Assembly: GCF_947648125.1 (NCBI RefSeq)
Contig: NZ_CANSMR010000015.1
Span: 143,009 to 207,008 of the forward strand
DNA: 64,000 nt
Origin: an uncultured Bradyrhizobium sp.
GTDB taxonomy: Bacteria; Pseudomonadota; Alphaproteobacteria; Rhizobiales; Xanthobacteraceae
Direction of reading: 5' to 3'
Shown: one piece after another, positions 1 to 64,000 of the stretch
Layout: every line of letters begins with the position of its first letter
Numbering within the stretch: the stretch's first letter is position 1
Notes under the pieces: model-generated
The model's database searches: none
Seen by the model: the letters and a program-made list of their open reading frames with translations, nothing else
What the model was told of the DNA's origin: nothing
Program-made: the position numbers and the translations under genes

Positions 1-634
1 GGGTGGCATCGAAGATCACAGGCGCGCCGGTGGTGCGCGAAAGGATCGGGAGCGCGCGCATGTCCGACACCAGCGTGTTGTAGCCGAACGACGCGCCGCG
101 CTCGGTGACCAGCACGTTGGCATTGCCCGCGCCGGTGATCTTGCTGACCACATTGGCCATGTCCCATGGCGCCAGGAACTGGCCCTTCTTGACGTTGACG
201 ACCTTGCCGGTCGAAGCAGCCGCAACCAGCAGATCAGTCTGCCGACACAGGAAGGCCGGAATCTGCAGCACGTCGACCGCTTGCGCCGCTTCAGCGCACT
301 GGTCGGGTTCATGCACGTCGGTCAGCACCGGCAGCCCGAGCGAAGAACGGATTTCGGCGAAGATCGGCAGCGCCTGCTTCAGCCCGATGCCGCGCGCGGC
401 CGACGCGCTGGTGCGGTTCGCCTTGTCGAACGAGGTCTTGTACACCAGACCGATCTTGAGCCGGGCCGCGATCTCCTTCAGCGCGGACGCCACTTCAAGC
501 GCATGCGCGCGGCTCTCGAGCTGGCAGGGACCGGCGATGATCGAGATGGGCAAGGCATTGCCGAATTTGGCCGATCCGACGGCAACGATCGGCGCGGCGG
601 CGGCCGCGGAAACCTGATTGGTCAAATGATGCAT
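1..634 (-). CDS. kdsA: 3-deoxy-8-phosphooctulonate synthase (KDO8P synthase), 3' end cut by window edge
   Basis: Condenses arabinose-5-phosphate with phosphoenolpyruvate to make KDO-8-phosphate for the lipid A inner core; cytoplasmic. About 211 residues are visible. The family signature IAGPCQLESRAHALEVA is near residue 30, followed by a YKTSFDKANRTS segment typical of KdsA. The C-terminus lies beyond base 1. The start is uncertain: ATG at 634 gives MHHLTNQV, and an in-frame ATG at 652 would add six residues. Neither has a textbook ribosome site (an AAAAGG abuts the first). In many Rhizobiales kdsA is close to pyrG; here pyrG is about 9 kb away on the same strand with other genes between. Confidence 0.93.
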   Translation of the reverse strand, partial: MHHLTNQVSAAAAAPIVAVGSAKFGNALPISIIAGPCQLESRAHALEVASALKEIAARLKIGLVYKTSFDKANRTSASAARGIGLKQALPIFAEIRSSLGLPVLTDVHEPDQCAEAAQAVDVLQIPAFLCRQTDLLVAAASTGKVVNVKKGQFLAPWDMANVVSKITGAGNANVLVTERGASFGYNTLVSDMRALPILSRTTGAPVIFDAT

Positions 635-790
635 CCTTTTGCCGGCGACCATGCAATCCCGCGCCGGATGGATCAAGCCATCCGGCACGATGAGGGGGTT
701 GCGCTGACGCCGTGGGTGCGCCGTGCTATCACAATCCTGCCCCAACCGCCCCTATAAGTTGCCGCGGAACGGATTCCCATGAGGAACGAA

Positions 791-1126
791 ATGCGCATTT
801 CGCTGATGATTGGAGCTGTGGCCGCCTTGTCGGCGATGTCGAGCCTGGCACACGGCCAGACCAGCAGCCAGCCCGGCGTCGTCACCGGCGGCGCCGCCGG
901 CGTCACGGTCAACGGCAAGCCGGCCGCGCGCAGCGGCGACACCACCAGCAATGGCGGCCCGCTGGTCGAGGGCGTGCCCAACGTGCTGATCAACGGCAAG
1001 CCGGCGGTGGTGATGGGCGATCGCACGCATTGCGGCGGCAAGACAACCTCTGGCAGCCACGGCGTCTTCATCAACGGCAAGCCGATGGTCCGCGAGGGCG
1101 ATCAGACGTCGGGCTGCCCGCAATAG
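791..1126 (+). CDS. Secreted PAAR-motif protein
   Basis: Small protein of 111 residues. The first 22 look like a Sec signal peptide (MRISLMIGAVAALSAMSSLAHG). The rest carries three PAAR-like units built on V-x-x-NGKP-x-x-x-x-GD (near residues 33, 63 and 92), with His and Cys residues near the second and third that fit the metal-bound tip of PAAR proteins. PAAR proteins normally cap VgrG spikes of type VI secretion systems and have no signal peptide; no T6SS gene is nearby. I chose ATG 791 because GAGGA at 781-785 is correctly spaced for it; ATG 779 would overlap that site. The fold is well supported, the role unknown. Confidence 0.82.
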   Translation: MRISLMIGAVAALSAMSSLAHGQTSSQPGVVTGGAAGVTVNGKPAARSGDTTSNGGPLVEGVPNVLINGKPAVVMGDRTHCGGKTTSGSHGVFINGKPMVREGDQTSGCPQ

Positions 1127-1177
1127 CGCGCATTCGGCCAGCGCGGCAGATCAGCGAGGTTCGCCCGCAGTGCCCGA

Positions 1178-2122
1178 TCAAGCGCGCCGGCTTGCGGCAG
1201 CCGGCGTTATCTCATGCGAGCACTCGCCGTCCCGGCAGTTCTTGAAGAATTCGATCATCCATCGTGCCGCGGGTCCCGGCGGCTCGGCAGCCCGGTAGGC
1301 CGCGAACATCGGTAGCGGCAGTCCGCCGGGTGGCGCTTCCTCGATCGCGAGTTCGACCAGCCGCCCCGCGGCGATGTCGTTTGCCACGGTGTGATAGGGC
1401 ATGCCTCCCCATCCGAGGCCATTGAGGAGAAACGCATGCTTGGCGAAGAGATCCGCCAGGCGCCACGTCGACGGGGACATCACGCCGATCTCGCGGCCCT
1501 GCGAAAGGGTCGAGCGATCGGTCAGGACGAGTTGCACATGCCGCGCCAGCTCCTCTTTCGGAATGGCTCCCCGATAGGAAGCCAGCGGGTGGTTCGCAGC
1601 AGCCACGAACATGAACTTGATGCTGGCCACGCGCTCCTTGACAAGGTCGGGCGGAAGCGACGGCAGCGACCCCACGATCCCGACGCTCACGCGTCCGTCG
1701 ATCACCGGTTGCACGGCGCCTCCGAGCGCCTCGACATAGAGCCGCAGCGGCGTCGCCGGAAACTGGGCGCGAAATTGCCGGGCAAATTCGGCGACGGCCT
1801 CGATCGGCAGAAAGACGTCCACGACCGCGGTCAACTCGGCCTCGAGCCCGCCGGCTATGCCCTTCGCGCGCGCCTTCATGGCGTCGACGCCGCTCATGAC
1901 CGTCCGCGCGTCCGCCAGCAGGATGACGCCTTCCGTCGTCAGCTTCGGATAACGGCCAGCGCGGTCGAACAAGACGACCCCGAGATGGGCCTCCAGGTTC
2001 AGGATTGCCTCACTGACCGCCGATTGGGTCCGGTGCACACGGCGCGCGGCGGCCGAGAAGCTGCCTTCATCGGTGGCGGCCAGGAACATTCGCAGCTGAT
2101 CGAACGATACGCTTTCAAGCAT
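1178..2122 (-). CDS. LysR-family transcriptional regulator
   Basis: Protein of 314 residues with the standard LysR layout: an N-terminal winged helix-turn-helix (residues about 5-62, FDQLRMFLAATDEGSFSAAA, then RTQSAVSEAI), a linker helix, and a periplasmic-binding-protein-like effector domain to the C-terminus. It is divergent from an Old Yellow Enzyme gene with 141 bases between starts. That arrangement usually means the regulator controls its neighbour and itself. A palindrome fitting the LysR T-N11-A box lies 12 bases upstream of the start. The effector cannot be predicted; an electrophile or enone substrate of the neighbouring reductase is a guess. Confidence 0.93.
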   Translation of the reverse strand: MLESVSFDQLRMFLAATDEGSFSAAARRVHRTQSAVSEAILNLEAHLGVVLFDRAGRYPKLTTEGVILLADARTVMSGVDAMKARAKGIAGGLEAELTAVVDVFLPIEAVAEFARQFRAQFPATPLRLYVEALGGAVQPVIDGRVSVGIVGSLPSLPPDLVKERVASIKFMFVAAANHPLASYRGAIPKEELARHVQLVLTDRSTLSQGREIGVMSPSTWRLADLFAKHAFLLNGLGWGGMPYHTVANDIAAGRLVELAIEEAPPGGLPLPMFAAYRAAEPPGPAARWMIEFFKNCRDGECSHEITPAAASRRA

Positions 2123-2133
2123 CGCGCCCTCAT

Positions 2134-2148
2134 ATCGGCTGATCCGAT
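2134..2148. promoter_or_regulatory. Candidate LysR operator, ATCGG-N5-CCGAT
   Basis: Perfect 5-bp inverted repeat with a 5-bp centre that contains the T-N11-A pattern of LysR boxes. It sits between the divergent LysR and reductase genes, close to the regulator start, as expected for autoregulation and control of the neighbour. Assigned from position and symmetry only. Confidence 0.5.
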
Positions 2149-2263
2149 GGATAGTATCAGTATATAGTGGCTACCGCCGATATGACCAAATCCTACTTCT
2201 GCCCTTGAAAGGCACCTCCTCCTCGCAGCGAGGCGTCTGGAGCAAAGATAGGGAACCTACAAA

Positions 2264-3346
2264 ATGGCACTCGGCACACAAAGATTTCTGCCCGTCCGTG
2301 TCGGACGCAACACCCTCGCCAACCGGTTGGTCATGTCACCGATGACCCGAAGCCGCGCGGGACTCGATGGCACGCCGGGCGACCTCGCGGCCGAATACTA
2401 CGCCCAGCGCGCCAGCGTCGGCCTGATCGTCACCGAAGGCACGCAGCCCTCGGATGACGGCCAGGGCTATCTCGCCACGCCCGGCATCTACACCGCCGCG
2501 CACGTCGCCGGCTGGAAGAAGGTGACGAAAGCCGTGCACGACAAAGGTGGCCATATCTACATCCAGCTGATGCATGCAGGACGGATGTCGCACCCCGACA
2601 ATACGCCGCATCATCGTCAGGGCGTTGCACCGTCCGCCATCGCCCCCGGAGCGCCGATGTTCACGGCGACCGGCATGAAGGACATTCCGGTGCCGCGCGC
2701 GCTGTCGATCGAAGAGATCCGCCAGACAGTCGCTGATTTCCGTCATGCGGCGCGCGCCGCCCTCGAGGCTGGTGCTGATGGCGTCGAGATCCACGGCGCG
2801 AATGGTTATCTCGTGCAGCAGTTCCTCGCGCCAAGCGCCAACACGCGCACCGACCAATATGGCGGCTCGATCGAGAACCGCGCGCGCTTTGCCATCGAAG
2901 TCGCGACCGCGATCGCTGCGGAGATCGGCGCGGACAGGACGGCGATCCGCTTGTCGCCCGGCTCGGAGCTCGGCGGCATCGACGAAGGTCCTGACGGCCC
3001 TGCCCTGTATCGCCACCTGGTCGCGGAACTCGACAAGCTTGGCCTTGCCTACCTTCATGTCCTCTACAACGGCGACGAGCGCCTGATGGCCGACCTACGG
3101 GCGCTGTGGCAGCGGCCGCTGATCCTGAACCGTCCCGGTCATCCCGCCGCGCAGATCGGCGCCGATCTCGCGTCGGGCCTGGCGGATCTTGAAGCCTATG
3201 GACGGTTGGTCCTCGCCAACCCGGATTTCGTCGCGCGGCTGAAGACCGGCGCGCCGATGAACGAAGCCGATCACACCACCTTCTTCGGCGGTACGGCGCG
3301 CGGCTATACCGATTATCCGGTGCTGGAGGCAGCCGCGGCGCTTTGA
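2264..3346 (+). CDS. Old Yellow Enzyme family alkene reductase (NemA-like)
   Basis: FMN-dependent NAD(P)H oxidoreductase of 360 residues, the usual length for the NemA/OPR class that reduces activated C=C bonds or nitro compounds. Visible signatures: NRLVMSPMTRSRA near residue 20, QLMHAGRMSHP (FMN contact), GVEIHGANGYLVQQFLAP with substrate-binding His and Asn, TDQYGGSIENRARF, and a C-terminal LANPDF phosphate site. The start ATG has an AGGGA ribosome site. It is divergent from a LysR regulator, and a strong hairpin follows its stop codon. It is NemA-like in carrying HGAN where the second family member at 24,214 has HGAH. Confidence 0.94.
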   Translation: MALGTQRFLPVRVGRNTLANRLVMSPMTRSRAGLDGTPGDLAAEYYAQRASVGLIVTEGTQPSDDGQGYLATPGIYTAAHVAGWKKVTKAVHDKGGHIYIQLMHAGRMSHPDNTPHHRQGVAPSAIAPGAPMFTATGMKDIPVPRALSIEEIRQTVADFRHAARAALEAGADGVEIHGANGYLVQQFLAPSANTRTDQYGGSIENRARFAIEVATAIAAEIGADRTAIRLSPGSELGGIDEGPDGPALYRHLVAELDKLGLAYLHVLYNGDERLMADLRALWQRPLILNRPGHPAAQIGADLASGLADLEAYGRLVLANPDFVARLKTGAPMNEADHTTFFGGTARGYTDYPVLEAAAAL

Positions 3347-3377
3347 TGTCGATCCGTTAGAAAAGGCCTAAGGAAAA

Positions 3378-3408
3378 GAAAACCTCCGGCAGACCGCCGG
3401 AGGTTTTC
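3378..3408. terminator. Bidirectional rho-independent terminator
   Basis: Perfect 13-bp stem (GAAAACCTCCGGC / GCCGGAGGTTTTC) with a 5-base loop. It carries A-runs on one arm and T-runs on the other, so it works on both strands. It lies between the convergent reductase and NIPSNAP genes. Confidence 0.9.
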
Positions 3409-3437
3409 TCAATTGCACGGGCCGTGGTTCAACCGCG

Positions 3438-3764
3438 TCACTTCACCGACGAGAACGCGGTCGGCACCAGAAGCTGGTTTTCGATGGTGAGAACGATCTG
3501 GCCGTCCTCCTCGGTCTTGGCGCGTGCGGCGATCCATTCCGGATCGGTCGCGAACGCAGTCCACTTCTTCTCGCGCTCGGCGAGCGATTCCCAGGCCAGC
3601 AGATAGGTCAGGTCCTGGTTGGATTCGCCGACCAGCGTCGTGAAGAAGCCGGCCTGCCTGATGCCATGCTTGTCCCAGAGCTTCAGCGTGATGGTCTCGA
3701 AGCGCTTGAGCAGCGCCGGCAGGCGGCCCGGCAGGCAGCGATAGACGCGGGTCTCGTAGATCAT
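3438..3764 (-). CDS. NIPSNAP-family protein
   Basis: Protein of 108 residues starting MIYETRVYRCLPGRLPALL, the typical opening of bacterial NIPSNAP dimeric alpha-beta-barrel proteins, with the conserved LAWESLAEREKKW core. The family has no settled biochemical role in bacteria. It stands alone and converges on the reductase gene through the shared terminator. A longer in-frame start further upstream is unlikely because the family opening begins here. Confidence 0.85.
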   Translation of the reverse strand: MIYETRVYRCLPGRLPALLKRFETITLKLWDKHGIRQAGFFTTLVGESNQDLTYLLAWESLAEREKKWTAFATDPEWIAARAKTEEDGQIVLTIENQLLVPTAFSSVK

Positions 3765-4000
3765 TGGCGATACTCCCAGATCGTGTTCGCGAAAGGCGCG
3801 AGTTCTGACAACAAACCCGGGTCAAGTCAAAATCGCCAAGTCAAATTGACGTGGTTCAGCCCCTCGCCGCGAGCATGGCCCGTCCGCAGGCGCCGCACAC
3901 CTTCACATCAGCTTCACCTCGCCGACAAACTTGGGCGCTTGCAATAATTGCCCGCCCGTCCGCCATCATCTATACAACCCTTAAGTGAAAGAGGTGGCGA

Positions 4001-6838
4001 ATGTATCTCATGAGATCGTTGCGCGCTGGCTTGTTGCTGGTGGCTGCACTCGGATGTCTTTTGGGATGTCATGGCGCCGCGGCCCAACAGGCGACCGATA
4101 ACGGGCTCAAGGAAGTCCAACTCGGCAAAGATGCGTTTACCCTGGGCGATCCGGTGCCGGCCTGGGTCGAGCAACTACCGATCCCGGAGGTCCCCAAGAC
4201 CGCATCATTGCCGGTGGTCATCCGTCTTGCTGACAGTCAATACCGGCTTGGAAAAACTTCCGAGCTCTACTTCCGGCGCGCGATGCAGATCAACGATGCC
4301 GCAGCGCTGACAGCGGCCGGACGCCTTTCGATCGCATTCGCCCCCGAATATGAGCATGTCCAGCTTCACACGATCCGCATCTATCGCGGACAGGAACAGT
4401 TCGATCGGACGCTGACATCCAACATCCGCTTCCTGCAGCGCGAGCAGGATCTCGAGCGCGGCGTCTATAGCGGCCGGGTGACCGCCTCCATCCTGATCGA
4501 CGATTTGCGCGTCGGCGACACGCTCGAGATCGCCTATACGAGCTCGGGTCAAAATCCGGTGTTCGGCGGCAAGGCCTTCGGCGCGGCGCCGTGGGACCAG
4601 AACGCACCAACGTTGCGGCGGCGGGTCATTCTGAACTATCCAACCGACCGATCGATCGCCTGGCGCGTGGTCGGCGACCGGCCGCTGCCTCCTCTCATTC
4701 CAGCCGAGTCCGTGCGCAACGGATTTCGGCGCGTCAGCTTCGAGCAGCAGCCATTGCCTGGATTTCCCGGAGAGACGATGGCTCCGCCCGATTTCTTCGG
4801 GCTCCGCTTCGTGCAATTCACCGAGTTTGCGAGCTGGAGCGATGTCGCGGCCTGGGCGAGCAACCTGTTCGAGGCAAGCGCGCCAAAGGACGGTGAGTTT
4901 CAGGATGTCGTGAAGCGGATCAAGGCGCTGCCGTCCGAGCCGGTCCGAGCCATGGCCGCGCTCGAGTTCGTGCAATCGCAGATCCGGTATTTCTCGGTCG
5001 CGCTCGGCGAAAGCTCGCACCGGCCAACCCAACCCGACGAGGTGCTGCGCCGCCGCTACGGCGACTGCAAGGACAAGTCGCTGTTGCTGGTCACCCTGCT
5101 CCGCGAGCTCGGCATCACGAGCCGACCCGTGCTGCTGCAGGCCGGACGCCATGGCGGACTGGAGAAAATGCTGCCCAGCCCGCAGTTCTTCGATCATGCC
5201 ATCGTCGAGGCCACGGTCGGCGGCAAGCCCTATTTCCTCGACCCGACGCGGCTGGGCCAGCATGGCGAGCTCGACCGGGCGGGCCAAGCGCATAGCGGGG
5301 TCCAGGTCCTCGTCGCGGCGCGCGAGACCGATGCCGTCTCGCGCGTTCCCGTCGACACCGGCGATGTCGTCGGCAATGAAATCACCGAACGCGCAACGCT
5401 GGCCAAGTTCGGCGAAGAGGGTCAACTCGACGTCCGGCGCGTCTGGCGCGGGCTTGGCGCCGAGCAACTCCGTGTCGTGCTTGAACGGGCATCGCGCGAG
5501 CAGACCGCCAGGTTCGTCCGGGATGCCCTGGAACGCCGCTATCCCGGCGCGACGCTGGTCGGCGAACCGGTCGTGCAGAACGACACCGTGAAGAACGAGC
5601 TCTCGATCACGGCGCATTACCGGATTCCGAAGCTCGCCACGGAGGTGGAAGCGAACTGGGTCGTCAGCTACGCGCTGGATAACATGCAGAATGTCCTGAT
5701 CGCCTCGCAATCGGCAAACCGCACCATGCCGCTGCGGATTCCAGGCTTCCCGTTCCACGGCAAATACAGTTTCGAGATGAGCTTTCCCGAGCAGGTCAGC
5801 GCCAGCATCGACCCGCGCGAGCACACCATCTCCAACAAGTATTTCAACGCCACGGTCACCGAATATTTTCGCGGCAGCAATGCCAGGAAGACCGTCGAGC
5901 TGAAAACGCTGCAGCCGTCGGTCGAGCCGGCGGATTACCCTGGCTATGCCGAGGACCTCCGTTCGCTCAACAAGGCGATCGGCGGCGCCTTTGCGGTCAA
6001 CAAGGCGATGCTCAACAACAATGCCGCCGAGGCGGATATCGCGCACCGTCTGCACGAGCAGCACGAGGAGATCATCAAGAAGACCACCGAGAGCATCGAT
6101 GGCGGCAAGCTCACCGGCAGCGATCTGGCCAACAGTTATTGCCTGCGCGGCCATGCCAGGGCCGACCTCGACCGCGTTGACGAGGCTCTGCAGGATACCA
6201 ACACGGCCGTGCGCCTCGCGCCGACCGCCCCGAACATCCTGACGTGCCGCGCCAGCGTCTATTTTCAGTCGGGACAGTTCGACAAGAGCATAACCGACTA
6301 CTCCAACGCGATCGCGCTGGGCGGTGGCGTCGACGGCCTCGCGTTCCGCTGGCGCGGCGTGTCGCGGGTCTATGCCGGGCGGATGCAGGAGGCCATCGAG
6401 GATTTCGCCAAGGCGAGCGAACTCGGCGACCGCGAGGCCCGGCTCTACAGCGACATGTGGCTGGTTGCGACCTACGGCCGCCTCGGCAAGCCGGTCCCCG
6501 CCGATATGGTCAAGCGCGCCGCGACTGAGGTTCAAGGTGAATGGCCGCGTGCCGGCCTCGCCATGCTGGCGGGACTGATATCGCCGGACGACGTGCTCAA
6601 ATCGCTCGAGAAAAAGGCCGGCGACGAGCGCCAGATGGCGCTGGCGGAAGCCTATTTCTATATCGGCCTGCGCAACCTCGCGCTCGGCGACACCACGCAG
6701 GCGCAGGTGTTCTTCCAGAAGACGCGCGATATCGGCGTAATCGAGTATGTCGAAAATGACTGCGCTGCGTTCGAGCTCGACCGTCTGAAGAAGCTGGGCG
6801 CGACGACGTCAGCCAAGCCAGGTGCGGTCGCCCACTGA
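4001..6838 (+). CDS. Exported DUF3857 / transglutaminase-like / TPR protein
   Basis: Protein of 945 residues with an N-terminal export signal (residues about 1-30, hydrophobic with LLGCHG; a lipobox LLGC is possible). A DUF3857 domain occupies roughly residues 60-230. A transglutaminase-core domain follows, with Cys356 in RRYGDCKDKS, a His in FDHAIVEA and an Asp in YFLDPTR that make the usual triad. The C-terminal third contains TPR-like helical repeats (SYCLRGHARADLDRVDEAL and the next two units). The start has GAGG six bases upstream. The architecture is common in proteobacterial envelopes but the substrate is unknown. It is followed by the two-component operon. Confidence 0.88.
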   Translation: MYLMRSLRAGLLLVAALGCLLGCHGAAAQQATDNGLKEVQLGKDAFTLGDPVPAWVEQLPIPEVPKTASLPVVIRLADSQYRLGKTSELYFRRAMQINDAAALTAAGRLSIAFAPEYEHVQLHTIRIYRGQEQFDRTLTSNIRFLQREQDLERGVYSGRVTASILIDDLRVGDTLEIAYTSSGQNPVFGGKAFGAAPWDQNAPTLRRRVILNYPTDRSIAWRVVGDRPLPPLIPAESVRNGFRRVSFEQQPLPGFPGETMAPPDFFGLRFVQFTEFASWSDVAAWASNLFEASAPKDGEFQDVVKRIKALPSEPVRAMAALEFVQSQIRYFSVALGESSHRPTQPDEVLRRRYGDCKDKSLLLVTLLRELGITSRPVLLQAGRHGGLEKMLPSPQFFDHAIVEATVGGKPYFLDPTRLGQHGELDRAGQAHSGVQVLVAARETDAVSRVPVDTGDVVGNEITERATLAKFGEEGQLDVRRVWRGLGAEQLRVVLERASREQTARFVRDALERRYPGATLVGEPVVQNDTVKNELSITAHYRIPKLATEVEANWVVSYALDNMQNVLIASQSANRTMPLRIPGFPFHGKYSFEMSFPEQVSASIDPREHTISNKYFNATVTEYFRGSNARKTVELKTLQPSVEPADYPGYAEDLRSLNKAIGGAFAVNKAMLNNNAAEADIAHRLHEQHEEIIKKTTESIDGGKLTGSDLANSYCLRGHARADLDRVDEALQDTNTAVRLAPTAPNILTCRASVYFQSGQFDKSITDYSNAIALGGGVDGLAFRWRGVSRVYAGRMQEAIEDFAKASELGDREARLYSDMWLVATYGRLGKPVPADMVKRAATEVQGEWPRAGLAMLAGLISPDDVLKSLEKKAGDERQMALAEAYFYIGLRNLALGDTTQAQVFFQKTRDIGVIEYVENDCAAFELDRLKKLGATTSAKPGAVAH

Positions 6839-6899
6839 TCTCGGGACCGAAGAGCGTCCCCAACCATACCCCGATACTGCAGGCTGTGGCGCGGCACCC

Positions 6900-6921
6900 G
6901 CAATGTTGCTGCAATGTTGCT
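6900..6921 (+). promoter_or_regulatory. Tandem 11-bp direct repeat, candidate response-regulator box
   Basis: Two perfect, abutting copies of GCAATGTTGCT lie about 40 bases before the OmpR-type regulator gene. OmpR/PhoB-family regulators bind as dimers to direct repeats with this 11-bp period. A related set (GCAATGTTGTC-GCAATGCAGGC) lies before the methyltransferase gene after the kinase. This suggests autoregulation and a shared regulon. Confidence 0.6.
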
Positions 6922-6959
6922 GCCCCTAGAACCAGCGCTTGAAACCCGGATTTGGCGAC

Positions 6960-7634
6960 ATGCGGATACTGCTGGTTGAAGACGAGGCCGAAATGGCGGC
7001 GGCGCTGTCACAGGCGCTAAAGGGCTACGACATGGTCGTCGATCATGTGCCGACCCTTGCCGAGGCCGAGGAAGCGATTTCCGCCGATGTGCATGGCGCC
7101 GTTCTGCTCGACCGCCAGCTCCCCGACGGCGACGGCCTCACGCTGATCCCGAAGCTGCGTGCCAAGGCCGACGGCGTTCCGATCATCGTGCTGACCGCGC
7201 GCGGCGACCTCGCCGACCGCATCACCGGCCTCGACAGCGGCGCCGACGATTATCTCGCCAAGCCGTTCGCGGTCGAGGAGCTGTTGGCGCGGCTGCGCGC
7301 CGTGCTGCGCCGTCCCGCCGGCGTGCAGTTCGAAATCATCAAGGCCGGCCGCATGGCGTTCGATTGCAGCCATCGCGAGGCCAGCGTCAATGGCCGGCCG
7401 CTCGACCTGCCGCGGCGCGAGCTGCTGGTGCTGGAGACGCTGCTGCGCCGGATGGGCCGCACCGTACTGCGCGGGACGCTCGAGGAAGCCGTCTACAATT
7501 TCGAGGACGAGATTCAGTCGAACGCGCTCGATGCTCACGTCTCGCGATTGCGGCGCAAGCTCGCCGACTCCGATGCCGGTGTCGAAATCCACAGCATCCG
7601 GGGCGTGGGCTACCTGCTGAAGCAGGTGTCATGA
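6960..7634 (+). CDS. OmpR-family response regulator
   Basis: Protein of 224 residues: receiver domain (residues 1-115, with acidic pair DE near residue 9, phospho-acceptor Asp in LLDRQLPDGDG, Thr in VLTARG and Lys in LAKPF) and a C-terminal winged-helix DNA-binding domain ending RGVGYLLKQVS. I place the start at ATG 6960 (MRILLVEDE), the standard opening; an upstream TTG at 6939 is less likely. It overlaps the kinase gene by four bases (ATGA), so the two are translationally coupled. Direct repeats upstream fit self-regulation. The stimulus is not evident. Confidence 0.94.
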   Translation: MRILLVEDEAEMAAALSQALKGYDMVVDHVPTLAEAEEAISADVHGAVLLDRQLPDGDGLTLIPKLRAKADGVPIIVLTARGDLADRITGLDSGADDYLAKPFAVEELLARLRAVLRRPAGVQFEIIKAGRMAFDCSHREASVNGRPLDLPRRELLVLETLLRRMGRTVLRGTLEEAVYNFEDEIQSNALDAHVSRLRRKLADSDAGVEIHSIRGVGYLLKQVS

Positions 7635-9010
7635 GTGACCCCGCCGATCACTACTGCCTGCGCTCGCAACTGAGCTGGCGGCTGGTGACGCTCCAGGCGC
7701 TGCTGCTTGCCATGCTGATCGTCTGCTTGATCAGTGCGTTGTGCGCCACCGGTTTCCTGATCGTTCCGCGCGACGAAGATCACGTCATCTCCATCGTGCA
7801 GAACGCGATTGCGCGCGATGCGCAGGGCAATCTGGTGTTGCGCTCGACCGCCGACCTCGAGCAGCTTCGCGAGAACACGCCGGACCTCTGGTTCCTGGTG
7901 CGCGACCGGCAAGGCCATTCGCTGTCGGAAGGCGCGGTGCCGCCCGAATTCACGAGAATCGGCGATGCGCTCGACCAGATCAGCCAGGCGAGGCTCGGCT
8001 GGCAGATGTTCGAGGATGATCCGCGCAAGCCGCCGGCGCGACTGAAGCGCGTCAATTCCGACGCTGGCCCGGTGCAGGTGCTCACAGCCACGCAAGGGCC
8101 GACGTCGAGCGTCAAGACAGCCCTCGCCACGACCCTGGCATTCCTTGCCATTGCCCTGCCCGGCCTGTTGCTGATGGCGTGCGCCACTTTCATCGCGACG
8201 CCGATGGTGGTGAAGCGCGCGTTCGCCGGCCTCGACACCGCGGCCGACCAGGCGCGCCGGATCGATTTCCGCCAGCGCGGAAGCCGGCTGTCGGCCGACC
8301 ATTTGCCGCTCGAAGTCGCCCCGCTGGTGAACGCCGTCAACGATGCGCTGACGCGGCTCGACGACGGCTATTCGCGCCATCAGCGCTTCGTCGCGGATGC
8401 CGCGCATGAATTGCGCACGCCGATCGCGATCCTCAACACGCGGCTGGAGTCGCTGCCGCCGGGGCCGGAGAAAACCCGGCTGCTCGAGGATTCCGCGCGG
8501 CTTGCGACGCTCGCCGAGCAGTTGCTCGACATCCAGCGCTTCGACCAGTGCCGCAACCCGTTCGGGCGCGTCGATCTCGTCGCCGTCGCGCGCAGCGTCG
8601 CCGCCGACCTCGCGCCGCTCGCGATCGCGGCCGGATACGAATTGTCGCTCGATACCGCAACCGACCGGGTCGAAACGCTGGGCGACCGCGCTGCGCTCGA
8701 GCGCGCGCTGACCAATCTCGTGCAGAACGCCATCCAGCATGGCGGCCGCCGCGGCACCATCACCATCCATGTCGGCAGCGCCGCCACCGTCGACGTCACC
8801 GATGAAGGCGACGGCATTCCGAAGGATGAGCGCACCCGGATCTTCGATCCGTTCTATCGGCTTGCGCCGCTCGACCGCGGCGCCGGTCTCGGACTCAACA
8901 TGGTGCGCGAGATCGCAAGACTGCATGGCGGTCACGTCTCCGTGCTGGACGGCCCGAAGGGCGGCGCGAGCTTCCGTCTCACGTTACCGCCGGCGCCGTT
9001 CGCGTCGTAA
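7631..9010 (+). CDS. Sensor histidine kinase, partner of the OmpR-type regulator
   Basis: Protein of 459 residues. Transmembrane segments lie at about 17-42 and 160-185 and flank a short periplasmic domain. A HAMP-like stretch is followed by the HisKA box HELRTPIA with phospho-acceptor His259. The HATPase domain has ALTNLVQNAIQHGG (N box), DEGDGIP (G1) and GAGLGLNMVREIARLHGG (G2). It begins inside the stop of the regulator gene. The layout resembles the TctE/QseC class. The periplasmic domain gives no obvious ligand. Confidence 0.94.
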   Translation: MSDPADHYCLRSQLSWRLVTLQALLLAMLIVCLISALCATGFLIVPRDEDHVISIVQNAIARDAQGNLVLRSTADLEQLRENTPDLWFLVRDRQGHSLSEGAVPPEFTRIGDALDQISQARLGWQMFEDDPRKPPARLKRVNSDAGPVQVLTATQGPTSSVKTALATTLAFLAIALPGLLLMACATFIATPMVVKRAFAGLDTAADQARRIDFRQRGSRLSADHLPLEVAPLVNAVNDALTRLDDGYSRHQRFVADAAHELRTPIAILNTRLESLPPGPEKTRLLEDSARLATLAEQLLDIQRFDQCRNPFGRVDLVAVARSVAADLAPLAIAAGYELSLDTATDRVETLGDRAALERALTNLVQNAIQHGGRRGTITIHVGSAATVDVTDEGDGIPKDERTRIFDPFYRLAPLDRGAGLGLNMVREIARLHGGHVSVLDGPKGGASFRLTLPPAPFAS

Positions 9011-9015
9011 CACAC

Positions 9016-9047
9016 GCAACATCGCGCAATGTTGTCGCAATGCAGGC
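9016..9047 (+). promoter_or_regulatory. Second set of GCAATGTTG-type repeats
   Basis: GCAATGTTGTC at 9026-9036 and GCAATGCAGGC at 9037-9047 are direct repeats with 11-bp spacing, preceded by a weaker GCAACATCGC. They match the perfect repeat pair upstream of the response regulator and lie 67 bases before the methyltransferase start. The preceding kinase likely controls this downstream gene. Confidence 0.5.
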
Positions 9048-9113
9048 CCCGCAAAGAAGAGATCGCGCCGCGCTATCGAGTCGAGGCGCTGCGACACCTT
9101 GCTGGGAATCCCA

Positions 9114-9779
9114 ATGGCACATGATCTCCTGTCTTTCTTCACGGCGTGGATGGCGGCCCCCGGCCGCGTCGGCGCCATCGCGCCCTCGGGCACAGCGCTC
9201 GCCGAACTGATCACGCGCGACATCAGCGCCAAGACCGGCCCGGTGCTGGAGCTCGGTCCTGGAACGGGCGCCTTCACCTATCAGCTGCTGAAGCGCGGCG
9301 TGCGCCAGCAGGATCTCACGCTGATCGAATACGGCTCGGATTTCATGCGGCTGTTGCAGCTCCGCTTTCCCGGCGCGCGCGTGCTGTGGATGGACGCCGC
9401 ACGGCTGGCCTCGGAACGGCTGTACGAGGGCGCGCCGGTCGGCGCTGTCGTCAGCGGACTGCCGCTGCTCAACATGTCGCCGCGCAAGGTGATCTCGATC
9501 GTCAACGGCGCATTCAGCTACATGCGTCCCGGCGGCGCGTTCTATCAATTCACCTATGGGATGCGCTGCCCGGTGCCGCGGCCGATCCTCGACCGGCTCA
9601 GTCTGCGCGCCACGCTGGTCGATCGCGCCATCCTCAACGTGCCGCCCGCCGCGGTTTACCGGCTGACGCGACGCCCGCAATACAAGCTGATCACGCGCGA
9701 CGTCACCCCCGCGACCGATGCAGGTGTCTCGCCGATCAAGAAGGAACGCCGGGCCAGCGAGGACTGCGCCGTCGTGTAA
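9114..9779 (+). CDS. SAM-dependent methyltransferase, phospholipid N-methyltransferase-like
   Basis: Protein of 221 residues. A class I SAM motif is visible (VLELGPGTGAFTYQLL, residues about 45-60), with the opening HDLLSFFTAWMAAPGRVGAIAPSG typical of the rhizobial PmtA-like group that methylates phosphatidylethanolamine or is annotated as rRNA-adenine-dimethylase-like. Motif II/III region SGLPLLNM matches the family. It follows the two-component operon on the same strand with regulator-type repeats between, so it may be an output gene. It converges on pyrG with only 19 bases between stops. Exact substrate uncertain. Confidence 0.8.
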   Translation: MAHDLLSFFTAWMAAPGRVGAIAPSGTALAELITRDISAKTGPVLELGPGTGAFTYQLLKRGVRQQDLTLIEYGSDFMRLLQLRFPGARVLWMDAARLASERLYEGAPVGAVVSGLPLLNMSPRKVISIVNGAFSYMRPGGAFYQFTYGMRCPVPRPILDRLSLRATLVDRAILNVPPAAVYRLTRRPQYKLITRDVTPATDAGVSPIKKERRASEDCAVV

Positions 9780-9798
9780 CGGCGCAGCTGACGGCCGC

Positions 9799-11436
<1,638 letters not shown>

Positions 11437-11597
11437 TTACCTTTAATCCGCTTCCTGCGATTCGCAAAACGAATCGGCCGTTCCCGGCAAACAAACCACC
11501 GGGCTGTGGGTTACGTTAAACTGAGAGCGATTTCAGAGCATTAATGAGGGTTTCTGATGCAGGATGCCAGCGCTGCATCCTGCATGGCCACCCTGCT

Positions 11598-11987
11598 TTA
11601 TTGCGACCGTGGTGCCTGCGGGCCGCTCGGAGCCTGCTGCCCCTGCTGCTCGTCGGTCTTCTTCAGCGAATCGAGGATGCCGCCGGAGGTCGGTGCATTC
11701 ATCGGCGTGCCGCCGGCCGGCTGGGTCTGCGCCGGTGCGCCGGTGCCGATGATCGAGCTCGGCTTGCGGTCGTAGCCTGCGTACCAGGACAGGAACAGGC
11801 TGGTGAGGAAGAAGCCGGCCGCGAGGATCGCGGTGGTCCGCGACAACAGATTCGCGGTGCCGCGGCTGGACATGAAGCCGGCGCCGCCGCCCATACCAAG
11901 GCCGCCGCCTTCGGATTTTTGCAACAGCACGGCGCCGATCATGACGGCGACGATCATGAGATGAATAATGATAACGACAGTCTGCAT
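11598..11987 (-). CDS. secG: Preprotein translocase subunit SecG
   Basis: Small inner-membrane component of the SecYEG channel. 129 residues with two membrane helices (about 3-22 and 52-72) and the conserved loop between them (LLQKSEGGGLGMGGG, then RGTANLLSR). The Pro/Gln-rich cytoplasmic tail is longer than in enterobacteria, as is usual in Rhizobiales. The start is ATG 11987 (MQTVVIIIHLM); an in-frame upstream start would add a non-conserved extension. The order tpiA-secG-pyrG on one strand is common in alphaproteobacteria; here a two-gene regulator/acetyltransferase pair intervenes between tpiA and secG. Confidence 0.95.
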   Translation of the reverse strand: MQTVVIIIHLMIVAVMIGAVLLQKSEGGGLGMGGGAGFMSSRGTANLLSRTTAILAAGFFLTSLFLSWYAGYDRKPSSIIGTGAPAQTQPAGGTPMNAPTSGGILDSLKKTDEQQGQQAPSGPQAPRSQ

Positions 11988-12155
11988 CGCAAGCCTTCCG
12001 TCACAAGCCGCCAAGCGGCCAGACAAACGGCGCTATCGGCTTTGCGGTTTTTCGTGAAGTCGCGCCCTGTTACACGATTGGACCGGGCATTGTCACCCCC
12101 GAGATAGTCGCAATGGCTGACATCTCAAGCGGCGGCGATTGCGTCGGTTCGCGCC

Positions 12156-12185
12156 TTGATCGGAACCGGCCTTTTCCATTATAAT
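12156..12185 (+). promoter_or_regulatory. Sigma-70-type promoter of the XRE gene, probably giving a leaderless mRNA
   Basis: TTGATC (12,156-12,161), an 18-base spacer and a perfect TATAAT (12,180-12,185). A start site about seven bases further on coincides with the ATG at 12,192, and no ribosome-binding site fits between. Confidence 0.55.
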
Positions 12186-12191
12186 AGACAT

Positions 12192-12758
12192 ATGGATACT
12201 TTGGTAGACGACCTCAGCCAGCGCCTGGCGCAGCGGATCAGGCTCGAGCGGGACGGCCGGGGCTGGTCGCTGGCCGAGCTTGCCGAACGCTCCGGCGTCT
12301 CGAAGGCGACGATCAGCAAGATCGAGCGCGCCGAGGTCAGCCCCACCGCGGTGGTGCTGGTGCGCCTCGCCTCGGCCTTCGACCTCACGCTGGCCGGGCT
12401 GATGTTGCGCGCCGAGGGCCAGGGCGAGCGGCTGTCGCGCGCCGCCACCCAGCCGATCTGGAGCGATCCGGAAACCGGCTATCTGCGCCGCCAAGTGTTC
12501 AGCCGCCCCGATCATCCTGTCGAGCTGGTGCGGGTGGAAATGCCGCCGAAGCAATCCGTGACCTTGCCCGCCTCGTCCTACGCCCATATCCGCCAACTGG
12601 TCTGGGTGCTGAGCGGCAGCCTCGTCATCACCGAGGGCGGCGCGCGCTACGTGCTCGCGAGCGGCGATTGCCTCGGCTTCGGCCCGCCCGCTGAGACCAC
12701 CTTCGCCAACGAAACCAACGCCGGCTGCACCTATGTGGTCGCCCTGGCCCGGAGCTGA
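12192..12758 (+). CDS. XRE-family regulator with C-terminal cupin domain
   Basis: Protein of 188 residues. An N-terminal Cro/CI-type helix-turn-helix (residues about 8-65, RGWSLAELAERSGVSKATISKIER) is followed by a C-terminal cupin barrel (HIRQLVWVLSGSLVITEGG and the LASGDCLGFGPP segment). This HTH-cupin architecture is typical of small-molecule-responsive regulators of catabolic or resistance genes. It ends three bases before an acetyltransferase gene, so the two form an operon. The ATG at 12,192 lies at the predicted transcription start. Confidence 0.9.
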   Translation: MDTLVDDLSQRLAQRIRLERDGRGWSLAELAERSGVSKATISKIERAEVSPTAVVLVRLASAFDLTLAGLMLRAEGQGERLSRAATQPIWSDPETGYLRRQVFSRPDHPVELVRVEMPPKQSVTLPASSYAHIRQLVWVLSGSLVITEGGARYVLASGDCLGFGPPAETTFANETNAGCTYVVALARS

Positions 12759-12761
12759 TGC

Positions 12762-13295
12762 ATGTCGCAGTTCGCCATCAAGCCGCTCGCCGACGAACCT
12801 CAGATTCGCAGCGCGCTCGGCGATCTGTTGATTGAGACCGTCGCCAGCGGCGGCTCCGTGAGCTTCATGCATCCACTGTCGCCGGATGACGCCGATGCAT
12901 TCTGGCAGGATTCGCTCGGTGCCGCCGCGCGCGGCGAGCGAGTGGTGCTCGGCGCGTTCGACGGCGACAAGCTGATCAGCACCGTGACGCTGCAGCTCAA
13001 GCTGCCGCCGAACCAGCCGCATCGGGCGGAGATCGCCAAGATGATGACGCGCCTCAGCCACCGCAACCGCGGGGTGGCGACCGCATTGCTACGCGCCGCC
13101 GAAGCACTCGCGATCGGGCACGGACGCACGCTGCTGGTGCTCGACACCGCCGTCGATGACGGCGCCGCGCCGCTGTACGAGAAGCAGGGCTTTCGGCTCA
13201 GCGGCATCATCCCGGACTACGCACTGAAGCCGCATGGCGGCCTCACCGGGACGATGATTTATTGGAAACGGATCGGGACGGCTGCGGCCGCGTGA
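12762..13295 (+). CDS. GNAT-family N-acetyltransferase
   Basis: Protein of 177 residues. The acetyl-CoA binding motif A is visible as HRNRGVATALLRAAEALA (about residues 103-120), followed by a LVLDTAVDDGAAPLYEKQGF strand-helix that closes the GNAT fold. The substrate is unknown; proteins of this subgroup are often annotated as amino-acid or antibiotic acetyltransferases. It is co-transcribed with the XRE-cupin regulator upstream, which probably controls it. A chromosomal palindromic repeat follows. Confidence 0.88.
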   Translation: MSQFAIKPLADEPQIRSALGDLLIETVASGGSVSFMHPLSPDDADAFWQDSLGAAARGERVVLGAFDGDKLISTVTLQLKLPPNQPHRAEIAKMMTRLSHRNRGVATALLRAAEALAIGHGRTLLVLDTAVDDGAAPLYEKQGFRLSGIIPDYALKPHGGLTGTMIYWKRIGTAAAA

Positions 13296-13328
13296 TTCTG
13301 CCTCTCATGACCGGCTGCGGTCTATACC

Positions 13329-13415
13329 CGTCATTGCGAGGAGCGACAGCGACGAAGCAATCCATCGATCCGCATATGCGGTGGAATGGATTGCTTCGCT
13401 TCGCTCGCAATGACG
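13329..13415. repeat. Bradyrhizobium-type palindromic intergenic repeat
   Basis: CGTCATTGCGAG at the left end and CTCGCAATGACG at the right end are inverted copies, and GAAGCAATCCAT pairs with ATGGATTGCTTC inside them. This family is scattered through Bradyrhizobium and Rhodopseudomonas intergenic regions. Here it separates the convergent acetyltransferase and tpiA genes. Confidence 0.8.
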
Positions 13416-13434
13416 CGGTTTGGGCCGAGGCCGC

Positions 13435-14187
13435 CTAACAGCCCGCGGCGATCGCCAGGAAATCCGATGCCTTCAGGCTCGCGCCGCCGACCAGCGCGCC
13501 GTTGACATTGGCGACGGCCATCAGCTCGGCGGCGTTCGACGGCTTCACCGAGCCGCCATAGAGGATCCTGATCCGGTTTCCCTCGCCCTTGAAGCGATCG
13601 GTGAGCTGACCTCGGATAAACCTGTGAACTTCCTCGACATCCTTGGCGGTCGGGGTCAGGCCGGTGCCGATCGCCCAGACCGGCTCATAGGCCACCACCA
13701 GATTGGCCGCGGTCGAGCCGTCGGGCAGCGAGCCGGCAAGCTGGGTGCCGCAGACATTGAGCGTCTTGCCGGCGTCGCGCTGCTCGCGCGTCTCGCCGAT
13801 GCAGACGATCGCGGTCAGCCCGGCGCGCCACACGGCCTCCGCCTTCTGCCGAATCAGAGCGTCGGTCTCACCATGATCGGCGCGCCGCTCGGAGTGGCCG
13901 ACGATGATGGCGACCGCGCCGAGATCCCTGAACATTTCCGCCGAGAGGTCGCCGGTGTGCGCGCCCGAAGCCTTCGGGTGGCAATCCTGGGCGCCGACGG
14001 CGACCTTCGAGCCGCGCGCCTTGTCGGCAAAAGCCCCGACCAATGTCGCCGGCGGACAGACCAGGAGATCGGCCTTCCCGGCGACATCGCCGGCGCCGGC
14101 CAGCATCGCCTCGAACTCGGCAAAAGAGGATTTCAGGCCGTTCATTTTCCAGTTGCCGGCGATCAGCGGCCGGATGGCGTCGGTCAT
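13435..14187 (-). CDS. tpiA: Triosephosphate isomerase
   Basis: Interconverts dihydroxyacetone phosphate and glyceraldehyde 3-phosphate in glycolysis and gluconeogenesis. Full length at 250 residues. Catalytic and binding motifs are all present: GNWKMNG (Asn/Lys), GHSERR (electrophilic His), [11 protein letters not shown] (catalytic Glu and flexible loop) and YGGSVKPSN (phosphate). It is divergent from the PpiD-like gene. Confidence 0.98.
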
Positions 14188-14427
14188 GTCGGATTTCCCA
14201 TCATACTAGCGTGCCCCTGCGCTATCAGAGCCGGGCGGCGACTTCCAGAGCGCGGCTTCGCGCTTGCCGTGCGACGCTTCCGCCCGCGCGCCCGAGGTTG
14301 CGGGGGGACACGAGCCACTTTATAAGCGTTTTCAATTCGGTGACGCCCTGCTGCCGGACAAAAAGTCCCGACTTTTGGTCCCACTTGGGCACGATCCGGT
14401 TCCCCTCCTGTAAAACAAGTTGGACCC

Positions 14428-16329
14428 ATGCTTCGAGGAATGCGGAAAGCCTCATCAAATTGGCTCGGCAAGACGATTATGGCCGTGGTGATGGGCGTTT
14501 TGATCGTCAGTTTCGGAATTTGGGGCATTGCCGACATCTTCAAGGGGTTTGGCCAGTCGACCTTCGCCAAGGTGGGCGGGACCGAGATTTCGGCCGAGCA
14601 GTTCCGCCAGATCTACACCGACCGCCTGCAGCAGCTCGGCCGCCAGTTCGGCCGTCCGCTGACCCCGGACCAGGCGCGCGCCTTCGGGATTGACCGCCAG
14701 GTGCTGCAGCAGACGCTCGCGGAAGCCGCACTGGACGAGGAAGCGCGCCGCATGGGCCTCAACCAGTCCGATGCCGAGGTGCTGCGCACGATCTACAACG
14801 ATCCGAACTTCAAGGGCCTCAACGGCCAGTTCGATCCGCAGCGCTTCCAGTCCGTGATCCGCAACTTCGGCTACACCGAGGGCCGCTACATCGCCGAGCA
14901 GCGCCGCGTCGGCCTGCGGCGGCAGATCGCCGGCACCATCTCGTCCGGAATCGAGCCGACCAAATCGATAGTCGAGGCGCTGACCCGTTTCCAGAACGAG
15001 CAACGCTCGATCGACTTCGTCACGCTCGGCGCCGCGCAAGCCGGCACCATCGATCCGCCCTCGCCCGAGGCGCTCGCCGCCTATTTCGAGGACCACAAGG
15101 TCCAGTTCCGCGCGCCCGAGTACCGCAAGATCGCCTTCGTCGCGATCACGCCGGAAGAAATCGGCAAGTGGGAAACCGTGTCCGACGAGGATGCCAAGAA
15201 GATCTTCGAGGAGCGCAAGGACCGGCTCAGCACGCCGGAGAAGCGCGAGGTCTCGCAGATCGTGTTTCCGGACGCCGGTGAGGCGCAGGCCGCCCGCGCC
15301 CGCATCACTTCGGGCGCCTCGTTCGACGACATCGCCAAGGAGCGCAAGCTCAATCCCGCCGACGTCAATCTCGGTCTGGTCGCGAAGTCTGCGATCCTCG
15401 ATCCGGCCGTCGGCGACGCCGCCTTCTCCCTGCCCGCAGGCGAAGTCAGCCAGCCGGTCCAGGGCCGCTTCGGCGTGGCGCTGGTCAAGGTCGGCAAGAT
15501 CGAGCCCGGCGTGACCCCGAACTATGAGAGCCTTGCGCAGCAGGTGAAGAACGAGATCGCGACCGAGCGCGCCCGCGCCAAGGTCGCCGAGCTCCGCGAC
15601 AAGATGGAAGACGAGCGCGGCGGCGGCTCCAGCGTCGTCGACGCGGCGCAGAAGCTGAAATTGACCGCCGTCACCATCGACGCCGTCGATCGCTCGGGGC
15701 GTCTGCCGAATGGCCAGGTCGCGTCGAACATCCCGCGCGGCCTCGACGTGGTGTCGCAGGCCTTCAACAGCGACGTCGGCGTCGACAACGACCCGATCCA
15801 GTTCAACAACGGCTATGTCTGGTACGACGTAACAGGCATCACGCCATCGCGCGAGCGCACCCTCGACGAGGTCCGCGACCAGGTCGAGGCCAAGTGGCGC
15901 GAGGACCAGATCTCCGCCAAGCTGCGCGCCAAGGCGACCGAGATCGTCCAGAAGCTCGACGGCGGCGCCAAGCTCGCCGACGAGGCCACCGCGGCCGGCG
16001 TCAAGGTCGAGACCGCTGCGAACTTCCGCCGCGAGGCCACGCTGCCCAACGTGCCGGCCGGCGTGATCGCGGCCGCATTCCGCACCGCCAAGGACGGCGA
16101 CGGACAGACCTCGGCGGCCGGCGGCAGCCAGTGGGTGGTGTTCCGCGTCACCGATGTGACGGTGCCCCCGGTCGACTTCGCCTCCAACGAGGTCAAGCAG
16201 CTCTCCGAGGCGCTGCGGCGCTCGCTCAGCGACGAGCAGGTCGCGCAATACGTCGCGAAGATCGAGACCGACATCGGTGTGACCGTCAACCAGGCAGCCT
16301 TCGCACAGGTGACAGGCGCGAATAATTGA
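14428..16329 (+). CDS. ppiD: PpiD-like peptidyl-prolyl isomerase (SurA N-terminal / parvulin)
   Basis: Membrane-anchored periplasmic foldase of 633 residues. One membrane helix (residues about 17-36, [19 protein letters not shown]) is followed by a SurA-N-like chaperone region and a PpiC-type parvulin domain ([19 protein letters not shown] to [21 protein letters not shown]). A second SurA-like segment completes the protein. PpiD-type proteins help fold outer-membrane and exported proteins near the Sec translocon. It is followed 70 bases later by trpD on the same strand. Confidence 0.9.
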
Positions 16330-16399
16330 GCATGATCGGGACAGCGCGACGACGCGCTGCGCGGCGATCAAGCTCCAACAACAGACCCTGAGCCAGCGA

Positions 16400-17413
16400 A
16401 TGGACGACCTGAAATCGATCATCGGAAAAGTCGCCACCGGCGCCACGCTGACGCGTGAAGAAGCGGCGTCCGCCTTCGACAGCATGATGTCGGGCGAGGC
16501 CACGCCCTCGCAGATGGGGGGGCTGTTGATGGCGCTGCGGGTGCGCGGCGAGACCGTCGATGAGATCACCGGCGCGGTGACCGCGATGCGCGGCAAGATG
16601 CTGCCGGTCACCGCACCGGCGGAGGCCGTCGACATCGTCGGCACCGGCGGCGACGGCTCGGGCTCGGTCAACGTCTCGACCTGCGCCGCCTTCATCGTGG
16701 CCGGCGCCGGCGTACCCGTTGCCAAGCATGGCAACCGCGCGCTGTCATCGCGCTCGGGCGCCGCCGATGTGCTGGCCGCGCTCGGCGTCAAACTCGACCT
16801 GACGCCTGCGCAGGTCGGGCGCTGCGTCAAGGAAGCCGGCATCGGCTTCATGTTCGCGCCTTCGCATCATCCGGCCATGAAGAATGTCGGCCCGACCCGG
16901 GTCGAACTCGCCACCCGCACCATCTTCAACCTGCTCGGGCCGCTGTCGAACCCGGCCGGCGTCAAGCGGCAGATGGTCGGCGTGTTCTCGCGGCAATGGG
17001 TGCAGCCGCTGGCGCAGGTGTTGAAGAACCTCGGCTCCGACAAGGTCTGGGTCGTGCACGGCTCCGACGGCCTCGACGAGATCACCCTCACCGGCCCGAC
17101 CTTCGTTGCAACCCTTGAGAACGGCGAGATCAGGACGTCAGAGGTGACGCCGGAAGATGCGGGCCTCGGCCGCGTCGGCGGCGAGGCGCTGAAGGGCGGC
17201 GATGCCGATGCCAATGCGATCGCGCTGTCCGGCGTGCTTGCCGGCAAGCCGAGCGCCTATCGTGACGTCGCCCTGCTCAACGCGGCCGCCGCGCTGATCG
17301 TGGCCGGCCGTGCCAAGGATTTGAAGGAAGGCGTGGCGATCGGCACCCAGTCGCTCGACAGCGGCGCGGCCGCTGCGCGGCTGAAGCATCTGGTCGCGGT
17401 TTCCAACGGTTGA
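16400..17413 (+). CDS. trpD: Anthranilate phosphoribosyltransferase
   Basis: Second step of tryptophan synthesis: anthranilate plus PRPP to phosphoribosyl-anthranilate. 337 residues. PRPP-binding [14 protein letters not shown] near residue 75, the anthranilate-contacting [17 protein letters not shown] and the conserved [32 protein letters not shown] are present (shown here in part: [16 protein letters not shown]). It is followed by trpC after ten bases, so it is part of a trpD-trpC-moaC transcription unit. No trp leader is seen upstream. Confidence 0.97.
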
Positions 17414-17423
17414 GAATTAAGCG

Positions 17424-18245
17424 ATGTCCGACATCCTGACCAAGATCGAGGCTTACAAGCGCGAGGAGATCGCCGCCGCGAAGCGTGCGCGTCCGCTCGC
17501 CGACGTCGAGGCGCGGGCGAAGGCGGGCCCAGCCCCGCGCGGCTTCGTCCGTGCGCTGAAGGACAAGCATGCTCGCGGCGACTACGCTCTGATCGCAGAG
17601 GTCAAGAAGGCCTCGCCCTCGAAGGGGCTGATCCGGGCCGACTTCGATCCGCCCGTGCTCGCGAAAGCCTATGAGGCCGGCGGCGCGGCGTGCCTGTCGG
17701 TGCTGACGGATGCGCCCTCGTTCCAGGGCCATCTCGATTTCATGGTCGCCGCGCGCGCGGCGACCAATCTGCCGGTGCTGCGCAAGGATTTCATGTTCGA
17801 CACCTACCAGGTGGCGGAGGCGCGCGCCCATGGCGCCGACTGCATCCTGATCATCATGGCCGCACTCGACGACACCGCGGCCGGCGAGATCGAGGACGCC
17901 GCGCTTGGCTACGGCATGGACGTGCTGGTCGAGATCCACGACCGCGCCGAGCTCGACCGTGCCCTAAAACTTCGCTCGCCGATGATCGGCGTCAACAACC
18001 GCAATCTGCGCACCTTCGAGACCACGCTTGCGACCAGCGAGGCGCTGGCGCCGCTGATCCCCGGCGACCACCTGATGGTCGGCGAGAGCGGCATCTTCAC
18101 GCCGGAGGATCTCGCCCGCCTCGAGCGCGTCGGAATGTCGACCTTCCTGGTGGGCGAGAGCCTGATGCGCCAGCAGGACGTCACCGCGGCGACCCGTGCC
18201 TTGCTGACGCGGCAAGCCACACCGCGCGCTACCGGCACGCGCTGA
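17424..18245 (+). CDS. trpC: Indole-3-glycerol-phosphate synthase
   Basis: Ring-closure step of tryptophan synthesis. 273 residues, the usual length for a stand-alone TrpC. Signatures are [20 protein letters not shown] (catalytic Lys), [27 protein letters not shown] and [10 protein letters not shown]. It sits between trpD and moaC, ending four bases before moaC, a linkage common in Bradyrhizobium relatives. Confidence 0.98.
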
Positions 18246-18249
18246 CGCG

Positions 18250-18789
18250 ATGGCGCGGAAGACCAAAGCCAAGGGCAAGGCTAACACCAAGGCCGAACCG
18301 TCGGGCTCGGGCACCGCCCTCACCCATATCGACGCCAAGGGCGATGCGCGGATGGTCGACGTCTCGGCCAAGCCTGCGACCGAACGGACCGCGGTCGCCG
18401 AAGGCCGCGTCCTGATGAGCAAGGCAACGCTTGCGCTGATCGAGCAAGGCCAGGCAAAGAAAGGCGACGTGCTGGCGACCGCGCGGATATCAGGCATCAT
18501 GGCGGCGAAGCGAACCTCGGAATTGATCCCGCTTTGCCATCCGCTGGCGCTGACCAAGGTCACGATCGATATCGCAACCGACGACAAGCTGCCCGGCTGC
18601 ATCGTCCGCGCCAGCGTCAAGGTGACGGGGCCGACCGGCGTCGAGATGGAGGCGCTGACCGCGGTTTCGGTCGCTTGCCTGACGATCTACGACATGGTCA
18701 AGGCGGTCGACCGTGGCATCCGGATCGAAGGCATTCACCTCGTCGAGAAGATCGGCGGCAAGTCCGGGCACTATCGCGCGGGCGAGTGA
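18250..18789 (+). CDS. moaC: Cyclic pyranopterin monophosphate synthase
   Basis: Molybdenum cofactor biosynthesis; works with MoaA to form cPMP. 179 residues with a Lys-rich N-terminal extension, then the conserved core: [31 protein letters not shown] (active-site Cys-His) and [20 protein letters not shown] with Asp/Lys for catalysis. In relatives moaC is often followed directly by moeA; here moeA lies 16 kb downstream on the same strand. Confidence 0.97.
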
Positions 18790-18798
18790 TTGCGACCG

Positions 18799-19590
18799 AT
18801 GCGCAGCCGACGCCTGATTTGGCTCGTTCCGATCCTGGCGGCGTTTGCCTGGCTGGCATGGATCGCGTGGCGGTGGCAGGCCGAGCGGCAAATCTATGCC
18901 GATTCGGAGAGTCCTGCCCTGACGATCACGGCGAAGCATGTCGAAGCGTTGCGCAAACTGCAGTTCGCCTGGAATACGCGGATCGAGAGCGGCGGTCCGG
19001 TCGTGGATCCGCTGGCGCCCTATGGCAGCGCGGATATCGTCGCCGACCTCGGCCCGATCATCGGCACGCGCGATCGCATGGCGGTTGCGCGGTTTCATCG
19101 CGAGGTCTCGGCGCTGCTGATCCGGGCGCTGCACAATTGCGACCTCGCCGACGGACAGTACAAGCTCGGTCATCTGGACAATGCGACGATGCAACGGCGC
19201 CTCCGGCAGGAGCTCGTCGGATTGCCCGACGCGCGCGTTGCAGCCGTCGTAGCCGAACTGCCTCGGCTCGAGCCGGACGGCAGTTTCCACTTCACGAGCC
19301 AGCACCTGCGGCTGCTGCACCAATTGAGGTTCGAGTGGCCGGATGGCGATATCATGGGGATCATCGCCGGATCGGGCTATCCCGCGCCGGCGGTCCACTT
19401 CAAGCGCCCATTCGGTGACATGACAGCGTTCGAGATCGATATGGCAGCCGTCCTGGGACTGCCACGCCCCGGCAACGATCACGTCGATCCCGTCCTCAAT
19501 CGTCTCTATTGGGACATGTGGCCGGCGCTCGAGACCTTCGTGGAGCACGTCGAGATCGACCCCGACGCGTCGTCCTGCGCCAGTAGGTAG
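18799..19590 (+). CDS. Membrane-anchored protein of unknown function
   Basis: Protein of 263 residues with a single N-terminal membrane anchor or uncleaved signal (LIWLVPILAAFAWLAWIAW, residues 6-24) and a periplasmic or cytoplasmic acidic domain without a motif I recognise. The start ATG 18,799 lies ten bases after the moaC stop, so it may ride on the trp-moa transcript. A TTG three codons earlier is possible but less likely. Base composition matches the chromosome, so there is no sign of recent transfer. Confidence 0.75.
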   Translation: MRSRRLIWLVPILAAFAWLAWIAWRWQAERQIYADSESPALTITAKHVEALRKLQFAWNTRIESGGPVVDPLAPYGSADIVADLGPIIGTRDRMAVARFHREVSALLIRALHNCDLADGQYKLGHLDNATMQRRLRQELVGLPDARVAAVVAELPRLEPDGSFHFTSQHLRLLHQLRFEWPDGDIMGIIAGSGYPAPAVHFKRPFGDMTAFEIDMAAVLGLPRPGNDHVDPVLNRLYWDMWPALETFVEHVEIDPDASSCASR

Positions 19591-19748
19591 GTCGCAGACC
19601 GTTGCGCGGCAGCGGCTTTCGCGAAGACGCACAACCTTTCGTTAACCAATCTCGCTAACCGCCGCTCCATCTCGTTTGGATACGACTTTCGCGGGCCGGA
19701 GGTGCACGAAACCTACTTCCGGGTGAAACGCCTGGGCGATAGCGACAC

Positions 19749-22481
19749 ATGAATCCAAACGGCAGCACCTCGTTCAACATCAACTCGGTGATCGGCACCG
19801 GTCCGATCCGCTGGTTGATCCTTGGCGGTGCCGCGCTAATGGCCGCGATCGCGATCGGCGCCACCCTGATGGCCGGGAATTTCCGCGAGCGCGCCTTGCA
19901 CAACAGCGAGCGTGAGCTCGAAAACACCGTGCTGCTGCTGGCGCGGCATTTCGACCAGCAGCTCGACGATCTCGAGGTCGTCCAGCGCGACCTGATCGCG
20001 TTCATGCGTGACAACGGGATCGCGACGCCGGAGAACTACAAGCGCCGGATGTCGGCCGCCGACATCCATGCGATGCTCAAGTCCAAGATGGACGCGCTGT
20101 CCAATGTCGGCAGCCTCAACGTGTTCGACGCCGACGGCGTGCTGATCAACAGCTCGGGCGCCTGGCCGCTGCCGCAGGTCAGCATCGCCGACCGCAGCTA
20201 CTTCCAGATCTTCAAATCGAGCCCCTACTCGCCCGAGATGCTGGTCGCGCCGGTGGTCAGCCGCGTCAACGGTGGCTGGACCACCGTCATCGTCCGCAAG
20301 GTCACCGGCGCGCATGGCGAATTCCTCGGCGTGGTCGGCCGTGGCATCGAGCCGGCGACCTTCGAGAAATTCCTCTCGACCGTTGCGCTCGGCGAAGGCG
20401 CCGCGATCTCGATGCACCATCGCGACGGCACCCTGCTGGCGCGCTATCCCCATGTCGAGGAGATGATCGGGAAGAACTTCCGCACCGGCCCCGCCAATCA
20501 GCAGCAGGTGTTCGAGCTGCCGCAGAGCACCTCGCGATTGACCAGCCCGGTCGACGGCAGGGACCGTCTGGTGTCGTCGCGGGCGCTCACCAAATTCCCG
20601 ATCGTCGTCGTCGCCACGACCACCACGGAAGCGGCGCTCGCCAACTGGCGCGAGCAGATCGGCATGCTGATCGCAGTGACCGCAGCATCGGTGCTGGCGA
20701 TCGCGATCCTGCTGACGCTCGTGGTGCGCAAGCTGTTGCAGCAGCACCGCACCCAACAGCAGCGCCTGACGCTGGAGAAGCTCCGGCTCGACACCGCCGT
20801 CAACAACATGACGCAGGGGCTGTTGCTGTTCGATGCCGCGCAGCGGCTGGTGATCTGCAACAAGCGCTATATCGAGATGTACGGATTATCCGCCGACGTC
20901 ATCCGGCCCGGCTGCAGCTTCCGCGACGTCATCGTGCATCGCCACCTGACCGGTTCGTTCCAGGGCGACGTCGAGCGCTACGTCAACCTCGTGCTGCGCG
21001 ACGTCGGCATCCGCAACACCATGGTGATCGCGACGCCCGACGGGCGCTCGATCCAGGTCGTCAACGAGCCGCTGGCCGACGGCGGCTGGCTTGCGACCCA
21101 CGAGGACGTCACCGAGCGCCGCCGCGCCGAGGAGCGCATCACGCACCTTGCCCACTACGATGCGCTCACCGACCTCCCGAACCGCGCACTGTTCCACGAG
21201 GAGATCAAGCGCGAGCTGCCGCATGTCACCCCCGACAGCCAGCTCGCGGTGCTCTATATCGACATCGACGAATTCAAGGGCGTCAACGACTCGCTCGGCC
21301 ACATGGTCGGCGACGAGCTGCTCAAGTCCGTTGCGCGGACGCTATCCGGCGTGATCGGCGACGGCGATTTCGTCGCGCGGCTCGGCGGCGACGAATTTGC
21401 GATCGTGCAGACCGGCGTGAAGAACGAGGTCGAGGTCACCGACCTCGTCGCGCGCATCTACGAGGTGATCCGCTCGCCCTATCAATGCCTCGGCCACCAG
21501 GTCACGACCGACGCCAGCATCGGCATTGCGCTGGCGCCGAGGGACGGCACCGATCTCGACCAGATCATGAAGAACGCCGACCTTGCGATGTATGCGGCGA
21601 AGTCGGCCGGCCGGCGCGTCTCGCGCTTCTTCGAACCGGCGATGGATGCCGACGCGCGCGCCCGCCGCGAGCTCGAGATGGAGCTGCGGCAGACCATCGC
21701 CGCGGGCAGCGGGCTCGAAGTGTATTACCAGCCCTGCGTCGACCTACGCAGCAACGAGATCACCGGCTGCGAGGCGCTGGTGCGCTGGCGCCATCCGGTG
21801 CGCGGCATGATTTCGCCGGCCGACTTCGTGCCGATCGCCGAGGAGACCGGCCTGATCAACCAGCTCGGCGAATGGGTGCTGATGACGGCCTGCAAGGAAG
21901 CCGTGAACTGGCCCGACCACGTCAAGCTCGCAGTCAACGTCTCACCGGTGCAGTTCCGGACCGGCACGCTGGCGCTCAAGGTGATCGCCGCGCTGGCGGC
22001 ATCGGGCCTGTCGGCGGGCCGGCTGGAGCTCGAGATCACCGAGGCCGTGCTGATCCGCGATGACGAGACGGCCTTGGCCGCGCTGCACCAGCTCCGCGCC
22101 ATCGGCATCAGGATCGCGCTCGACGATTTCGGCACCGGCTATTCGTCGCTGAGCTATTTGAAGCGCTTCCCGTTCGACAAGATCAAGATCGACCGCTGCT
22201 TCGTCACCGACATCGCCGATCCGCAAGGTTCGGCCGGCATCGTCGAGGCCGTCGTCAACATCGCCGCCGAGCGCAGCATGACCACGACGGCGGAAGGCGT
22301 CGAGACCGCACAGCAGCAGCAATTGCTACGCGAGCTCGGCTGCTCGGAGATGCAGGGCTATCTGTTCAGCCCACCGAAGCCGGCCGCCCAGATCCGCGAG
22401 CTCTTGGCCGGGCATCGCCGCGGCCCCGCTGCAGGTCCGACCGCCACGCGCCGGCGGAGGCCTGTCGCCGGCGCGGCGTAA
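19749..22481 (+). CDS. Membrane GGDEF-EAL protein with extracytoplasmic Cache-like sensor
   Basis: Cyclic-di-GMP turnover protein of 910 residues. Membrane helices near residues 17-40 and about 300-325 flank a Cache/PAS-like periplasmic domain, followed by a cytoplasmic PAS-7-type domain (NNMTQGLLLFDAAQRLVICN). The GGDEF motif is intact (GGDEF at 546-550), as is the EAL motif (EALVRW at 675) with LDDFGTGYSSLSYLKRFP. The residues before GGDEF lack an RxxD inhibitory site. Both catalytic signatures are intact, so synthase, phosphodiesterase or dual activity cannot be decided from sequence. Confidence 0.92.
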   Translation: MNPNGSTSFNINSVIGTGPIRWLILGGAALMAAIAIGATLMAGNFRERALHNSERELENTVLLLARHFDQQLDDLEVVQRDLIAFMRDNGIATPENYKRRMSAADIHAMLKSKMDALSNVGSLNVFDADGVLINSSGAWPLPQVSIADRSYFQIFKSSPYSPEMLVAPVVSRVNGGWTTVIVRKVTGAHGEFLGVVGRGIEPATFEKFLSTVALGEGAAISMHHRDGTLLARYPHVEEMIGKNFRTGPANQQQVFELPQSTSRLTSPVDGRDRLVSSRALTKFPIVVVATTTTEAALANWREQIGMLIAVTAASVLAIAILLTLVVRKLLQQHRTQQQRLTLEKLRLDTAVNNMTQGLLLFDAAQRLVICNKRYIEMYGLSADVIRPGCSFRDVIVHRHLTGSFQGDVERYVNLVLRDVGIRNTMVIATPDGRSIQVVNEPLADGGWLATHEDVTERRRAEERITHLAHYDALTDLPNRALFHEEIKRELPHVTPDSQLAVLYIDIDEFKGVNDSLGHMVGDELLKSVARTLSGVIGDGDFVARLGGDEFAIVQTGVKNEVEVTDLVARIYEVIRSPYQCLGHQVTTDASIGIALAPRDGTDLDQIMKNADLAMYAAKSAGRRVSRFFEPAMDADARARRELEMELRQTIAAGSGLEVYYQPCVDLRSNEITGCEALVRWRHPVRGMISPADFVPIAEETGLINQLGEWVLMTACKEAVNWPDHVKLAVNVSPVQFRTGTLALKVIAALAASGLSAGRLELEITEAVLIRDDETALAALHQLRAIGIRIALDDFGTGYSSLSYLKRFPFDKIKIDRCFVTDIADPQGSAGIVEAVVNIAAERSMTTTAEGVETAQQQQLLRELGCSEMQGYLFSPPKPAAQIRELLAGHRRGPAAGPTATRRRRPVAGAA

Positions 22482-22638
22482 GGCTTCTCAGACGTCGGAA
22501 GCCTGAAGCGGGCGCCTGTACAATTTCGGAATATTGGAAGAATACCCTGAAATTGCCCGACGTGTCAAATTGCCTGGTCGAGCGCCAGCCACCGCCGGCT
22601 ACTTTGCATGGGGTTGTTTTCGATATTTTGACGGCGGC

Positions 22639-22666
22639 GTAGCCCGGATGGCTCCATCCGGGCTAC
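22639..22666. repeat. GTAGCCCGGATGG palindrome
   Basis: Perfect 13-bp inverted repeat (GTAGCCCGGATGG / CCATCCGGGCTAC) with a 2-base loop between the convergent GGDEF-EAL and protease genes. It belongs to the same family as the arms at 27,252-27,367. No T-run follows, so it is a dispersed repeat more than a classical terminator. Confidence 0.75.
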
Positions 22667-22678
22667 ATGGCTCAGGTT

Positions 22679-24028
22679 CTAGTTCGGCACCGGCCGCTTC
22701 TGCGCGGCCTTGTCCGCGTTCTTGGCGTCGGCGTTCACAGTGACGCCACGCAGCTGATTGAACGCCGCGGCCAGCGCCTTGTCGTTCTTCTCGTCCGGCG
22801 GCACGTAGGATTGCGAGCCGGTCTGCTCGGCGCCCTCGGCGGAGAGGTGGCCGCGCATCGAGGCCTCGCCCTTGATCTCGGAGCGGGTCTTGAATTCGTC
22901 CGGTACGTCCTGCAGCACCTCGATGTCGGGCTTGATGCCAAGCGCCTGGATCGAATGCCCTGACGGGGTGAAATAGCGCGCCGTGGTCAGCGCCAGCGCG
23001 CCATTGCCGGCGCCGAGCGGAATGATGGTCTGCACCGAGCCCTTACCGAACGAGCGGGTGCCGATCAGGGTCGCGCGCTTGTGGTCGTGCAGCGCGCCGG
23101 CGACGATCTCGGAGGCCGAGGCCGAGCCGCCATTGATCAGCACCACGAGCGGCTTGCCCTTGGTCATGTCGCCGCCATGGGCGGTGAAGCGCTGGGTTTC
23201 TTCCGGATTGCGGCCGCGGGTCGAGACCACCTCGCCGCGCTGCATCAGCGTCGAGGTCACCGAGACCGCCTGGTCGAGCAGGCCGCCCGGATTGTTGCGG
23301 AGATCGACGACGTAGCCGGCGAGCTTGTCCTGCGGGACTTCCTTCTGGATCTCGCCGATCGCCTTGCGCAGGCCCTCGGTGGTCTGCTCGTTGAACGAGG
23401 TGATGCGGATATAACCGATGTCGCCGCCCTCGACGTGATACTTCACCGGGCGGACGCGGATGATCTCTCTGACAATCGAGACCTCGATCGGCTTGTCGGC
23501 GTCCTTGCGGACGATCTTCAGCCGGATCGAGCTGTTGGGCGCGCCCTTCATCTTGTTGACGGCCTGGTCGAGCGTCAGGCCCTGGATCTGCTCATCGTCG
23601 ATCGAGGTGATCACGTCGCCCGACATGATGCCGGCGCGTGAAGCCGGCGTGTCGTCGATCGGCGCCACCACCTTGACGAAGCCGTCCTCCATCGTGACCT
23701 CGATGCCGAGCCCGCCGAACTCGCCATGCGTGGTCTCTTGCATCTCCGCCCAGCCCTTCTCGTTCATGTAGCGGGAGTGCGGATCGAGCGAGGAGATCAT
23801 GCCGTTGATCGCCCCTTCGACGAGCTTGGAGTCCTCGGGCTTCTCGACGTAGTCGGTCTTGATCTTCTCGAACACCTCGCCGAACAGATTGAGCTGCGAA
23901 TAGGTGTTGTCGGCATGCGCGGCGGCATTGGCGACGGCGAACAAATGCGCCCCCTGCGGCGAGGCCACGAGCAGGGTGAGACACGCTCCCGCAACCGTCC
24001 CGAGGAAGAAGCCAACATGTTTGCGCAT
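22679..24028 (-). CDS. ctpA: S41-family carboxy-terminal processing protease
   Basis: Periplasmic serine protease of 449 residues. N-terminal signal or anchor (residues about 1-33, HVGFFLGTVAGACLTLLV), a PDZ domain (GLGIEVTMEDGFVKVVAPID onward) and a tail-specific protease domain. The catalytic Ser is in NGGSASASEIVAGAL and the general-base Lys in GTRSFGKGSVQTI. This class trims cell-wall enzymes or exported proteins. I start at ATG 24,028 (MRKHVGFF) since the 26 codons upstream look non-coding. Symbol by family resemblance. Confidence 0.9.
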   Translation of the reverse strand: MRKHVGFFLGTVAGACLTLLVASPQGAHLFAVANAAAHADNTYSQLNLFGEVFEKIKTDYVEKPEDSKLVEGAINGMISSLDPHSRYMNEKGWAEMQETTHGEFGGLGIEVTMEDGFVKVVAPIDDTPASRAGIMSGDVITSIDDEQIQGLTLDQAVNKMKGAPNSSIRLKIVRKDADKPIEVSIVREIIRVRPVKYHVEGGDIGYIRITSFNEQTTEGLRKAIGEIQKEVPQDKLAGYVVDLRNNPGGLLDQAVSVTSTLMQRGEVVSTRGRNPEETQRFTAHGGDMTKGKPLVVLINGGSASASEIVAGALHDHKRATLIGTRSFGKGSVQTIIPLGAGNGALALTTARYFTPSGHSIQALGIKPDIEVLQDVPDEFKTRSEIKGEASMRGHLSAEGAEQTGSQSYVPPDEKNDKALAAAFNQLRGVTVNADAKNADKAAQKRPVPN

Positions 24029-24213
24029 TATCCGCGATCCTTTTTCGCTATCGGCCGGCAACGTTCCGCAACGTTCGCCTGCCCCACCCCGACGGGGGCA
24101 CCACACAACGGCTTTTTGGTCGGATCAAGGCCGCCTTGTCACCGGACCATTACGGTCCTGTCACGATGCCCTGGTCAGCTCCAAATCAGCATTTAGTCAG
24201 CACCACGTCAGGC

Positions 24214-25401
24214 TCAAGTCAGCTCCCGGTCGGCCTCTGGCCCAGCCTCCCGCAACCCGTTCTGCCAGGTCGACGGCTGGGTCCCGAATCCGCGCTTGGC
24301 CCGCGTGCCCAACCAATAGCCAAACTGTGGAGGAACATGGCGAAATGGCCCTTCAACCCCGAGTTTCAGCGCGGCATCCATCGGCCAGTTGGGGTTATTG
24401 AGGATCTCCCGGCCGACCGCGATCAAATCTGCTTGTTTGTCACGCAGGATTTGCTCGGCTTGGTCACCATGGATGATCAGGCCGACCGCCATGGTCATGA
24501 TATCGGCATTCCGGCGGACATATTCCGCCAGCGGCACCTGATAGTTGTATTTGATCTCCTTGCCGAGGATCGGCGCCATCTCGCTGATTCCCCCCGACGA
24601 GCAGTCGATCACATCGACGCCCTTCCCCTTCAGGATCGCCGCCAGCCGCGCGCTCTGCTCCGGACCCCAGCCGGCATTGTCCTCGACCGACAGCCGCACG
24701 AACAGTGGCTTGTGATCCGGCCAGTGCGCGCGCACCGCCTCCGTCACCTCGATCAGGAAGCGCATCCGGTTGGCTTCCGAGCCGCCATATTCGTCGCTGC
24801 GCTGGTTCGCGCGCGCGGAGAGGAATTCGTGCACGAGATAGCCATGGGCGCCGTGCAGCTCGAGCACCTCGAACCCGGCCTCATGCGCGCGCCGCGCCGC
24901 CTGCCCCCAGGCCGCGACGAGGTCCTTCACCTCATGCGTTTCCAGCGCGCGCGGCACCGGCCAGCGCTCGCTATGGGCGATCGCGCTCGGCGCCACCGGC
25001 GTCCAGGCATCCCAATCCTCGATCGCGGCGCTGCGTTCGAGCGGACGGTCGCCCTCCCAGGGACGGCTCGCGCGCGCCTTGCGGCCGGAATGGCCGAGCT
25101 GGATACCGGCGACTGCGTTCTGCTGCTTGATGAAGCCGACCAGCCGGCTGAGCGGCGCGATGAACTTGTCGTCCCAGATGCCGAGATCGCCGATCGTCCC
25201 GCAGCCGCGCCGCTCGACCTTGGTCGATTCGACGATCACGAGGCCCGCGCCGCCGGCTGCGAACTTGCCGGCGTTCATCAGATGCCAGTCGGTCGGAAAG
25301 CCCTTCTCGGCTGAATACTGATGCATCGGCGGCACCACGATGCGGTTCTTCAACGTGACGCCGCGGATGGTCATCGGCGAAAACAGCAGCGTGTCGGACA
25401 T
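24214..25401 (-). CDS. NADH:flavin oxidoreductase, Old Yellow Enzyme family (YqjM-like)
   Basis: FMN enzyme of 395 residues. Core signatures: LLFSPMTIRGVTLKNRIVVP, IQLGHSGRKAR, VLELHGAHGYLVHEFLS with the His-His pair typical of the thermophilic-like class, SDEYGGSEANRMRF, and AVGREILNNPNWP. It differs from the first family member in the window (2,264), which has His-Asn. Start chosen at ATG 25,401 behind GAGGAAGCG. It stands alone between a protease gene and a sparse region. Physiological substrate unknown. Confidence 0.93.
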   Translation of the reverse strand: MSDTLLFSPMTIRGVTLKNRIVVPPMHQYSAEKGFPTDWHLMNAGKFAAGGAGLVIVESTKVERRGCGTIGDLGIWDDKFIAPLSRLVGFIKQQNAVAGIQLGHSGRKARASRPWEGDRPLERSAAIEDWDAWTPVAPSAIAHSERWPVPRALETHEVKDLVAAWGQAARRAHEAGFEVLELHGAHGYLVHEFLSARANQRSDEYGGSEANRMRFLIEVTEAVRAHWPDHKPLFVRLSVEDNAGWGPEQSARLAAILKGKGVDVIDCSSGGISEMAPILGKEIKYNYQVPLAEYVRRNADIMTMAVGLIIHGDQAEQILRDKQADLIAVGREILNNPNWPMDAALKLGVEGPFRHVPPQFGYWLGTRAKRGFGTQPSTWQNGLREAGPEADRELT

Positions 25402-26090
25402 CGCTTCCTCATAGAGGTCGTTACCCGGCGCGCGGGATCGATCTTGTATTTGGTGTCGACGATATACGCATCGCGCGACGGCCGATAGAGGCACGCGGCG
25501 CGCGACATCGATCGACGAGCTGCTCTGATCTTATTGCGCCGGCTTCCGGTTCGCCGACACGTCCGTCGGGCAGTCTGCCCCGCATGCGATCGCTTTTTTC
25601 TGGTCGGCAACGCGCCAGACCAGCAGCGCGACCAGGACAATGATGGTGACGGTGAGCTTGGCCAACGTGTCGTGATTCAATTTCAGCTCCGAGCAACAAT
25701 CCGCATAAGCGACAATCACCAACTGCAAACAAAAAGTGGTCCAGCCCATCGGAGGCCGTGCCCGGCCCGTCTACCAGACCCCGCATTCGATCTGGTCACC
25801 ATCATCGTACGGACCTGGCGCGACCTGCAAGCATTCCGCTCTGCATGGCAGCACGGCACAGCCGGCCGCGGCCATGCTGGAACTTTCTCGTCTGTGTGCC
25901 GTTCGGTGGCTGTGCTCTGATCATTGCCCCAGAGGCACACAACACCTTCCGCGGCCCCAGCCGTCACGCTGGGGTCGTAAATCTCTGCAGTTCCAAGCGG
26001 TCTGGAATTTTATCGCGAAGAATGCCGCGATCTCCGGGAATCTGTCCGTCCATCGCCTAGCCCATATGGGCTACGTCCTCACGGCGACCG
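25402..26090. other. Sparse intergenic region of about 690 bases
   Basis: No recognisable gene family in either strand. One short open frame with a hydrophobic segment (25,531-25,749, listed separately) is the only coding candidate. No clear terminator, RNA or repeat was found. Confidence 0.5.
25531..25749 (-). CDS. Possible small membrane protein
   Basis: Open frame of 72 codons with one convincing membrane helix (LTVTIIVLVALLVWRVAD, residues about 32-49) and four Cys residues outside it. No ribosome-binding site is visible before the ATG and no family is recognised, so this is weakly supported. Confidence 0.3.
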   Translation of the reverse strand: MGWTTFCLQLVIVAYADCCSELKLNHDTLAKLTVTIIVLVALLVWRVADQKKAIACGADCPTDVSANRKPAQ

Positions 26091-27104
26091 TCAACTCCGC
26101 GCGAGCCTTGCTGCGCCGGCGGCGATTGCGTCGTTGAAGCTCCTGTCCCAGAATTTTCCGACCTCGGCGCGCGCGTCAAGCACGCCGAGCTTGAGGAAGG
26201 TGTCGGCGACCTTCTGGTGGGTCTCCGGCACGTCAGGGCTCACGCCGGCGAGCGAGAAGTCGTCGCTGCGGCGGGCGAACTGGTCGAGAATGTCCTGCAA
26301 CGGCAGATGGGTCTCAGCGACCTGCGCAGCCGCATAGAGAGGAAAACTCTTGTTGGCGAACGCATAGGCGCGCTGGATGCGTAGCAAGAGATCGGTCAAC
26401 GCCGCGTGGCGCAGCGGATCGTCGACCACCTTCGGATTGGCGTAGATCGGGAAATTGCCCGAGAGATAGCCGACGCCGGTCTTGAGCAGCCGGGCGCCCT
26501 GCTTTGCGATGGCGAGCTGCCCGTTGTAGCCATAGATCGCCCAGGCATCGAGCTTGCCGGAGGCGAACGCCGAGTAGCCGTCCGACGGCGTCAGATTGAT
26601 CGCCTCGATATCGCTGAACGCGAGTCCGGCTTCCTCGAGCTGCTTGGCGAGGAAGTAATGTGCCGTGGTCGCGCGCACATAGCCGACGCGCTTTCCCTTG
26701 AGATCGACGATCGAATGGATCGGCGCATCCTTCGCCGCCACCGTGACCTGGATGTTGAGATCCTCATGGGTGACGGCGATGAAGCGCACCTTGGCGTTCT
26801 GGCGCGCGGCAAACATCGCCGGAATCTCGCTGCCCGAACCGACGTCGAGCGCATCGCCGTTCAATGCCTCGATGTGGAGCACGCCATTGTTGAGCTCCTT
26901 CCATTCGATCCTGTAGGGCGTCTTGTCCTCGCCGGCCGCCTGCAGCAGCGGACGCCAGCCGCCCTTGTAATAGGCGACGCGCAGCGTGACACCGCCGAGA
27001 TCGGCGCCCCCACCCGCCCCGGTTTCTGCGCGCGCGCGGCCCGCAACCAGACCTCCGGCGAGAACGCCGAGCGCAGAACGTCGAGAGAGGAATGGCGTGG
27101 TCAC
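26091..27104 (-). CDS. ABC transporter substrate-binding protein, SsuA/NMT1-like
   Basis: Periplasmic binding protein of 337 residues. A twin-arginine-like signal (SRRSALGVLAGGLVAG) comes right after the start. The mature part has the two-lobe SsuA/TauA-type pattern (LRVAYYKGGWRPLLQAAGED; DVGSGSEIPAMFAA; LKGKRVGYVRATTAHYFL). The family takes aliphatic sulfonates, taurine or nitrate-like ligands. I choose GTG 27,104, nine bases after AGGAG; the longer frame upstream would bury the signal. No permease or ATPase gene is adjacent, so it is an orphan binding protein. Confidence 0.85.
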   Translation of the reverse strand: MTTPFLSRRSALGVLAGGLVAGRARAETGAGGGADLGGVTLRVAYYKGGWRPLLQAAGEDKTPYRIEWKELNNGVLHIEALNGDALDVGSGSEIPAMFAARQNAKVRFIAVTHEDLNIQVTVAAKDAPIHSIVDLKGKRVGYVRATTAHYFLAKQLEEAGLAFSDIEAINLTPSDGYSAFASGKLDAWAIYGYNGQLAIAKQGARLLKTGVGYLSGNFPIYANPKVVDDPLRHAALTDLLLRIQRAYAFANKSFPLYAAAQVAETHLPLQDILDQFARRSDDFSLAGVSPDVPETHQKVADTFLKLGVLDARAEVGKFWDRSFNDAIAAGAARLARS

Positions 27105-27251
27105 CGGCGCAGGCTCCTGATCAGCTGTCACAACTGCCGCAAGCTTAACTGCCGATGTATATGAGACGCTATTTCGTTTTTGGCCGCGCGCGCGAAAAGC
27201 CGTTCCAAGGATTGACGGCTTGGCGCGGAAAACCATATCCGACGACGAAAC

Positions 27252-27367
27252 GTAGCCCGGATGAGCGCCGCGACGGCTGTTCTCTCAGTTCACGGTGACG
27301 TCCCCGCATGTCGCGGAGCCTGTGATCGGGCGCGTGTTCGCGCGACCCGTTGGCTCATGCGGGCTAC
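27252..27367. repeat. Split copy of the GTAGCCCGGATG palindrome family
   Basis: GTAGCCCGGATGAGC at 27,252-27,266 and GCTCATGCGGGCTAC at 27,353-27,367 are inverted copies with one mismatch, 86 bases apart. Same family as 22,639-22,666. It lies between two same-strand binding-protein genes. Confidence 0.65.
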
Positions 27368-27377
27368 TACAGCCGCG

Positions 27378-28289
27378 CTACTTCGCAACCTCGTACACAT
27401 CCGGATCGAAGCTCGAGCTCGGATGAGCGAACGCATTGCGCAGCGCCGGCGAGATCGGGACGTTGTAGTTGATGCCGTTCGGCGGAGTCGGCTGCTCCAG
27501 CCACTTCTTGTACATGACATCGATCTCCGGGCTCCGGTAGAGCTCGGCCGTGGCGCGGTCGGCGAGCGCCTTGAACGGCGCGTCCTCCCTGCGCAGCATG
27601 ATTCCGAAGGGCTCGGCCTTCGAGAAGGCCTCCTCGCTGATCATGTAGAGCGCGGGCTGCTTGGATCGTGCGATCGCCACCGCAAGCTGGACATCGTCGA
27701 GCGCGTAGGCCTCGGCGCGATCGGTCTCCAGCATCAAAAACGCCTCGGCCTGATCCTTGGCCGGCTGAACGTTGATGCCGAGCTTGCGTTCGGCGTTGAC
27801 CTTGATGAGCTGCGTGAGGTTCACCGAGCCCGCAACGGCGGTGACCGATTTGCCCTTGAGGTCGTCGATGGTGTTGATGCCGGACGATTTCTTGGCAGCA
27901 AAGCGCGTCGCGCTCAGGAAGTGCGAGTTGGTGAAGGTCACCTGCTTCTGGCGCTCGGCGCTGTTGGTGGTCGCCGAGCAATGCAGGTCGATCGTGCCGT
28001 TGACCATCAGCGGGATGCGGTTCGACGAGGTCACCGGCAGATAGTCGACCGCGATGTCGGGCATACCCAGCTCCTTCTTCACGGCATCGACGATCTTGAG
28101 GCAGATATCGAGCGCGAAGCCGATCGGCCGCTGGTTGTCGTCGAGATAGCTGAAGGGAACGGAGGCCTCCTGAAAGCCCAGCGTGACCTTCCTGGTCTCC
28201 TTGATCTTCTGCAGCGTGCCCGACAGCTCTTCGGCTGCCACGGGGCTTGCGGCGAGCGTGAGAGCGAAGAGGACGGCGGGCAAACGCAT
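27378..28289 (-). CDS. Amino-acid-type ABC transporter substrate-binding protein
   Basis: Periplasmic SBP family 3 protein of 303 residues with a Sec signal (MRLPAVLFALTLAASPVAA). Family signatures: VTLGFQEASVPFSYLDDNQRP, IGFALDICLKIVDAV, GTIDLHCSATTNSAERQ and LKGKSVTAVAGSVNL. It is closest in pattern to GltI-type glutamate/aspartate binding proteins. ATG 28,289 has AGGAG upstream. As with the previous gene, no permease or ATPase is next to it. Confidence 0.88.
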   Translation of the reverse strand: MRLPAVLFALTLAASPVAAEELSGTLQKIKETRKVTLGFQEASVPFSYLDDNQRPIGFALDICLKIVDAVKKELGMPDIAVDYLPVTSSNRIPLMVNGTIDLHCSATTNSAERQKQVTFTNSHFLSATRFAAKKSSGINTIDDLKGKSVTAVAGSVNLTQLIKVNAERKLGINVQPAKDQAEAFLMLETDRAEAYALDDVQLAVAIARSKQPALYMISEEAFSKAEPFGIMLRREDAPFKALADRATAELYRSPEIDVMYKKWLEQPTPPNGINYNVPISPALRNAFAHPSSSFDPDVYEVAK

Positions 28290-28396
28290 CGGCGGCTCCT
28301 GTGCGGTGATCGGATGGCGGTGATAGCCCACACACAAGCCCGGCGATAGAAGATGATGTGTCTATCAGCTATCGCGCTTTGCGATGGTCCGGATCG

Positions 28397-29332
28397 CTAC
28401 TGCTGCGCCGCGCCCGCGAGCAGGCGGTCGCCGACCAGGTGAACCGCGCCGCGGGTCCATGAATAATCTGCGCCCATCCGCAAGCCGCTGTCGCCGCGTG
28501 AGACGACCGCACCGCTGCGGGCGTCGCGCACCTGGAAGCCGACCGTATATTCGGTCCGGCTGACCCGCCTGATCACGCCGATCAGCGATTGATCGGCGCC
28601 GAGCTGTTGCGCGATCGCCGCTTCGCAGCCGTCACAGTCGCGCAGCGCCCGCGCCTTGACGAGCTCGGCCGTTGCGCCGGCGGTATCGACCAGGCGGTAG
28701 CGGCCCGATTGCGCGAGCCGGTCGCGGACACCCCGGGTGACGTCGGCCAGAGTGGCGGCATCCGAGCCGGCAAGGCCGGACGACGGTGCCGCGGAATTAT
28801 CCTCGAGCTCGAACTCGAACACGGCGAGCCCGATCGCCGCCACGGCGGCGGTCTGCGCCGTCGGCAGCGCCGCGGCGAGCGCGGCGCGCACCTCGCGCGA
28901 CACGAACATCCGCGCATGGTCCCATGCCTCGTCATTGTCGCCGCGGAACGTGTAGAGCTTTTCGTACAGCACACGGCTCGCGCCGACATCGATGACGGCC
29001 ACCTTGGCCCACTGCACCAGCGTGCTCATCTTCTGCACGCCGCCGACCACCTTGATTTGGGCTTCGCCTGCGGGCGCCGCTGACGGCACCAAGCGATAGC
29101 GCGGCTCGGCGGCGACATCGGCGCGCAGTGCAGCCATGAACGCATCCAGCCGCTTCTGATGCACGGCGGTCTGATCGATCACCTCGCCCGAGGTGTCGAT
29201 ATAGCTGAAATCATCGATGCTGACGCCAAGCGAGGATGCCACGGCGGCGCCCGTTTCGGCGCGCAGCGGACAAGGTCCGGCCAGAAGGCCGATCAACGCG
29301 AGGGCGTACACGACGAGGCGGGACTGGCGCAT
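28397..29332 (-). CDS. Exported DUF3280/DUF2380-like protein with two internal repeats
   Basis: Protein of 311 residues with a signal peptide (LVVYALALIGLLAGPCPLRA). Two halves resemble each other: ASSLGVSIDDFSYIDTS ... AEPRYRLVP and AIGLAVFEFELEDNSA ... QSGRYRLVDTAG. This is the pattern of the DUF3280/DUF2380 group, whose function is unknown and which is often found near quinoprotein dehydrogenases and their regulators. Here it is divergent from a NarL-type two-component operon, with 228 bases between starts, so it may be a target or accessory of that system. Family assignment from memory of the pattern only. Confidence 0.65.
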   Translation of the reverse strand: MRQSRLVVYALALIGLLAGPCPLRAETGAAVASSLGVSIDDFSYIDTSGEVIDQTAVHQKRLDAFMAALRADVAAEPRYRLVPSAAPAGEAQIKVVGGVQKMSTLVQWAKVAVIDVGASRVLYEKLYTFRGDNDEAWDHARMFVSREVRAALAAALPTAQTAAVAAIGLAVFEFELEDNSAAPSSGLAGSDAATLADVTRGVRDRLAQSGRYRLVDTAGATAELVKARALRDCDGCEAAIAQQLGADQSLIGVIRRVSRTEYTVGFQVRDARSGAVVSRGDSGLRMGADYSWTRGAVHLVGDRLLAGAAQQ

Positions 29333-29560
29333 AATCGAGGCCTTTCAGGTGCTGCTGCGGTCGGTTGGGTCGCAGCCTAGGCCGGCTGGCCTCCGCGCCG
29401 CAGCGGAGCGCCTCCCGGCCGGTGCCGGGAAAATTTCACGACCGTGGTCCGCCCCCAAAGGCGGCGCTTCTCGATGCTTCCGTTCTGCCGTTTAATGGGC
29501 ATGACGGCCCTGCCCGCAACCACGCGCCCAAGGTCGTCTGCAGCCTCTGAGGATACGCCG

Positions 29561-30982
29561 ATGTGGAATTGGTCCGGAAGCGATCTGAAGCTGCGGTTGA
29601 CATTGCGTGTGGCGGCCGTGTCGATGCTCTGCTTTGCAGCGATCTCCGGCTACTTCCTGATCGAGGCCGACCGTTCAGTGCGCGCCAGGATCGCTGCCGT
29701 TGCCGATGTCGCCGCCAGGACGCTGGAGTTGCAGCAGAGCAAGATCCAGTGGCTGAACAATCCACGCTCCGATTTCCCCGATCTCGACAGCGTTGCCGCC
29801 TCGGTCATGGCGCCCGGCCTGTGCCTCGCGTTTCGCAACAATAACGGCGAGATCAGCCAGCGCTTCTGCGGCGGCACGCAGACCGATACGGCCGCGCCGC
29901 CGCAGGCTTTCGCGGCGCTCTATCGCCGCCTGTTCGATCCCGGCCGGGAGACTGTGCGCCCTGTGATTGCGCGCGGCCAGGCGATCGGCGAGGCCGTGGT
30001 CTGGGTCGATCCGGCGGTGCTGACGACCGAGGCCTGGCACGACGCCGGCCGGCTGATGGCGGTGCTCATGATCGCGCTGCCGCTGCTCTGCGCCCTGGTC
30101 TATGCGGCGCTGTCGCGTGCGCTGCGTCCGACGCGGCTGATCCGCGACGGGCTCGAGCGGATCGCTGCAGGCGACCTCGCCGCGCGCCTGCCGCCGTTCG
30201 ATCTCGCCGAATTGTCGGCGATCGGCGACGTCTTCAATCAGCTCGCCGAGCGCCTCGCTACTGCGCTTGCCGACCGCAACGCGCTGACGCAGAAACTGAT
30301 CGTGGTGCAGGACGAGGAACGCCGACATCTGGCGCGCGAGCTGCATGACGAGTTCGGGCAATCGCTGGCCGCGATCCGCGCGCTGGCCGCCTCGGCGCGC
30401 CTCACCGCGGCGCAAGATTGCCCGCCTTTGCTCGCCGAATGCGACGGCATCGCACGGACCGCGACCGACATGATGGAGACGTTGCGCGGCGCCCTCTTCA
30501 GGTTGCGGCCGCCCGATGTCGACGAACTCGGACTCGCCGCCAGTTTGGAGGGCCTGGTCGCCGGCTGGAACGGCCGCAGCCGGGGGCAGCCGCGGTTCGA
30601 GATCGCCATATCGGGATCGTTCGAACGCATCCCCGCCTCCACCGGCGCCAATCTCTATCGCATCGTGCAGGAGGCGCTCACCAACGCAGCCAAGCACGCC
30701 GGCGCCACGCGCGTCATGCTGCGGCTTGAGATGCGCGAGGCGGCTTCGACCGGCGGCGACAGCGAAATCGTGCTCGCGATCGACGATGATGGCAGGCCCG
30801 GCGATCCCCAGGGCGATCCTCAAGTGAAGTCCGGCATGGGCCTGCTCGGCATGCGCGAGCGGGTCGCCGCGCTCGGCGGGCAGCTGAGCTTCGAGGCGGG
30901 GCAGTCCAGCGGCTCATCGCTCCGCGTCAGTGTTCCCGCCGCGGCCGGCCGAGAGGCCGCATTTGTGGAACGCGCGGCATGA
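29561..30982 (+). CDS. Sensor histidine kinase of the NarX/DegS class
   Basis: Protein of 473 residues. Two membrane helices (about 12-32 and 165-185) enclose a periplasmic domain, then a HAMP segment (RLIRDGLERIAAGDLAARLP). The HisKA_3 box ERRHLARELHDEFGQSLAAI carries His262. A HATPase domain (NLYRIVQEALTNAAKHAGA; GMGLLGMRERVAALGG) closes it. ATG 29,561 follows GAGGA with nine-base spacing. It overlaps the regulator gene by four bases (ATGA). The signal is unknown. Confidence 0.93.
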   Translation: MWNWSGSDLKLRLTLRVAAVSMLCFAAISGYFLIEADRSVRARIAAVADVAARTLELQQSKIQWLNNPRSDFPDLDSVAASVMAPGLCLAFRNNNGEISQRFCGGTQTDTAAPPQAFAALYRRLFDPGRETVRPVIARGQAIGEAVVWVDPAVLTTEAWHDAGRLMAVLMIALPLLCALVYAALSRALRPTRLIRDGLERIAAGDLAARLPPFDLAELSAIGDVFNQLAERLATALADRNALTQKLIVVQDEERRHLARELHDEFGQSLAAIRALAASARLTAAQDCPPLLAECDGIARTATDMMETLRGALFRLRPPDVDELGLAASLEGLVAGWNGRSRGQPRFEIAISGSFERIPASTGANLYRIVQEALTNAAKHAGATRVMLRLEMREAASTGGDSEIVLAIDDDGRPGDPQGDPQVKSGMGLLGMRERVAALGGQLSFEAGQSSGSSLRVSVPAAAGREAAFVERAA

Positions 30983-31641
30983 GCAATACGGCGCGAACCA
31001 TCATGCTGGTCGACGACCACGCCGTCGTTCGGGAAGGCTACCGGGCGATGCTGCAGAAGCAGCCGGGCCTCGCCGTCGTGGCCGAGGCCTCCGACGGCGT
31101 CGAGGCCTACCGCCTTTACAAGGAGACCGGGCCCGACCTCGTCATCATGGACCTGTCGATGCCCGGCATCGGCGGCATCGAGGCCATCCGGCGCCTCAGG
31201 CAGTGGGACAAGCGCGCAAAGATCCTGGTGTTCACCATGCACCAGAACGCGGCGTTTGCCGTGCAAGCGATCCGCGCCGGCGCGAGCGGCTATGTCACCA
31301 AGACCAGCCCGCCGGAGACGCTGGTGCATGCCGTGATGGATGCGCTGTCCGGCAAGATCGCGATCAGTCCGGATATCGACCACGAACTCGCGCTCAGCCA
31401 CCTCGCCGGCGAGCGCGCAGCCGCCGACCTCCTGACTGCGCGGGAATTCGAGGTGCTGCGCATGCTGCTCGCGGAGAAGACCACCGACGAGATCGCCGAG
31501 ACGCTGCACCTCAGCCCCAAGACGGTCGCGAACTTGCATTCCCTGATCAAGGACAAGCTCGGCGTTGGCACGGACATCGAGTTGGTCCGCCTCGCGCTGC
31601 GGCAGGGCATCCTCACGCAGATCGATCTGGGCGAACGGTGA
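30979..31641 (+). CDS. NarL/FixJ-family response regulator
   Basis: Protein of 220 residues: receiver domain (DDH acidic cluster near residue 12, phospho-acceptor Asp in LVIMDLSMPG, Lys in YVTKTS) and LuxR-type helix-turn-helix at the C-terminus (LTAREFEVLRMLLAEKTTDEIAETLHLSPKTVANLH; quoted in part: TDEIAETLHLSPKTVANL). It is translationally coupled to the kinase upstream. Candidate targets are the divergent exported protein gene at 28,397 and its own operon. Confidence 0.94.
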   Translation: MSNTARTIMLVDDHAVVREGYRAMLQKQPGLAVVAEASDGVEAYRLYKETGPDLVIMDLSMPGIGGIEAIRRLRQWDKRAKILVFTMHQNAAFAVQAIRAGASGYVTKTSPPETLVHAVMDALSGKIAISPDIDHELALSHLAGERAAADLLTAREFEVLRMLLAEKTTDEIAETLHLSPKTVANLHSLIKDKLGVGTDIELVRLALRQGILTQIDLGER

Positions 31642-31698
31642 GCCCGCATCGCCGAACGACTGAGGCTGCGCCACGACCGTTCCCGCCTTGCGGGCAGG

Positions 31699-31727
31699 TT
31701 GACGAGACCGGACAGACAATCCAGAAT
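31699..31727 (+). promoter_or_regulatory. Candidate promoter of the Thr leader / thrS-like gene
   Basis: TTGACG (31,699-31,704), a 17-base spacer and CAGAAT (31,722-31,727). Initiation about seven bases on would fall at the leader ATG (31,734), giving a leaderless leader mRNA. The -10 is only a partial consensus match. Confidence 0.45.
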
Positions 31728-31733
31728 AGCAAC

Positions 31734-31811
31734 ATGCGCAACATCTGTTCCATGTCTTTGACCACCGCGACGACCAGCCTTGGCGGGTCGTCTCCTGGTC
31801 GCATGCGGTAA
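31734..31811 (+). CDS. Threonine leader peptide (candidate attenuator ORF)
   Basis: 25-codon open frame containing Thr-Thr-Ala-Thr-Thr (ACC ACC GCG ACG ACC, bases 31,761-31,775), ending TAA at 31,809. An internal ATG at 31,752 gives a 19-residue version. The Thr codons overlap the 5' arm of a hairpin (GACGACC 31,769-31,775 with GGTCGTC 31,786-31,792). Bases 31,782-31,787 (GGCGGG) can instead pair with CCCGCC (31,835-31,840) in the downstream terminator. This is the classic leader-peptide geometry: a ribosome stalled at Thr codons would free the antiterminator. It has no ribosome-binding site and may be leaderless, as the Sinorhizobium trpL leader is. Confidence 0.65.
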   Translation: MRNICSMSLTTATTSLGGSSPGRMR

Positions 31812-31832
31812 CAGACTGCACAACCAGACAAG

Positions 31833-31861
31833 GCCCCGCCGGCGACGGACGGGGCTTTTTT
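31833..31861 (+). terminator. Attenuator terminator before the thrS-like gene
   Basis: GCCCCGCC pairs with GG-A-CGGGGC (one bulged A), followed by six T residues. It stands between the leader stop and the synthetase start, 47 bases before the ATG, so it must be bypassed for expression. Its 5' arm overlaps the proposed antiterminator partner. Confidence 0.8.
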
Positions 31862-31907
31862 CATGCGCAAAACTCGTCCGCGCTGCTTCCAATCAGGAGA
31901 GCATGCT

Positions 31908-33110
31908 ATGGACGATCTCGATCACAGAAGCCTCGGAACGCGTCTCGATCTTTGGCACATCCAGGAGGATGCGCCAGGGATGGTGTTCTGGCATCCGCGT
32001 GGCAACACGCTTTATCGTGTCCTGGAGGACTACATCCGCCGCAAAATGCGCCGGTTGGGCTATGCAGAGGTGCGAACGCCCCAGCTGCTGCCCCGCGAGG
32101 TTTGGATTCAAAGCGGCCATTGGGAGAAATTCGGCGCGCACATGTTCGGCTTTGCCGACGGCGAGCGCGCAATGGCACTCAAGCCGATGTCCTGTCCCTG
32201 CCACGTCCAGATCTTCAACAAGCGCCTGCGCTCCTGGCGCGACCTGCCGCTGCGCTACGCCGAGTTCGGCATCTGCCACCGCGATGAGCCGTCAGGCTCC
32301 CTGCACGGGCTGATGCGCACGCGCGGCTTCGAGCAGGACGACGCCCATGTGTTCTGCCGCGAGCAGGACGTGCCCAATGAAGTCGCCCGCTTCGTTGCGC
32401 TGCTGTCGGAAGTCTATGCCGAGTTCGGCTTCCCGGCGCCTGAGGTGTCGCTCTCCACCCGGCCGGCTGCGCGCGCAGGTTCAGACGAATTATGGGATTG
32501 GGCGGAAACGACCCTTGCCGCGGCCGCGCGCCCATGCGGCCTGTCGTACACGATCCAGCCCGGCGAAGGCGCCTTCTACGGGCCCAAGCTGGAGTTTGCG
32601 CTGCGCGATCGGCTGGGCCGATCCTGGCAATGCGGAACGGTTCAGCTCGACAGCGTTCTGCCGGGCTGTCTCGACGCGTCGTATGTCGGACCGGACGGCA
32701 ATCGCGCGATCCCGGTAATGATCCACCATGCAGTGTTCGGTTCGATCGGTCGCTTCATCGCGATGCTGCTTGAACATCACGCCGGCGCGCTGCCGTTCTG
32801 GCTGTCGCCCGACCAGGTTGCGGTCGCGCCGATCTCGCGTGATCATTACGATTACGCGGTCAAGGTTCTCGATGCACTCGAAGCTCAAGGCATCAGAGGC
32901 GTTCTGTTCGCCGGCGCCGACACGCTGTCGCGACGGATCGTTGCCGCGCATGAGGCGAGTATTCCTGTGGTGGCCGTCGTCGGGCAGCGTGAAGCGCAAC
33001 AGGGCACCGTGAGCCTCCGCGAGCGCGTCGGGGCCGTTTCTGTTTTGCCGTTGGCTGACGCGGTCCGGGCGCTTCGACGGCGTGCTCGTCCGGGCCAGAA
33101 CGCCGAGTGA
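31908..33110 (+). CDS. Threonyl-tRNA synthetase-like protein lacking TGS and editing domains
   Basis: 400 residues against about 640 for standard ThrRS. It starts directly in the class II catalytic core (GMVFWHPRGNTLYRVLEDYI, motif 1 region). Zn ligands are conserved (MSCPCHVQI; CHRDEPSGSLHGLM; PVMIHHAVFGS), as are motif 2 and motif 3 residues, and the anticodon-binding domain is complete (VAVAPISRDHYDYAVKVLDAL). The N-terminal TGS and N2 editing domains are absent. The start is ATG 31,908 behind CAGGAGA. It is preceded by the Thr-codon leader and terminator. It is probably a second, regulated ThrRS used when the main enzyme is limiting or inhibited; that is inference. Confidence 0.88.
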   Translation: MDDLDHRSLGTRLDLWHIQEDAPGMVFWHPRGNTLYRVLEDYIRRKMRRLGYAEVRTPQLLPREVWIQSGHWEKFGAHMFGFADGERAMALKPMSCPCHVQIFNKRLRSWRDLPLRYAEFGICHRDEPSGSLHGLMRTRGFEQDDAHVFCREQDVPNEVARFVALLSEVYAEFGFPAPEVSLSTRPAARAGSDELWDWAETTLAAAARPCGLSYTIQPGEGAFYGPKLEFALRDRLGRSWQCGTVQLDSVLPGCLDASYVGPDGNRAIPVMIHHAVFGSIGRFIAMLLEHHAGALPFWLSPDQVAVAPISRDHYDYAVKVLDALEAQGIRGVLFAGADTLSRRIVAAHEASIPVVAVVGQREAQQGTVSLRERVGAVSVLPLADAVRALRRRARPGQNAE

Positions 33111-33345
33111 ACTCGCTGCGCGTTGTCCGCTGTGCCGGGAGCTCCGCGGCCCAAACAAAGGGCCCCAGCGAGGGGGTACACGCTGAGGCCAGAGCAACTT
33201 GGTCACGCGATCCTAGACCTCGCCACGGCACTTTGCTTTGCTCCTTCGGAGTACCGGACTCATACGGAGCCGAAGACTGAACCTTATTGCTCTCTCGCGC
33301 GTATCCATGACGTCAGGATTTTGCCATTCTTCCTGGGGCTAGAAC

Positions 33346-33382
33346 CAACGCCGCCCGTCGTATTTCAATGCGGGCGGCGTTG
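33346..33382. repeat. 12-bp hairpin downstream of the thrS-like gene
   Basis: CAACGCCGCCCG pairs perfectly with CGGGCGGCGTTG across a 13-base loop. Few T residues follow, so it may act as a weak terminator or an mRNA 3' stabiliser. Between 33,111 and 34,125 only this hairpin, a tiny open frame and a palindrome pair were found. Confidence 0.6.
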
Positions 33383-33523
33383 TGCGTTTCCGGCCTGCAA
33401 CGAGACGCGACCCTGGCGTGCCGACGCAGCTGGATATTGATGAGAGTTCCCGACAGGAACCGGAACGGATATCAGCCGACGTGAGTTGGACAGCATGATC
33501 TTGAAGGATGGAGCGTCATCACA

Positions 33524-33631
33524 GTGAGCCGAAAAACCCTGCAGGCACGTTCAGAGCAGGCGCTCGTCGTCGTCATCCTCAGCACCGGCGCGCTGATCGC
33601 CTACCTCGGCCTAGCGCTTTCCAGGATATGA
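33524..33631 (+). CDS. Possible 35-residue membrane peptide
   Basis: GTG-initiated open frame with a short charged N-terminus and one membrane helix (ALVVVILSTGALIAYLGLAL). A GGATGGAG stretch lies 9-16 bases upstream. Small single-helix peptides of this kind are common in Bradyrhizobium intergenic space, but nothing else supports it. Confidence 0.3.
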   Translation: MSRKTLQARSEQALVVVILSTGALIAYLGLALSRI

Positions 33632-33822
33632 GAGGTCTGCCCGGCGGCCAAGTCGCTGCGCATCGAAAGCCCGTAAGGCCCAATCACTGATTTGCCCGCC
33701 GGTGCAAACCTCCACCGCAAAAATATTTCGCTTTATCGGAAGTCAAACTCATCGCTCAGGGCCCATGGGCGATGACACCACGCAGTGACGGCGCGTCGCA
33801 TCGCGCGAGAACCGTCCTCATC

Positions 33823-33943
33823 GTCGTCCTGGCGAAAGCCAGGACCCATTACCCCAAGTGCCCATTGTTGCGCGACGCTGGGGCCGCGATCCCGTTCATC
33901 ACCGAACGCGGTGGTTATGGGTCCTGGCTTTCGCCAGGACGAC
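33823..33943. repeat. Inverted pair of GTCCTGGC palindromic repeats
   Basis: Two 20-bp palindromes, GTCCTGGCGAAAGCCAGGAC (33,826-33,845) and GTCCTGGCTTTCGCCAGGAC (33,921-33,940), are inverted copies of each other; similarity continues into the flanks (GTCGTCC and ACCCAT). This is a known type of dispersed intergenic repeat in Bradyrhizobium. Confidence 0.8.
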
Positions 33944-34125
33944 TATTGGGGAGATCTCGAGTTCGTCTCTATCACCGTCACCCGGAGGAGCGCGGAATTG
34001 AAAGTTTGGCCGTGGCCGTGAGCCTGCTTTCGCAGGGACGACACCCCGCCGCCATCGTCGCATGCCTGCCGCACAAATCGAGGACATTGCCGCCCGCCCG
34101 CAATTCTCGTACACGGTTTCACGCA

Positions 34126-34752
34126 ATGACCTCGCAACTCTCTCCCGATTCCGTCGACGTGCTGCTGTTCGATATCGGCCGCGTCGTGCTCGACATCAAC
34201 TTCGAGAAGGTGATGGCGCACTGGGCGCAGCATGCCGGCTGCGCTCCGGCCGACCTCGCCACGCGCTTTGTCGTCGACGACAGCTTCAAGCATCACGAGA
34301 TCGGCCGGATCGACGACGCGGCGTTCTTCGCAAACCTGCGCCGGACGCTCGGCATCGACATCACCGATGCGCAGTTCCTCGAAGGCTGGAATGCGATCTT
34401 CACCGGCGAGATGCCGGGGATCGCCCCCCTGCTCGCGACCGCCGCGAAGCGGATGCCGCTCTACGCCTTCTCCAACACCAATCCGGCCCATGTCGCGCAT
34501 TTCTCGGTCATCCATGCCGAGCTGCTGAGCCATTTCCGCAACGTCTTCCTGTCCTCGACGATCGGCTTTCGGAAACCCGACGCCGAAGCCTACGATCATG
34601 TGGTAAAAGCCATCGGCGTGCCGGCGTCGCGGATCCTGTTCTTCGACGACCTGGCCGCTAATATCGAAGGCGCGCGGGCGCGCGGCCTTCATGCCATCCA
34701 CGTGACATCGACGGATGACGTGGCGAGGGCTCTGACCGCACTTGGTATGTGA
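34126..34752 (+). CDS. HAD-IA family hydrolase
   Basis: Haloacid-dehalogenase superfamily phosphatase of 208 residues. Motif I is LLFDIGRVVLDIN (nucleophile Asp, though the second Asp of DxD is replaced by Gly), motif II YAFSNTN, and motif III/IV IGFRKPDAEAY and LFFDDLAANIEGA. The Gly at the DxD second position is seen in the YihX-like subgroup as DxGxV (DIGRV here). Physiological substrate unknown, probably a sugar phosphate. Start ATG 34,126 is chosen by alignment with the family opening. It ends 23 bases before moeA. Confidence 0.85.
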   Translation: MTSQLSPDSVDVLLFDIGRVVLDINFEKVMAHWAQHAGCAPADLATRFVVDDSFKHHEIGRIDDAAFFANLRRTLGIDITDAQFLEGWNAIFTGEMPGIAPLLATAAKRMPLYAFSNTNPAHVAHFSVIHAELLSHFRNVFLSSTIGFRKPDAEAYDHVVKAIGVPASRILFFDDLAANIEGARARGLHAIHVTSTDDVARALTALGM

Positions 34753-34775
34753 TTAGGAATTGAGGAGCTCTGAGC

Positions 34776-35987
34776 GTGGCCCTGATGCCGGTTGCCGATG
34801 CCCTGTCCGCCGTCCTCGCCGATGCCGACCCGCTGCCGGAGGAGATGGTCGCGCTCGATGCCGCCTACCACCGCACCCTGGCGCGCGACCTCGCCGCCCG
34901 GCGCACCCAGCCGCCGCAGCCGATGTCGGCGATGGACGGCTACGCCGTGCGCGCGGCCGACGCTGGTGATCTGAAGGCCCGGCTCAAAGTGATCGGCGAA
35001 GTCGCCGCCGGCCGGCCGTTCGAGCGCCCGGTCGGCGCCGGCGAAGCGGTGCGGATCTTCACCGGCGGTGTGATCCCCCACGGCGCCGACGCCGTCATCA
35101 TCCAGGAAGACACCGCGGTCGACGGCGACCACATCACGATCACCGAGCCAGCTGCCGCCGGACGGCACATCCGCCCCGCCGGCGTCGATTTCCGTGAGGG
35201 CGACGTGCTGCTCGCCGCCGGCAGCCGCCTCTCCGACCGCGCGCTGTCGCTGGCGGCCGCCATGAACTATCCGGACCTCGCGGTGCACCGCCGCCCGAAG
35301 GTCGCGGTGCTGGCGACTGGCGACGAGCTGGTGATGCCGGGCTCGCAGCCCGGCCCGGGCCAGATCGTCTATTCCAACGGCTACGCGCTGGGGGCGCTGG
35401 TGCGCGCCGAGGGCGCCGAGACCGTCGATCTCGGGGTTGCCGCCGACACGGTGGAAGCGACCACCGCCGGCATCCGCCGGGCCCGCGAGACCGGCGCCGA
35501 CATCCTGATCACGACCGGCGGCGCCTCGGTCGGCGACCACGACCTGGTCAAGCAGTCGCTGGAGGCCGAGGGCGTCGAGATGACGTTCTGGCGGATCGCG
35601 ATGCGGCCCGGCAAGCCGATGATGCATGGCCGGCTCGGCGCGATGCGGGTGATCGGCCTGCCCGGTAATCCGGTATCCTCCTATATCTGCGCCTTCCTGT
35701 TTCTGGTGCCGTTGATTCGGGCGCTGAGCGGCCGAAAAGCCGTCCATCATGTCCGCGCGAGCGCCCTGCTCGGCCGCGACCTCGCCGCCAACGACCAGCG
35801 CGAGGACTATCTGCGCGCACGCCTCGAAGAGCGCGAGGACGGCACGCTGATCGCAACGCCTGTCATGCAGCAGGACTCGTCGTTGCTCGGGAATCTCGCT
35901 GCGGCACGGGCACTTCTCGTGCGTCCGCCGTTTGCGCCTGCCGCCGTCAAAGGCAGCGAATGCGAGATCCTGACGCTGCCCGAGTGA
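34776..35987 (+). CDS. moeA: Molybdopterin molybdenumtransferase
   Basis: Inserts molybdate into adenylylated molybdopterin. 403 residues, full length. Motifs: PMSAMDGYAVRA, IFTGGVIPHGADAV, VLATGDELV, ILITTGGASVGDHD (MPT-binding), MRPGKPMMHG and GLPGNPVSS. GTG 34,776 has GAGGAG eight bases upstream and is preferred over ATG 34,785. It works with MoaC encoded 16 kb upstream. Confidence 0.97.
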   Translation: MALMPVADALSAVLADADPLPEEMVALDAAYHRTLARDLAARRTQPPQPMSAMDGYAVRAADAGDLKARLKVIGEVAAGRPFERPVGAGEAVRIFTGGVIPHGADAVIIQEDTAVDGDHITITEPAAAGRHIRPAGVDFREGDVLLAAGSRLSDRALSLAAAMNYPDLAVHRRPKVAVLATGDELVMPGSQPGPGQIVYSNGYALGALVRAEGAETVDLGVAADTVEATTAGIRRARETGADILITTGGASVGDHDLVKQSLEAEGVEMTFWRIAMRPGKPMMHGRLGAMRVIGLPGNPVSSYICAFLFLVPLIRALSGRKAVHHVRASALLGRDLAANDQREDYLRARLEEREDGTLIATPVMQQDSSLLGNLAAARALLVRPPFAPAAVKGSECEILTLPE

Positions 35988-36049
35988 GGCTCTCACGGCC
36001 CGCCGACTGCGCGTTGCCGGTTACATTCACCGGAAATTAAGTGGTTGCG

Positions 36050-36064
36050 GAACACATATCGAAC
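36050..36064. promoter_or_regulatory. Alphaproteobacterial SOS (LexA) box
   Basis: GAAC-ACATATC-GAAC, an exact match to the GAAC-N7-GAAC (GTTC-N7-GTTC) alphaproteobacterial LexA site, 153 bases upstream of lexA. A second, imperfect GTTC-N7-GTTT follows at 36,076-36,090. Indicates lexA autoregulation. Confidence 0.85.
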
Positions 36065-36217
36065 ATATAGTGTCCGTTCATGATTTGTTTCGAGTACTGG
36101 TGTCTACAATTGGGAGGCCGCGAGGGAGCGCTCGTCATGAGCACCGTGCTCCTGAGGTCAGGCCCCGCCTGAAAGTCTCGGAATCGAACGACGCTATCAA
36201 CCGGGGGAATACTCGAG

Positions 36218-36922
36218 ATGCTCACGCGCAAACAGTACGAACTTCTGCGTTTCATCAATGAACGCCTGAAAGAGGCCGGCGTACCGCCCTCCTTCGACGA
36301 GATGAAGGATGCGCTCGACCTGCGCTCGAAGTCCGGTATCCACCGCCTGATCACTGCGCTGGAGGAGCGCGGCTTCATCCGCCGCCTGCCCAACCGCGCC
36401 CGCGCCATCGAGGTCATCAAGCTGCCCGAGCTCTCGGCCGGCGGCGGCAACGGCCGCCGCGGCTTCACGCCGAGCGTCATCGAAGGCACCCTCGGCAAGC
36501 GCACCAGCACACCGCCGATCGCCGAGGACGACGGCAACCGTCCGGTCGCGGTCCCCGTGATGGGCCGGATCGCCGCCGGTACGCCGATCGAGGCGCTCCA
36601 GACCCGCAGCCACACCATCAGCGTGCCGCCCGACATGCTCGGCGCCGGCGAGCACTATGCGCTGGAAGTGCGCGGCGACTCGATGGTCGACGCCGGCATC
36701 CTCGACGGCGACATGGCGCTGATCCAGCGCAACGACGTCGCCAACACCGGCGACATCGTGGTGGCGCTGATCGACGAGGAGGAAGCCACCCTGAAGCGCT
36801 TCCGCCGCCGCGGCGCGTCGATCGCGCTGGAGCCGGCCAACACCGCCTATGAAGTGCGCATCCTGCCGCCGAACCGGGTCCGCATCCAGGGCAAGCTGAT
36901 CGGCCTCTACCGCAAATACTGA
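36218..36922 (+). CDS. lexA: LexA repressor
   Basis: SOS repressor and self-cleaving S24 protease of 234 residues. N-terminal winged helix opens [20 protein letters not shown] and continues [20 protein letters not shown]. The cleavage region has AAGTP (Ala-Gly bond), the catalytic Ser is in [13 protein letters not shown] and the Lys in [10 protein letters not shown]. The SOS box upstream fits autoregulation. It sits beside comEC as in related genomes. Confidence 0.97.
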
Positions 36923-37178
36923 ATTTCAAATACTTGCGGCGGCAGGGAACGAGCAACACATCGGATCGTTCCTTGAATGATAGCGTAACGTGCTGTTTGC
37001 CCGATGCGCTCCGATACCTCTCACGCAGCGTCGCGTGTTTGTGATTGGGGCGTTCGGCCGCCAGTCGTACAATCGCCCAGAAACGAGGAGACACTCGTTC
37101 GCTATCGTCCACTCTGGTAGAGGCCCTATGCCTCAAGGAGAGGCACGGGTCGCTACCCTCGAACAGAGGAGCCATCCG

Positions 37179-37607
37179 ATGTGTGACTATAGTCTGCACG
37201 CCGTGGCGTCGCGCCCCGCCATTGTTGGAGAGACGCTGATCACCACGACTTTCCGCGGCACGTCGACCCGCGGCTTTGCTTCGGAGAACGATCCCACTGT
37301 CGCGGTCTGCATGCTGCCGGGCACCGAGCTCGCCTTCACCGAGAACGTTCGCTACGACAGCCGCTGGATCTGGACCAAGACGATGAACTTCCGCGTCGGC
37401 GTGTTCAACGAAGTCGAGCCCGACGTTCCCGATCGCCATCATGACGCGGTCGAATTCCCCGACGGCAGCCATGTGCTGGTGACCCAGCTCGTCGAGGGAC
37501 AACGCGTCAGCGTGCTGCAATTGCCGGCACTACATCCGCCGGTCGAGCAGAAGCCGAAGGTTGTGGAGCGGCGGCCATCCGCATTTGCGTCGCTGTTTTT
37601 GGGTTGA
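37179..37607 (+). CDS. Conserved protein of unknown function
   Basis: 142 residues starting MCDYSLHAVASRPA, with a beta-rich core (ENVRYDSRWIWTKTMNFRVGVF, shown in part as SRWIWTKTMNFRVG) and a C-terminal tail ending ASLFLG. I do not recognise a characterised family, though the gene looks like a conserved rhizobial single-copy protein. ATG 37,179 is eight bases after AGAGGA. No signal peptide. Confidence 0.75.
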   Translation: MCDYSLHAVASRPAIVGETLITTTFRGTSTRGFASENDPTVAVCMLPGTELAFTENVRYDSRWIWTKTMNFRVGVFNEVEPDVPDRHHDAVEFPDGSHVLVTQLVEGQRVSVLQLPALHPPVEQKPKVVERRPSAFASLFLG

Positions 37608-37749
37608 ACGCATCGTCGCCGCGGAATGAGCTGTCCGGCGGCGAGTGACCTAAGCGATTTCGAGCGACCCCGGACGCAGGGTTCCGGGGCGCAGCTGGAG
37701 AATTGCGTCGGCGCGCGCCTTGGCGCATCATCGGGCACGGAGGACGTGC

Positions 37750-37980
37750 GTGGTGGTCGACAAGGTCACATGGCAAAAGGCTGGACGCGTCACGGAGCCG
37801 GGCCGCTACATGTTCCGGTTCGGCTGGCTGACGGTGACGGCTGACGACCTGAAGGTCTGGGAGCAGTTTCCCGAGGCTTCCTTCACCCTCGTCAAGAAGC
37901 CCGACGCCGGCCCCGACTCCGACGAATACCATCTCGGCCTGTTTGAATTGCCGACCGGCCCCTCGCCCGACAACCGCTAA
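37750..37980 (+). CDS. Small conserved protein of unknown function
   Basis: 76 residues. Aromatic and charged, with the core RYMFRFGWLTVTADDLKVWE followed by FTLVKKP and an acidic tail. GTG 37,750 is preceded by GGAGG at the right distance; the frame upstream looks non-coding. It converges on the comEC 3' fragment and their stop codons overlap by four bases. Confidence 0.7.
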   Translation: MVVDKVTWQKAGRVTEPGRYMFRFGWLTVTADDLKVWEQFPEASFTLVKKPDAGPDSDEYHLGLFELPTGPSPDNR

Positions 37981-39065
37981 TCCTCGCCCTGCAGATCGGT
38001 CTCGGCCGGCGTCGCGTCGACCGCGGGCCGCTGCGCCGTCGCGGGCGTGCGTAGCGTGGTCTCGCTCTCGCGATCGCCGGGAACCGCCGGCGACCACGGC
38101 CGGTCGATCCCGCCGGGCTTGACCGCATCGATGGCGTAGCCGTCCCTGATGCGCCGCAGCACCAGCGCGCCGTGGCGCCGCAACCGCTCCGCATCGATCA
38201 CCGAGGCCGCGCAGCCCCGCGGCGCCGGCCGCGCGGTCACGATCAGCGCCGCCCGCTCGCAATCATCAGTCAGCGCCTCGGGCCTTGTCGCCAGCGCGAC
38301 GAAGGCGCCGCCGGGACCTTGCGTCACGCAGCCGCTCGGATCGCAGGAGACGCCCTCGCCGAGCGACGCGTCCGTGGCGGTCCGCGCATCGGCGTCGGCC
38401 GCCAGCCACTCCTTGACGAGGAAGGCGTCCTTCGCACTGTGCATCAGATGCAGCCGCCCGTCGCCGCCCCGTACCGCGACGTTGCGGCCGTCGGCGGAGA
38501 CCAGCACGTCCGGCTGCGGCACTAGGATCGCCCAGACCGAGGCGACCACCAGTAGCACCGCACCCGACCAGCGCAGCGGCGTGCGCAACAGCCCGAGCAG
38601 GATGAGGCCGGCGCTTGCCACGATCATCGGCCCGACCCCGAACGCCGCCATCCGGCCGACCGCGCCGGGTAGCGCCGCGACCCATTGTGTCACCAGGATC
38701 ATCCAGTCGATGCCAAACCCCATGATCGCCCAGAACACGCCGTCGAAGCCGAACGGCATGGCGAGGAGCCCGAGCAGGCCGGCCGGCATCACGACCGCCG
38801 ACACCACGGGCATCGCCGCGAGGTTCGCCAGCAGCCCGTAGGGCGTGACGCGGTGGAAATGGAACGCGGCGTAGGGCGTCGTCGCGAGCCCCGCCACCAG
38901 CGAGGCCAACATCAGCATCGTGAGCTCACGCCCGCCCCACAGCGCGACCCGCGCGGTCGCCGAATGATCGGGCGACGCCAGCAGGTTCGGCAGCCCGATC
39001 TGCACCAGCGCCACCAGCCCGAGCGTCGCCGCAAACGACATCTGGAAGCTCGTTTTCGAAGTCAA
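37977..39065 (-). pseudogene. comEC: comEC, 3' part (separated from its 5' part by the island)
   Basis: C-terminal part of the DNA-uptake channel protein ComEC. The chromosomal portion ends at the 12-bp core (39,041-39,052) and encodes SFQMSFAATLGLVALVQIGL, further membrane helices of the competence domain and the C-terminal alphaproteobacterial tail. Beyond the core, island DNA supplies an ATG at 39,065 (MTSKTSFQ...), so a 362-residue fragment could be made. Joined to the 5' part across the core, codons read ...CAT CCG AGC TTC CAG ATG TCG..., restoring about 761 residues without a frameshift. As it stands the gene is interrupted. Confidence 0.93.
39041..39052. other. attL core
   Basis: TCTGGAAGCTCG, identical to the copy at 55,335-55,346. 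The bases on each side differ between the two copies, which fixes the core at 12 bp. In comEC it encodes the SFQ of HPSFQMSF. Confidence 0.88.
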
Positions 39066-39088
39066 ATATCGTTCGTTAATTCAACAGC

Positions 39089-40222
39089 TTAGATAGCTTT
39101 CTTAATACCACTCCGGGACTTCCTCCGGGACTTTGCAAGCCGCTCGACGGCTACAGCAACATCCTCATCCAGCACATGCGCATAGCGCAGCGTGCTTTTG
39201 ATGTCCCGGTGATTGAGCGCCTTTTGAACCAGCTTGAGGTTTCCGCTGTCGCGTAGAAGCTTACTGCCGAAATCGTGCCTGAAGTCATGGAAGCGGAAGT
39301 TTGCGAGCCCAGAGAGCGCCCGCATCCGCTGCCAAGCTGATTTGGCTCCGTTATAAGACAGAGCGTAGCGCTGCCCCCTCACCCGACCCAGCTTCTTATT
39401 GCCGTAAACTGCCACGTAGGTGAAGCAGAACTCCGGGTGTTGTCCCTGCAACGGGTACAGGATCTCACGCACCGCCGCCGTGATCGGAAACACCACCCGC
39501 CTGCGGCCCTTGCCGAGGCGCACAATCTGCTTAGCGCCGAAGTCCACTTCCTCCCAACGCAGGGTGACGCACTCCTTCAGCCGCATGCCGCTAGCCCGCA
39601 CGAAGTCGAAGAACGGGCCGTAATCGTCGCGCATGGCCTGGTCGAGTGCGTCGGCTTCCTCGAGCTTTAGTTCGCGTACACGCTCCTCTGGCTCGTCCAG
39701 CAACAGGTCTTCCCAATCCGGCTCGTTCTCGAATACCGCCTTCTCGGACTTAGCGAAGGCGAACAGTCGCTGTAGCACCTTAGTAGCCGACCGGTTCACG
39801 GTGGCGTTGGAGACCAGTGGTAATGCCCGCTCCGCTTCCTTGGTCCGCTTGCCGCGCCGCTTGACGCGCTGCCCGCGCCGCCACGCCACCATGTCTTTGG
39901 CGGCCTGGTTGTCGATCTCGGTCAGCGGCTTCGATGGCCCGAAGTATTCGACCAGACGCGCCAGGTTGGTCTCAGTGGCCTTCGGCTCCGAATCGTATTG
40001 AGCGCTATGGTTCCAGAGACGGGCGGCGACGTCGTCGATAGCCAACGACGCCTTGGCGCGCGCCGTTGCCTTCATCAGCGCCTTGGCCTTCTCTAGTTCT
40101 GCAGCTTCGAACCTTTCAGCATCGCGTCGCGTCGTGCATTTCGTGCTGCCAGAAAACCGATTGCCGGCGTGTTGGAAGTCGTACTGATAGTACGGCGAAC
40201 GCTTGTCCCGGTATACTGACAC
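39089..40222 (-). CDS. int: Tyrosine-type site-specific integrase
   Basis: 377 residues. An N-terminal arm-binding-like region (DKRSPYYQYDFQHAGNRFSG), a core-binding domain, and a catalytic domain with all signature residues: Arg in SGMRLKEC, Lys near RLGKGRRR, HxxR in FHDFRHDFGS, His in ALNHRDIKST and the nucleophile Tyr in TLRYAHV. GTG 40,222 is preceded by AGGAG. It reads toward attL and ends 36 bases from the core. Its 3' end contains the left pair of candidate arm-type repeats. Expected to catalyse integration into and excision from comEC. Confidence 0.95.
   Translation of the reverse strand: MSVYRDKRSPYYQYDFQHAGNRFSGSTKCTTRRDAERFEAAELEKAKALMKATARAKASLAIDDVAARLWNHSAQYDSEPKATETNLARLVEYFGPSKPLTEIDNQAAKDMVAWRRGQRVKRRGKRTKEAERALPLVSNATVNRSATKVLQRLFAFAKSEKAVFENEPDWEDLLLDEPEERVRELKLEEADALDQAMRDDYGPFFDFVRASGMRLKECVTLRWEEVDFGAKQIVRLGKGRRRVVFPITAAVREILYPLQGQHPEFCFTYVAVYGNKKLGRVRGQRYALSYNGAKSAWQRMRALSGLANFRFHDFRHDFGSKLLRDSGNLKLVQKALNHRDIKSTLRYAHVLDEDVAVAVERLAKSRRKSRSGIKKAI
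39112..39132. repeat. Left arm-type candidate site, two TCCGGGACT repeats
   Basis: TCCGGGACT at 39,112-39,120 and 39,124-39,132, same orientation, 12-bp period, inside the integrase 3' end. The same pair with the same spacing occurs at 55,174-55,194 near the other end. Confidence 0.6.
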
Positions 40223-40434
40223 GGTACTTCTCTCCTGGTGCGACGCGCTTCAAACTCGTTGATAAATTCTTCCTTGTAGCGGCGTCGCGGACGCTTCTTG
40301 CCTCGGCCGACGTTGATGTAAGCGATCTCACCATCCTTGGTGAGCGCGCTCAATTGGTCGTTGGTGATGTTGAGCCTCAAAGCCGCCTGCTCGGGCGTGA
40401 GCAAGCGGCTGTTGTCGTTGGCGGGATCGGGCAA
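40093..40434 (-). CDS. Excisionase-like helix-turn-helix protein
   Basis: 113 residues. The N-terminal half has a MerR/HTH_17-like pattern (LLTPEQAALRLNITNDQLSALTKDGEIAYINVGRGKKRPRRRYKEEF, seen here in part as TPEQAALRLNITNDQLSAL and AYINVGRGKKRPRRRY), typical of AlpA/Xis-type recombination directionality factors. The gene overlaps the integrase start by 130 bases in another frame, so its C-terminal third is shared coding DNA. Placement directly upstream of int supports an excision or regulatory role. Exact function unproven. Confidence 0.7.
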   Translation of the reverse strand: MPDPANDNSRLLTPEQAALRLNITNDQLSALTKDGEIAYINVGRGKKRPRRRYKEEFINEFEARRTRREVPCQYTGTSVRRTISTTSNTPAIGFLAARNARRDAMLKGSKLQN

Positions 40435-40565
40435 GAGCGTGCCCCTAAGAAAATTGCTCTTCGTACCTCGCCGGCTGGCAGCCGACGCTCCGAGGCGGAT
40501 GGTTGGTCGCTGAGGCGACTCAAATCACCGTAGCGAATTATACCGTACCCGCTCGGGCCAACCCG

Positions 40566-40832
40566 CTAGCCGGCGCCCAGCAGGATGATCTCGTCATTCG
40601 AAGTCCGCGCGGCCCATGCGGCGCGTGCGTATTCGAGTCGTGCCGAGCCGTCAGGGTCGTGGAGCGCGGCCCACGCGCCAAACTCGGAGGCCCCATTGAG
40701 AAGCATGTGGAGGCCGCCGTCACGGATAACCGGGTCGCAGCCCTCGGCACGCAGGCCGGTATAGTAGGTGCCCGCGAAAAAAGGCGTGGATGGATCAACG
40801 CCCGCGCTAGCATTAAGATTCAGATGAGACAT
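40566..40832 (-). CDS. Small island protein of unknown function
   Basis: 88 residues beginning MSHLNLNASAGVDPSTPFFAG, with a compact C-terminal part (EFGAWAALHDPDGSARLEYARAAW in part). AGGGGA lies seven bases before the ATG. No family recognised. It is upstream of the excisionase-like gene on the same strand and divergent from the RHH gene, so the 62-base gap between them is a likely control region. Confidence 0.6.
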   Translation of the reverse strand: MSHLNLNASAGVDPSTPFFAGTYYTGLRAEGCDPVIRDGGLHMLLNGASEFGAWAALHDPDGSARLEYARAAWAARTSNDEIILLGAG

Positions 40833-40878
40833 TGCTATTCCCCTGTCGAACCGGCTCATTTGACCGGCCCCAAAACTG

Positions 40879-40918
40879 TGGTACCAGAGATTCCATGAAA
40901 CGTCAAACCTTGGTACCA
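40879..40918. promoter_or_regulatory. Two TGGTACCA palindromes around the RHH gene start
   Basis: Identical 8-bp palindromes at 40,879-40,886 and 40,911-40,918, 32 bp (three helical turns) apart, bracketing the start codon of the ribbon-helix-helix gene. They fit an autoregulatory operator for a small dimeric repressor. Assigned by symmetry and position only. Confidence 0.4.
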
Positions 40919-41095
40919 AAGAAAAAACGCGGGCCACCGGCCACCGGCCAAGGCACCCAGATTCAGGTGCGTCTGCAGCCCGACGATCTGACGGCGGTCG
41001 ATGACTGGATAGCAAAGCAAGACACCGCTCAAACGAGGCCGGAAGCAATCCGGACGCTGATGCGGCAGGCGCTGCGCAGCAAGACCAAAGGTTGA
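40895..41095 (+). CDS. Ribbon-helix-helix DNA-binding protein
   Basis: 66 residues. A basic N-terminus (VPKKKRGPP) leads into an RHH fold: strand IQVRLQPDDL, helix AVDDWIAKQD and helix TRPEAIRTLMRQAL, the standard CopG/Arc-like pattern. Candidate island regulator or antitoxin-like protein. It is divergent from the int/xis side and is followed closely by the gene at 41,108. A second, broken RHH C-terminus of related type lies at 44,190. Confidence 0.75.
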   Translation: MKRQTLVPKKKRGPPATGQGTQIQVRLQPDDLTAVDDWIAKQDTAQTRPEAIRTLMRQALRSKTKG

Positions 41096-41107
41096 GGTTA
41101 TGAAAGG

Positions 41108-41533
41108 ATGGCAGCAGCGAAACGCGTCATCGTCGGCGAGAAAATTAATCACCTCATTCAGATAGAAGACTGGGATTGGAATTACAGTCTATCGGTCGAG
41201 GCAGGTGATCACCACGAGTACCGCCCTATAGAGATCAAAGGAAAGCTCATGCTCCCCGCCAACATCAAGGCGACTTCGGTGCGGGCTCTTCTCCATCCAG
41301 TGATCAGGCCCAGTTGGAAGAAGAGGGTCAAGAACGTTGGTGGCGTTCTCTATCGCGGCAAGGACTATACGGCCTATCTTGACGTGGCGCCCGACGCTAT
41401 CTCGCCGTTACTCCAAATGCTGATCGCGGGAAAATATAGATATCTAACAATGCGGGTTCTGAAGAGTGGTACTGGAAGGGCACAAGTTGAAAACTACAGA
41501 CTTTCCTCCACCGTGGACGACGATGCGCTATGA
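41108..41533 (+). CDS. Island protein of unknown function
   Basis: 141 residues starting MAAAKRVIVGEKINHLIQIE; mixed alpha/beta with LMLPANIKATSVRALLHPVI and a YLDVAPDAISPLLQMLIAGK stretch. No family recognised, no signal peptide or membrane helix. It follows the RHH gene by 12 bases and its stop codon overlaps the next start (ATGA), so the three genes probably form an operon. If the RHH protein is an antitoxin, this would be the position for a toxin, but nothing in the sequence proves that. Confidence 0.6.
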   Translation: MAAAKRVIVGEKINHLIQIEDWDWNYSLSVEAGDHHEYRPIEIKGKLMLPANIKATSVRALLHPVIRPSWKKRVKNVGGVLYRGKDYTAYLDVAPDAISPLLQMLIAGKYRYLTMRVLKSGTGRAQVENYRLSSTVDDDAL

Positions 41534-41652
41534 CGGTGCAGGTGCTTGATACAGACGGCATCCGCGATTTCGCCGCTCAATTTCGGGCAGCGTTAGACCA
41601 GCTAGACCGTGGCGATTTCCGTGAACAAGAGAAGCGAACGATACCTCTCTAA
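41530..41652 (+). CDS. 40-residue translationally coupled peptide
   Basis: Short frame starting at the ATGA overlap with the previous stop (MTVQVLDTDGIRDFAAQFRA...REQEKRTIPL). Helical and charged, no membrane segment. The four-base overlap and continued codon bias support translation; no family known. The following gene overlaps its end. Confidence 0.5.
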   Translation: MTVQVLDTDGIRDFAAQFRAALDQLDRGDFREQEKRTIPL

Positions 41653-42238
41653 AAGAGCTGAGAGGCGTAAAGCAGCTCAAGCAAAACGCGCACAATTGCC
41701 AGCCTCGTCAGAAAGCATGGCAAAAGAACGCGCGCCCTGGAGACGGCGGGCAATCAAGTTTATTGTCGGGACAGCAATCGTTGGAACGATCGGATTTGTT
41801 GCGTCTGTGTACCAGATCGCAGGTGGACCACCGTGGCCCGTCGCCCCGACTTTCGTCCCCGGCTTCCCTTCTTCCGGCAATGCGTTTGACGTGCCTTTCT
41901 CCGTAACCAACAAGAGCGCGCTCTTTTCACTCGATCATTTGAAAATCACCTGCAGACTGGAGAATGTCAGCACCGATACCAATGTCAAAATTGCGCAACT
42001 TCCGATAACAGCATCGGACGGCGAAGCTTCGCTACGGCCCCTGCAGTCGGCGAGCTACGGCTGCCCCTTTCCAAATATGTTCAAGTTCCCCGAAGGGAGC
42101 AAACTGACGGCAGCGACAATCATCTTCATCACGAACTACGACACTCTCTGGGTGCATACCCAATCAGAATCCGATCCATTCTCACTGAATACAAAAACTA
42201 ATCCGCCACAATGGACGACCGGAAAGACAATTCAGTAA
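41609..42238 (+). CDS. Single-pass membrane protein of unknown function
   Basis: About 209 residues: a basic cytoplasmic N-terminus (KRAERRKAAQAKRAQ), one membrane helix (AIKFIVGTAIVGTIGFVASV, residues about 48-67) and a beta-rich extracytoplasmic domain of about 130 residues containing two Cys (ITCRLENV; YGCPFPN) that could form a disulfide. The start is uncertain: GTG 41,609, GTG 41,621 or ATG 41,717. The first two overlap the preceding small frame. No family recognised. Confidence 0.6.
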   Translation: MAISVNKRSERYLSKRAERRKAAQAKRAQLPASSESMAKERAPWRRRAIKFIVGTAIVGTIGFVASVYQIAGGPPWPVAPTFVPGFPSSGNAFDVPFSVTNKSALFSLDHLKITCRLENVSTDTNVKIAQLPITASDGEASLRPLQSASYGCPFPNMFKFPEGSKLTAATIIFITNYDTLWVHTQSESDPFSLNTKTNPPQWTTGKTIQ

Positions 42239-42326
42239 TCCCGTTAATAGCCCCCGATCCACTCCAAAGACTAGTTGCTCCACCCAATCCCATCGATCTA
42301 CAGTTGCGACTGGCTTGGGGGATTTA

Positions 42327-42638
42327 ATGAAACTGTTTAAACGCAAAGATGCGTGGGAACGAACTTTTCGGCTCAGAAGCAACCACGGCGCTTCAAAAGG
42401 ATTTCTTGCCGTACTGTTTTGGCTCTGGGGCGTCATCGGACTGCTGTTCAACGCGGGCACGCTGTTCGGTCTCACCGGCAATATTGGCGTCGGAACGTCA
42501 GCCTATCTGACAGCAACGTGTCTCGTCTGGATTGGCGGAATGGTGCTGTTTGGTATAGGCGCCCTGCTCGCTCATACCGATTTTGACGGTGAGCGGCCGA
42601 TGGAAGCAGATTACGGCGACGTTCGGGTGGCGAGGTAG
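42327..42638 (+). CDS. Small two-helix membrane protein
   Basis: 103 residues with a charged N-terminus and two membrane helices (GFLAVLFWLWGVIGLLFNAG and LTATCLVWIGGMVLFGIGAL) and a short acidic tail. ATG 42,327 has GGGGGA just upstream. No family recognised. Part of a run of rightward genes from 40,895 to 43,429. Confidence 0.6.
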   Translation: MKLFKRKDAWERTFRLRSNHGASKGFLAVLFWLWGVIGLLFNAGTLFGLTGNIGVGTSAYLTATCLVWIGGMVLFGIGALLAHTDFDGERPMEADYGDVRVAR

Positions 42639-42661
42639 TCAATCGATTCGCGGAAGAGGCT

Positions 42662-43429
42662 ATGGCGAAACTGAGGCGTTACGGACAATGTCACCTGTGC
42701 GGGTGCAGCGGTCCGCTCAGCTTTGAGCATATCCCGCCTGAGGCCGCATTTAATGATCAGAAGGTTCTGCTGTCGGACATCGAAAAAGTTCTAGCTGGAG
42801 ACATGCTCGAGCATCTCGACAATCCGAAGGGCAGGACACAGCAACGCGGGGCTGGCGCGTATACTCTTTGCGAGCAGTGCAATAGCAAAACAGGTGGCTG
42901 GTACGGCAAACCTTATGTGGCATTCGCCCGACAGCTGTTTCCTTATTGCTGGATGCCGCCCGACCGTGTCGGGATTATCCCGTGCACGATAAAGCCGCTC
43001 AACGTTTATAAGCAGATATTGGTGATGTTCTGCAGCGCTTCCCCGCCAGCTGTTACGCAGAAGAATCCCGAATTAGTGCGCTATCTTCTGAACCCGGAAT
43101 CGCGAGATTCCGGACAAGAGCGGATATATCTAGGGCTCTACGATCTGAGGAATTCCAAAGCCACTCGGCAATCTGGCTTGACCGGCAGAATCAATGGTCA
43201 TGGCATTCAACTTTTTTCAGAGATATCATTTCCGCCCTTCAATCTGGTTTGTTCGACCTCTGGGGACAACCCGGATCCGGGTCTCACCGAAATTACCTGG
43301 TTCAAGGAATTCGCATATGGCGAGTCGGCAGACATATCGTTGACACTTCGAAATCTGGCGGTGAATAGCGTTTTTCCTGCGGACTATCGGAGCGTGGACG
43401 AGATAAAGCGGCAGGCCGGAACCAACTAA
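42662..43429 (+). CDS. HNH-like zinc-finger protein
   Basis: 255 residues. The N-terminal 80 residues have the spacing of an HNH/ββα-metal endonuclease: CHLCGCSGPLSFEHIPPEA (CxxC, then EH) and YTLCEQCNSKTGGWYG (CxxC with CN). The middle and C-terminal parts show no known domain. Such genes in islands are often defence or homing-type nucleases, or HNH folds turned to RNA binding. AGAGG precedes the ATG. It is a probable cargo gene. Nuclease activity is inferred from the fold only; the third metal-binding His/Asn is not certain. Confidence 0.6.
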   Translation: MAKLRRYGQCHLCGCSGPLSFEHIPPEAAFNDQKVLLSDIEKVLAGDMLEHLDNPKGRTQQRGAGAYTLCEQCNSKTGGWYGKPYVAFARQLFPYCWMPPDRVGIIPCTIKPLNVYKQILVMFCSASPPAVTQKNPELVRYLLNPESRDSGQERIYLGLYDLRNSKATRQSGLTGRINGHGIQLFSEISFPPFNLVCSTSGDNPDPGLTEITWFKEFAYGESADISLTLRNLAVNSVFPADYRSVDEIKRQAGTN

Positions 43430-43523
43430 GGATCAACTGCTAAATCTTTATGCGGCGACGATTTTCAATTCGGCTGGAACCTTTCAGCCTGTTCGCTACT
43501 TATGAAACACCCGCCAGCGGCGC

Positions 43524-43579
43524 GGTGCGCGGTCCGTGATGGTTCATCCGCCAGCCCCGGAGATCACGGACCGCGCACC
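43524..43579. repeat. 17-bp perfect inverted repeat
   Basis: GGTGCGCGGTCCGTGAT (43,524-43,540) and ATCACGGACCGCGCACC (43,563-43,579) with a 22-base loop. A third partial copy, GGTGCGCGG, follows at 43,586. It lies between the convergent HNH-like gene and the coiled-coil gene. It lacks a T-run and may be a strong terminator, an RNA hairpin or a recombination/regulatory site. The rest of 43,430-43,627 shows nothing. Confidence 0.8.
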
Positions 43580-43627
43580 TTCCTTGGTGCGCGGCGTGCC
43601 CTTCTCGCGCCGATTACCTAAAAGCAA

Positions 43628-44062
43628 CTATCGCTTGGTGCGCTTGGCCCTTGGCGCGTCTGGAGCGACCTGGGGCGCCGCAGCGGGGCTCTCAGCCCTC
43701 GCAGATTCCAACGAATTGACTCGCGCGCTGAGCGTGCCGAGCTGATCAGATACTAGCTTTTGTTCGCTATGCTGTGTAGATGACTTTTGCTGGACGTCAT
43801 TCAATTGGGCGGCGAGCTTCTGCTGATCCGACTGAATCCCCTGCACGGCCTGCTGGACGGACGCTAAAGTTTCCTTGATCTGGGCAATGGCAGGGTCCTG
43901 CTGTGGAGTCGCCGCAGCATGTTCCCGTGGGGCAGGCCTTGCTGTGTTACTGTAGCTCGCCCAAAGCGCAGCGCCAGCGACGACGAGAGCGAGTAGAGCG
44001 ACTAGCAGCAGCAGCGCCGATCGCGGCCGTGCATCCGCAGACGTTGGATGGGCGTCAGTCAT
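43628..44062 (-). CDS. Membrane-anchored coiled-coil protein
   Basis: 144 residues. One membrane helix (ALLLLVALLALVVAGAALW, residues about 15-33) is followed by a long coiled coil (IAQIKETLASVQQAVQGIQSDQQKL to LGTLSARVNSLE) and a basic Pro/Ala tail. Similar small anchored coiled-coil proteins are common in Bradyrhizobium genomes; function unknown. Start ATG 44,062 after GGGGAAA. It reads leftward like the tape measure gene and may once have followed it directly. Confidence 0.65.
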   Translation of the reverse strand: MTDAHPTSADARPRSALLLLVALLALVVAGAALWASYSNTARPAPREHAAATPQQDPAIAQIKETLASVQQAVQGIQSDQQKLAAQLNDVQQKSSTQHSEQKLVSDQLGTLSARVNSLESARAESPAAAPQVAPDAPRAKRTKR

Positions 44063-44141
44063 GATGGATTTCCCCGGTTGTGGATGACCTGATAAACTAC
44101 CCACCGGACGGTTGGTTCCATGATTTTTCGCCGCTCCTGTA

Positions 44142-44189
44142 CTAAGCAAGAACCCGACGCGCCTCGGCGTCCTTCACGGCGACGACAAC
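44142..44189 (-). pseudogene. Remnant of a second tape-measure 3' end
   Basis: On the minus strand this reads VVVAVKDAEARRVLA followed by a stop, a diverged copy of the last residues of the tape measure protein (VVAAVQDAKARRVLA, stop at 45,374). Similarity stops at about 44,190, where a plus-strand RHH remnant begins. It marks the far edge of a cassette inserted at the end of the tape measure gene. Confidence 0.75.
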
Positions 44190-44252
44190 GTGGCTAGGCG
44201 GTCGGAAGCAATCCGCCGCCTCGTCGAACTCGGACTTAAGGCGAAGAAATAA
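44190..44252 (+). pseudogene. C-terminal remnant of a ribbon-helix-helix protein
   Basis: Reads ARRSEAIRRLVELGLKAKK and stop, the last helix of an RHH/CopG-type protein with no N-terminal half. It abuts the tape-measure remnant on one side and its stop touches the GTG of the next gene on the other. Confidence 0.6.
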
Positions 44253-44480
44253 GTGGATTTCATCAACACAGCGATAGGCTCAATGCAATTGCCGCACTGG
44301 CTCATTGCGGCAGGCTCGTTGCTAGTTGTCGTCGGGGTAATCGGACGTGTGATCAGTCGGAGGCAATCGGATGATGAGGCCGAGGACGATCTGGAAAGCG
44401 CGCCACGTCCAAGGATGGCACCGCTGCCCGATCTACTCGATTCAAGGCCACGGAAAGGTCGGCCCCCAAAGCCAGACTAG
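44253..44480 (+). CDS. Small single-helix membrane protein
   Basis: 75 residues: one membrane helix (WLIAAGSLLVVVGVIGRVIS, residues about 16-35), then an acidic stretch (DDEAEDDLE) and a basic Pro-rich tail (RKGRPPKP). GTG start directly after the TAA of the RHH remnant, suggesting it was once translated by coupling. No family known. It belongs to the cassette between the two tape-measure ends. Confidence 0.55.
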   Translation: MDFINTAIGSMQLPHWLIAAGSLLVVVGVIGRVISRRQSDDEAEDDLESAPRPRMAPLPDLLDSRPRKGRPPKPD

Positions 44481-44702
44481 CCTGCCCGACAATCGCTGCG
44501 CGATCTCAAGATTTCCCAAATCCTAGTTGCCCTCCCCGGTTCACTCGCCTTATGGCGGAGGCCAGGAGTCGGGGGCTATATGCGGCAATCGGCCATCCGA
44601 AAGTATGAAAAGAAATCTGCACAAAACAATAACGCGAGTGATTTCTTTCTATTCGTAAAGACTGTACGGTTGCCCGACGATTGGGCGACAATTTAAAGTA
44701 TT

Positions 44703-45245
44703 GTGGCGGTGCTGATTTCCATTCTTGTTCCGCTTGCTTGTGCGGCGCTCCTTTGCGCCTGCGCCTACATCGCCTATCGGCTTGGCCTTGAAGAAGGTCG
44801 GCAACGGGGCATGTCGGAGGCCTACAACCTCTATGTGTCGGCCGGCGCCATCAAGGACAACGCTCGATCGAAGATCACGCGAGATGTCTCTAGCACGCAT
44901 GTCGCGATTGGCTCGACGCTCCTTGCTCTAGCGTCGAGCGCATTCCTTTACATGATACCTGCAAAGCCGGTCGATCACAGCCTGCACGGTGTGTTCCGTC
45001 GCTGGCAGGGCGAAGCGTGGGTCATTGTCATCAAGTACCCGCAACGGCAGCTGCGGGAGGCAAAGCTTTATGAAGACGACGTGCTGGTCGGACCAGCGAA
45101 CAGCGATCCGCAAGATATCTCCGCGAAAGGCCGTGGCCTCTATCGGCTCTACAAAGAAGCCGATGAGACAGCGCCGATCCTGATGTTTTCATCGAGCGAC
45201 AACACCGACCCAAACACCAACGGCAGGAAGTATAGGCTCGAGTGA
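44703..45245 (+). CDS. Two-helix membrane protein of unknown function
   Basis: 180 residues. An N-terminal hydrophobic segment (VLISILVPLACAALLCACAYIAY in part), a second helix near residues 68-86 (VAIGSTLLALASSAFLYMI) and a soluble C-terminal half (WVIVIKYPQRQLREAKLYED). GTG start without an obvious ribosome site. Second gene of the cassette inserted at the tape-measure end; probably a phage-carried accessory gene. No signature recognised. The 222 bases before it show nothing clear. Confidence 0.55.
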   Translation: MAVLISILVPLACAALLCACAYIAYRLGLEEGRQRGMSEAYNLYVSAGAIKDNARSKITRDVSSTHVAIGSTLLALASSAFLYMIPAKPVDHSLHGVFRRWQGEAWVIVIKYPQRQLREAKLYEDDVLVGPANSDPQDISAKGRGLYRLYKEADETAPILMFSSSDNTDPNTNGRKYRLE

Positions 45246-45373
45246 CAGGGGGCGCTGACCGCCCTAGGACCGATCGACATTCATTGCGCCCACAGAAAAT
45301 CGAATTCCGTGGTCCAGAACTCGCCATTCTGCAGGATGTCTATGGGGTAGGTGATTGCCACTATACGCGCGCC

Positions 45374-47479
45374 CTATGCTAAAACACGACGCGCCTTAGC
45401 GTCCTGAACGGCGGCAACAACCCGCATGGGTAACTGAGCGTCCCGCCTCGCCAATTCGGCCCGCATCAGTTCCAGCGTTTTTGCGTCGGCGCTTCCCTGA
45501 ACCACGATGCTGCTGCCAGCGTTCACGGTGACCGCCCCACCACCATTCCGCAGCACGTCATTTGGAACGACCTGAGAACCGCGAGGAAGGTTGACCAATT
45601 CAGGACCGTTCTCGCCAACCAGCGACATGCCGCCAGGCGCGAAGTCGGTACCGGTTGCGAATGCCGGCACCGTTGGACCGAACCCACCTATCCCATCCGT
45701 CGCATTGATGCCCTTGCTGCCACCGCCGAACAGGCTGAACAGATTGAACCCGCCGCCAGACGAGCCGCCGAAGGCTGACGACCACAGGTTATCGGCCGCC
45801 ATCTGGGCAAGTTTGTCCGCAATCTTTCCGAGCGCATTGAGGCCAGCGGTCTTTAGCGCGTCCATGGCGGATGCGCCGTTGCGGATCTGGGTTTCAAAAT
45901 CTACCAAGAAGCCGCTGTTGACCTGCTGGCCAAGGGTTGCAAGCTCTTTGATGGTGGCATTATAACGCAGTCCAGCCGCCTCGGCACTGCGCAACGCCTC
46001 TGGAATGTCGTTGCCGTAAATGCTCTTCAGCTGCTGGGCAATCGCCAGGTCTTGCGGGGATAGAAACGCGGACTTGCCGCCAAACTGAATATCAGATGCA
46101 GCCTTGGCTTTGGCCAGGGCCTCGGCAGCGGCGCCAGCATCCTGCGCAAGATCCTGAATTTGATTGCGCACCTTATCCGTGATTGGAATGCCAGCCAGGC
46201 GGGCAGCGTTCAGAAGCTGAGCCTCGGCCTTCGCCTCCTCCGTAGCAGCAGCGCCCTTACCCTCAGATTCCGCAGCGGCATTGGTCGTTGCGATGTACTT
46301 GGTCAGCGACTCCGTTGCGCGATCGTACGCGTCTGCCGCCTCTTCTCCGTCCTTGCGCTTTGGAAGATGTGCGGCATTCGGGTCGGCATTGTTCGCCGCG
46401 GCCGGGCGCGCCTGAGGAGTGGGCACGCCGTTTGGAAAATCGGCCCTTGACTGTTGCTCGGCGACAGACTTGACCATGTCTGCGGCGAGTTGCGCTTTGG
46501 CACGGATAAGCTCAAGTCCAGCGGCAATTTGAAGATTCTCTGGCTTCCCCGAAGCGTTCAAATTTTCAATTGCGCGCGTAAGCTGGTCAACGTCTTGCGC
46601 AGCCCCAACCGCGTCCTTGGCAAAAATCGCAGAAGCATCCGCTATAGCATTGAACTTCTGCTGACCACTACCAGGCTGGATGTTCTGCGACTCGAGCGCC
46701 TTCTTCACCAGATCGTTGGCTTTATCAATCAACCCATCAAGCCAGCCAGCAATGTCCGCAGTTACAGACTTGAACTGAGCAGCCAGCTGAGCTGACGATG
46801 CTTTCCAGGCGCGATCAAATGCAGCCGCTTTCGCGACCGTCGCGCCATCAATCACGGCACCTGCAGCGTCCGCGCTCTGCGCGAGTTCTTCGAACGACCG
46901 ACTGCCGTTGCGAAGCGCCTCAACCCAGCCCTGAGACAGGCCGAGCATCTGCGCGGCCTTTGTCTTCTCGGGTATAGAGTCGAACTTGTTCAGCAGATCG
47001 CCAGCAATCGCAAGCAGCTGGTTCATGCTGATAATCTGGCCGTTGCGGTCCTTATACTTGATGTTGTTAGCATCAAGCAGACGCGTCAACGAATTCTCGT
47101 TTTCCTTGGCGTCAGCCAGCAGCGAGGCGACCTTCTGGAGATCGGTAGCCGAGTCCGTGGTGGAAACGCCGCCCTGCCCAGCCGCAAATTGGATCCGCTG
47201 AAATCGCTCGGCAGTCACGCCAGTGAATTCAGCGTTCCTCTGCAGTTCTGCAAGCTGGCTGTTCACGTTGGTAAGAGCGGCCAAGAGCCCGCCAACCAGG
47301 CCGGTCACGCCAGCGGCGGCAACACCAAGCGACGCGAAGCCGCCAGCAGTTGGGTTGAGGTTGGCGAATGATTGCTCGATGCGAGCTACCGCGTTGTCCG
47401 CGATGTTCCCAGCCTGATTCATATCGCTTTGGAATTGGTCGAGTTTGGCGCCGAGTTGGACGACGAGATCGTTGGACAA
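45374..47479 (-). CDS. Phage tail tape measure protein
   Basis: 701 residues with the composition and layout of tape measure proteins: N-terminal LGAKLDQFQSDMNQAGNIADNAV, a Gly/Ala hydrophobic stretch (LGVAAAGVTGLVGGLLAAL), long Ala-rich helices, and the conserved C-terminal GTDFAPGGMSLVGENGPEL seen in siphovirus tails. At about 1.5 angstrom per residue it would set a tail of roughly 100 nm. TTG start behind AAGGAAG. No other tail gene was recognised in the island. The 3' end exists in a second, diverged copy at 44,142. Confidence 0.88.
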   Translation of the reverse strand: MSNDLVVQLGAKLDQFQSDMNQAGNIADNAVARIEQSFANLNPTAGGFASLGVAAAGVTGLVGGLLAALTNVNSQLAELQRNAEFTGVTAERFQRIQFAAGQGGVSTTDSATDLQKVASLLADAKENENSLTRLLDANNIKYKDRNGQIISMNQLLAIAGDLLNKFDSIPEKTKAAQMLGLSQGWVEALRNGSRSFEELAQSADAAGAVIDGATVAKAAAFDRAWKASSAQLAAQFKSVTADIAGWLDGLIDKANDLVKKALESQNIQPGSGQQKFNAIADASAIFAKDAVGAAQDVDQLTRAIENLNASGKPENLQIAAGLELIRAKAQLAADMVKSVAEQQSRADFPNGVPTPQARPAAANNADPNAAHLPKRKDGEEAADAYDRATESLTKYIATTNAAAESEGKGAAATEEAKAEAQLLNAARLAGIPITDKVRNQIQDLAQDAGAAAEALAKAKAASDIQFGGKSAFLSPQDLAIAQQLKSIYGNDIPEALRSAEAAGLRYNATIKELATLGQQVNSGFLVDFETQIRNGASAMDALKTAGLNALGKIADKLAQMAADNLWSSAFGGSSGGGFNLFSLFGGGSKGINATDGIGGFGPTVPAFATGTDFAPGGMSLVGENGPELVNLPRGSQVVPNDVLRNGGGAVTVNAGSSIVVQGSADAKTLELMRAELARRDAQLPMRVVAAVQDAKARRVLA

Positions 47480-47563
47480 TTTACTTCCTTATTTGAGTAC
47501 GACGCGATCATTGTTTCGCTACGAACACGTGCTAAAAGCCGCTCCTAATTCAAAGGAGCCAAC

Positions 47564-47752
47564 ATGGCGAAGAAGGCCAAGAAGAAGAGCGTCAAGCGTC
47601 GCGAGTGGACGCAGGACGACGTGAAAACTTTGAAGGCGCTCGCCAGGCAAAAGGCTGGTGTAGCGAAGATCGCCAAGAAGTTGAAGCGCACTCCTGCGGC
47701 GGTGATGGTCAAAGCGTCGCTGCTGCAGATCTCCTTGGATACGCGAGACTGA
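47564..47752 (+). CDS. Small Myb/SANT-like DNA-binding protein
   Basis: 62 residues. A Lys-rich N-terminus (MAKKAKKKSVKR) followed by a helix-turn-helix-like EWTQDDVKTLKALARQKAGV and KIAKKLKRTPAAVMVKAS, resembling the GcrA/Myb-type three-helix fold. AGGAG precedes the ATG. Widespread as a hypothetical protein in rhizobia and their phages. Oriented opposite to the structural genes, so probably a regulator or moron. Confidence 0.7.
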   Translation: MAKKAKKKSVKRREWTQDDVKTLKALARQKAGVAKIAKKLKRTPAAVMVKASLLQISLDTRD

Positions 47753-47818
47753 TCCCCGCCACGGCAAGCCAAACGGTGCTAGAATTTGCCGGCTAGACTT
47801 GAGTCGGGGATATCTAAG

Positions 47819-48031
47819 ATGGCTTCAATTATCGAATGGGGACCGCTCCAGAGAGCGACCAACGCTGCAAGCCAACGCGTGATCTGCCGGAACTTCGACG
47901 TCAGGTCGCGTGATGGCTATGTCAGCGGACAAATAGTTGTCGATGATACATCCGATCCCGCAGCTATTTCGGAGTGCGAGAGCCGGCTCGCCCTACTGCT
48001 GAAAGATGCCCTCACCGATCTAGGTCGGTGA
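47819..48031 (+). CDS. Small hypothetical protein
   Basis: 70 residues (MASIIEWGPLQRATNAASQR ... SRLALLLKDALTDLGR). Second half is predicted helical. GGGGA precedes the ATG. Its 3' half overlaps, on the other strand, the last third of the gene at 47,917, so at least one of the two ends may be wrong. No family recognised. Confidence 0.45.
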   Translation: MASIIEWGPLQRATNAASQRVICRNFDVRSRDGYVSGQIVVDDTSDPAAISECESRLALLLKDALTDLGR

Positions 48032-48288
48032 TCAGCCTCAACAGCGTTGAGCAGTTGCTCCCGAAGCTCCAGCACCGCCTCAACCGGTTCCGTGTCGCAC
48101 CCCACTAACGACCTTGGCTCAAGGTCTAGCGGACTGGCGGCGAACTTCGACCGGCCAAGCGCGGCGGCGAGCTTAATTCGGATACTCTGATTGCTCGGGT
48201 CGCGCAGACCCTGCCAGAACAGAGCGACTGCCTCTGGCGTCACGTGCACAGAATGGCGGCGCTTGTTGCGCTTCAGGCGGGCGGGCAT
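47917..48288 (-). CDS. Island protein of unknown function
   Basis: 123 residues, basic at the N-terminus (MPARLKRNKRRHSVHVTPEA) with a helical centre (LFWQGLRDPSNQSIRIKLAA). It overlaps the upstream gene by 16 bases and reads with the terS operon. The C-terminal third looks less protein-like and overlaps a plus-strand gene, so the frame may have decayed there. Confidence 0.5.
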   Translation of the reverse strand: MPARLKRNKRRHSVHVTPEAVALFWQGLRDPSNQSIRIKLAAALGRSKFAASPLDLEPRSLVGCDTEPVEAVLELREQLLNAVEADHRPRSVRASFSSRASRLSHSEIAAGSDVSSTTICPLT

Positions 48289-48539
48289 CGCGGATCGCCG
48301 AATTGCTCAAGTGCCCACGGCGTGAACGGTTCATTGCGCGCCTCGAATTCTTCCATGAACTGCTTGCCGAACCGTCGCCAGGCACCCTCAACCGCATCTC
48401 GTGGAGGCTGGCCGCTTTCGTCTAGTTCGACAATGCCCCACAGTTCGCCGGTACACGGCCAGCCCATATCGAACGTCCACTCCCAGTCATCGAGGGTGTC
48501 CGCTCTACGGCGCTTGTTGTTACGCTTTCGAACCGGCAT
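48273..48539 (-). CDS. Island protein of unknown function, coupled to terS
   Basis: 88 residues beginning MPVRKRNNKRRRADTLDDWE; Trp-rich and acidic after the basic start (WEWTFDMGWPCTGELWGIVE). The start overlaps the small-terminase stop (TAATG), so it is translated with it. The basic opening resembles that of the next gene, perhaps a distant duplication. No family recognised. Confidence 0.6.
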   Translation of the reverse strand: MPVRKRNNKRRRADTLDDWEWTFDMGWPCTGELWGIVELDESGQPPRDAVEGAWRRFGKQFMEEFEARNEPFTPWALEQFGDPRCPPA

Positions 48540-48874
48540 TACCTGCGGCTCCCATACGTCGTATCTCGCGGCATTCGCGGTCCTTCGCCCGGCTGCACAT
48601 CCAAACCGAGTTCGCGGCAGAGGATCCGGAACCTGTTTTGCGCCTTGTGCTCAATGTCGCACCACGGCGAGGATTTCTGGCAGCCAAACCGGTCGAGCAC
48701 TACGTGACCCTGCTCCGCCAGCGCGGCGCGGGCCTTTTCGGCCTCGTCAAGGGATTCGCAGGCGAGGCGGAGCAAATGCCTATGATGCTCGTCCAGATCA
48801 TAGCCATCGTGGACTTGTCGCCACCATGCCTTGGCGGTGCGCGACAGGTGGCCGGGTGGTCGCGGTGTGGTCAA
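48539..48874 (-). CDS. Phage terminase small subunit, P27-like
   Basis: 111 residues. The order of blocks fits the P27 family: PPGHLSRTAKAWWRQVHDGY at the N-terminus, HLLRLACESLDEAEKARAAL in the middle, and the C-terminal CDIEHKAQNRFRILCRELGLD. TerS recognises packaging sites and guides TerL. No large terminase gene follows or was found elsewhere in the island, which is unusual for a functional prophage but normal for some satellites. TTG start; ribosome site weak. The 172 bases before it show no gene. Confidence 0.8.
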   Translation of the reverse strand: MTTPRPPGHLSRTAKAWWRQVHDGYDLDEHHRHLLRLACESLDEAEKARAALAEQGHVVLDRFGCQKSSPWCDIEHKAQNRFRILCRELGLDVQPGEGPRMPRDTTYGSRR

Positions 48875-49046
48875 AGTGTGATCTCAAAATTTTTTAAACT
48901 CTGGGGCAACGCGCGCGAGCGTTTAGGTTGGGCGGCGGTGTTTGAAGGTGGCTCGGCTACACTTTTTGGGGGTGCCGGGGGTCAGCGGCTGTTGATGGGC
49001 CGGCGCACTGTTCCCGCCACGCCGACCCATCAACATGCGCGCCGCG

Positions 49047-49427
49047 CTATGCGACGGGCGCGACCTTTGGATTGCCAAGCACGGCGACCGCTCCTGCCGC
49101 AATCGACGTACCGCTGTTCAGCGTCAACACCGCACGGATGTAACGTGCGGCACCTAGGTAGCCCTGTTTGTAAGTGCTAGATGCCGCGAGTGCAGCGGGC
49201 AGCGATCCGACCAAGAACTGCGCAGCAACATCGGCGAAGTTGGTGCCATCTTGGCTATCTTGAATCTTTGCGGTGAAGTTACCAGCACCAACGATAGCTC
49301 CGGTGCTGATTACGATCGCGGCTGATTCAAAATTGGTAGTATCGATCGGTGCACCGTTTACGGTCGCGGTCTGCACAGCCGGCGCAATGGCCAGGACGGT
49401 GCCGATGTTTTGGGTAATGTCTCTCAA
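49047..49427 (-). CDS. Phage virion-type protein, capsid-associated family
   Basis: 126 residues: RDITQNIGTVLAIAPAVQTA, then FESAAIVISTGAIVGAGNFT, a DVAAQFLVGSLPAALAAS segment and SGTSIAAGAVAVLGNP at the end. I recall this pattern from small proteins encoded next to major capsid genes in Rhizobiales prophages, where they are probably head decoration or connector proteins. The start is taken as TTG 49,427 behind AAGGAA; GTG 49,466 is an alternative. No capsid gene is present here. Confidence 0.6.
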   Translation of the reverse strand: MRDITQNIGTVLAIAPAVQTATVNGAPIDTTNFESAAIVISTGAIVGAGNFTAKIQDSQDGTNFADVAAQFLVGSLPAALAASSTYKQGYLGAARYIRAVLTLNSGTSIAAGAVAVLGNPKVAPVA

Positions 49428-49497
49428 GTGAAATGATTCCTTATGATGATGAATGGTGGTGGACACTGCGTTCCCGGACGGTGCCCACCGTGCGGCT

Positions 49498-49791
49498 TTA
49501 CTTGCTGCGCAGCGCTGCGCGGTTCATGCGTGCGCGCTGCGGTTTTGGCTCCGCCTTCTTCGCGGTGGGCTTAGCTGCGCGCGGTTTCGCAGGCTGCATC
49601 TCGCGCCACGGCAGATGGGCATCCTTTCTCGTCTGTGCCTCGACTTCGGCCTCGGCCGCGAGCAAGCGCTTGCCGCGAGTCTTGGCCCTGTGCTGCTCGG
49701 CCTCGGCATTCGCGTTTTGCTCAAGCTCCGCGAGCATGCCCTTCATTTCGTATCGCTGGCGCATAGCGTCGGTTTTAGATTTGTTCGTCAT
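49498..49791 (-). CDS. Charged helical island protein
   Basis: 97 residues, very rich in Lys, Glu, Ala and Arg (AELEQNANAEAEQHRAKTR; PRAAKPTAKKAEPKPQRAR). Probably helical with a basic disordered tail; could bind nucleic acid. GAGGAAAT precedes the ATG. It follows the gene at 49,802 by 10 bases in the leftward operon. No family recognised. Confidence 0.6.
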   Translation of the reverse strand: MTNKSKTDAMRQRYEMKGMLAELEQNANAEAEQHRAKTRGKRLLAAEAEVEAQTRKDAHLPWREMQPAKPRAAKPTAKKAEPKPQRARMNRAALRSK

Positions 49792-49801
49792 GTAGATTTC
49801 C

Positions 49802-50584
49802 TCAATTCAAAAGCGCCAGCGGCCCGGGAACCTTCCAACTCGGCAGCTTTCCGCCACCAACGTGGCCGTTCTGGACGGCGTTGGCGATCATCTCGTACAA
49901 CGGTGAGCCACCTCGAAGGTCTCCGAACTGTTCCAGGTTCACCGGCTTGAAGTGACGGAGCTCGACCCCGTCAAACCTCGCTTGGTTGAGGTAAGCATAA
50001 ATCTCAACGATCGCATCTCCCAGCGATCGCGCGGCATCAACTGCCCGCTCAACGCGCTCGGAGTACGCAGCGAGGCGTTGCTCTGCGACCTGTTTGCTGT
50101 ATGACTTCCTCTCATGCTCGATCTCAATCGAGAGCAGCTTCAGCGCCTCATTTATCGACTCTTGTTCCGCAGCGAGCGATTGATATCGATCTCGTTCGGG
50201 CCATGCCTGCGGCAACGGCGGCGGATTAACTTCGCTATCCGGCTGCGGCGGCAACAAGTCGCCCAACAGTTCGACGGCGCCCGCGTGACGCACGACAGGC
50301 CTCGGCTTCGGCTGGTTTTGTCGTGGCGTTTCATCGACCCAACTTCGGTTTCGTACGGCTCGCGCGCCGAGACTCTCCTCCCAGCCTTGGGACACGATAT
50401 TGTTCGCGGAATCTAGTTGGGTTAGCCAGGTGGAAGCGTTGCCGCCGACTTCGCGCTTGATTTCGTCAAAGCGCGCTGTGTACTTCTCGCAGGCCTCGAG
50501 CAAATCCGCGTAGCGCGGACTGACCTCGCGGATGCGGTCGAGTTGCGTGGTTGGTTTGGTTTGTTTAGCCAAGTATGACTCCAT
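49802..50584 (-). CDS. Island protein of unknown function with coiled-coil region
   Basis: 260 residues. N-terminal helices (RYADLLEACEKYTARFDEIK), a Pro-rich linker (PPPLPQAWPERDRY) and a long coiled coil (EALKLLSIEIEHERKSYSKQ), then a compact C-terminal end (GGGKLPSWKVPGPLALLN). Middle member of the leftward operon running from 53,380. Might be a structural or replication-associated phage protein, but no signature supports either. Confidence 0.55.
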   Translation of the reverse strand: MESYLAKQTKPTTQLDRIREVSPRYADLLEACEKYTARFDEIKREVGGNASTWLTQLDSANNIVSQGWEESLGARAVRNRSWVDETPRQNQPKPRPVVRHAGAVELLGDLLPPQPDSEVNPPPLPQAWPERDRYQSLAAEQESINEALKLLSIEIEHERKSYSKQVAEQRLAAYSERVERAVDAARSLGDAIVEIYAYLNQARFDGVELRHFKPVNLEQFGDLRGGSPLYEMIANAVQNGHVGGGKLPSWKVPGPLALLN

Positions 50585-50621
50585 GGATGCGCCGTGGTGG
50601 CGCGGGTGGTGATGATTGTGG

Positions 50622-50834
50622 CTAGTCGTTGAGCAGCCAACAGTGCGTCACGCGACGGCGGCCTTCGTGCAATTCGGTAGCGTAGCTTAGGCGCATCCCG
50701 ATCTCCGGAAACGGAATTCCGGCTTTATCGAGCCTGGAAACGTGAATGAATGTGACGCCGCCGTCTGGCTCGTCGGAGCGAACAAATCCGTAACCCTTCC
50801 CGTGAATCCAACTTTCAATTCTGCCGGTTGGCAA
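50622..50834 (-). CDS. Cold-shock-domain protein
   Basis: 70 residues, one OB-fold cold-shock domain. RNP1 is present as GKGYGFVRSD and RNP2 as VTFIHVSRL; the N-terminal GRIESWIHGKG matches the family opening. TTG start behind AGGAG, five bases after the previous gene's stop. It is more diverged than chromosomal CspA proteins, fitting a phage-carried copy that may bind RNA or single-stranded DNA. Confidence 0.8.
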   Translation of the reverse strand: MPTGRIESWIHGKGYGFVRSDEPDGGVTFIHVSRLDKAGIPFPEIGMRLSYATELHEGRRRVTHCWLLND

Positions 50835-50839
50835 ATTCT

Positions 50840-51340
50840 TTAGTCTCCTGATTGCGCCGCCTGCGCGGGTTGGTTGATCTCGTCGGCTATGGCAGCGAGC
50901 GCACTGCCCGACACAGTAACGATGCGCTCAACGCTGCCGAACGATGGCTCTCCGAACACCTGTTCCCGCAATCCATCTGGCGAGACGGTGATAAGAATCG
51001 CCTGCGGATGGTCGCCTGTACTGATCCTCAAGCTGGCATGGGCAGCCAATACGCTCTCAGGCCGGCTGAGCGCGTGAGCGAGCGCGGTTTCTAAATCGAT
51101 TGCGCCGCAACGGAGTCCGCAGTAGCGCTCAATCGTCTTCGGTGCAGCGCCAATCCCCTCATCGCAGATACCGATGAGCAACATCCTGGCGACCTCGACT
51201 GGCGCAAGGTCCGGATACGGCGGTCCGGACGACACGGGCAGCTGTCCCGCCTCAGCGAGGCGCTGCGTAAGTGAAGTAAGGCGGGTGGATCGCACGCCCA
51301 AGTGACGCGCAAGCATGTTCACGCACTCGGATTTGCGCAT
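50840..51340 (-). CDS. Island protein of unknown function, possible DNA-binding N-terminus
   Basis: 166 residues. The N-terminal part reads like a helix-turn-helix (SECVNMLARHLGVRSTRLTS then LTQRLAEAG). The centre has LAPVEVARMLLIGICDEGIG and the C-terminus an Ala-rich helix. I use ATG 51,340 (MRKSECVNML), six bases after AGGAA; 31 codons upstream are probably non-coding. Could be a regulator within the early operon. Confidence 0.6.
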   Translation of the reverse strand: MRKSECVNMLARHLGVRSTRLTSLTQRLAEAGQLPVSSGPPYPDLAPVEVARMLLIGICDEGIGAAPKTIERYCGLRCGAIDLETALAHALSRPESVLAAHASLRISTGDHPQAILITVSPDGLREQVFGEPSFGSVERIVTVSGSALAAIADEINQPAQAAQSGD

Positions 51341-51469
51341 TTTGTATTCCTGAAATTTTGAGATGGTTGGCAAAAAGGGGACACCGGCCGAAACCGGCGC
51401 GCCGAAGTCACGTCGGGCATCGCTGATGCCCACGTCCTCTATCCGTCCCGGAATGTGATTAGATTGTGT

Positions 51470-52024
51470 TCAGGCAGCCTTGGCTGCCGACCATGATGGC
51501 TTGCGCCTTGATCTGCGACGTCGCCCTGCGGAAGGCTCGTTGTCATTGGCCGCGCCAGGCGGCGCTCGCTGGGCATCGATCAATGCAATCATGGCATCCT
51601 CGACCGCCCCGAATCTGATCTGTCGCCCACCGAGCGCAGGGACAGTACGGCCGGCCATGAACTCCGCCCCATCCGCAACCGCAGGGGACCACCGCGACCA
51701 AGGCGCACCCACGTCCTGCAGCCGATCCAGCAGCACCGGCCTGGTGGGCTTGCTGGACGTGCCTGCCCGTCTTGAGCCGCGAGGTTGCTCATAGCTCTCG
51801 CAAGGACGCCACCGGCCATCGCGGCCTCGCCATTCGTTGCCGCGCAGCACTTCAGGCACGAATGCATCCAGCGCTTCGGGCCGCAACGGGCCAATTGGAA
51901 CGCCAGCGACGTGCCGAAGCAAGTCAACAAGCTCTGTCGGGCTGGGCCGGATCCGCATCACCGAGTCCCAGGCGGGTGTATCGGCTGATGGGCTATTGTC
52001 GTTAGCGCTCGCTGAGTTGGTCAT
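51470..52024 (-). CDS. Island protein of unknown function, coupled to the replication gene
   Basis: 184 residues. Polar N-terminus, then TELVDLLRHVAGVPIGPLRP and a basic C-terminus (GRRRRSRRKPSWSAAKAA). Its ATG overlaps the stop of the replication-like gene (ATGA), so it is translated with it. The basic tail suggests nucleic-acid contact; by position it might assist replication. No family recognised. Confidence 0.55.
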   Translation of the reverse strand: MTNSASANDNSPSADTPAWDSVMRIRPSPTELVDLLRHVAGVPIGPLRPEALDAFVPEVLRGNEWRGRDGRWRPCESYEQPRGSRRAGTSSKPTRPVLLDRLQDVGAPWSRWSPAVADGAEFMAGRTVPALGGRQIRFGAVEDAMIALIDAQRAPPGAANDNEPSAGRRRRSRRKPSWSAAKAA

Positions 52025-53202
52025 GCCGCTACTTCTCTCGCCGAGGCGAACCCTTTTTTGGTCCAGACGATGGGAATGCCGTGCAGCTCCGCGCTGTCGT
52101 CGATTTCGCCAAGGCCGGCTGCTGTAGTCAGTTGCGACAAATGACGTTGCCCGGCATCCTGTAGTTCCGAGTTGGGCGACTCTAAGATGACGCTCACCTC
52201 GCCGTGACTGGTATGCAGGATGAGGCGCGAGGTGCCGTCCTCTTGGACAAACTCGCTGGCATTTGCCACGAAGGTGGTGCCGAATGGCACCTGACAGCGA
52301 ATGCTCTCACGCCGTTTCTGCTCAGCGAGAGCATCTGCCCGTTTGGCAGCGTCAATCTCAGCCCTGTGCCTGTCGGCCCTGGTGGTCTTAGCCATGTCAT
52401 CGCCCTCCTCGTCATCGTGATCGCTTGCATGGGGCTTTGCCGCGCGCCTGTCGGCCTCGTCATAGCGCTCCTCGGCAAGCCATTTCTCGAGCGGCATGCG
52501 CTTCCCTTTCGCGCTAGCCGCCCATGACGCGGCACGCTCTGCAATGTGCTCAACGTCCGGATTCTGAAGGGTTGCGAAGGCGCGTTTGCTGGCCTGCTTG
52601 TTGCCCAGCTTGCCATAGGCCTTCCAGACGCGTTCGAAGTCGTCCCCAGGAGCCTTACTACCCGCGCCGCTAGGGCTGGCCGGCATGGCCACGCCCGACG
52701 CGGAAGCGGATACATTACTATTACCGTCTGTCTTAGAGTCAGCCGGTAATAGTAAGTAGGATTCTCTGGAAAAAACGGGGGAGGTTTGGGCTGCACCTCC
52801 GGTAAAAATCCCAGAGGCACCTCCCGTAAAATCACCAGAGGTGTTTTCGCTAGTGGCAAAATCACCAGAGGCGCTCATCGGGTACGGTTTAGTTGTTGCC
52901 CAGGCCGGCACGTACTCCGTCGCCCTTCCGCTGACGACGTGCCGCACCACAAATCCCCAATCGGCCAACTCGCGGCACGTCTTGATGATGGTCTTGTCGT
53001 CCAGGCGGGTTGCGCGTTTGATGTAGCTGATGCTGGCGCGGCCGTTTCCAAAATCCCGCCTGAATGCCTCAACCACGACCATCGTCACTGTCGCGTGTCG
53101 TGACTTCGTCCGCCTGTCGTAGAGAACGCGAAGTACGGTCCACCATTGAGATAGGAGACTTCCGGGTTCGGTCTTTCGCTCTGGCTTTCTTTCCTCAGCC
53201 AA
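52021..53202 (-). CDS. Phage-type replication initiator-like protein
   Basis: 393 residues. The N-terminal domain (about 20-95) is a winged helix (TVLRVLYDRRTKSRHATVTM; SYIKRATRLDDKTIIKTCRE). A low-complexity Gly/Ser/Thr linker (about 105-165) is encoded by the iteron and inverted-repeat DNA described separately. The centre has the DDFERVWKAYGKLGNKQASK block that resembles the C-terminal domain of phage replication proteins. This architecture recalls lambda O: a DNA-binding N-domain with its own origin inside the gene. It overlaps neighbours at both ends. Confidence 0.7.
   Translation of the reverse strand: MAEERKPERKTEPGSLLSQWWTVLRVLYDRRTKSRHATVTMVVVEAFRRDFGNGRASISYIKRATRLDDKTIIKTCRELADWGFVVRHVVSGRATEYVPAWATTKPYPMSASGDFATSENTSGDFTGGASGIFTGGAAQTSPVFSRESYLLLPADSKTDGNSNVSASASGVAMPASPSGAGSKAPGDDFERVWKAYGKLGNKQASKRAFATLQNPDVEHIAERAASWAASAKGKRMPLEKWLAEERYDEADRRAAKPHASDHDDEEGDDMAKTTRADRHRAEIDAAKRADALAEQKRRESIRCQVPFGTTFVANASEFVQEDGTSRLILHTSHGEVSVILESPNSELQDAGQRHLSQLTTAAGLGEIDDSAELHGIPIVWTKKGFASAREVAA
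52715..52871. other. Candidate island replication origin inside the replication gene
   Basis: Inverted repeat TTACTATTACCG (52,715-52,726) / CGGTAATAGTAA (52,744-52,755), perfect over 12 bp with a 17-base spacer. Beside it are iterons: AAAATCACCAGAGG at 52,828-52,841 and 52,858-52,871 (identical, 30 bp apart) and a near copy AAAAATCCCAGAGG at 52,804-52,817. AT-rich compared with flanks. The layout matches phage origins placed within initiator genes. Confidence 0.55.
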
Positions 53203-53380
53203 CGCGCAGCGCTCCGTCTACTGCGGCCTTTACTTCCAGCAGCCACTCTTTCGGCATTTCGGCAACCGGCACTCTGCGCCAATCCGGCTCATCGTCGCGA
53301 CCGAAATAGGTCTTGATGGTGATGTCGCGTCCGCCTGTGTAATAGACGTCGTCGATATGGCTGCCATCGCGAAAAACCAT
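53195..53380 (-). CDS. Small island protein of unknown function
   Basis: 61 residues (MVFRDGSHIDDVYYTGGRDI ... EWLLEVKAAVDGALRVG). GGGGAGAAC directly precedes ATG 53,380. The end overlaps the replication gene start by eight bases, so it is the first gene of the leftward operon. No family recognised. Confidence 0.6.
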   Translation of the reverse strand: MVFRDGSHIDDVYYTGGRDITIKTYFGRDDEPDWRRVPVAEMPKEWLLEVKAAVDGALRVG

Positions 53381-53554
53381 GTTCTCCCCCCACTGCCGTA
53401 ATGGACTAGTACGAGTTTGCGGCACACTCGCTAAAAGGCGGTGGCGAATATATTTGGGGTTGCCCTACCGGGCGGTGCACTCGGCTAAAGGGCCGATCGT
53501 GCCGGGTGCGAGCTGGGGCCGTCTCCAAATCGGTGACTCAGCATCGCGACCTAA

Positions 53555-53587
53555 ATTATACAGCGACTATCGTGCTGATTTTCAGCA
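53555..53587 (-). promoter_or_regulatory. Candidate promoter and operator of the leftward operon
   Basis: On the minus strand a perfect TATAAT (53,555-53,560) lies downstream of a palindrome TGCTGA-TTT-TCAGCA (53,573-53,587) that would cover the -35 position. It is upstream of the first leftward gene with a leader of about 170 bases. The rest of 53,381-53,651 shows no gene. Confidence 0.4.
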
Positions 53588-53651
53588 ATTGAGCCACTTG
53601 CAGTCGATTTTTAACAATTCGTGACTGCGTGGGAGCGGGCTTGCGCTTGGA

Positions 53652-53870
53652 CTAAGATCGCTTGTCGTTGCGAGGCTCACCGATCGAAACCGGCCTATTC
53701 AGAAAGTACTCCCGATTACCTGTTGCGGCTTCGGCGTACTGGTCGATGGATACGATGATGGCTTGGACGTGCTGATAGCAGTATCCCTCCCGTGGCGCCC
53801 GGTGCCGCACTTCATTCAGCGCGGCGAGGAATGGTGACAGTTCCTTCTCGTCGGCGAAGTACCTCACCAA
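53652..53870 (-). CDS. Small island protein of unknown function
   Basis: 72 residues (MVRYFADEKELSPFLAALNE; YCYQHVQAIIVSIDQYAEAA). Predicted mostly helical. TTG start after GGGAGG; it overlaps the upstream gene by seven bases. This protein type recurs in Bradyrhizobium as a hypothetical, but I know no function. Confidence 0.6.
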   Translation of the reverse strand: MVRYFADEKELSPFLAALNEVRHRAPREGYCYQHVQAIIVSIDQYAEAATGNREYFLNRPVSIGEPRNDKRS

Positions 53871-54091
53871 GAACGGCCTCCCAGAACTTTGGATTTCTTG
53901 GGCAGATCCTTTTTCAGCGCATCCCGCTGGGCACAGAGGGCGTCAATCTTGTCGCGCATCCGCTGAAGCAGGGCTTCGGCCGAGGCCGTTGGAATACCTG
54001 CCCGCTGGAGGGTCAGTATTTCCTTTCTCTGGCGTCCGACCTGGACGCGCATGCGCTCAATCTCCGAACGGAGATAATCGAGTGTTGGCAT
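53864..54091 (-). CDS. Small coiled-coil island protein
   Basis: 75 residues, helical and charged: MPTLDYLRSEIERMRVQVGR then a second helix (LLQRMRDKIDALCAQRDALK) and a basic tail. ATG 54,091 is preferred because the 35 codons upstream look unlike coding sequence. No family recognised. Divergent from the DUF4238 gene with 121 bases between. Confidence 0.6.
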   Translation of the reverse strand: MPTLDYLRSEIERMRVQVGRQRKEILTLQRAGIPTASAEALLQRMRDKIDALCAQRDALKKDLPKKSKVLGGRSW

Positions 54092-54212
54092 GGTTTGCTC
54101 TGAATTGGCGGCAAGCACTATAAGAACGAATGAAGAACATCGAGTCAAGGAGAGCTTGCTTAGGTGACGCGACACCCCTATATGATGTGCCACCATGGCG
54201 TCAGAGGCCTAG

Positions 54213-55127
54213 ATGAAGCACCATTTTAGTCCCGAGTTCTATTTGAGCGGCTGGGTCGGCCGCGATGGCCAGCTCTGCTGCATCCGCAAGGTCCACGGCA
54301 AGATCGTCGCCAAGCGCAGGGCGCCGGGTGGCACCGGCTACGTTCACGACGGCTACAAGACCGACCACATCCCCGAGGCCGATGCCCACCGCGTCGAGAC
54401 CGCCTTCATGTCCCCGCTGGACAATGACGCGGCCCGTGAGCTGCGGCGCATGCTGGCTGGCGACCCGCGCATCCGCACCTCGGAGGAGCGCAGCGCCTGG
54501 ACCCGGTTTGTCATCTCCCTGCTCTTCCGTCATCCTGCGGCCGTCGAGACCCTGAAGGCGCATTTCGGCGAGATGCACGGCATCGCCGTGGAAGGCGTTC
54601 AGGCCGAGAACCCGGGCACGGTCATCACCTTGGACCCGGCCTACACCAGCATCGCGGCCTCCAACATGCTGACCGACATCATCGACAACACCCGCGTCGG
54701 GCCGACCATCTTCGACATGAAGTGGGTGGTCGTCGATGTCACCGCGTCGAAGATCCCGCTGATGACCTCGGACCGCCCCGTGGTGATGCCGCTCGGGCTG
54801 GGTCACCCGGACTGCCACATCGCGCTGCCGATCTCGCCGACCAAGCTGTTCATTGCCGCCCATACTGACCGGTTCAAACAGCTCAGGCCCGGCCAGGAGA
54901 CGGCGGTGGTCAAGGCCATCAACAAGGCCGTGGTCGTTCAGGCTCAGGAGTATGTCTGGGCTCTTGATGACAGCCAGCTTGCCTTTATCGAGAAACACAT
55001 GGGCACGGCGCCCGAACGCGCACTCATGACCGACGAGCAGCGGCAGCAGGCCATCGACGCCGCGCGCGGCATCAAGACCAGCAGGCGGGCCCCTTGGGCC
55101 AGCCACCGCATGGAAGGCCGGTTCTAG
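54213..55127 (+). CDS. DUF4238 protein, likely island cargo
   Basis: 304 residues. It opens MKHHFSPEFYLSGWV, the HHxxPxFYLxxW-type start of the DUF4238 family, followed by FVISLLFRHPAAVETLKAHF and the conserved late block MTSDRPVVMPLG and LPISPTKLFIAAH. The biochemical role of DUF4238 is unknown; members are often found on mobile elements. Codon use is as GC-rich as the chromosome and unlike the A/T-richer island core, suggesting a separate acquisition. It lies just inside attR, a typical cargo or defence-gene slot. Confidence 0.8.
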   Translation: MKHHFSPEFYLSGWVGRDGQLCCIRKVHGKIVAKRRAPGGTGYVHDGYKTDHIPEADAHRVETAFMSPLDNDAARELRRMLAGDPRIRTSEERSAWTRFVISLLFRHPAAVETLKAHFGEMHGIAVEGVQAENPGTVITLDPAYTSIAASNMLTDIIDNTRVGPTIFDMKWVVVDVTASKIPLMTSDRPVVMPLGLGHPDCHIALPISPTKLFIAAHTDRFKQLRPGQETAVVKAINKAVVVQAQEYVWALDDSQLAFIEKHMGTAPERALMTDEQRQQAIDAARGIKTSRRAPWASHRMEGRF

Positions 55128-55173
55128 GGCCTTGGCGCACCAATCTGAACGCATGAGGAACGCCGCTAGGCAT

Positions 55174-55194
55174 TCCGGGACTTTGTCCGGGACT
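55174..55194. repeat. Right arm-type candidate site, two TCCGGGACT repeats
   Basis: TCCGGGACT at 55,174-55,182 and 55,186-55,194, same orientation and 12-bp period as the pair at 39,112-39,132. It lies 140 bases inside attR. Likely integrase or excisionase binding sites. Confidence 0.6.
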
Positions 55195-55293
55195 CTACGC
55201 CGCTAATCCTGGGATTTTGCCGAGTTTTGAGCGGTTTTCGTTCTGGGTCCGTCAATGGCACAAGACCGTCAGGCCATTGAGACTACTAGATAT

Positions 55294-56556
55294 TTATCCG
55301 AAACAACGTGCACATGCTCTGATCGCATCGAAGCTCTGGAAGCTCGGATGCACCAGCGCTTCCGGCGCGATCGCGAGCACGATCAGCGCCGCCACCGCCA
55401 ACGTGCGGAAGGTGATCGCGCGGCGGTCGACGATCACCGCGATCAGCACCACGGCCGTCATGAAGAACGATCGCTGGGTCGCGACCTCCGCCCCCGACAG
55501 CAGGAGGTAGAACGCCGCCGCAACGAGCGCGGCCGCCGCCGCCCATTTCTTGATCGGGTGTCCCGCCGTCAGCGCCGGAAACAGCGCAAGCAGCGCACGG
55601 ATGGTGAAGAACACGACGCCCGCGACCACGGCCATGTGGTAGCCGGAGATCGACAGCACATGGCCGAGCCCCGAGATGAACATCGCGTCGTTGACCGGCG
55701 TCGTGATCGCATCGCGCCGGCCGGTGAGCAGTGCCGTTGCGATCGCGCGCTGGTCGCCGTCGAGCGTGGTGCGGATCCGTGCGTCGATGGCGTCGCGCAG
55801 CCACTGCATGAATGCGGCATAACGCAACGCGAGGCCGCCGGTCGCCGGCGGCTCCTTTGTCCTGACCGCGCCCATCACGAAGCCGGATGCGCCGATGCCC
55901 TGGAAATAGAGGTCGCGGCCGAAATCATAGGAGCCCGGACGCTGCGGCCCGAGCGGCGGCATCAGCCGCGCCTTCAATTCGACAAAGCTGCCGACCTCGG
56001 GCGCGGTGCCCTTCTTCACCGACAGTCTGACGCGCTCGAGTTTCGGCACCTCGCGCTGGCTTTCCATCGACGCGACGCGCAGCACGAAGCGGTCGGTCTT
56101 CTCTCTGACGTCGCGTGCCTCGACAAAGCCGGTCAGCGCCACGGAAAATATCGGCCGCGCCAGCACGCCATGGGCGATCCGCGCGGTCCTCCATGTCGCC
56201 GTCGCAAAGCCGGCCGCGACCGCAGCCAGCATCACGACAGCGGGAAACACCCGGCGCCGCCGCAGCAGCAGCGCCAGCATGCAGAGCGCGATCGCGACGA
56301 TGACCGCGACCGATAGCACCGGCTCGTGCTCGGCCGCGAAATAGAACGCGATACCGGTCCCGAACGCTACCGGCACCCACGGCAACAGCCGCCCGGCCCC
56401 CGTCTCCGAACGCGCCCATTGCCGCAATGTGTCGACGAGAGGCCGCCAGATGCTGGCGCGCACCGGAATATAGCCGCCGACCGGCGCAGCCGCGCGCGGC
56501 GGCCACGTCCCCGCGTAGCCGCGTCTGCCGCCCGGCGTCGTGCCCTGCTCCGCCAT
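55294..56556 (-). pseudogene. comEC: comEC, 5' part (truncated by the island)
   Basis: N-terminal part of ComEC: a DUF4131-type region (YDFGRDLYFQGIGASGFVMG) and the first membrane part of the competence domain (GLGHVLSISGYHMAVVAGVV; SGAEVATQRSFFMTAVVL). Native sequence ends at HPSFQ, about residue 407, at the core. Thirteen island-encoded residues and a stop follow. Truncated inside the membrane channel domain, it should not form a working DNA-uptake pore. ATG 56,556 starts the original gene, which reads away from gltX. Confidence 0.93.
55335..55346. other. attR core
   Basis: TCTGGAAGCTCG, the second copy of the 12-bp core, followed directly by intact comEC sequence (GATGCACCAG on the plus strand). 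Confidence 0.88.
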
Positions 56557-56991
56557 TCCGCTCGCGATCCCTGCCGGGACGCGAAGCTACCGGAAGCTGT
56601 GACCTCACCGCTAGCGGAACGGATGCAGAATACGGACCGGCAAGGCGGGCATACCAGGATCGACCTGCGCCGCGGCTTCTCGCGCCGAGCCACAGCTGCG
56701 GCCTGCGTCAAACCGATCGAGCCGAAAGTCTCATTAGGTACCGATGCCATTGGGATTAGACTACCCTGATGCCTCCACTCCCGGACAGACGGGGGATGAG
56801 GCAGTGACGGCTCGCGGCAACCTGAAGACCGCTGGAGCTCTTCTCAGGTGGATCACAACTCCCCTGAGACCAGGCGTTGCGGACGAACTCGCAAATCTCG
56901 CCTGCAACGCCGCGCACCACGCGTACGCCGCGAGCGGATAGATCGCTGAAAAAACGCGAGGCGTAGCGTTTGCAATTGATAGGAGCAGCAC
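56557..56991. other. Intergenic region between comEC and the MHS transporter gene
   Basis: 435 bases. Short open frames occur but none has a ribosome site or protein-like sequence. It should contain divergent promoters; no repeat or RNA was recognised. Confidence 0.5.
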
Positions 56992-58320
56992 ATGGCAATT
57001 CAAGTACCGAGCGATTTTCGTCGCGTGATTGTCGCTGCGTCAGTGGGAAACATCATTGAGTGGTACGACTTCTATATCTTTGGCAGCCTGGCCGCAGTTC
57101 TGTCGGTCAAGTTCTTTGAGCAATCCCACCCCCTTGCAGCCCTGCTGAGCACAATCGCACTGTTCACTGCTGGATTCCTGATCCGTCCGATGGGGGCCTT
57201 CCTGTTCGGATGGATGGGCGATCGGGTCGGCCGCAAATATACATTCCTCATTACGCTGAGCGGAATGGGCCTGGGAACGGGAGCGATCGGACTGATCCCA
57301 ACTTATCAGTCGATCGGCCTGGCGGCCGCATTCATCCTGTTCGGCTTGCGGATGATCCAGGGTCTATGCCTGGGCGGCGAATATGGCGGCGCCATCACCT
57401 ATGTCGCCGAGCATGTTCCGGACGACAGCCGGGGCTACTACACAGGCTGGCTACAAACCTCGCCGACGCTCGGGATCGTGGTGTCGCTGGCCGTGATCGT
57501 TCTGACCCGGACCTGGGCCGGCAATCAGGCCTTCGACGAATGGGCGTGGCGCGTTCCGTTCCTGGTCTCGTTCCTGCTGGTGGCCATCGCCATTTACATC
57601 CGCCTCCAGCTCCAGGAGACGCCGATTTTCCAGGAGATCAAGGCACGCGGACAGATGACCAGGAATCCCTGGCGGGAAGCTTTCCTCAGCACCAACATCA
57701 AGTACATCTTGATCGCCATCGTCGTCCTGATCGGACAGGGCGTGGTCTGGTACAGCGGTCAATTCTGGGCACTGTACTTCCTGCAGCAGGTCTCCAAGGT
57801 CGATCCGGTTACCTCGGCCTACATCGTGGGAACCGCGCTGCTGATCGCAACGCCGAGCCTGATCTTCTTTGGTTGGCTGTCGGATCAGATCGGCCGCAAA
57901 TCCGTGATCCTCGGAGGAATGCTGCTTGCTGCGATCACCTACTATCCACTGTATCTGTGGCTCGGCATGGTCACGCAGCCGGGACACATCAACTATCCGG
58001 TCGCCGTCTTCATCATCTTCATCCTCGTCTGCTACGTCGGGATGGTGTACGGGCCGGTCGGCGCGTTCCTGGCGGAGTTCTTCCCGGCCAGGATCAGGTA
58101 CACCTCGGTTTCGGTGCCGTATCATATCGGCAACGGTTGGGGCGGCGGATTGGTGCCGTTCATCACGTCAGCCGCCTTCGCAGCGACCGGCAGCGTCGGC
58201 TACGCGCTGATCTACCCAATTGCCGTTCCCGCGGTGTGCTTCGTGATCGCCCTCTTCATTATGCCGGAGACACGCAAGACCAGGATTTGGGAGCAGATCG
58301 AGGCGAGAGTCGCATCGTGA
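56992..58320 (+). CDS. MFS transporter of the metabolite:H+ symporter (MHS) family
   Basis: 442 residues, about 12 membrane helices. Family signatures: IIEWYDFYIFGSLAAVLSVKFF in helix 1 (typical MHS opening), FGWMGDRVGRKYTFLITL in loop 2-3, GLCLGGEYGGAITYVAEH in helix 4-5, and FGWLSDQIGRKSVIL in the second half. Such proteins take up dicarboxylates, alpha-ketoglutarate, proline/betaine or shikimate with protons. TAGGAGCAG precedes the ATG. Orphan gene; substrate undetermined. Confidence 0.92.
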   Translation: MAIQVPSDFRRVIVAASVGNIIEWYDFYIFGSLAAVLSVKFFEQSHPLAALLSTIALFTAGFLIRPMGAFLFGWMGDRVGRKYTFLITLSGMGLGTGAIGLIPTYQSIGLAAAFILFGLRMIQGLCLGGEYGGAITYVAEHVPDDSRGYYTGWLQTSPTLGIVVSLAVIVLTRTWAGNQAFDEWAWRVPFLVSFLLVAIAIYIRLQLQETPIFQEIKARGQMTRNPWREAFLSTNIKYILIAIVVLIGQGVVWYSGQFWALYFLQQVSKVDPVTSAYIVGTALLIATPSLIFFGWLSDQIGRKSVILGGMLLAAITYYPLYLWLGMVTQPGHINYPVAVFIIFILVCYVGMVYGPVGAFLAEFFPARIRYTSVSVPYHIGNGWGGGLVPFITSAAFAATGSVGYALIYPIAVPAVCFVIALFIMPETRKTRIWEQIEARVAS

Positions 58321-58556
58321 CGGGGTGACCTTGCTGAGGGCGGCTAACCCTGCGGCAAGTGTCATGGCCACCTTCCGCCAAGTGCGGGACGACGCTTCTG
58401 AATCGTCCCGTACTCGCCGTCTCTGGCGTGATTTCTCCGCAGAATCTGCATCCGCGTCACGTCAACGCGGCCTGGAGGGGATCCTGCTCCACACAATTCC
58501 AACCTCTCCGGCCGCCGGTGGTCGGCGGTCAGACCAGCGTTTCAGTCGGCTCTCTC

Positions 58557-58919
58557 TCAGCCAGCTCGGTGATGCCAGCGATCGTGCCACCAGGTGGTGA
58601 AATCACGATCCGTCGCCAGCTCCCAGCCAGCGAGCACGATCACCACGATGCCGGCGAGCACGCTGCTCGTCGTGACCGGTCCCTGTTGGTAGCTAAACGT
58701 CCAAGGTGCTAACACCAGAGCCAACCCCATCAGCATCTCGCCCCATTCCTCCAGATAGGACGGAATGATGAATGCCTCCAAGGCAAACAGCACGACGCCC
58801 AATCCGAGCGCGATGGAGATCCAGAGCGCTGCCCCGGAGAAGCCCAGTGCAAACGGCGACGCGACCAGCCAGACGCCCACCAACAGGCTGGCAGCATCCT
58901 GCCAGTGTTGAATGCGCAT
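58557..58919 (-). CDS. SPW-repeat membrane protein
   Basis: 120 residues with four hydrophobic helices and two copies of the SPW-type motif (GVWLVASPFALGFSG and GLALVLAPWTFSYQQG). The motif defines the family; its function is unknown. A strong AAGGAGGTGA ribosome site precedes ATG 58,919. A His-rich end (WWHDRWHHRAG) may be metal-binding. 58,321-58,556 on one side shows nothing. Confidence 0.85.
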   Translation of the reverse strand: MRIQHWQDAASLLVGVWLVASPFALGFSGAALWISIALGLGVVLFALEAFIIPSYLEEWGEMLMGLALVLAPWTFSYQQGPVTTSSVLAGIVVIVLAGWELATDRDFTTWWHDRWHHRAG

Positions 58920-59168
58920 AATCCTCACCTCCTTCTTCCGAAGACATGGTGTGGCGGGGACAAAAAAGCATCTGTCCGACCTGCGATGTGTTGCCGCTGC
59001 TGATCCGCAAAGCCACGTCCCTCCGGCGTGTCGCCACCAGGAAAGCGCTCTTGCAATCGCGCGGCATCAAGATGCACACTGTGCGCGCTTGACCAGGTGT
59101 CAACGTCTGCGGTTCGCGGCCCGACCGGTGTCCCACGGTTGCGCTCAGGACGAGAGGAGTATGACGCC

Positions 59169-59351
59169 ATGCGAGAAACCGAAATCCACGACTATGCGCG
59201 GCAGTTGCTTGAGGCACATGGCGTCAGGGCCATTGCGGAAGCTGCCCAAAACGCCATCGAACTTGAAGCAAAAGGCGAGGCCGAACTGGCCAGAACCTGG
59301 CGGCATATCGAAGACGCCATGAAGCTGATGCGCGGGCCGCACCAAAGCTGA
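59169..59351 (+). CDS. Small helical protein upstream of glutamine synthetase
   Basis: 60 residues ([40 protein letters not shown]), predicted to be two helices. AGGAG precedes the ATG. Homologues are common as hypothetical proteins in Bradyrhizobium. It ends 113 bases before the glutamine synthetase gene on the same strand; any functional link is a guess. Confidence 0.7.
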
Positions 59352-59464
59352 GGCCGCCAGCGCGCAGCGCAGAACGTGGAGCAGGATCCGTCTCAAGCCG
59401 CTTTGTGGCGGCTGAACGGCAGCACAATCTCAACGAGGCGGCTCTCCATGACAGGAGTGAAGCT

Positions 59465-60895
59465 ATGTTTCCGACGTGCGCAACAGCCCAAGATATCGTG
59501 AAGGCGATCAAGGACGAGAAAGTGCAGATGATCGATCTGCGATTCACTGATTTGCCGGGGCTATGGCAACATTTTTCTGTCCCTCCGAGCGCGGCGAGCA
59601 TCGACGCCCTCAGCGAAGGGATTGGATTCGACGGTTCATCGATCCGCGGTTTTCAGGAAATTCAGGAAAGCGACATGCTGGTCGTCCCGGACCCGACCAC
59701 CGCTTTCCTCGACCCGTATTCCCCTGCATCCACCCTGGTATTGATCTGCAACATCCGCGACCCCGTGACCGGTCAATCCTATAGCCGTGATGCCCGCTAC
59801 ATCGCCCAGAAAGCCGAAACCCACCTGAAAGCCACGGGCCACGCCGATATCAGCTACTTCGGTCCGGAGGCGGAATTCTTCGTGTTCGACAGCGTGCGCT
59901 ACGGACAGGACATCAATTACGCTTTCCACGAAATCGATTCCAGTGAAGGCAGCTGGAACACGGGCACAGATGAAGTGCCCAATCTGGGACACAAGCCACG
60001 CCCGAAAGAGGGATACTTTCCGGTGCCCCCGACGGACAGCATGCAGGCGCTCCGCACCGAAATGGTGTTGACCATGGAACAGCTGGGCATCCAGATCGAA
60101 GCCCATCACCATGAAGTCGCGACCGGTGGGCAGAACGAAATCGACATGCGCTTCACCACGCTCACGCGCATGGCGGACAATCTGATGATCTACAAATACG
60201 TGGTGAAGAACACCGCTCGCCGGAATGGTATGACCGCAACGTTCATGCCAAAGCCGCTGTTCGAGGACAACGCGTCGGGAATGCACGTTCATCAGTCGCT
60301 GTGGAAGGGTGAGACCAACCTGTTCTACGACAGGGGCGACTATGCCGAACTGAGCCAGCTCGCCCGCCACTATATCGGCGGCCTGCTGACCCACGCCTGG
60401 GCGTTGTGCGGGCTTTGCGCTCCCACCACGAACTCCTATCGGCGTCTGGTGCCGGGCTATGAGGCTCCGATCAACCTGGTTTATTCCCAGCGCAACCGCT
60501 CAGCCTGCTGCCGCATTCCGATGTATTCGCCGAACCCGAAGGCCAAGCGCGTCGAATTTCGCTCGCCAGATCCCTCCTGCAATCCCTATCTGGCGTTTGC
60601 CGCGATGCTGATGGCAGGTCTCGACGGCATCCATTACAAGATCGACCCGGGTAGCCCGATCGACAAGAACCTCTACGACCTGCCGCCCGCCGAGGCGAAG
60701 GAGGTGAAGTCGACGCCGGGGTCGCTGGACCAAGCGCTGGACGCGCTCGAACGCGATCACGCATTCCTGCTGCGCAACGATGTCTTCACCGCCGACGTGA
60801 TCGAAACCTGGCTCGACTACAAGCGGAAAAAGGAGGTCGATCCCATCAGATTGCGACCTCATCCCTACGAGTTCCATTTGTACTACGACATCTAG
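59465..60895 (+). CDS. Glutamine synthetase, type I, non-canonical copy
   Basis: 476 residues. GSI signatures: [35 protein letters not shown], metal ligands in [25 protein letters not shown] and [13 protein letters not shown]. The adenylylation-site Tyr is kept ([12 protein letters not shown]), so activity may be controlled by GlnE-type modification. The N-terminal region ([20 protein letters not shown]) and several blocks differ from the main rhizobial GlnA, so I read it as an extra GSI, perhaps gained by transfer. AGGAGTGA precedes ATG 59,465. No glnB or transport gene adjoins it. Confidence 0.92.
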
Positions 60896-61107
60896 CTAGC
60901 GGCGACCGCTCGCTCTGTGCGGACCAACCTAGTGCTCAATCAGGGGGCTCGCCTCCCGCCACCACGGCGTCGGATGCCGGAGTCGCCCGTGCGGTCGGGG
61001 CGGTCCAACACCCGGAAGCCGCTCTCCACAGCCTACGACCATGGTCCCTCCTTTGACTACGAGGGCCCGCCGGCCCTCGACTTTTGTGTCACGTTCCAGC
61101 GCGAAGC

Positions 61108-61494
61108 CTAGATCAATGGCGTTTGCGACGAGACGTGATGGCAGGCGATCTTCCAGTCACCGTCCTCGCGCGCGATCACCCAGGTGATCTTGACGGCGAG
61201 CGAGGGCGCATCGCCGTCGAGGAAGAAGGACGCGATAGCAGCCATATTGACGAGATCCGCATTCACTTGCGCGGTCCTGACGTCGCTGAACTGAACGCGC
61301 GGCGCGTGCCAGCGCGGCAGGCCGTTGAAATAGGCCTTCACCCCGTCGCGACCGCGATAGAGCGTCGGGTTCGAGCCGAAGAAGAACGCGTGCTGCGAGT
61401 AGAGCGCAGCAAGCGCCTCCGCATCAAGTTTGCTGAAACCCGCGGACCATCGCGCGATGATGGCGGAGGCGATATCGCCGGCTTTATCGGGCAT
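61108..61494 (-). CDS. NTF2-like (SnoaL-type) protein
   Basis: 128 residues with the cone-shaped NTF2/SnoaL fold pattern: N-terminal helices ARWSAGFSKLDAEALAALYS, the DGVKAYFNGLPRW segment and the strand WVIAREDGDWKIACHHVS at the end. Members are isomerases, hydrolases or binding proteins; the active-site residues are not diagnostic. GGAGG precedes the ATG. It follows glnS by 35 bases on the same strand, likely one operon. Confidence 0.85.
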   Translation of the reverse strand: MPDKAGDIASAIIARWSAGFSKLDAEALAALYSQHAFFFGSNPTLYRGRDGVKAYFNGLPRWHAPRVQFSDVRTAQVNADLVNMAAIASFFLDGDAPSLAVKITWVIAREDGDWKIACHHVSSQTPLI

Positions 61495-61529
61495 CGATCG
61501 CCTCCGTCCGTTGTCCGCGCCGGATTGCG

Positions 61530-63209
61530 CTAACCCTTGCCGCCGACTTCCTTGGCGAAGGTGTCGCGCAGGCCGATGGTGCGGTTGAACACCAGCCGGT
61601 CCGGCGTCGAATCCGCGTCGCGCACGAAATAGCCCTGCCGCTCGAACTGCATCGCGTCAGGCGAATTGCCCTCGGCGATCGCTGGCTCGACCCGCGCATC
61701 GCTGAGCACTTCCAGCGACTGCGGGTTCAGATCGGCGGCGAAATCGGCTGCGTTCGGGCTCGGGTTGGCGAACAGCTGATTGTAGATGCGGATTTCCGCC
61801 GGCTTCGACTGCGCCGCCGGCAACCAGTGCATCGTCGCCTTCACCTTGCGGCCGTCGGGTGCGTTGCCGCCCTTGGTCGCGGGATCGTAAGTGGCGCGAA
61901 GCTCGACGATCTCGCCGGCATCGTTCTTGATCACGCCCGTGCACTTGATGAAATAGGCATAGCGCAGCCGCACCTCATTGCCGGGCGAGAGGCGGAAGAA
62001 CTTCTTCGGCGGGTTCTCCATGAAGTCGTCGCGCTCGATATAGAGCTCGCGCCCGAACGCGATCTTGCGGGTGCCGGCGTCCGGATTGTCGGGATGGTTG
62101 ATCGCCTCGATCTCCTCGACCTGCCCTTCCGGATAGTTCTCGATCACCACCTTGAGCGGCCGCAGCACGGCCATCCGGCGCAGCGACGTGCGGTTCAGCT
62201 CCTCGCGGATGCAGAATTCCAGCATGCCGACATCGACCACGCTGTTGGCCTTGGCAACGCCGATGCGCTTGATGAATTCGCGCACTGCAGCCGGCGGCAC
62301 GCCGCGCCGCTTCAGGCCGGCGACGGTCGGCATCCGCGGATCGTCCCAGCCCGAGACGTGCCCGTCGCGGACGAGCTGCGTCAGCACGCGCTTGGACAGC
62401 AGCGTGTAGGTCAAATTGAGCCGCGCCATTTCGTACTGGCGTGGCTTCGAGGGCACCGGCAGCTTGTCGAGCAGCCACTCATAGAGCGGCCGGTGATCCT
62501 CGAACTCCAGCGTACAGATCGAATGGGTGATGCCCTCGATGGCGTCGGACTGGCCGTGCGCGTAGTCGTAGCTCGGATAGATCGACCATTTGTCGCCGGT
62601 GCGCGGATGGTGGGCGTGCAGGATGCGATACAGCACGGGATCGCGCAGGTTGATGTTGCCGGCGGCCATGTCGATTTTGGCGCGCAGCACGCGGGCGCCG
62701 TTCGAGAACTCGCCAGCCTTCATGCGGCGGAACAGGTCGAGGTTTTCCTCCACCGAACGGTCGCGGAACGGCGAGTTCTTGCCGGGCTCGGTCAGCGAGC
62801 CGCGGGAAGTGCGGATCTCCTCCTGCGACTGATCGTCAACATAGGCGTAGCCGGCCTTGATCAGGCCCTCGGCCCAGTCGTACAGGCGCTCGAAATAGTC
62901 CGATGCAAAGAAGAGGTTGTTGCCCCAATCGTAGCCGAGCCAATGCACGTCGGCCTGGATCGAGTCGATGTACTCCTGCTCCTCCTTGGTCGGATTGGTG
63001 TCGTCGAAGCGCAGGTTGCACTGGCCGCCGAACTCCTGCGCGATGCCGAAATTCAGGGCAATCGACTTGGCGTGACCGATATGCAGGTAGCCGTTCGGCT
63101 CCGGCGGAAAGCGGGTCACGATCCGATTGTGCTTATGGGAGGAGAGATCGGCCTGGACGATGTCGCGGATGAAGTCGCGCCCTGCCTCTGCCATCGTGTC
63201 AGTCGTCAT
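61530..63209 (-). CDS. glnS: Glutaminyl-tRNA synthetase
   Basis: 559 residues. Class I synthetase with HIGH box ([18 protein letters not shown]), the KMSKS-equivalent [11 protein letters not shown], and GlnRS-specific [20 protein letters not shown]-type sequence (part: [14 protein letters not shown]). Two-part beta-barrel anticodon domain follows. ATG 63,209 is preceded by AGGGAA. It is divergent from gltX, so both glutamine- and glutamate-tRNA synthetases are encoded side by side here. Confidence 0.97.
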
Positions 63210-63381
63210 CAAAGGGTTCCCTGAAGGAGTCAGCTCAACCTTCTGCCAAATTCGCGCCGTCCGGCCAAGTCTGGTTTAGCCGGCGACGAGCCTGGTTTGG
63301 CCGGCAAAAGGTCAGCCGGGGCTTTAGTTATGTTCGGTTCCTGATATACACCACCGCCCATTCCAGCATACGCGTTCGATC

Positions 63382-64000
63382 ATGACCAATTCCGTCGTTA
63401 CCCGCTTCGCCCCCTCGCCGACCGGCTTCCTCCACATCGGGGGAGCCCGCACCGCGCTGTTCAACTGGCTGTATGCCAAGAAGCTCGGCGGCAAGATGCT
63501 GCTCCGGATCGAGGACACCGACCGCGAGCGTTCCACCACGGAGGCGATCGACGCCATCCTGGACGGCCTGAAATGGCTCGAGCTCGATTGGGACGGCGAC
63601 GTGATCTACCAGTTCAGCCGCGCCGCCCGCCATCGCGAGGTCGCCGAGGGCCTGCTCGCCGCCGGACGCGCCTATTACTGCTACGCCACCCCGGAGGAGC
63701 TCACCGCGATGCGCGAGAAGGCGCGCGCCGAGGGCCGCACCCGCCTCTATGACGGAATGTGGCGTGACCGCGATCCGGCCACCGCGCCTTCGGACGTCAA
63801 GCCGACCATCCGCCTCAAGGCGCCACAGACCGGCGAGACCGTGATCGAGGATCAGGTCCAGGGCCGCGTGGTATGGCAGAACGAAAACCTCGACGACCTC
63901 GTCCTGCTCCGCGGCGACGGCAACCCGACCTACATGCTCGCGGTCGTGGTCGACGACCACGACATGGGCGTCACCCACATCATCCGCGGCGACGACCACC
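63382..64000 (+). CDS. gltX: Glutamyl-tRNA synthetase, 5' part (runs off the window)
   Basis: About 206 residues visible. Opens [20 protein letters not shown] (HIGH region) followed by [20 protein letters not shown] and [20 protein letters not shown], diagnostic of GluRS. KMSKS and the anticodon domain lie beyond 64,000. In relatives gltX is next to comEC; here about 6.8 kb of other genes separate them. Confidence 0.97.

Follow-up and report, generated by a model that had tools for sequence, protein, structure and literature searches.

In an uncultured Bradyrhizobium sp., a backup threonyl-tRNA synthetase (ThrRS) without the N-terminal (editing) domains is very probably controlled by transcription attenuation through a leader peptide that responds to charged threonyl-tRNA. 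The locus lies in a 64,000-nucleotide stretch of DNA (the window), and the reading, which was deduced from sequence comparison, is given a probability of about 0.83. Thr-tRNA attenuation logic had been proposed in an earlier sequence-only reading of the locus and is supported by conserved Thr codons and by the conservation of both pairings named there, the leader hairpin 1:2 and the antiterminator pairing 2:3. A hairpin over the start of the synthetase gene was missed by that reading.

The leader and the second synthetase

All elements of the locus are located on the forward strand.

31699 to 31704 (+): -35 box TTGACG; the TTGAC spacing recurs across loci
31722 to 31727 (+): -10 box CAGAAT, spacer of 17 nt, from the sequence and aligned promoters
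31734 to 31811 (+): leader ORF of 25 codons, probably leaderless, with Thr codons 10, 11, 13 and 14
31769 to 31775 (+): region 1, GACGACC, spanning Thr codons 13-14, from the folds of 31734-31841 and 31765-31795
31782 to 31792 (+): region 2, with GGCGGG (31782-31787) for 2:3 and GGTCGTC (31786-31792) for 1:2
31830 to 31841 (+): region 3, the terminator 5' arm, with CCCGCC (31835-31840) complementary to region 2, from folds
31842 to 31858 (+): region 4, the GCGA loop and terminator 3' arm with a bulged A at 31849, from fold and alignment
31856 to 31861 (+): T run of the intrinsic terminator, six T, from the sequence
31873 to 31883 (+): region 5, CTCGTCCGCGC, able to pair with region 4 (31842-31853) or around the start codon
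31874 to 31916 (+): hairpin 5:6, pairing the thrS Shine-Dalgarno sequence (SD; GGAG, 31896-31899) and part of the AUG, -19.3 kcal/mol
31908 to 33110 (+): second, short threonyl-tRNA synthetase of 400 aa, from profile and Pfam matches

The leader ORF, MRNICSMSLTTATTSLGGSSPGRMR, starts with the ATG at 31734 and stops at 31809-31811. Four codons out of five specify Thr 5' of a gene for the same amino acid, and the 25-codon frame with Thr-Thr-Ala-Thr-Thr was present where it had been placed. A T-tailed hairpin between leader and synthetase was likewise confirmed. Its stem spans 31830-31858 with the loop GCGA, the T run reaches 31861 and the ThrRS ATG follows at 31908; with its six T, it has the features of an intrinsic terminator. 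The Thr codons lie on the 5' arm of 1:2 as claimed, GACGACC facing GGTCGTC, and this hairpin was also seen in the predicted fold. The pairing claimed between region 2 and the terminator was found as well, GGCGGG being complementary to CCCGCC, and the predicted 2:3 fold agrees with it.

The short ThrRS matched NCBIfam TIGR00418 with 447.5 bits (cut-off 383.65) over profile positions 172-558 and the Pfam domains tRNA-synt_2b and HGTP_anticodon. It is N-terminally truncated and consists of the class II core and the anticodon-binding domain only. In an alignment to solved ThrRS, the catalytic signature was kept, the FYGPK glycine included, and the Cys of MSCP, the His of DDAH and the His of VMIHH found their counterparts; we take this Cys and the two His to be the zinc ligands of ThrRS. 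With a profile score above cut-off and this alignment, the enzyme thus shows a catalytic core, the presumed zinc-ligand positions and an anticodon domain. It had been called a second ThrRS, which proved correct as a full-length ThrRS with 48% identity is encoded on contig C16 of the same genome.

Conservation of the leader and its promoter

Short-ThrRS loci were gathered by protein search alone, which makes the test independent of RNA similarity. To count as a leader, a suitably placed ORF had to contain three or more Thr within seven codons; terminators were recognised by a script. Within the genus Bradyrhizobium, 39 of 265 genomes contained an orthologue at E <= 1e-130. A Thr-rich leader was found at 38 of these 39 orthologues, and leader ORF and scripted terminator occurred together at 37. 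One of the two exceptions, L096, has two Thr codons left in its leader and an intact terminator; the other, L120, has a somewhat different T-tailed hairpin that is visible by eye. L096 (genome G080), with the leader ALTATAY, is a natural Thr-codon variant in which terminator and synthetase remain.

A wider protein search, of which the best 80 loci were retained, yielded 17 short ThrRS genes and 63 non-short ones. All 17 short loci among these best 80 carried a Thr-rich leader. Five of them are Bradyrhizobium contigs already contained in the genus sample, and the 12 new ones belong to an Azospirillaceae MAG, Inquilinus, Acidocella, one unplaced bacterium, Paraburkholderia (two), Burkholderia (two) and Myxococcota (four). 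As a control, 61 of the 63 non-short loci were testable with approximately placed start codons. None of these 61 full-length loci among the best 80 had leader plus terminator; an ORF passing the loose Thr rule was observed at 10 of them, none with a terminator too.

Before counting, L003 was removed as its 28% match is not a ThrRS orthologue, and L027, with a frame open 360 nt upstream by chance, was assigned to the short class by hand. When loci found by the RNA model were included, at least three Thr in seven codons were present at 112 of 114 short ThrRS loci, the RNA-model-found part being biased by construction. The Thr codons of the L133 leader are dispersed. Partially matching short ThrRS copies were observed at L089, L121, L088 and L119, one with an internal TGA, and the leader is still located 5' of each.

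In the protein tree, a 100/100 branch separated the 30 short ThrRS sequences from the 17 full-length ones. Given the sampling of the tree, leader and truncated synthetase therefore appear to have been inherited together. Concerning the proposal to align orthologues and see whether the Thr codons and both pairings co-vary, their conservation reaches well beyond Bradyrhizobium, but covariation of 1:2 was not detected in the swap test.

The promoter lies outside the RNA model. TTGAC occurred 35-39 nt 5' of the leader start at 98 of 102 distinct loci and at 23 of 27 diverse loci (clustered at 85% identity); the box was absent from the leaders L009, L012, L134 and L199. The distance was 35 or 36 nt in 88 of these 98 loci if an upstream in-frame start was permitted and in 85 of the 102 with the first-chosen start, while TTGAC at 34-38 had a frequency of 0.0024 in shuffled upstream DNA. 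Counting about six bases on from the -10 box, which follows the -35 box at a 17-nt spacing, places the predicted transcription start at or within one or two bases of the leader ATG. The leader mRNA is probably leaderless, as strongly suggested by the constant TTGAC-to-ATG spacing across loci and as had been supposed. Sinorhizobium trpL is a proven leaderless leader according to the excerpts of PMC7298713 and PMC10117765.

Pairings and the hairpin over the thrS start

With enough Thr-tRNA(Thr), a ribosome on the leaderless ORF would reach the stop codon, 1:2 and then terminator 3:4 would form, and transcription would stop. With Thr-tRNA(Thr) in short supply, we infer that the ribosome would stall at Thr codons 10-11 (31761/31764) and cover region 1 with its front, to about 31775. 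Region 2 would then pair with region 3, and RNA polymerase would read through. Stalling is more plausible at the first Thr pair, since the footprint of a ribosome halted at codons 13-14 would extend into region 2.

The nascent RNA of the window (31734-31841) was predicted to fold into 1:2, a hairpin that covers the regulatory codons. When bases up to 31775 were masked, mimicking a ribosome with its A site at Thr codon 10, it folded into 2:3 with -28.7 kcal/mol. Terminator 3:4 has -21.0 kcal/mol, and the predicted fold of 31734-31930 holds 1:2, 3:4 and 5:6. Judging from the overlapping pairings and the nascent-RNA folds, 2:3 is exclusive with both 1:2 and 3:4. At equilibrium, 3:4 (-60.6) was favoured over forced 2:3 (-55.6) in RNA 31776-31930, so antitermination would have to be kinetic. 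In the equilibrium fold from 31776 on, region 2 is also engaged with the beginning of thrS.

Over the 27 diverse leaders, 1:2 had a mean z of -1.7 against dinucleotide shuffles and -1.4 against same-peptide codon shuffles. For the window alone, the values were -1.1 and -0.5, only slightly more stable than shuffles, and the case for the attenuator therefore rests on conservation. Only seven of the 27 were protein-found and the others came from the RNA model, which includes regions 1 to 4, so that the pairing tests are not fully independent. In swap tests, 2:3 was better for a leader's own partner than between loci (p 0.011). A double substitution at L009 turns GGCGGG:CCCGCC into GGTGGG:CCCACC, by which 2:3 is kept and one terminator pair is spoiled. 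The swap tests were null for 1:2 (z -0.03) and 3:4 (z +0.9), the arms of which scarcely vary. Terminator pairs were standard in 98.2% of the alignment cells over 17 sequences, and column covariation in these 17 was uninformative for the terminator, which hardly varies.

T tracts were poor outside the Bradyrhizobium type. Among 101 distinct loci, 49 had at least four T in a row close to the stem, 47 had three and five had two at most. The last group includes three Myxococcota of the 27 (L020, L027 and L046). At these three and at L047, a Thr leader and a hairpin were observed with no T run after 3:4, which suggests that the Myxococcota loci are controlled at translation instead.

After the terminator, hairpin 5:6 would sequester the thrS SD and part of the AUG, and its arms covary strongly. 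In the swap test, own arms paired far better than arms from different loci (z -6.2; none of 5000 permutations reached this), and 5:6 is outside the RNA model. The arms vary by clade: the window has TCGTCC paired to GGACGA at the AUG, and L140 and L011 have CTCCGT paired to ACGGAG at the SD. Against shuffles, the mean z over the 27 was -1.5, with 19 below and eight above -1. The control pairings 4:6 (z +1.8, own partners worse) and 3:5 (z +0.5) had no excess in the swap tests. Read-through RNA would thus meet a second gate, 5:6 burying SD and AUG, and freed region 4 could pair with region 5 and might release the SD.

Pairing 4:5 comprises 11 pairs with -20.4 kcal/mol in the window. Its mean z against shuffles of the downstream stretch was -1.85 (21 of 27 below -1), compared with -0.50 for leaders of asd, the aspartate-semialdehyde dehydrogenase gene (named from protein sequence alone); the asd value comprises 15 of 21 leaders with approximate start codons, as four had no scripted terminator and two were too close to the start. 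The swap test for 4:5 was weak (p 0.046). When 2:3 was forced on the window RNA, the predicted fold kept 5:6 and not 4:5.

Two readings of these data have to be weighed. A plain attenuator, in which 2:3 versus 3:4 governs transcription, 5:6 passively restrains leaky read-through RNA and 4:5 is incidental, arising from the resemblance of region 4 to the SD/AUG region, has nearly an even chance. It would account for the strong covariation of 5:6 beside the weak one of 4:5, for the retention of 5:6 in the window's forced-2:3 fold and for the little or no 4:5 excess in L181, L154, L011, L012, L046 and L199. It fits less well with the strong 4:5 in the window (z -4.3), L094 (z -6.0), L202 (z -3.9) and L127 (z -3.3) and with the fact that 4:5 is stronger at ThrRS leaders than at asd leaders. 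The other reading is a relay from antitermination to SD release via 4:5, with 1:2, 3:4 and 5:6 formed in the OFF state and 2:3, 4:5 and a free SD (6) in the ON state. Since forced 2:3 leaves 5:6 in the predicted fold, the relay is put forward tentatively. With similar reserve, an old six-segment relay is conceivable that was kept together with one truncated-ThrRS lineage in Alphaproteobacteria, Burkholderia, Paraburkholderia and Myxococcota and in which one stalled ribosome would gate both transcription and translation. The Myxococcota version, without T run, may be purely translational.

Related leaders, known systems and other explanations

At E <= 0.01, a covariance model built from 17 leaders found matches in 92 of 385 alphaproteobacterial genomes, many of the matches being weak. 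Thirty loci were fetched from these matches, of which 13 precede a short ThrRS gene, 12 asd and five other genes. The asd leaders contain mixed Thr/Lys, sometimes Met, codon runs. The genome of the window itself has such a locus (L224, contig C2, 53788-53905), where a Thr/Lys leader, MITATKRTTKTTKPSGASGGVRA, and a terminator precede asd, so that the genome has a second attenuator built in the same way. In the asd leaders L129, L130, L131, L136, L144 and L146, a hairpin of the GTCTC..GGAGAC type was observed around the likely SD, 3' of the terminator, which parallels the arrangement at the ThrRS leaders. The post-terminator hairpin at the 15 asd loci had a mean stability z of only -0.44, with start codons being approximate.

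Matches at E <= 1e-6 were obtained in 108 of the 144 genomes of the genus to which the Paraburkholderia record L013 belongs, via more than one kind of leader, and 33 of 37 inspected loci precede a short ThrRS gene. Among 40 further loci inspected, 15 are located before a short ThrRS gene and nine before asd. A Thr-run leader ending in GGS was observed in L203-L206 of the same genus and in the look-alike L207; in L203-L206, the gene that follows encodes an isochorismatase-like hydrolase (named from sequence). L209 has a Thr leader as well, and its ThrRS match starts 0.9 kb further on. In L135/L228 (Bradyrhizobium) and L211, a leader-like ORF with NR(N/K)HMTR and the same kind of terminator precedes a gene starting MPPQQTN, and L137 and L145 contain a similar ..AAMTRSGG.. 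ORF. The RNA-model matches L217, L219, L220, L222, L223 and L225 look unrelated and were left out of the leader counts.

Rfam describes the Thr-rich leader attenuator of the E. coli thr operon as Thr_leader, and T-box is also a family name. No Rfam family matched anywhere in the window at gathering threshold. At E up to 1, 31600-31950 gave three weak, unrelated matches, none of them relevant. Attenuation of the trp type, as in E. coli trp, thr and pheST, combines a short codon-rich ORF, exclusive pairings 1:2, 2:3 and 3:4 and an intrinsic terminator with a gene for the same amino acid. The Bradyrhizobium locus shares the codon-rich ORF, the exclusive pairings, the intrinsic terminator and the same-amino-acid target. 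It differs in that the target is a truncated second synthetase, the leader is probably leaderless and an extra SD/AUG hairpin is present, the 5' arm of which is complementary to the 3' side of the terminator. The kind of control is already known; the locus is set apart by the Thr version, its target, its spread and the terminator-to-SD arrangement.

A precedent at synthetase genes comes from bacilli, where His leader peptides are predicted before two hisS paralogues, likewise as attenuators at duplicated aminoacyl-tRNA synthetase genes (PMC2965389). Those leaders use His codons and belong to Firmicutes, and in the excerpts of that source neither a sequence relation nor an SD-hairpin relay is described; threonyl-tRNA synthetase is named there once, for autoregulation in E. 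coli. Caulobacter crescentus has a leader-like small CDS before trpS, also an alphaproteobacterial synthetase gene but not thrS, with no mechanism given in the excerpts of PMC4117421. At B. subtilis tlrB (yxjB), one leader peptide controls both transcription and translation; there, stalling is tylosin-dependent and an overlapping antiterminator is not identified in the excerpts of PMC6851288, whereas the present leader would be a codon-run sensor with 2:3.

The claim that no alphaproteobacterial Thr leader of this kind is described held for ThrRS genes, as no leader peptide before a threonyl-tRNA synthetase gene was found in the open-licence PubMed Central literature. For Thr leaders at large it needs qualifying, since Sinorhizobium SEP5, a small 5' UTR ORF with six Thr and three Lys codons, has been proposed as leader peptide (PMC10117765). 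SEP5 precedes a gene its authors call aspartate dehydrogenase and resembles the asd leaders of the present analysis; structure or mechanism are not given in the excerpts of that source.

In the alphaproteobacterium S. meliloti, the RNA of the trpL attenuator begins with the leader AUG, as predicted here, but it carries Trp codons before trpE, and trans roles of rnTrpL and peTrpL are shown there, as far as the excerpts of PMC7298713 and PMC10117765 go. By analogy, a terminated RNA or peptide acting in trans might be the selected product of the Thr leader, with cis-attenuation being secondary. This is improbable. The leaderless start resembles trpL (PMC7298713), and the peptide C-terminus GGS..G.AR is often conserved; these codons, however, coincide with region 2, so that RNA pairing alone can explain their conservation, and the leader precedes a synthetase gene in the protein-found sets.

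Still less probable is a drug-inducible arrest peptide sensing a ThrRS inhibitor, with the short ThrRS as inducible resistance enzyme. ObaO, the obafluorin immunity enzyme, is also a second bacterial ThrRS (PMC11252418), and an attenuator would fire on ThrRS inhibition, too. According to the excerpts of that source, ObaO has serine at the position of E. coli Gly463 and residues up to 637, and is thus not truncated, whereas the short ThrRS keeps the FYGPK glycine (residue matched by hand count). An ObaO-type resistance ThrRS was rejected for this hand-counted glycine, and a run of one sense codon would fit tRNA sensing better than an arrest motif. That the hairpin terminates the same-strand response-regulator ORF ending at 31641 and the Thr-rich ORF is fortuitous is hardly credible, as distant bacteria have the same fixed -35-to-ATG distance, Thr run and match between region 2 and the terminator at their short-ThrRS loci.

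With a Thr-tRNA-sensing attenuator before the short ThrRS, leader-peptide control, so far proposed for few synthetase genes, would extend to threonine and to a truncated second ThrRS. Such an attenuator would also suggest why some Bradyrhizobium and Paraburkholderia-group genomes retain a second ThrRS, namely as an emergency supply at Thr-tRNA shortage. The locus would also offer a compact model for a stalled-ribosome signal that is handed from a terminator to a ribosome-binding site. That asd is preceded by RNA of this design suggests a class of leader that these bacteria can reuse.
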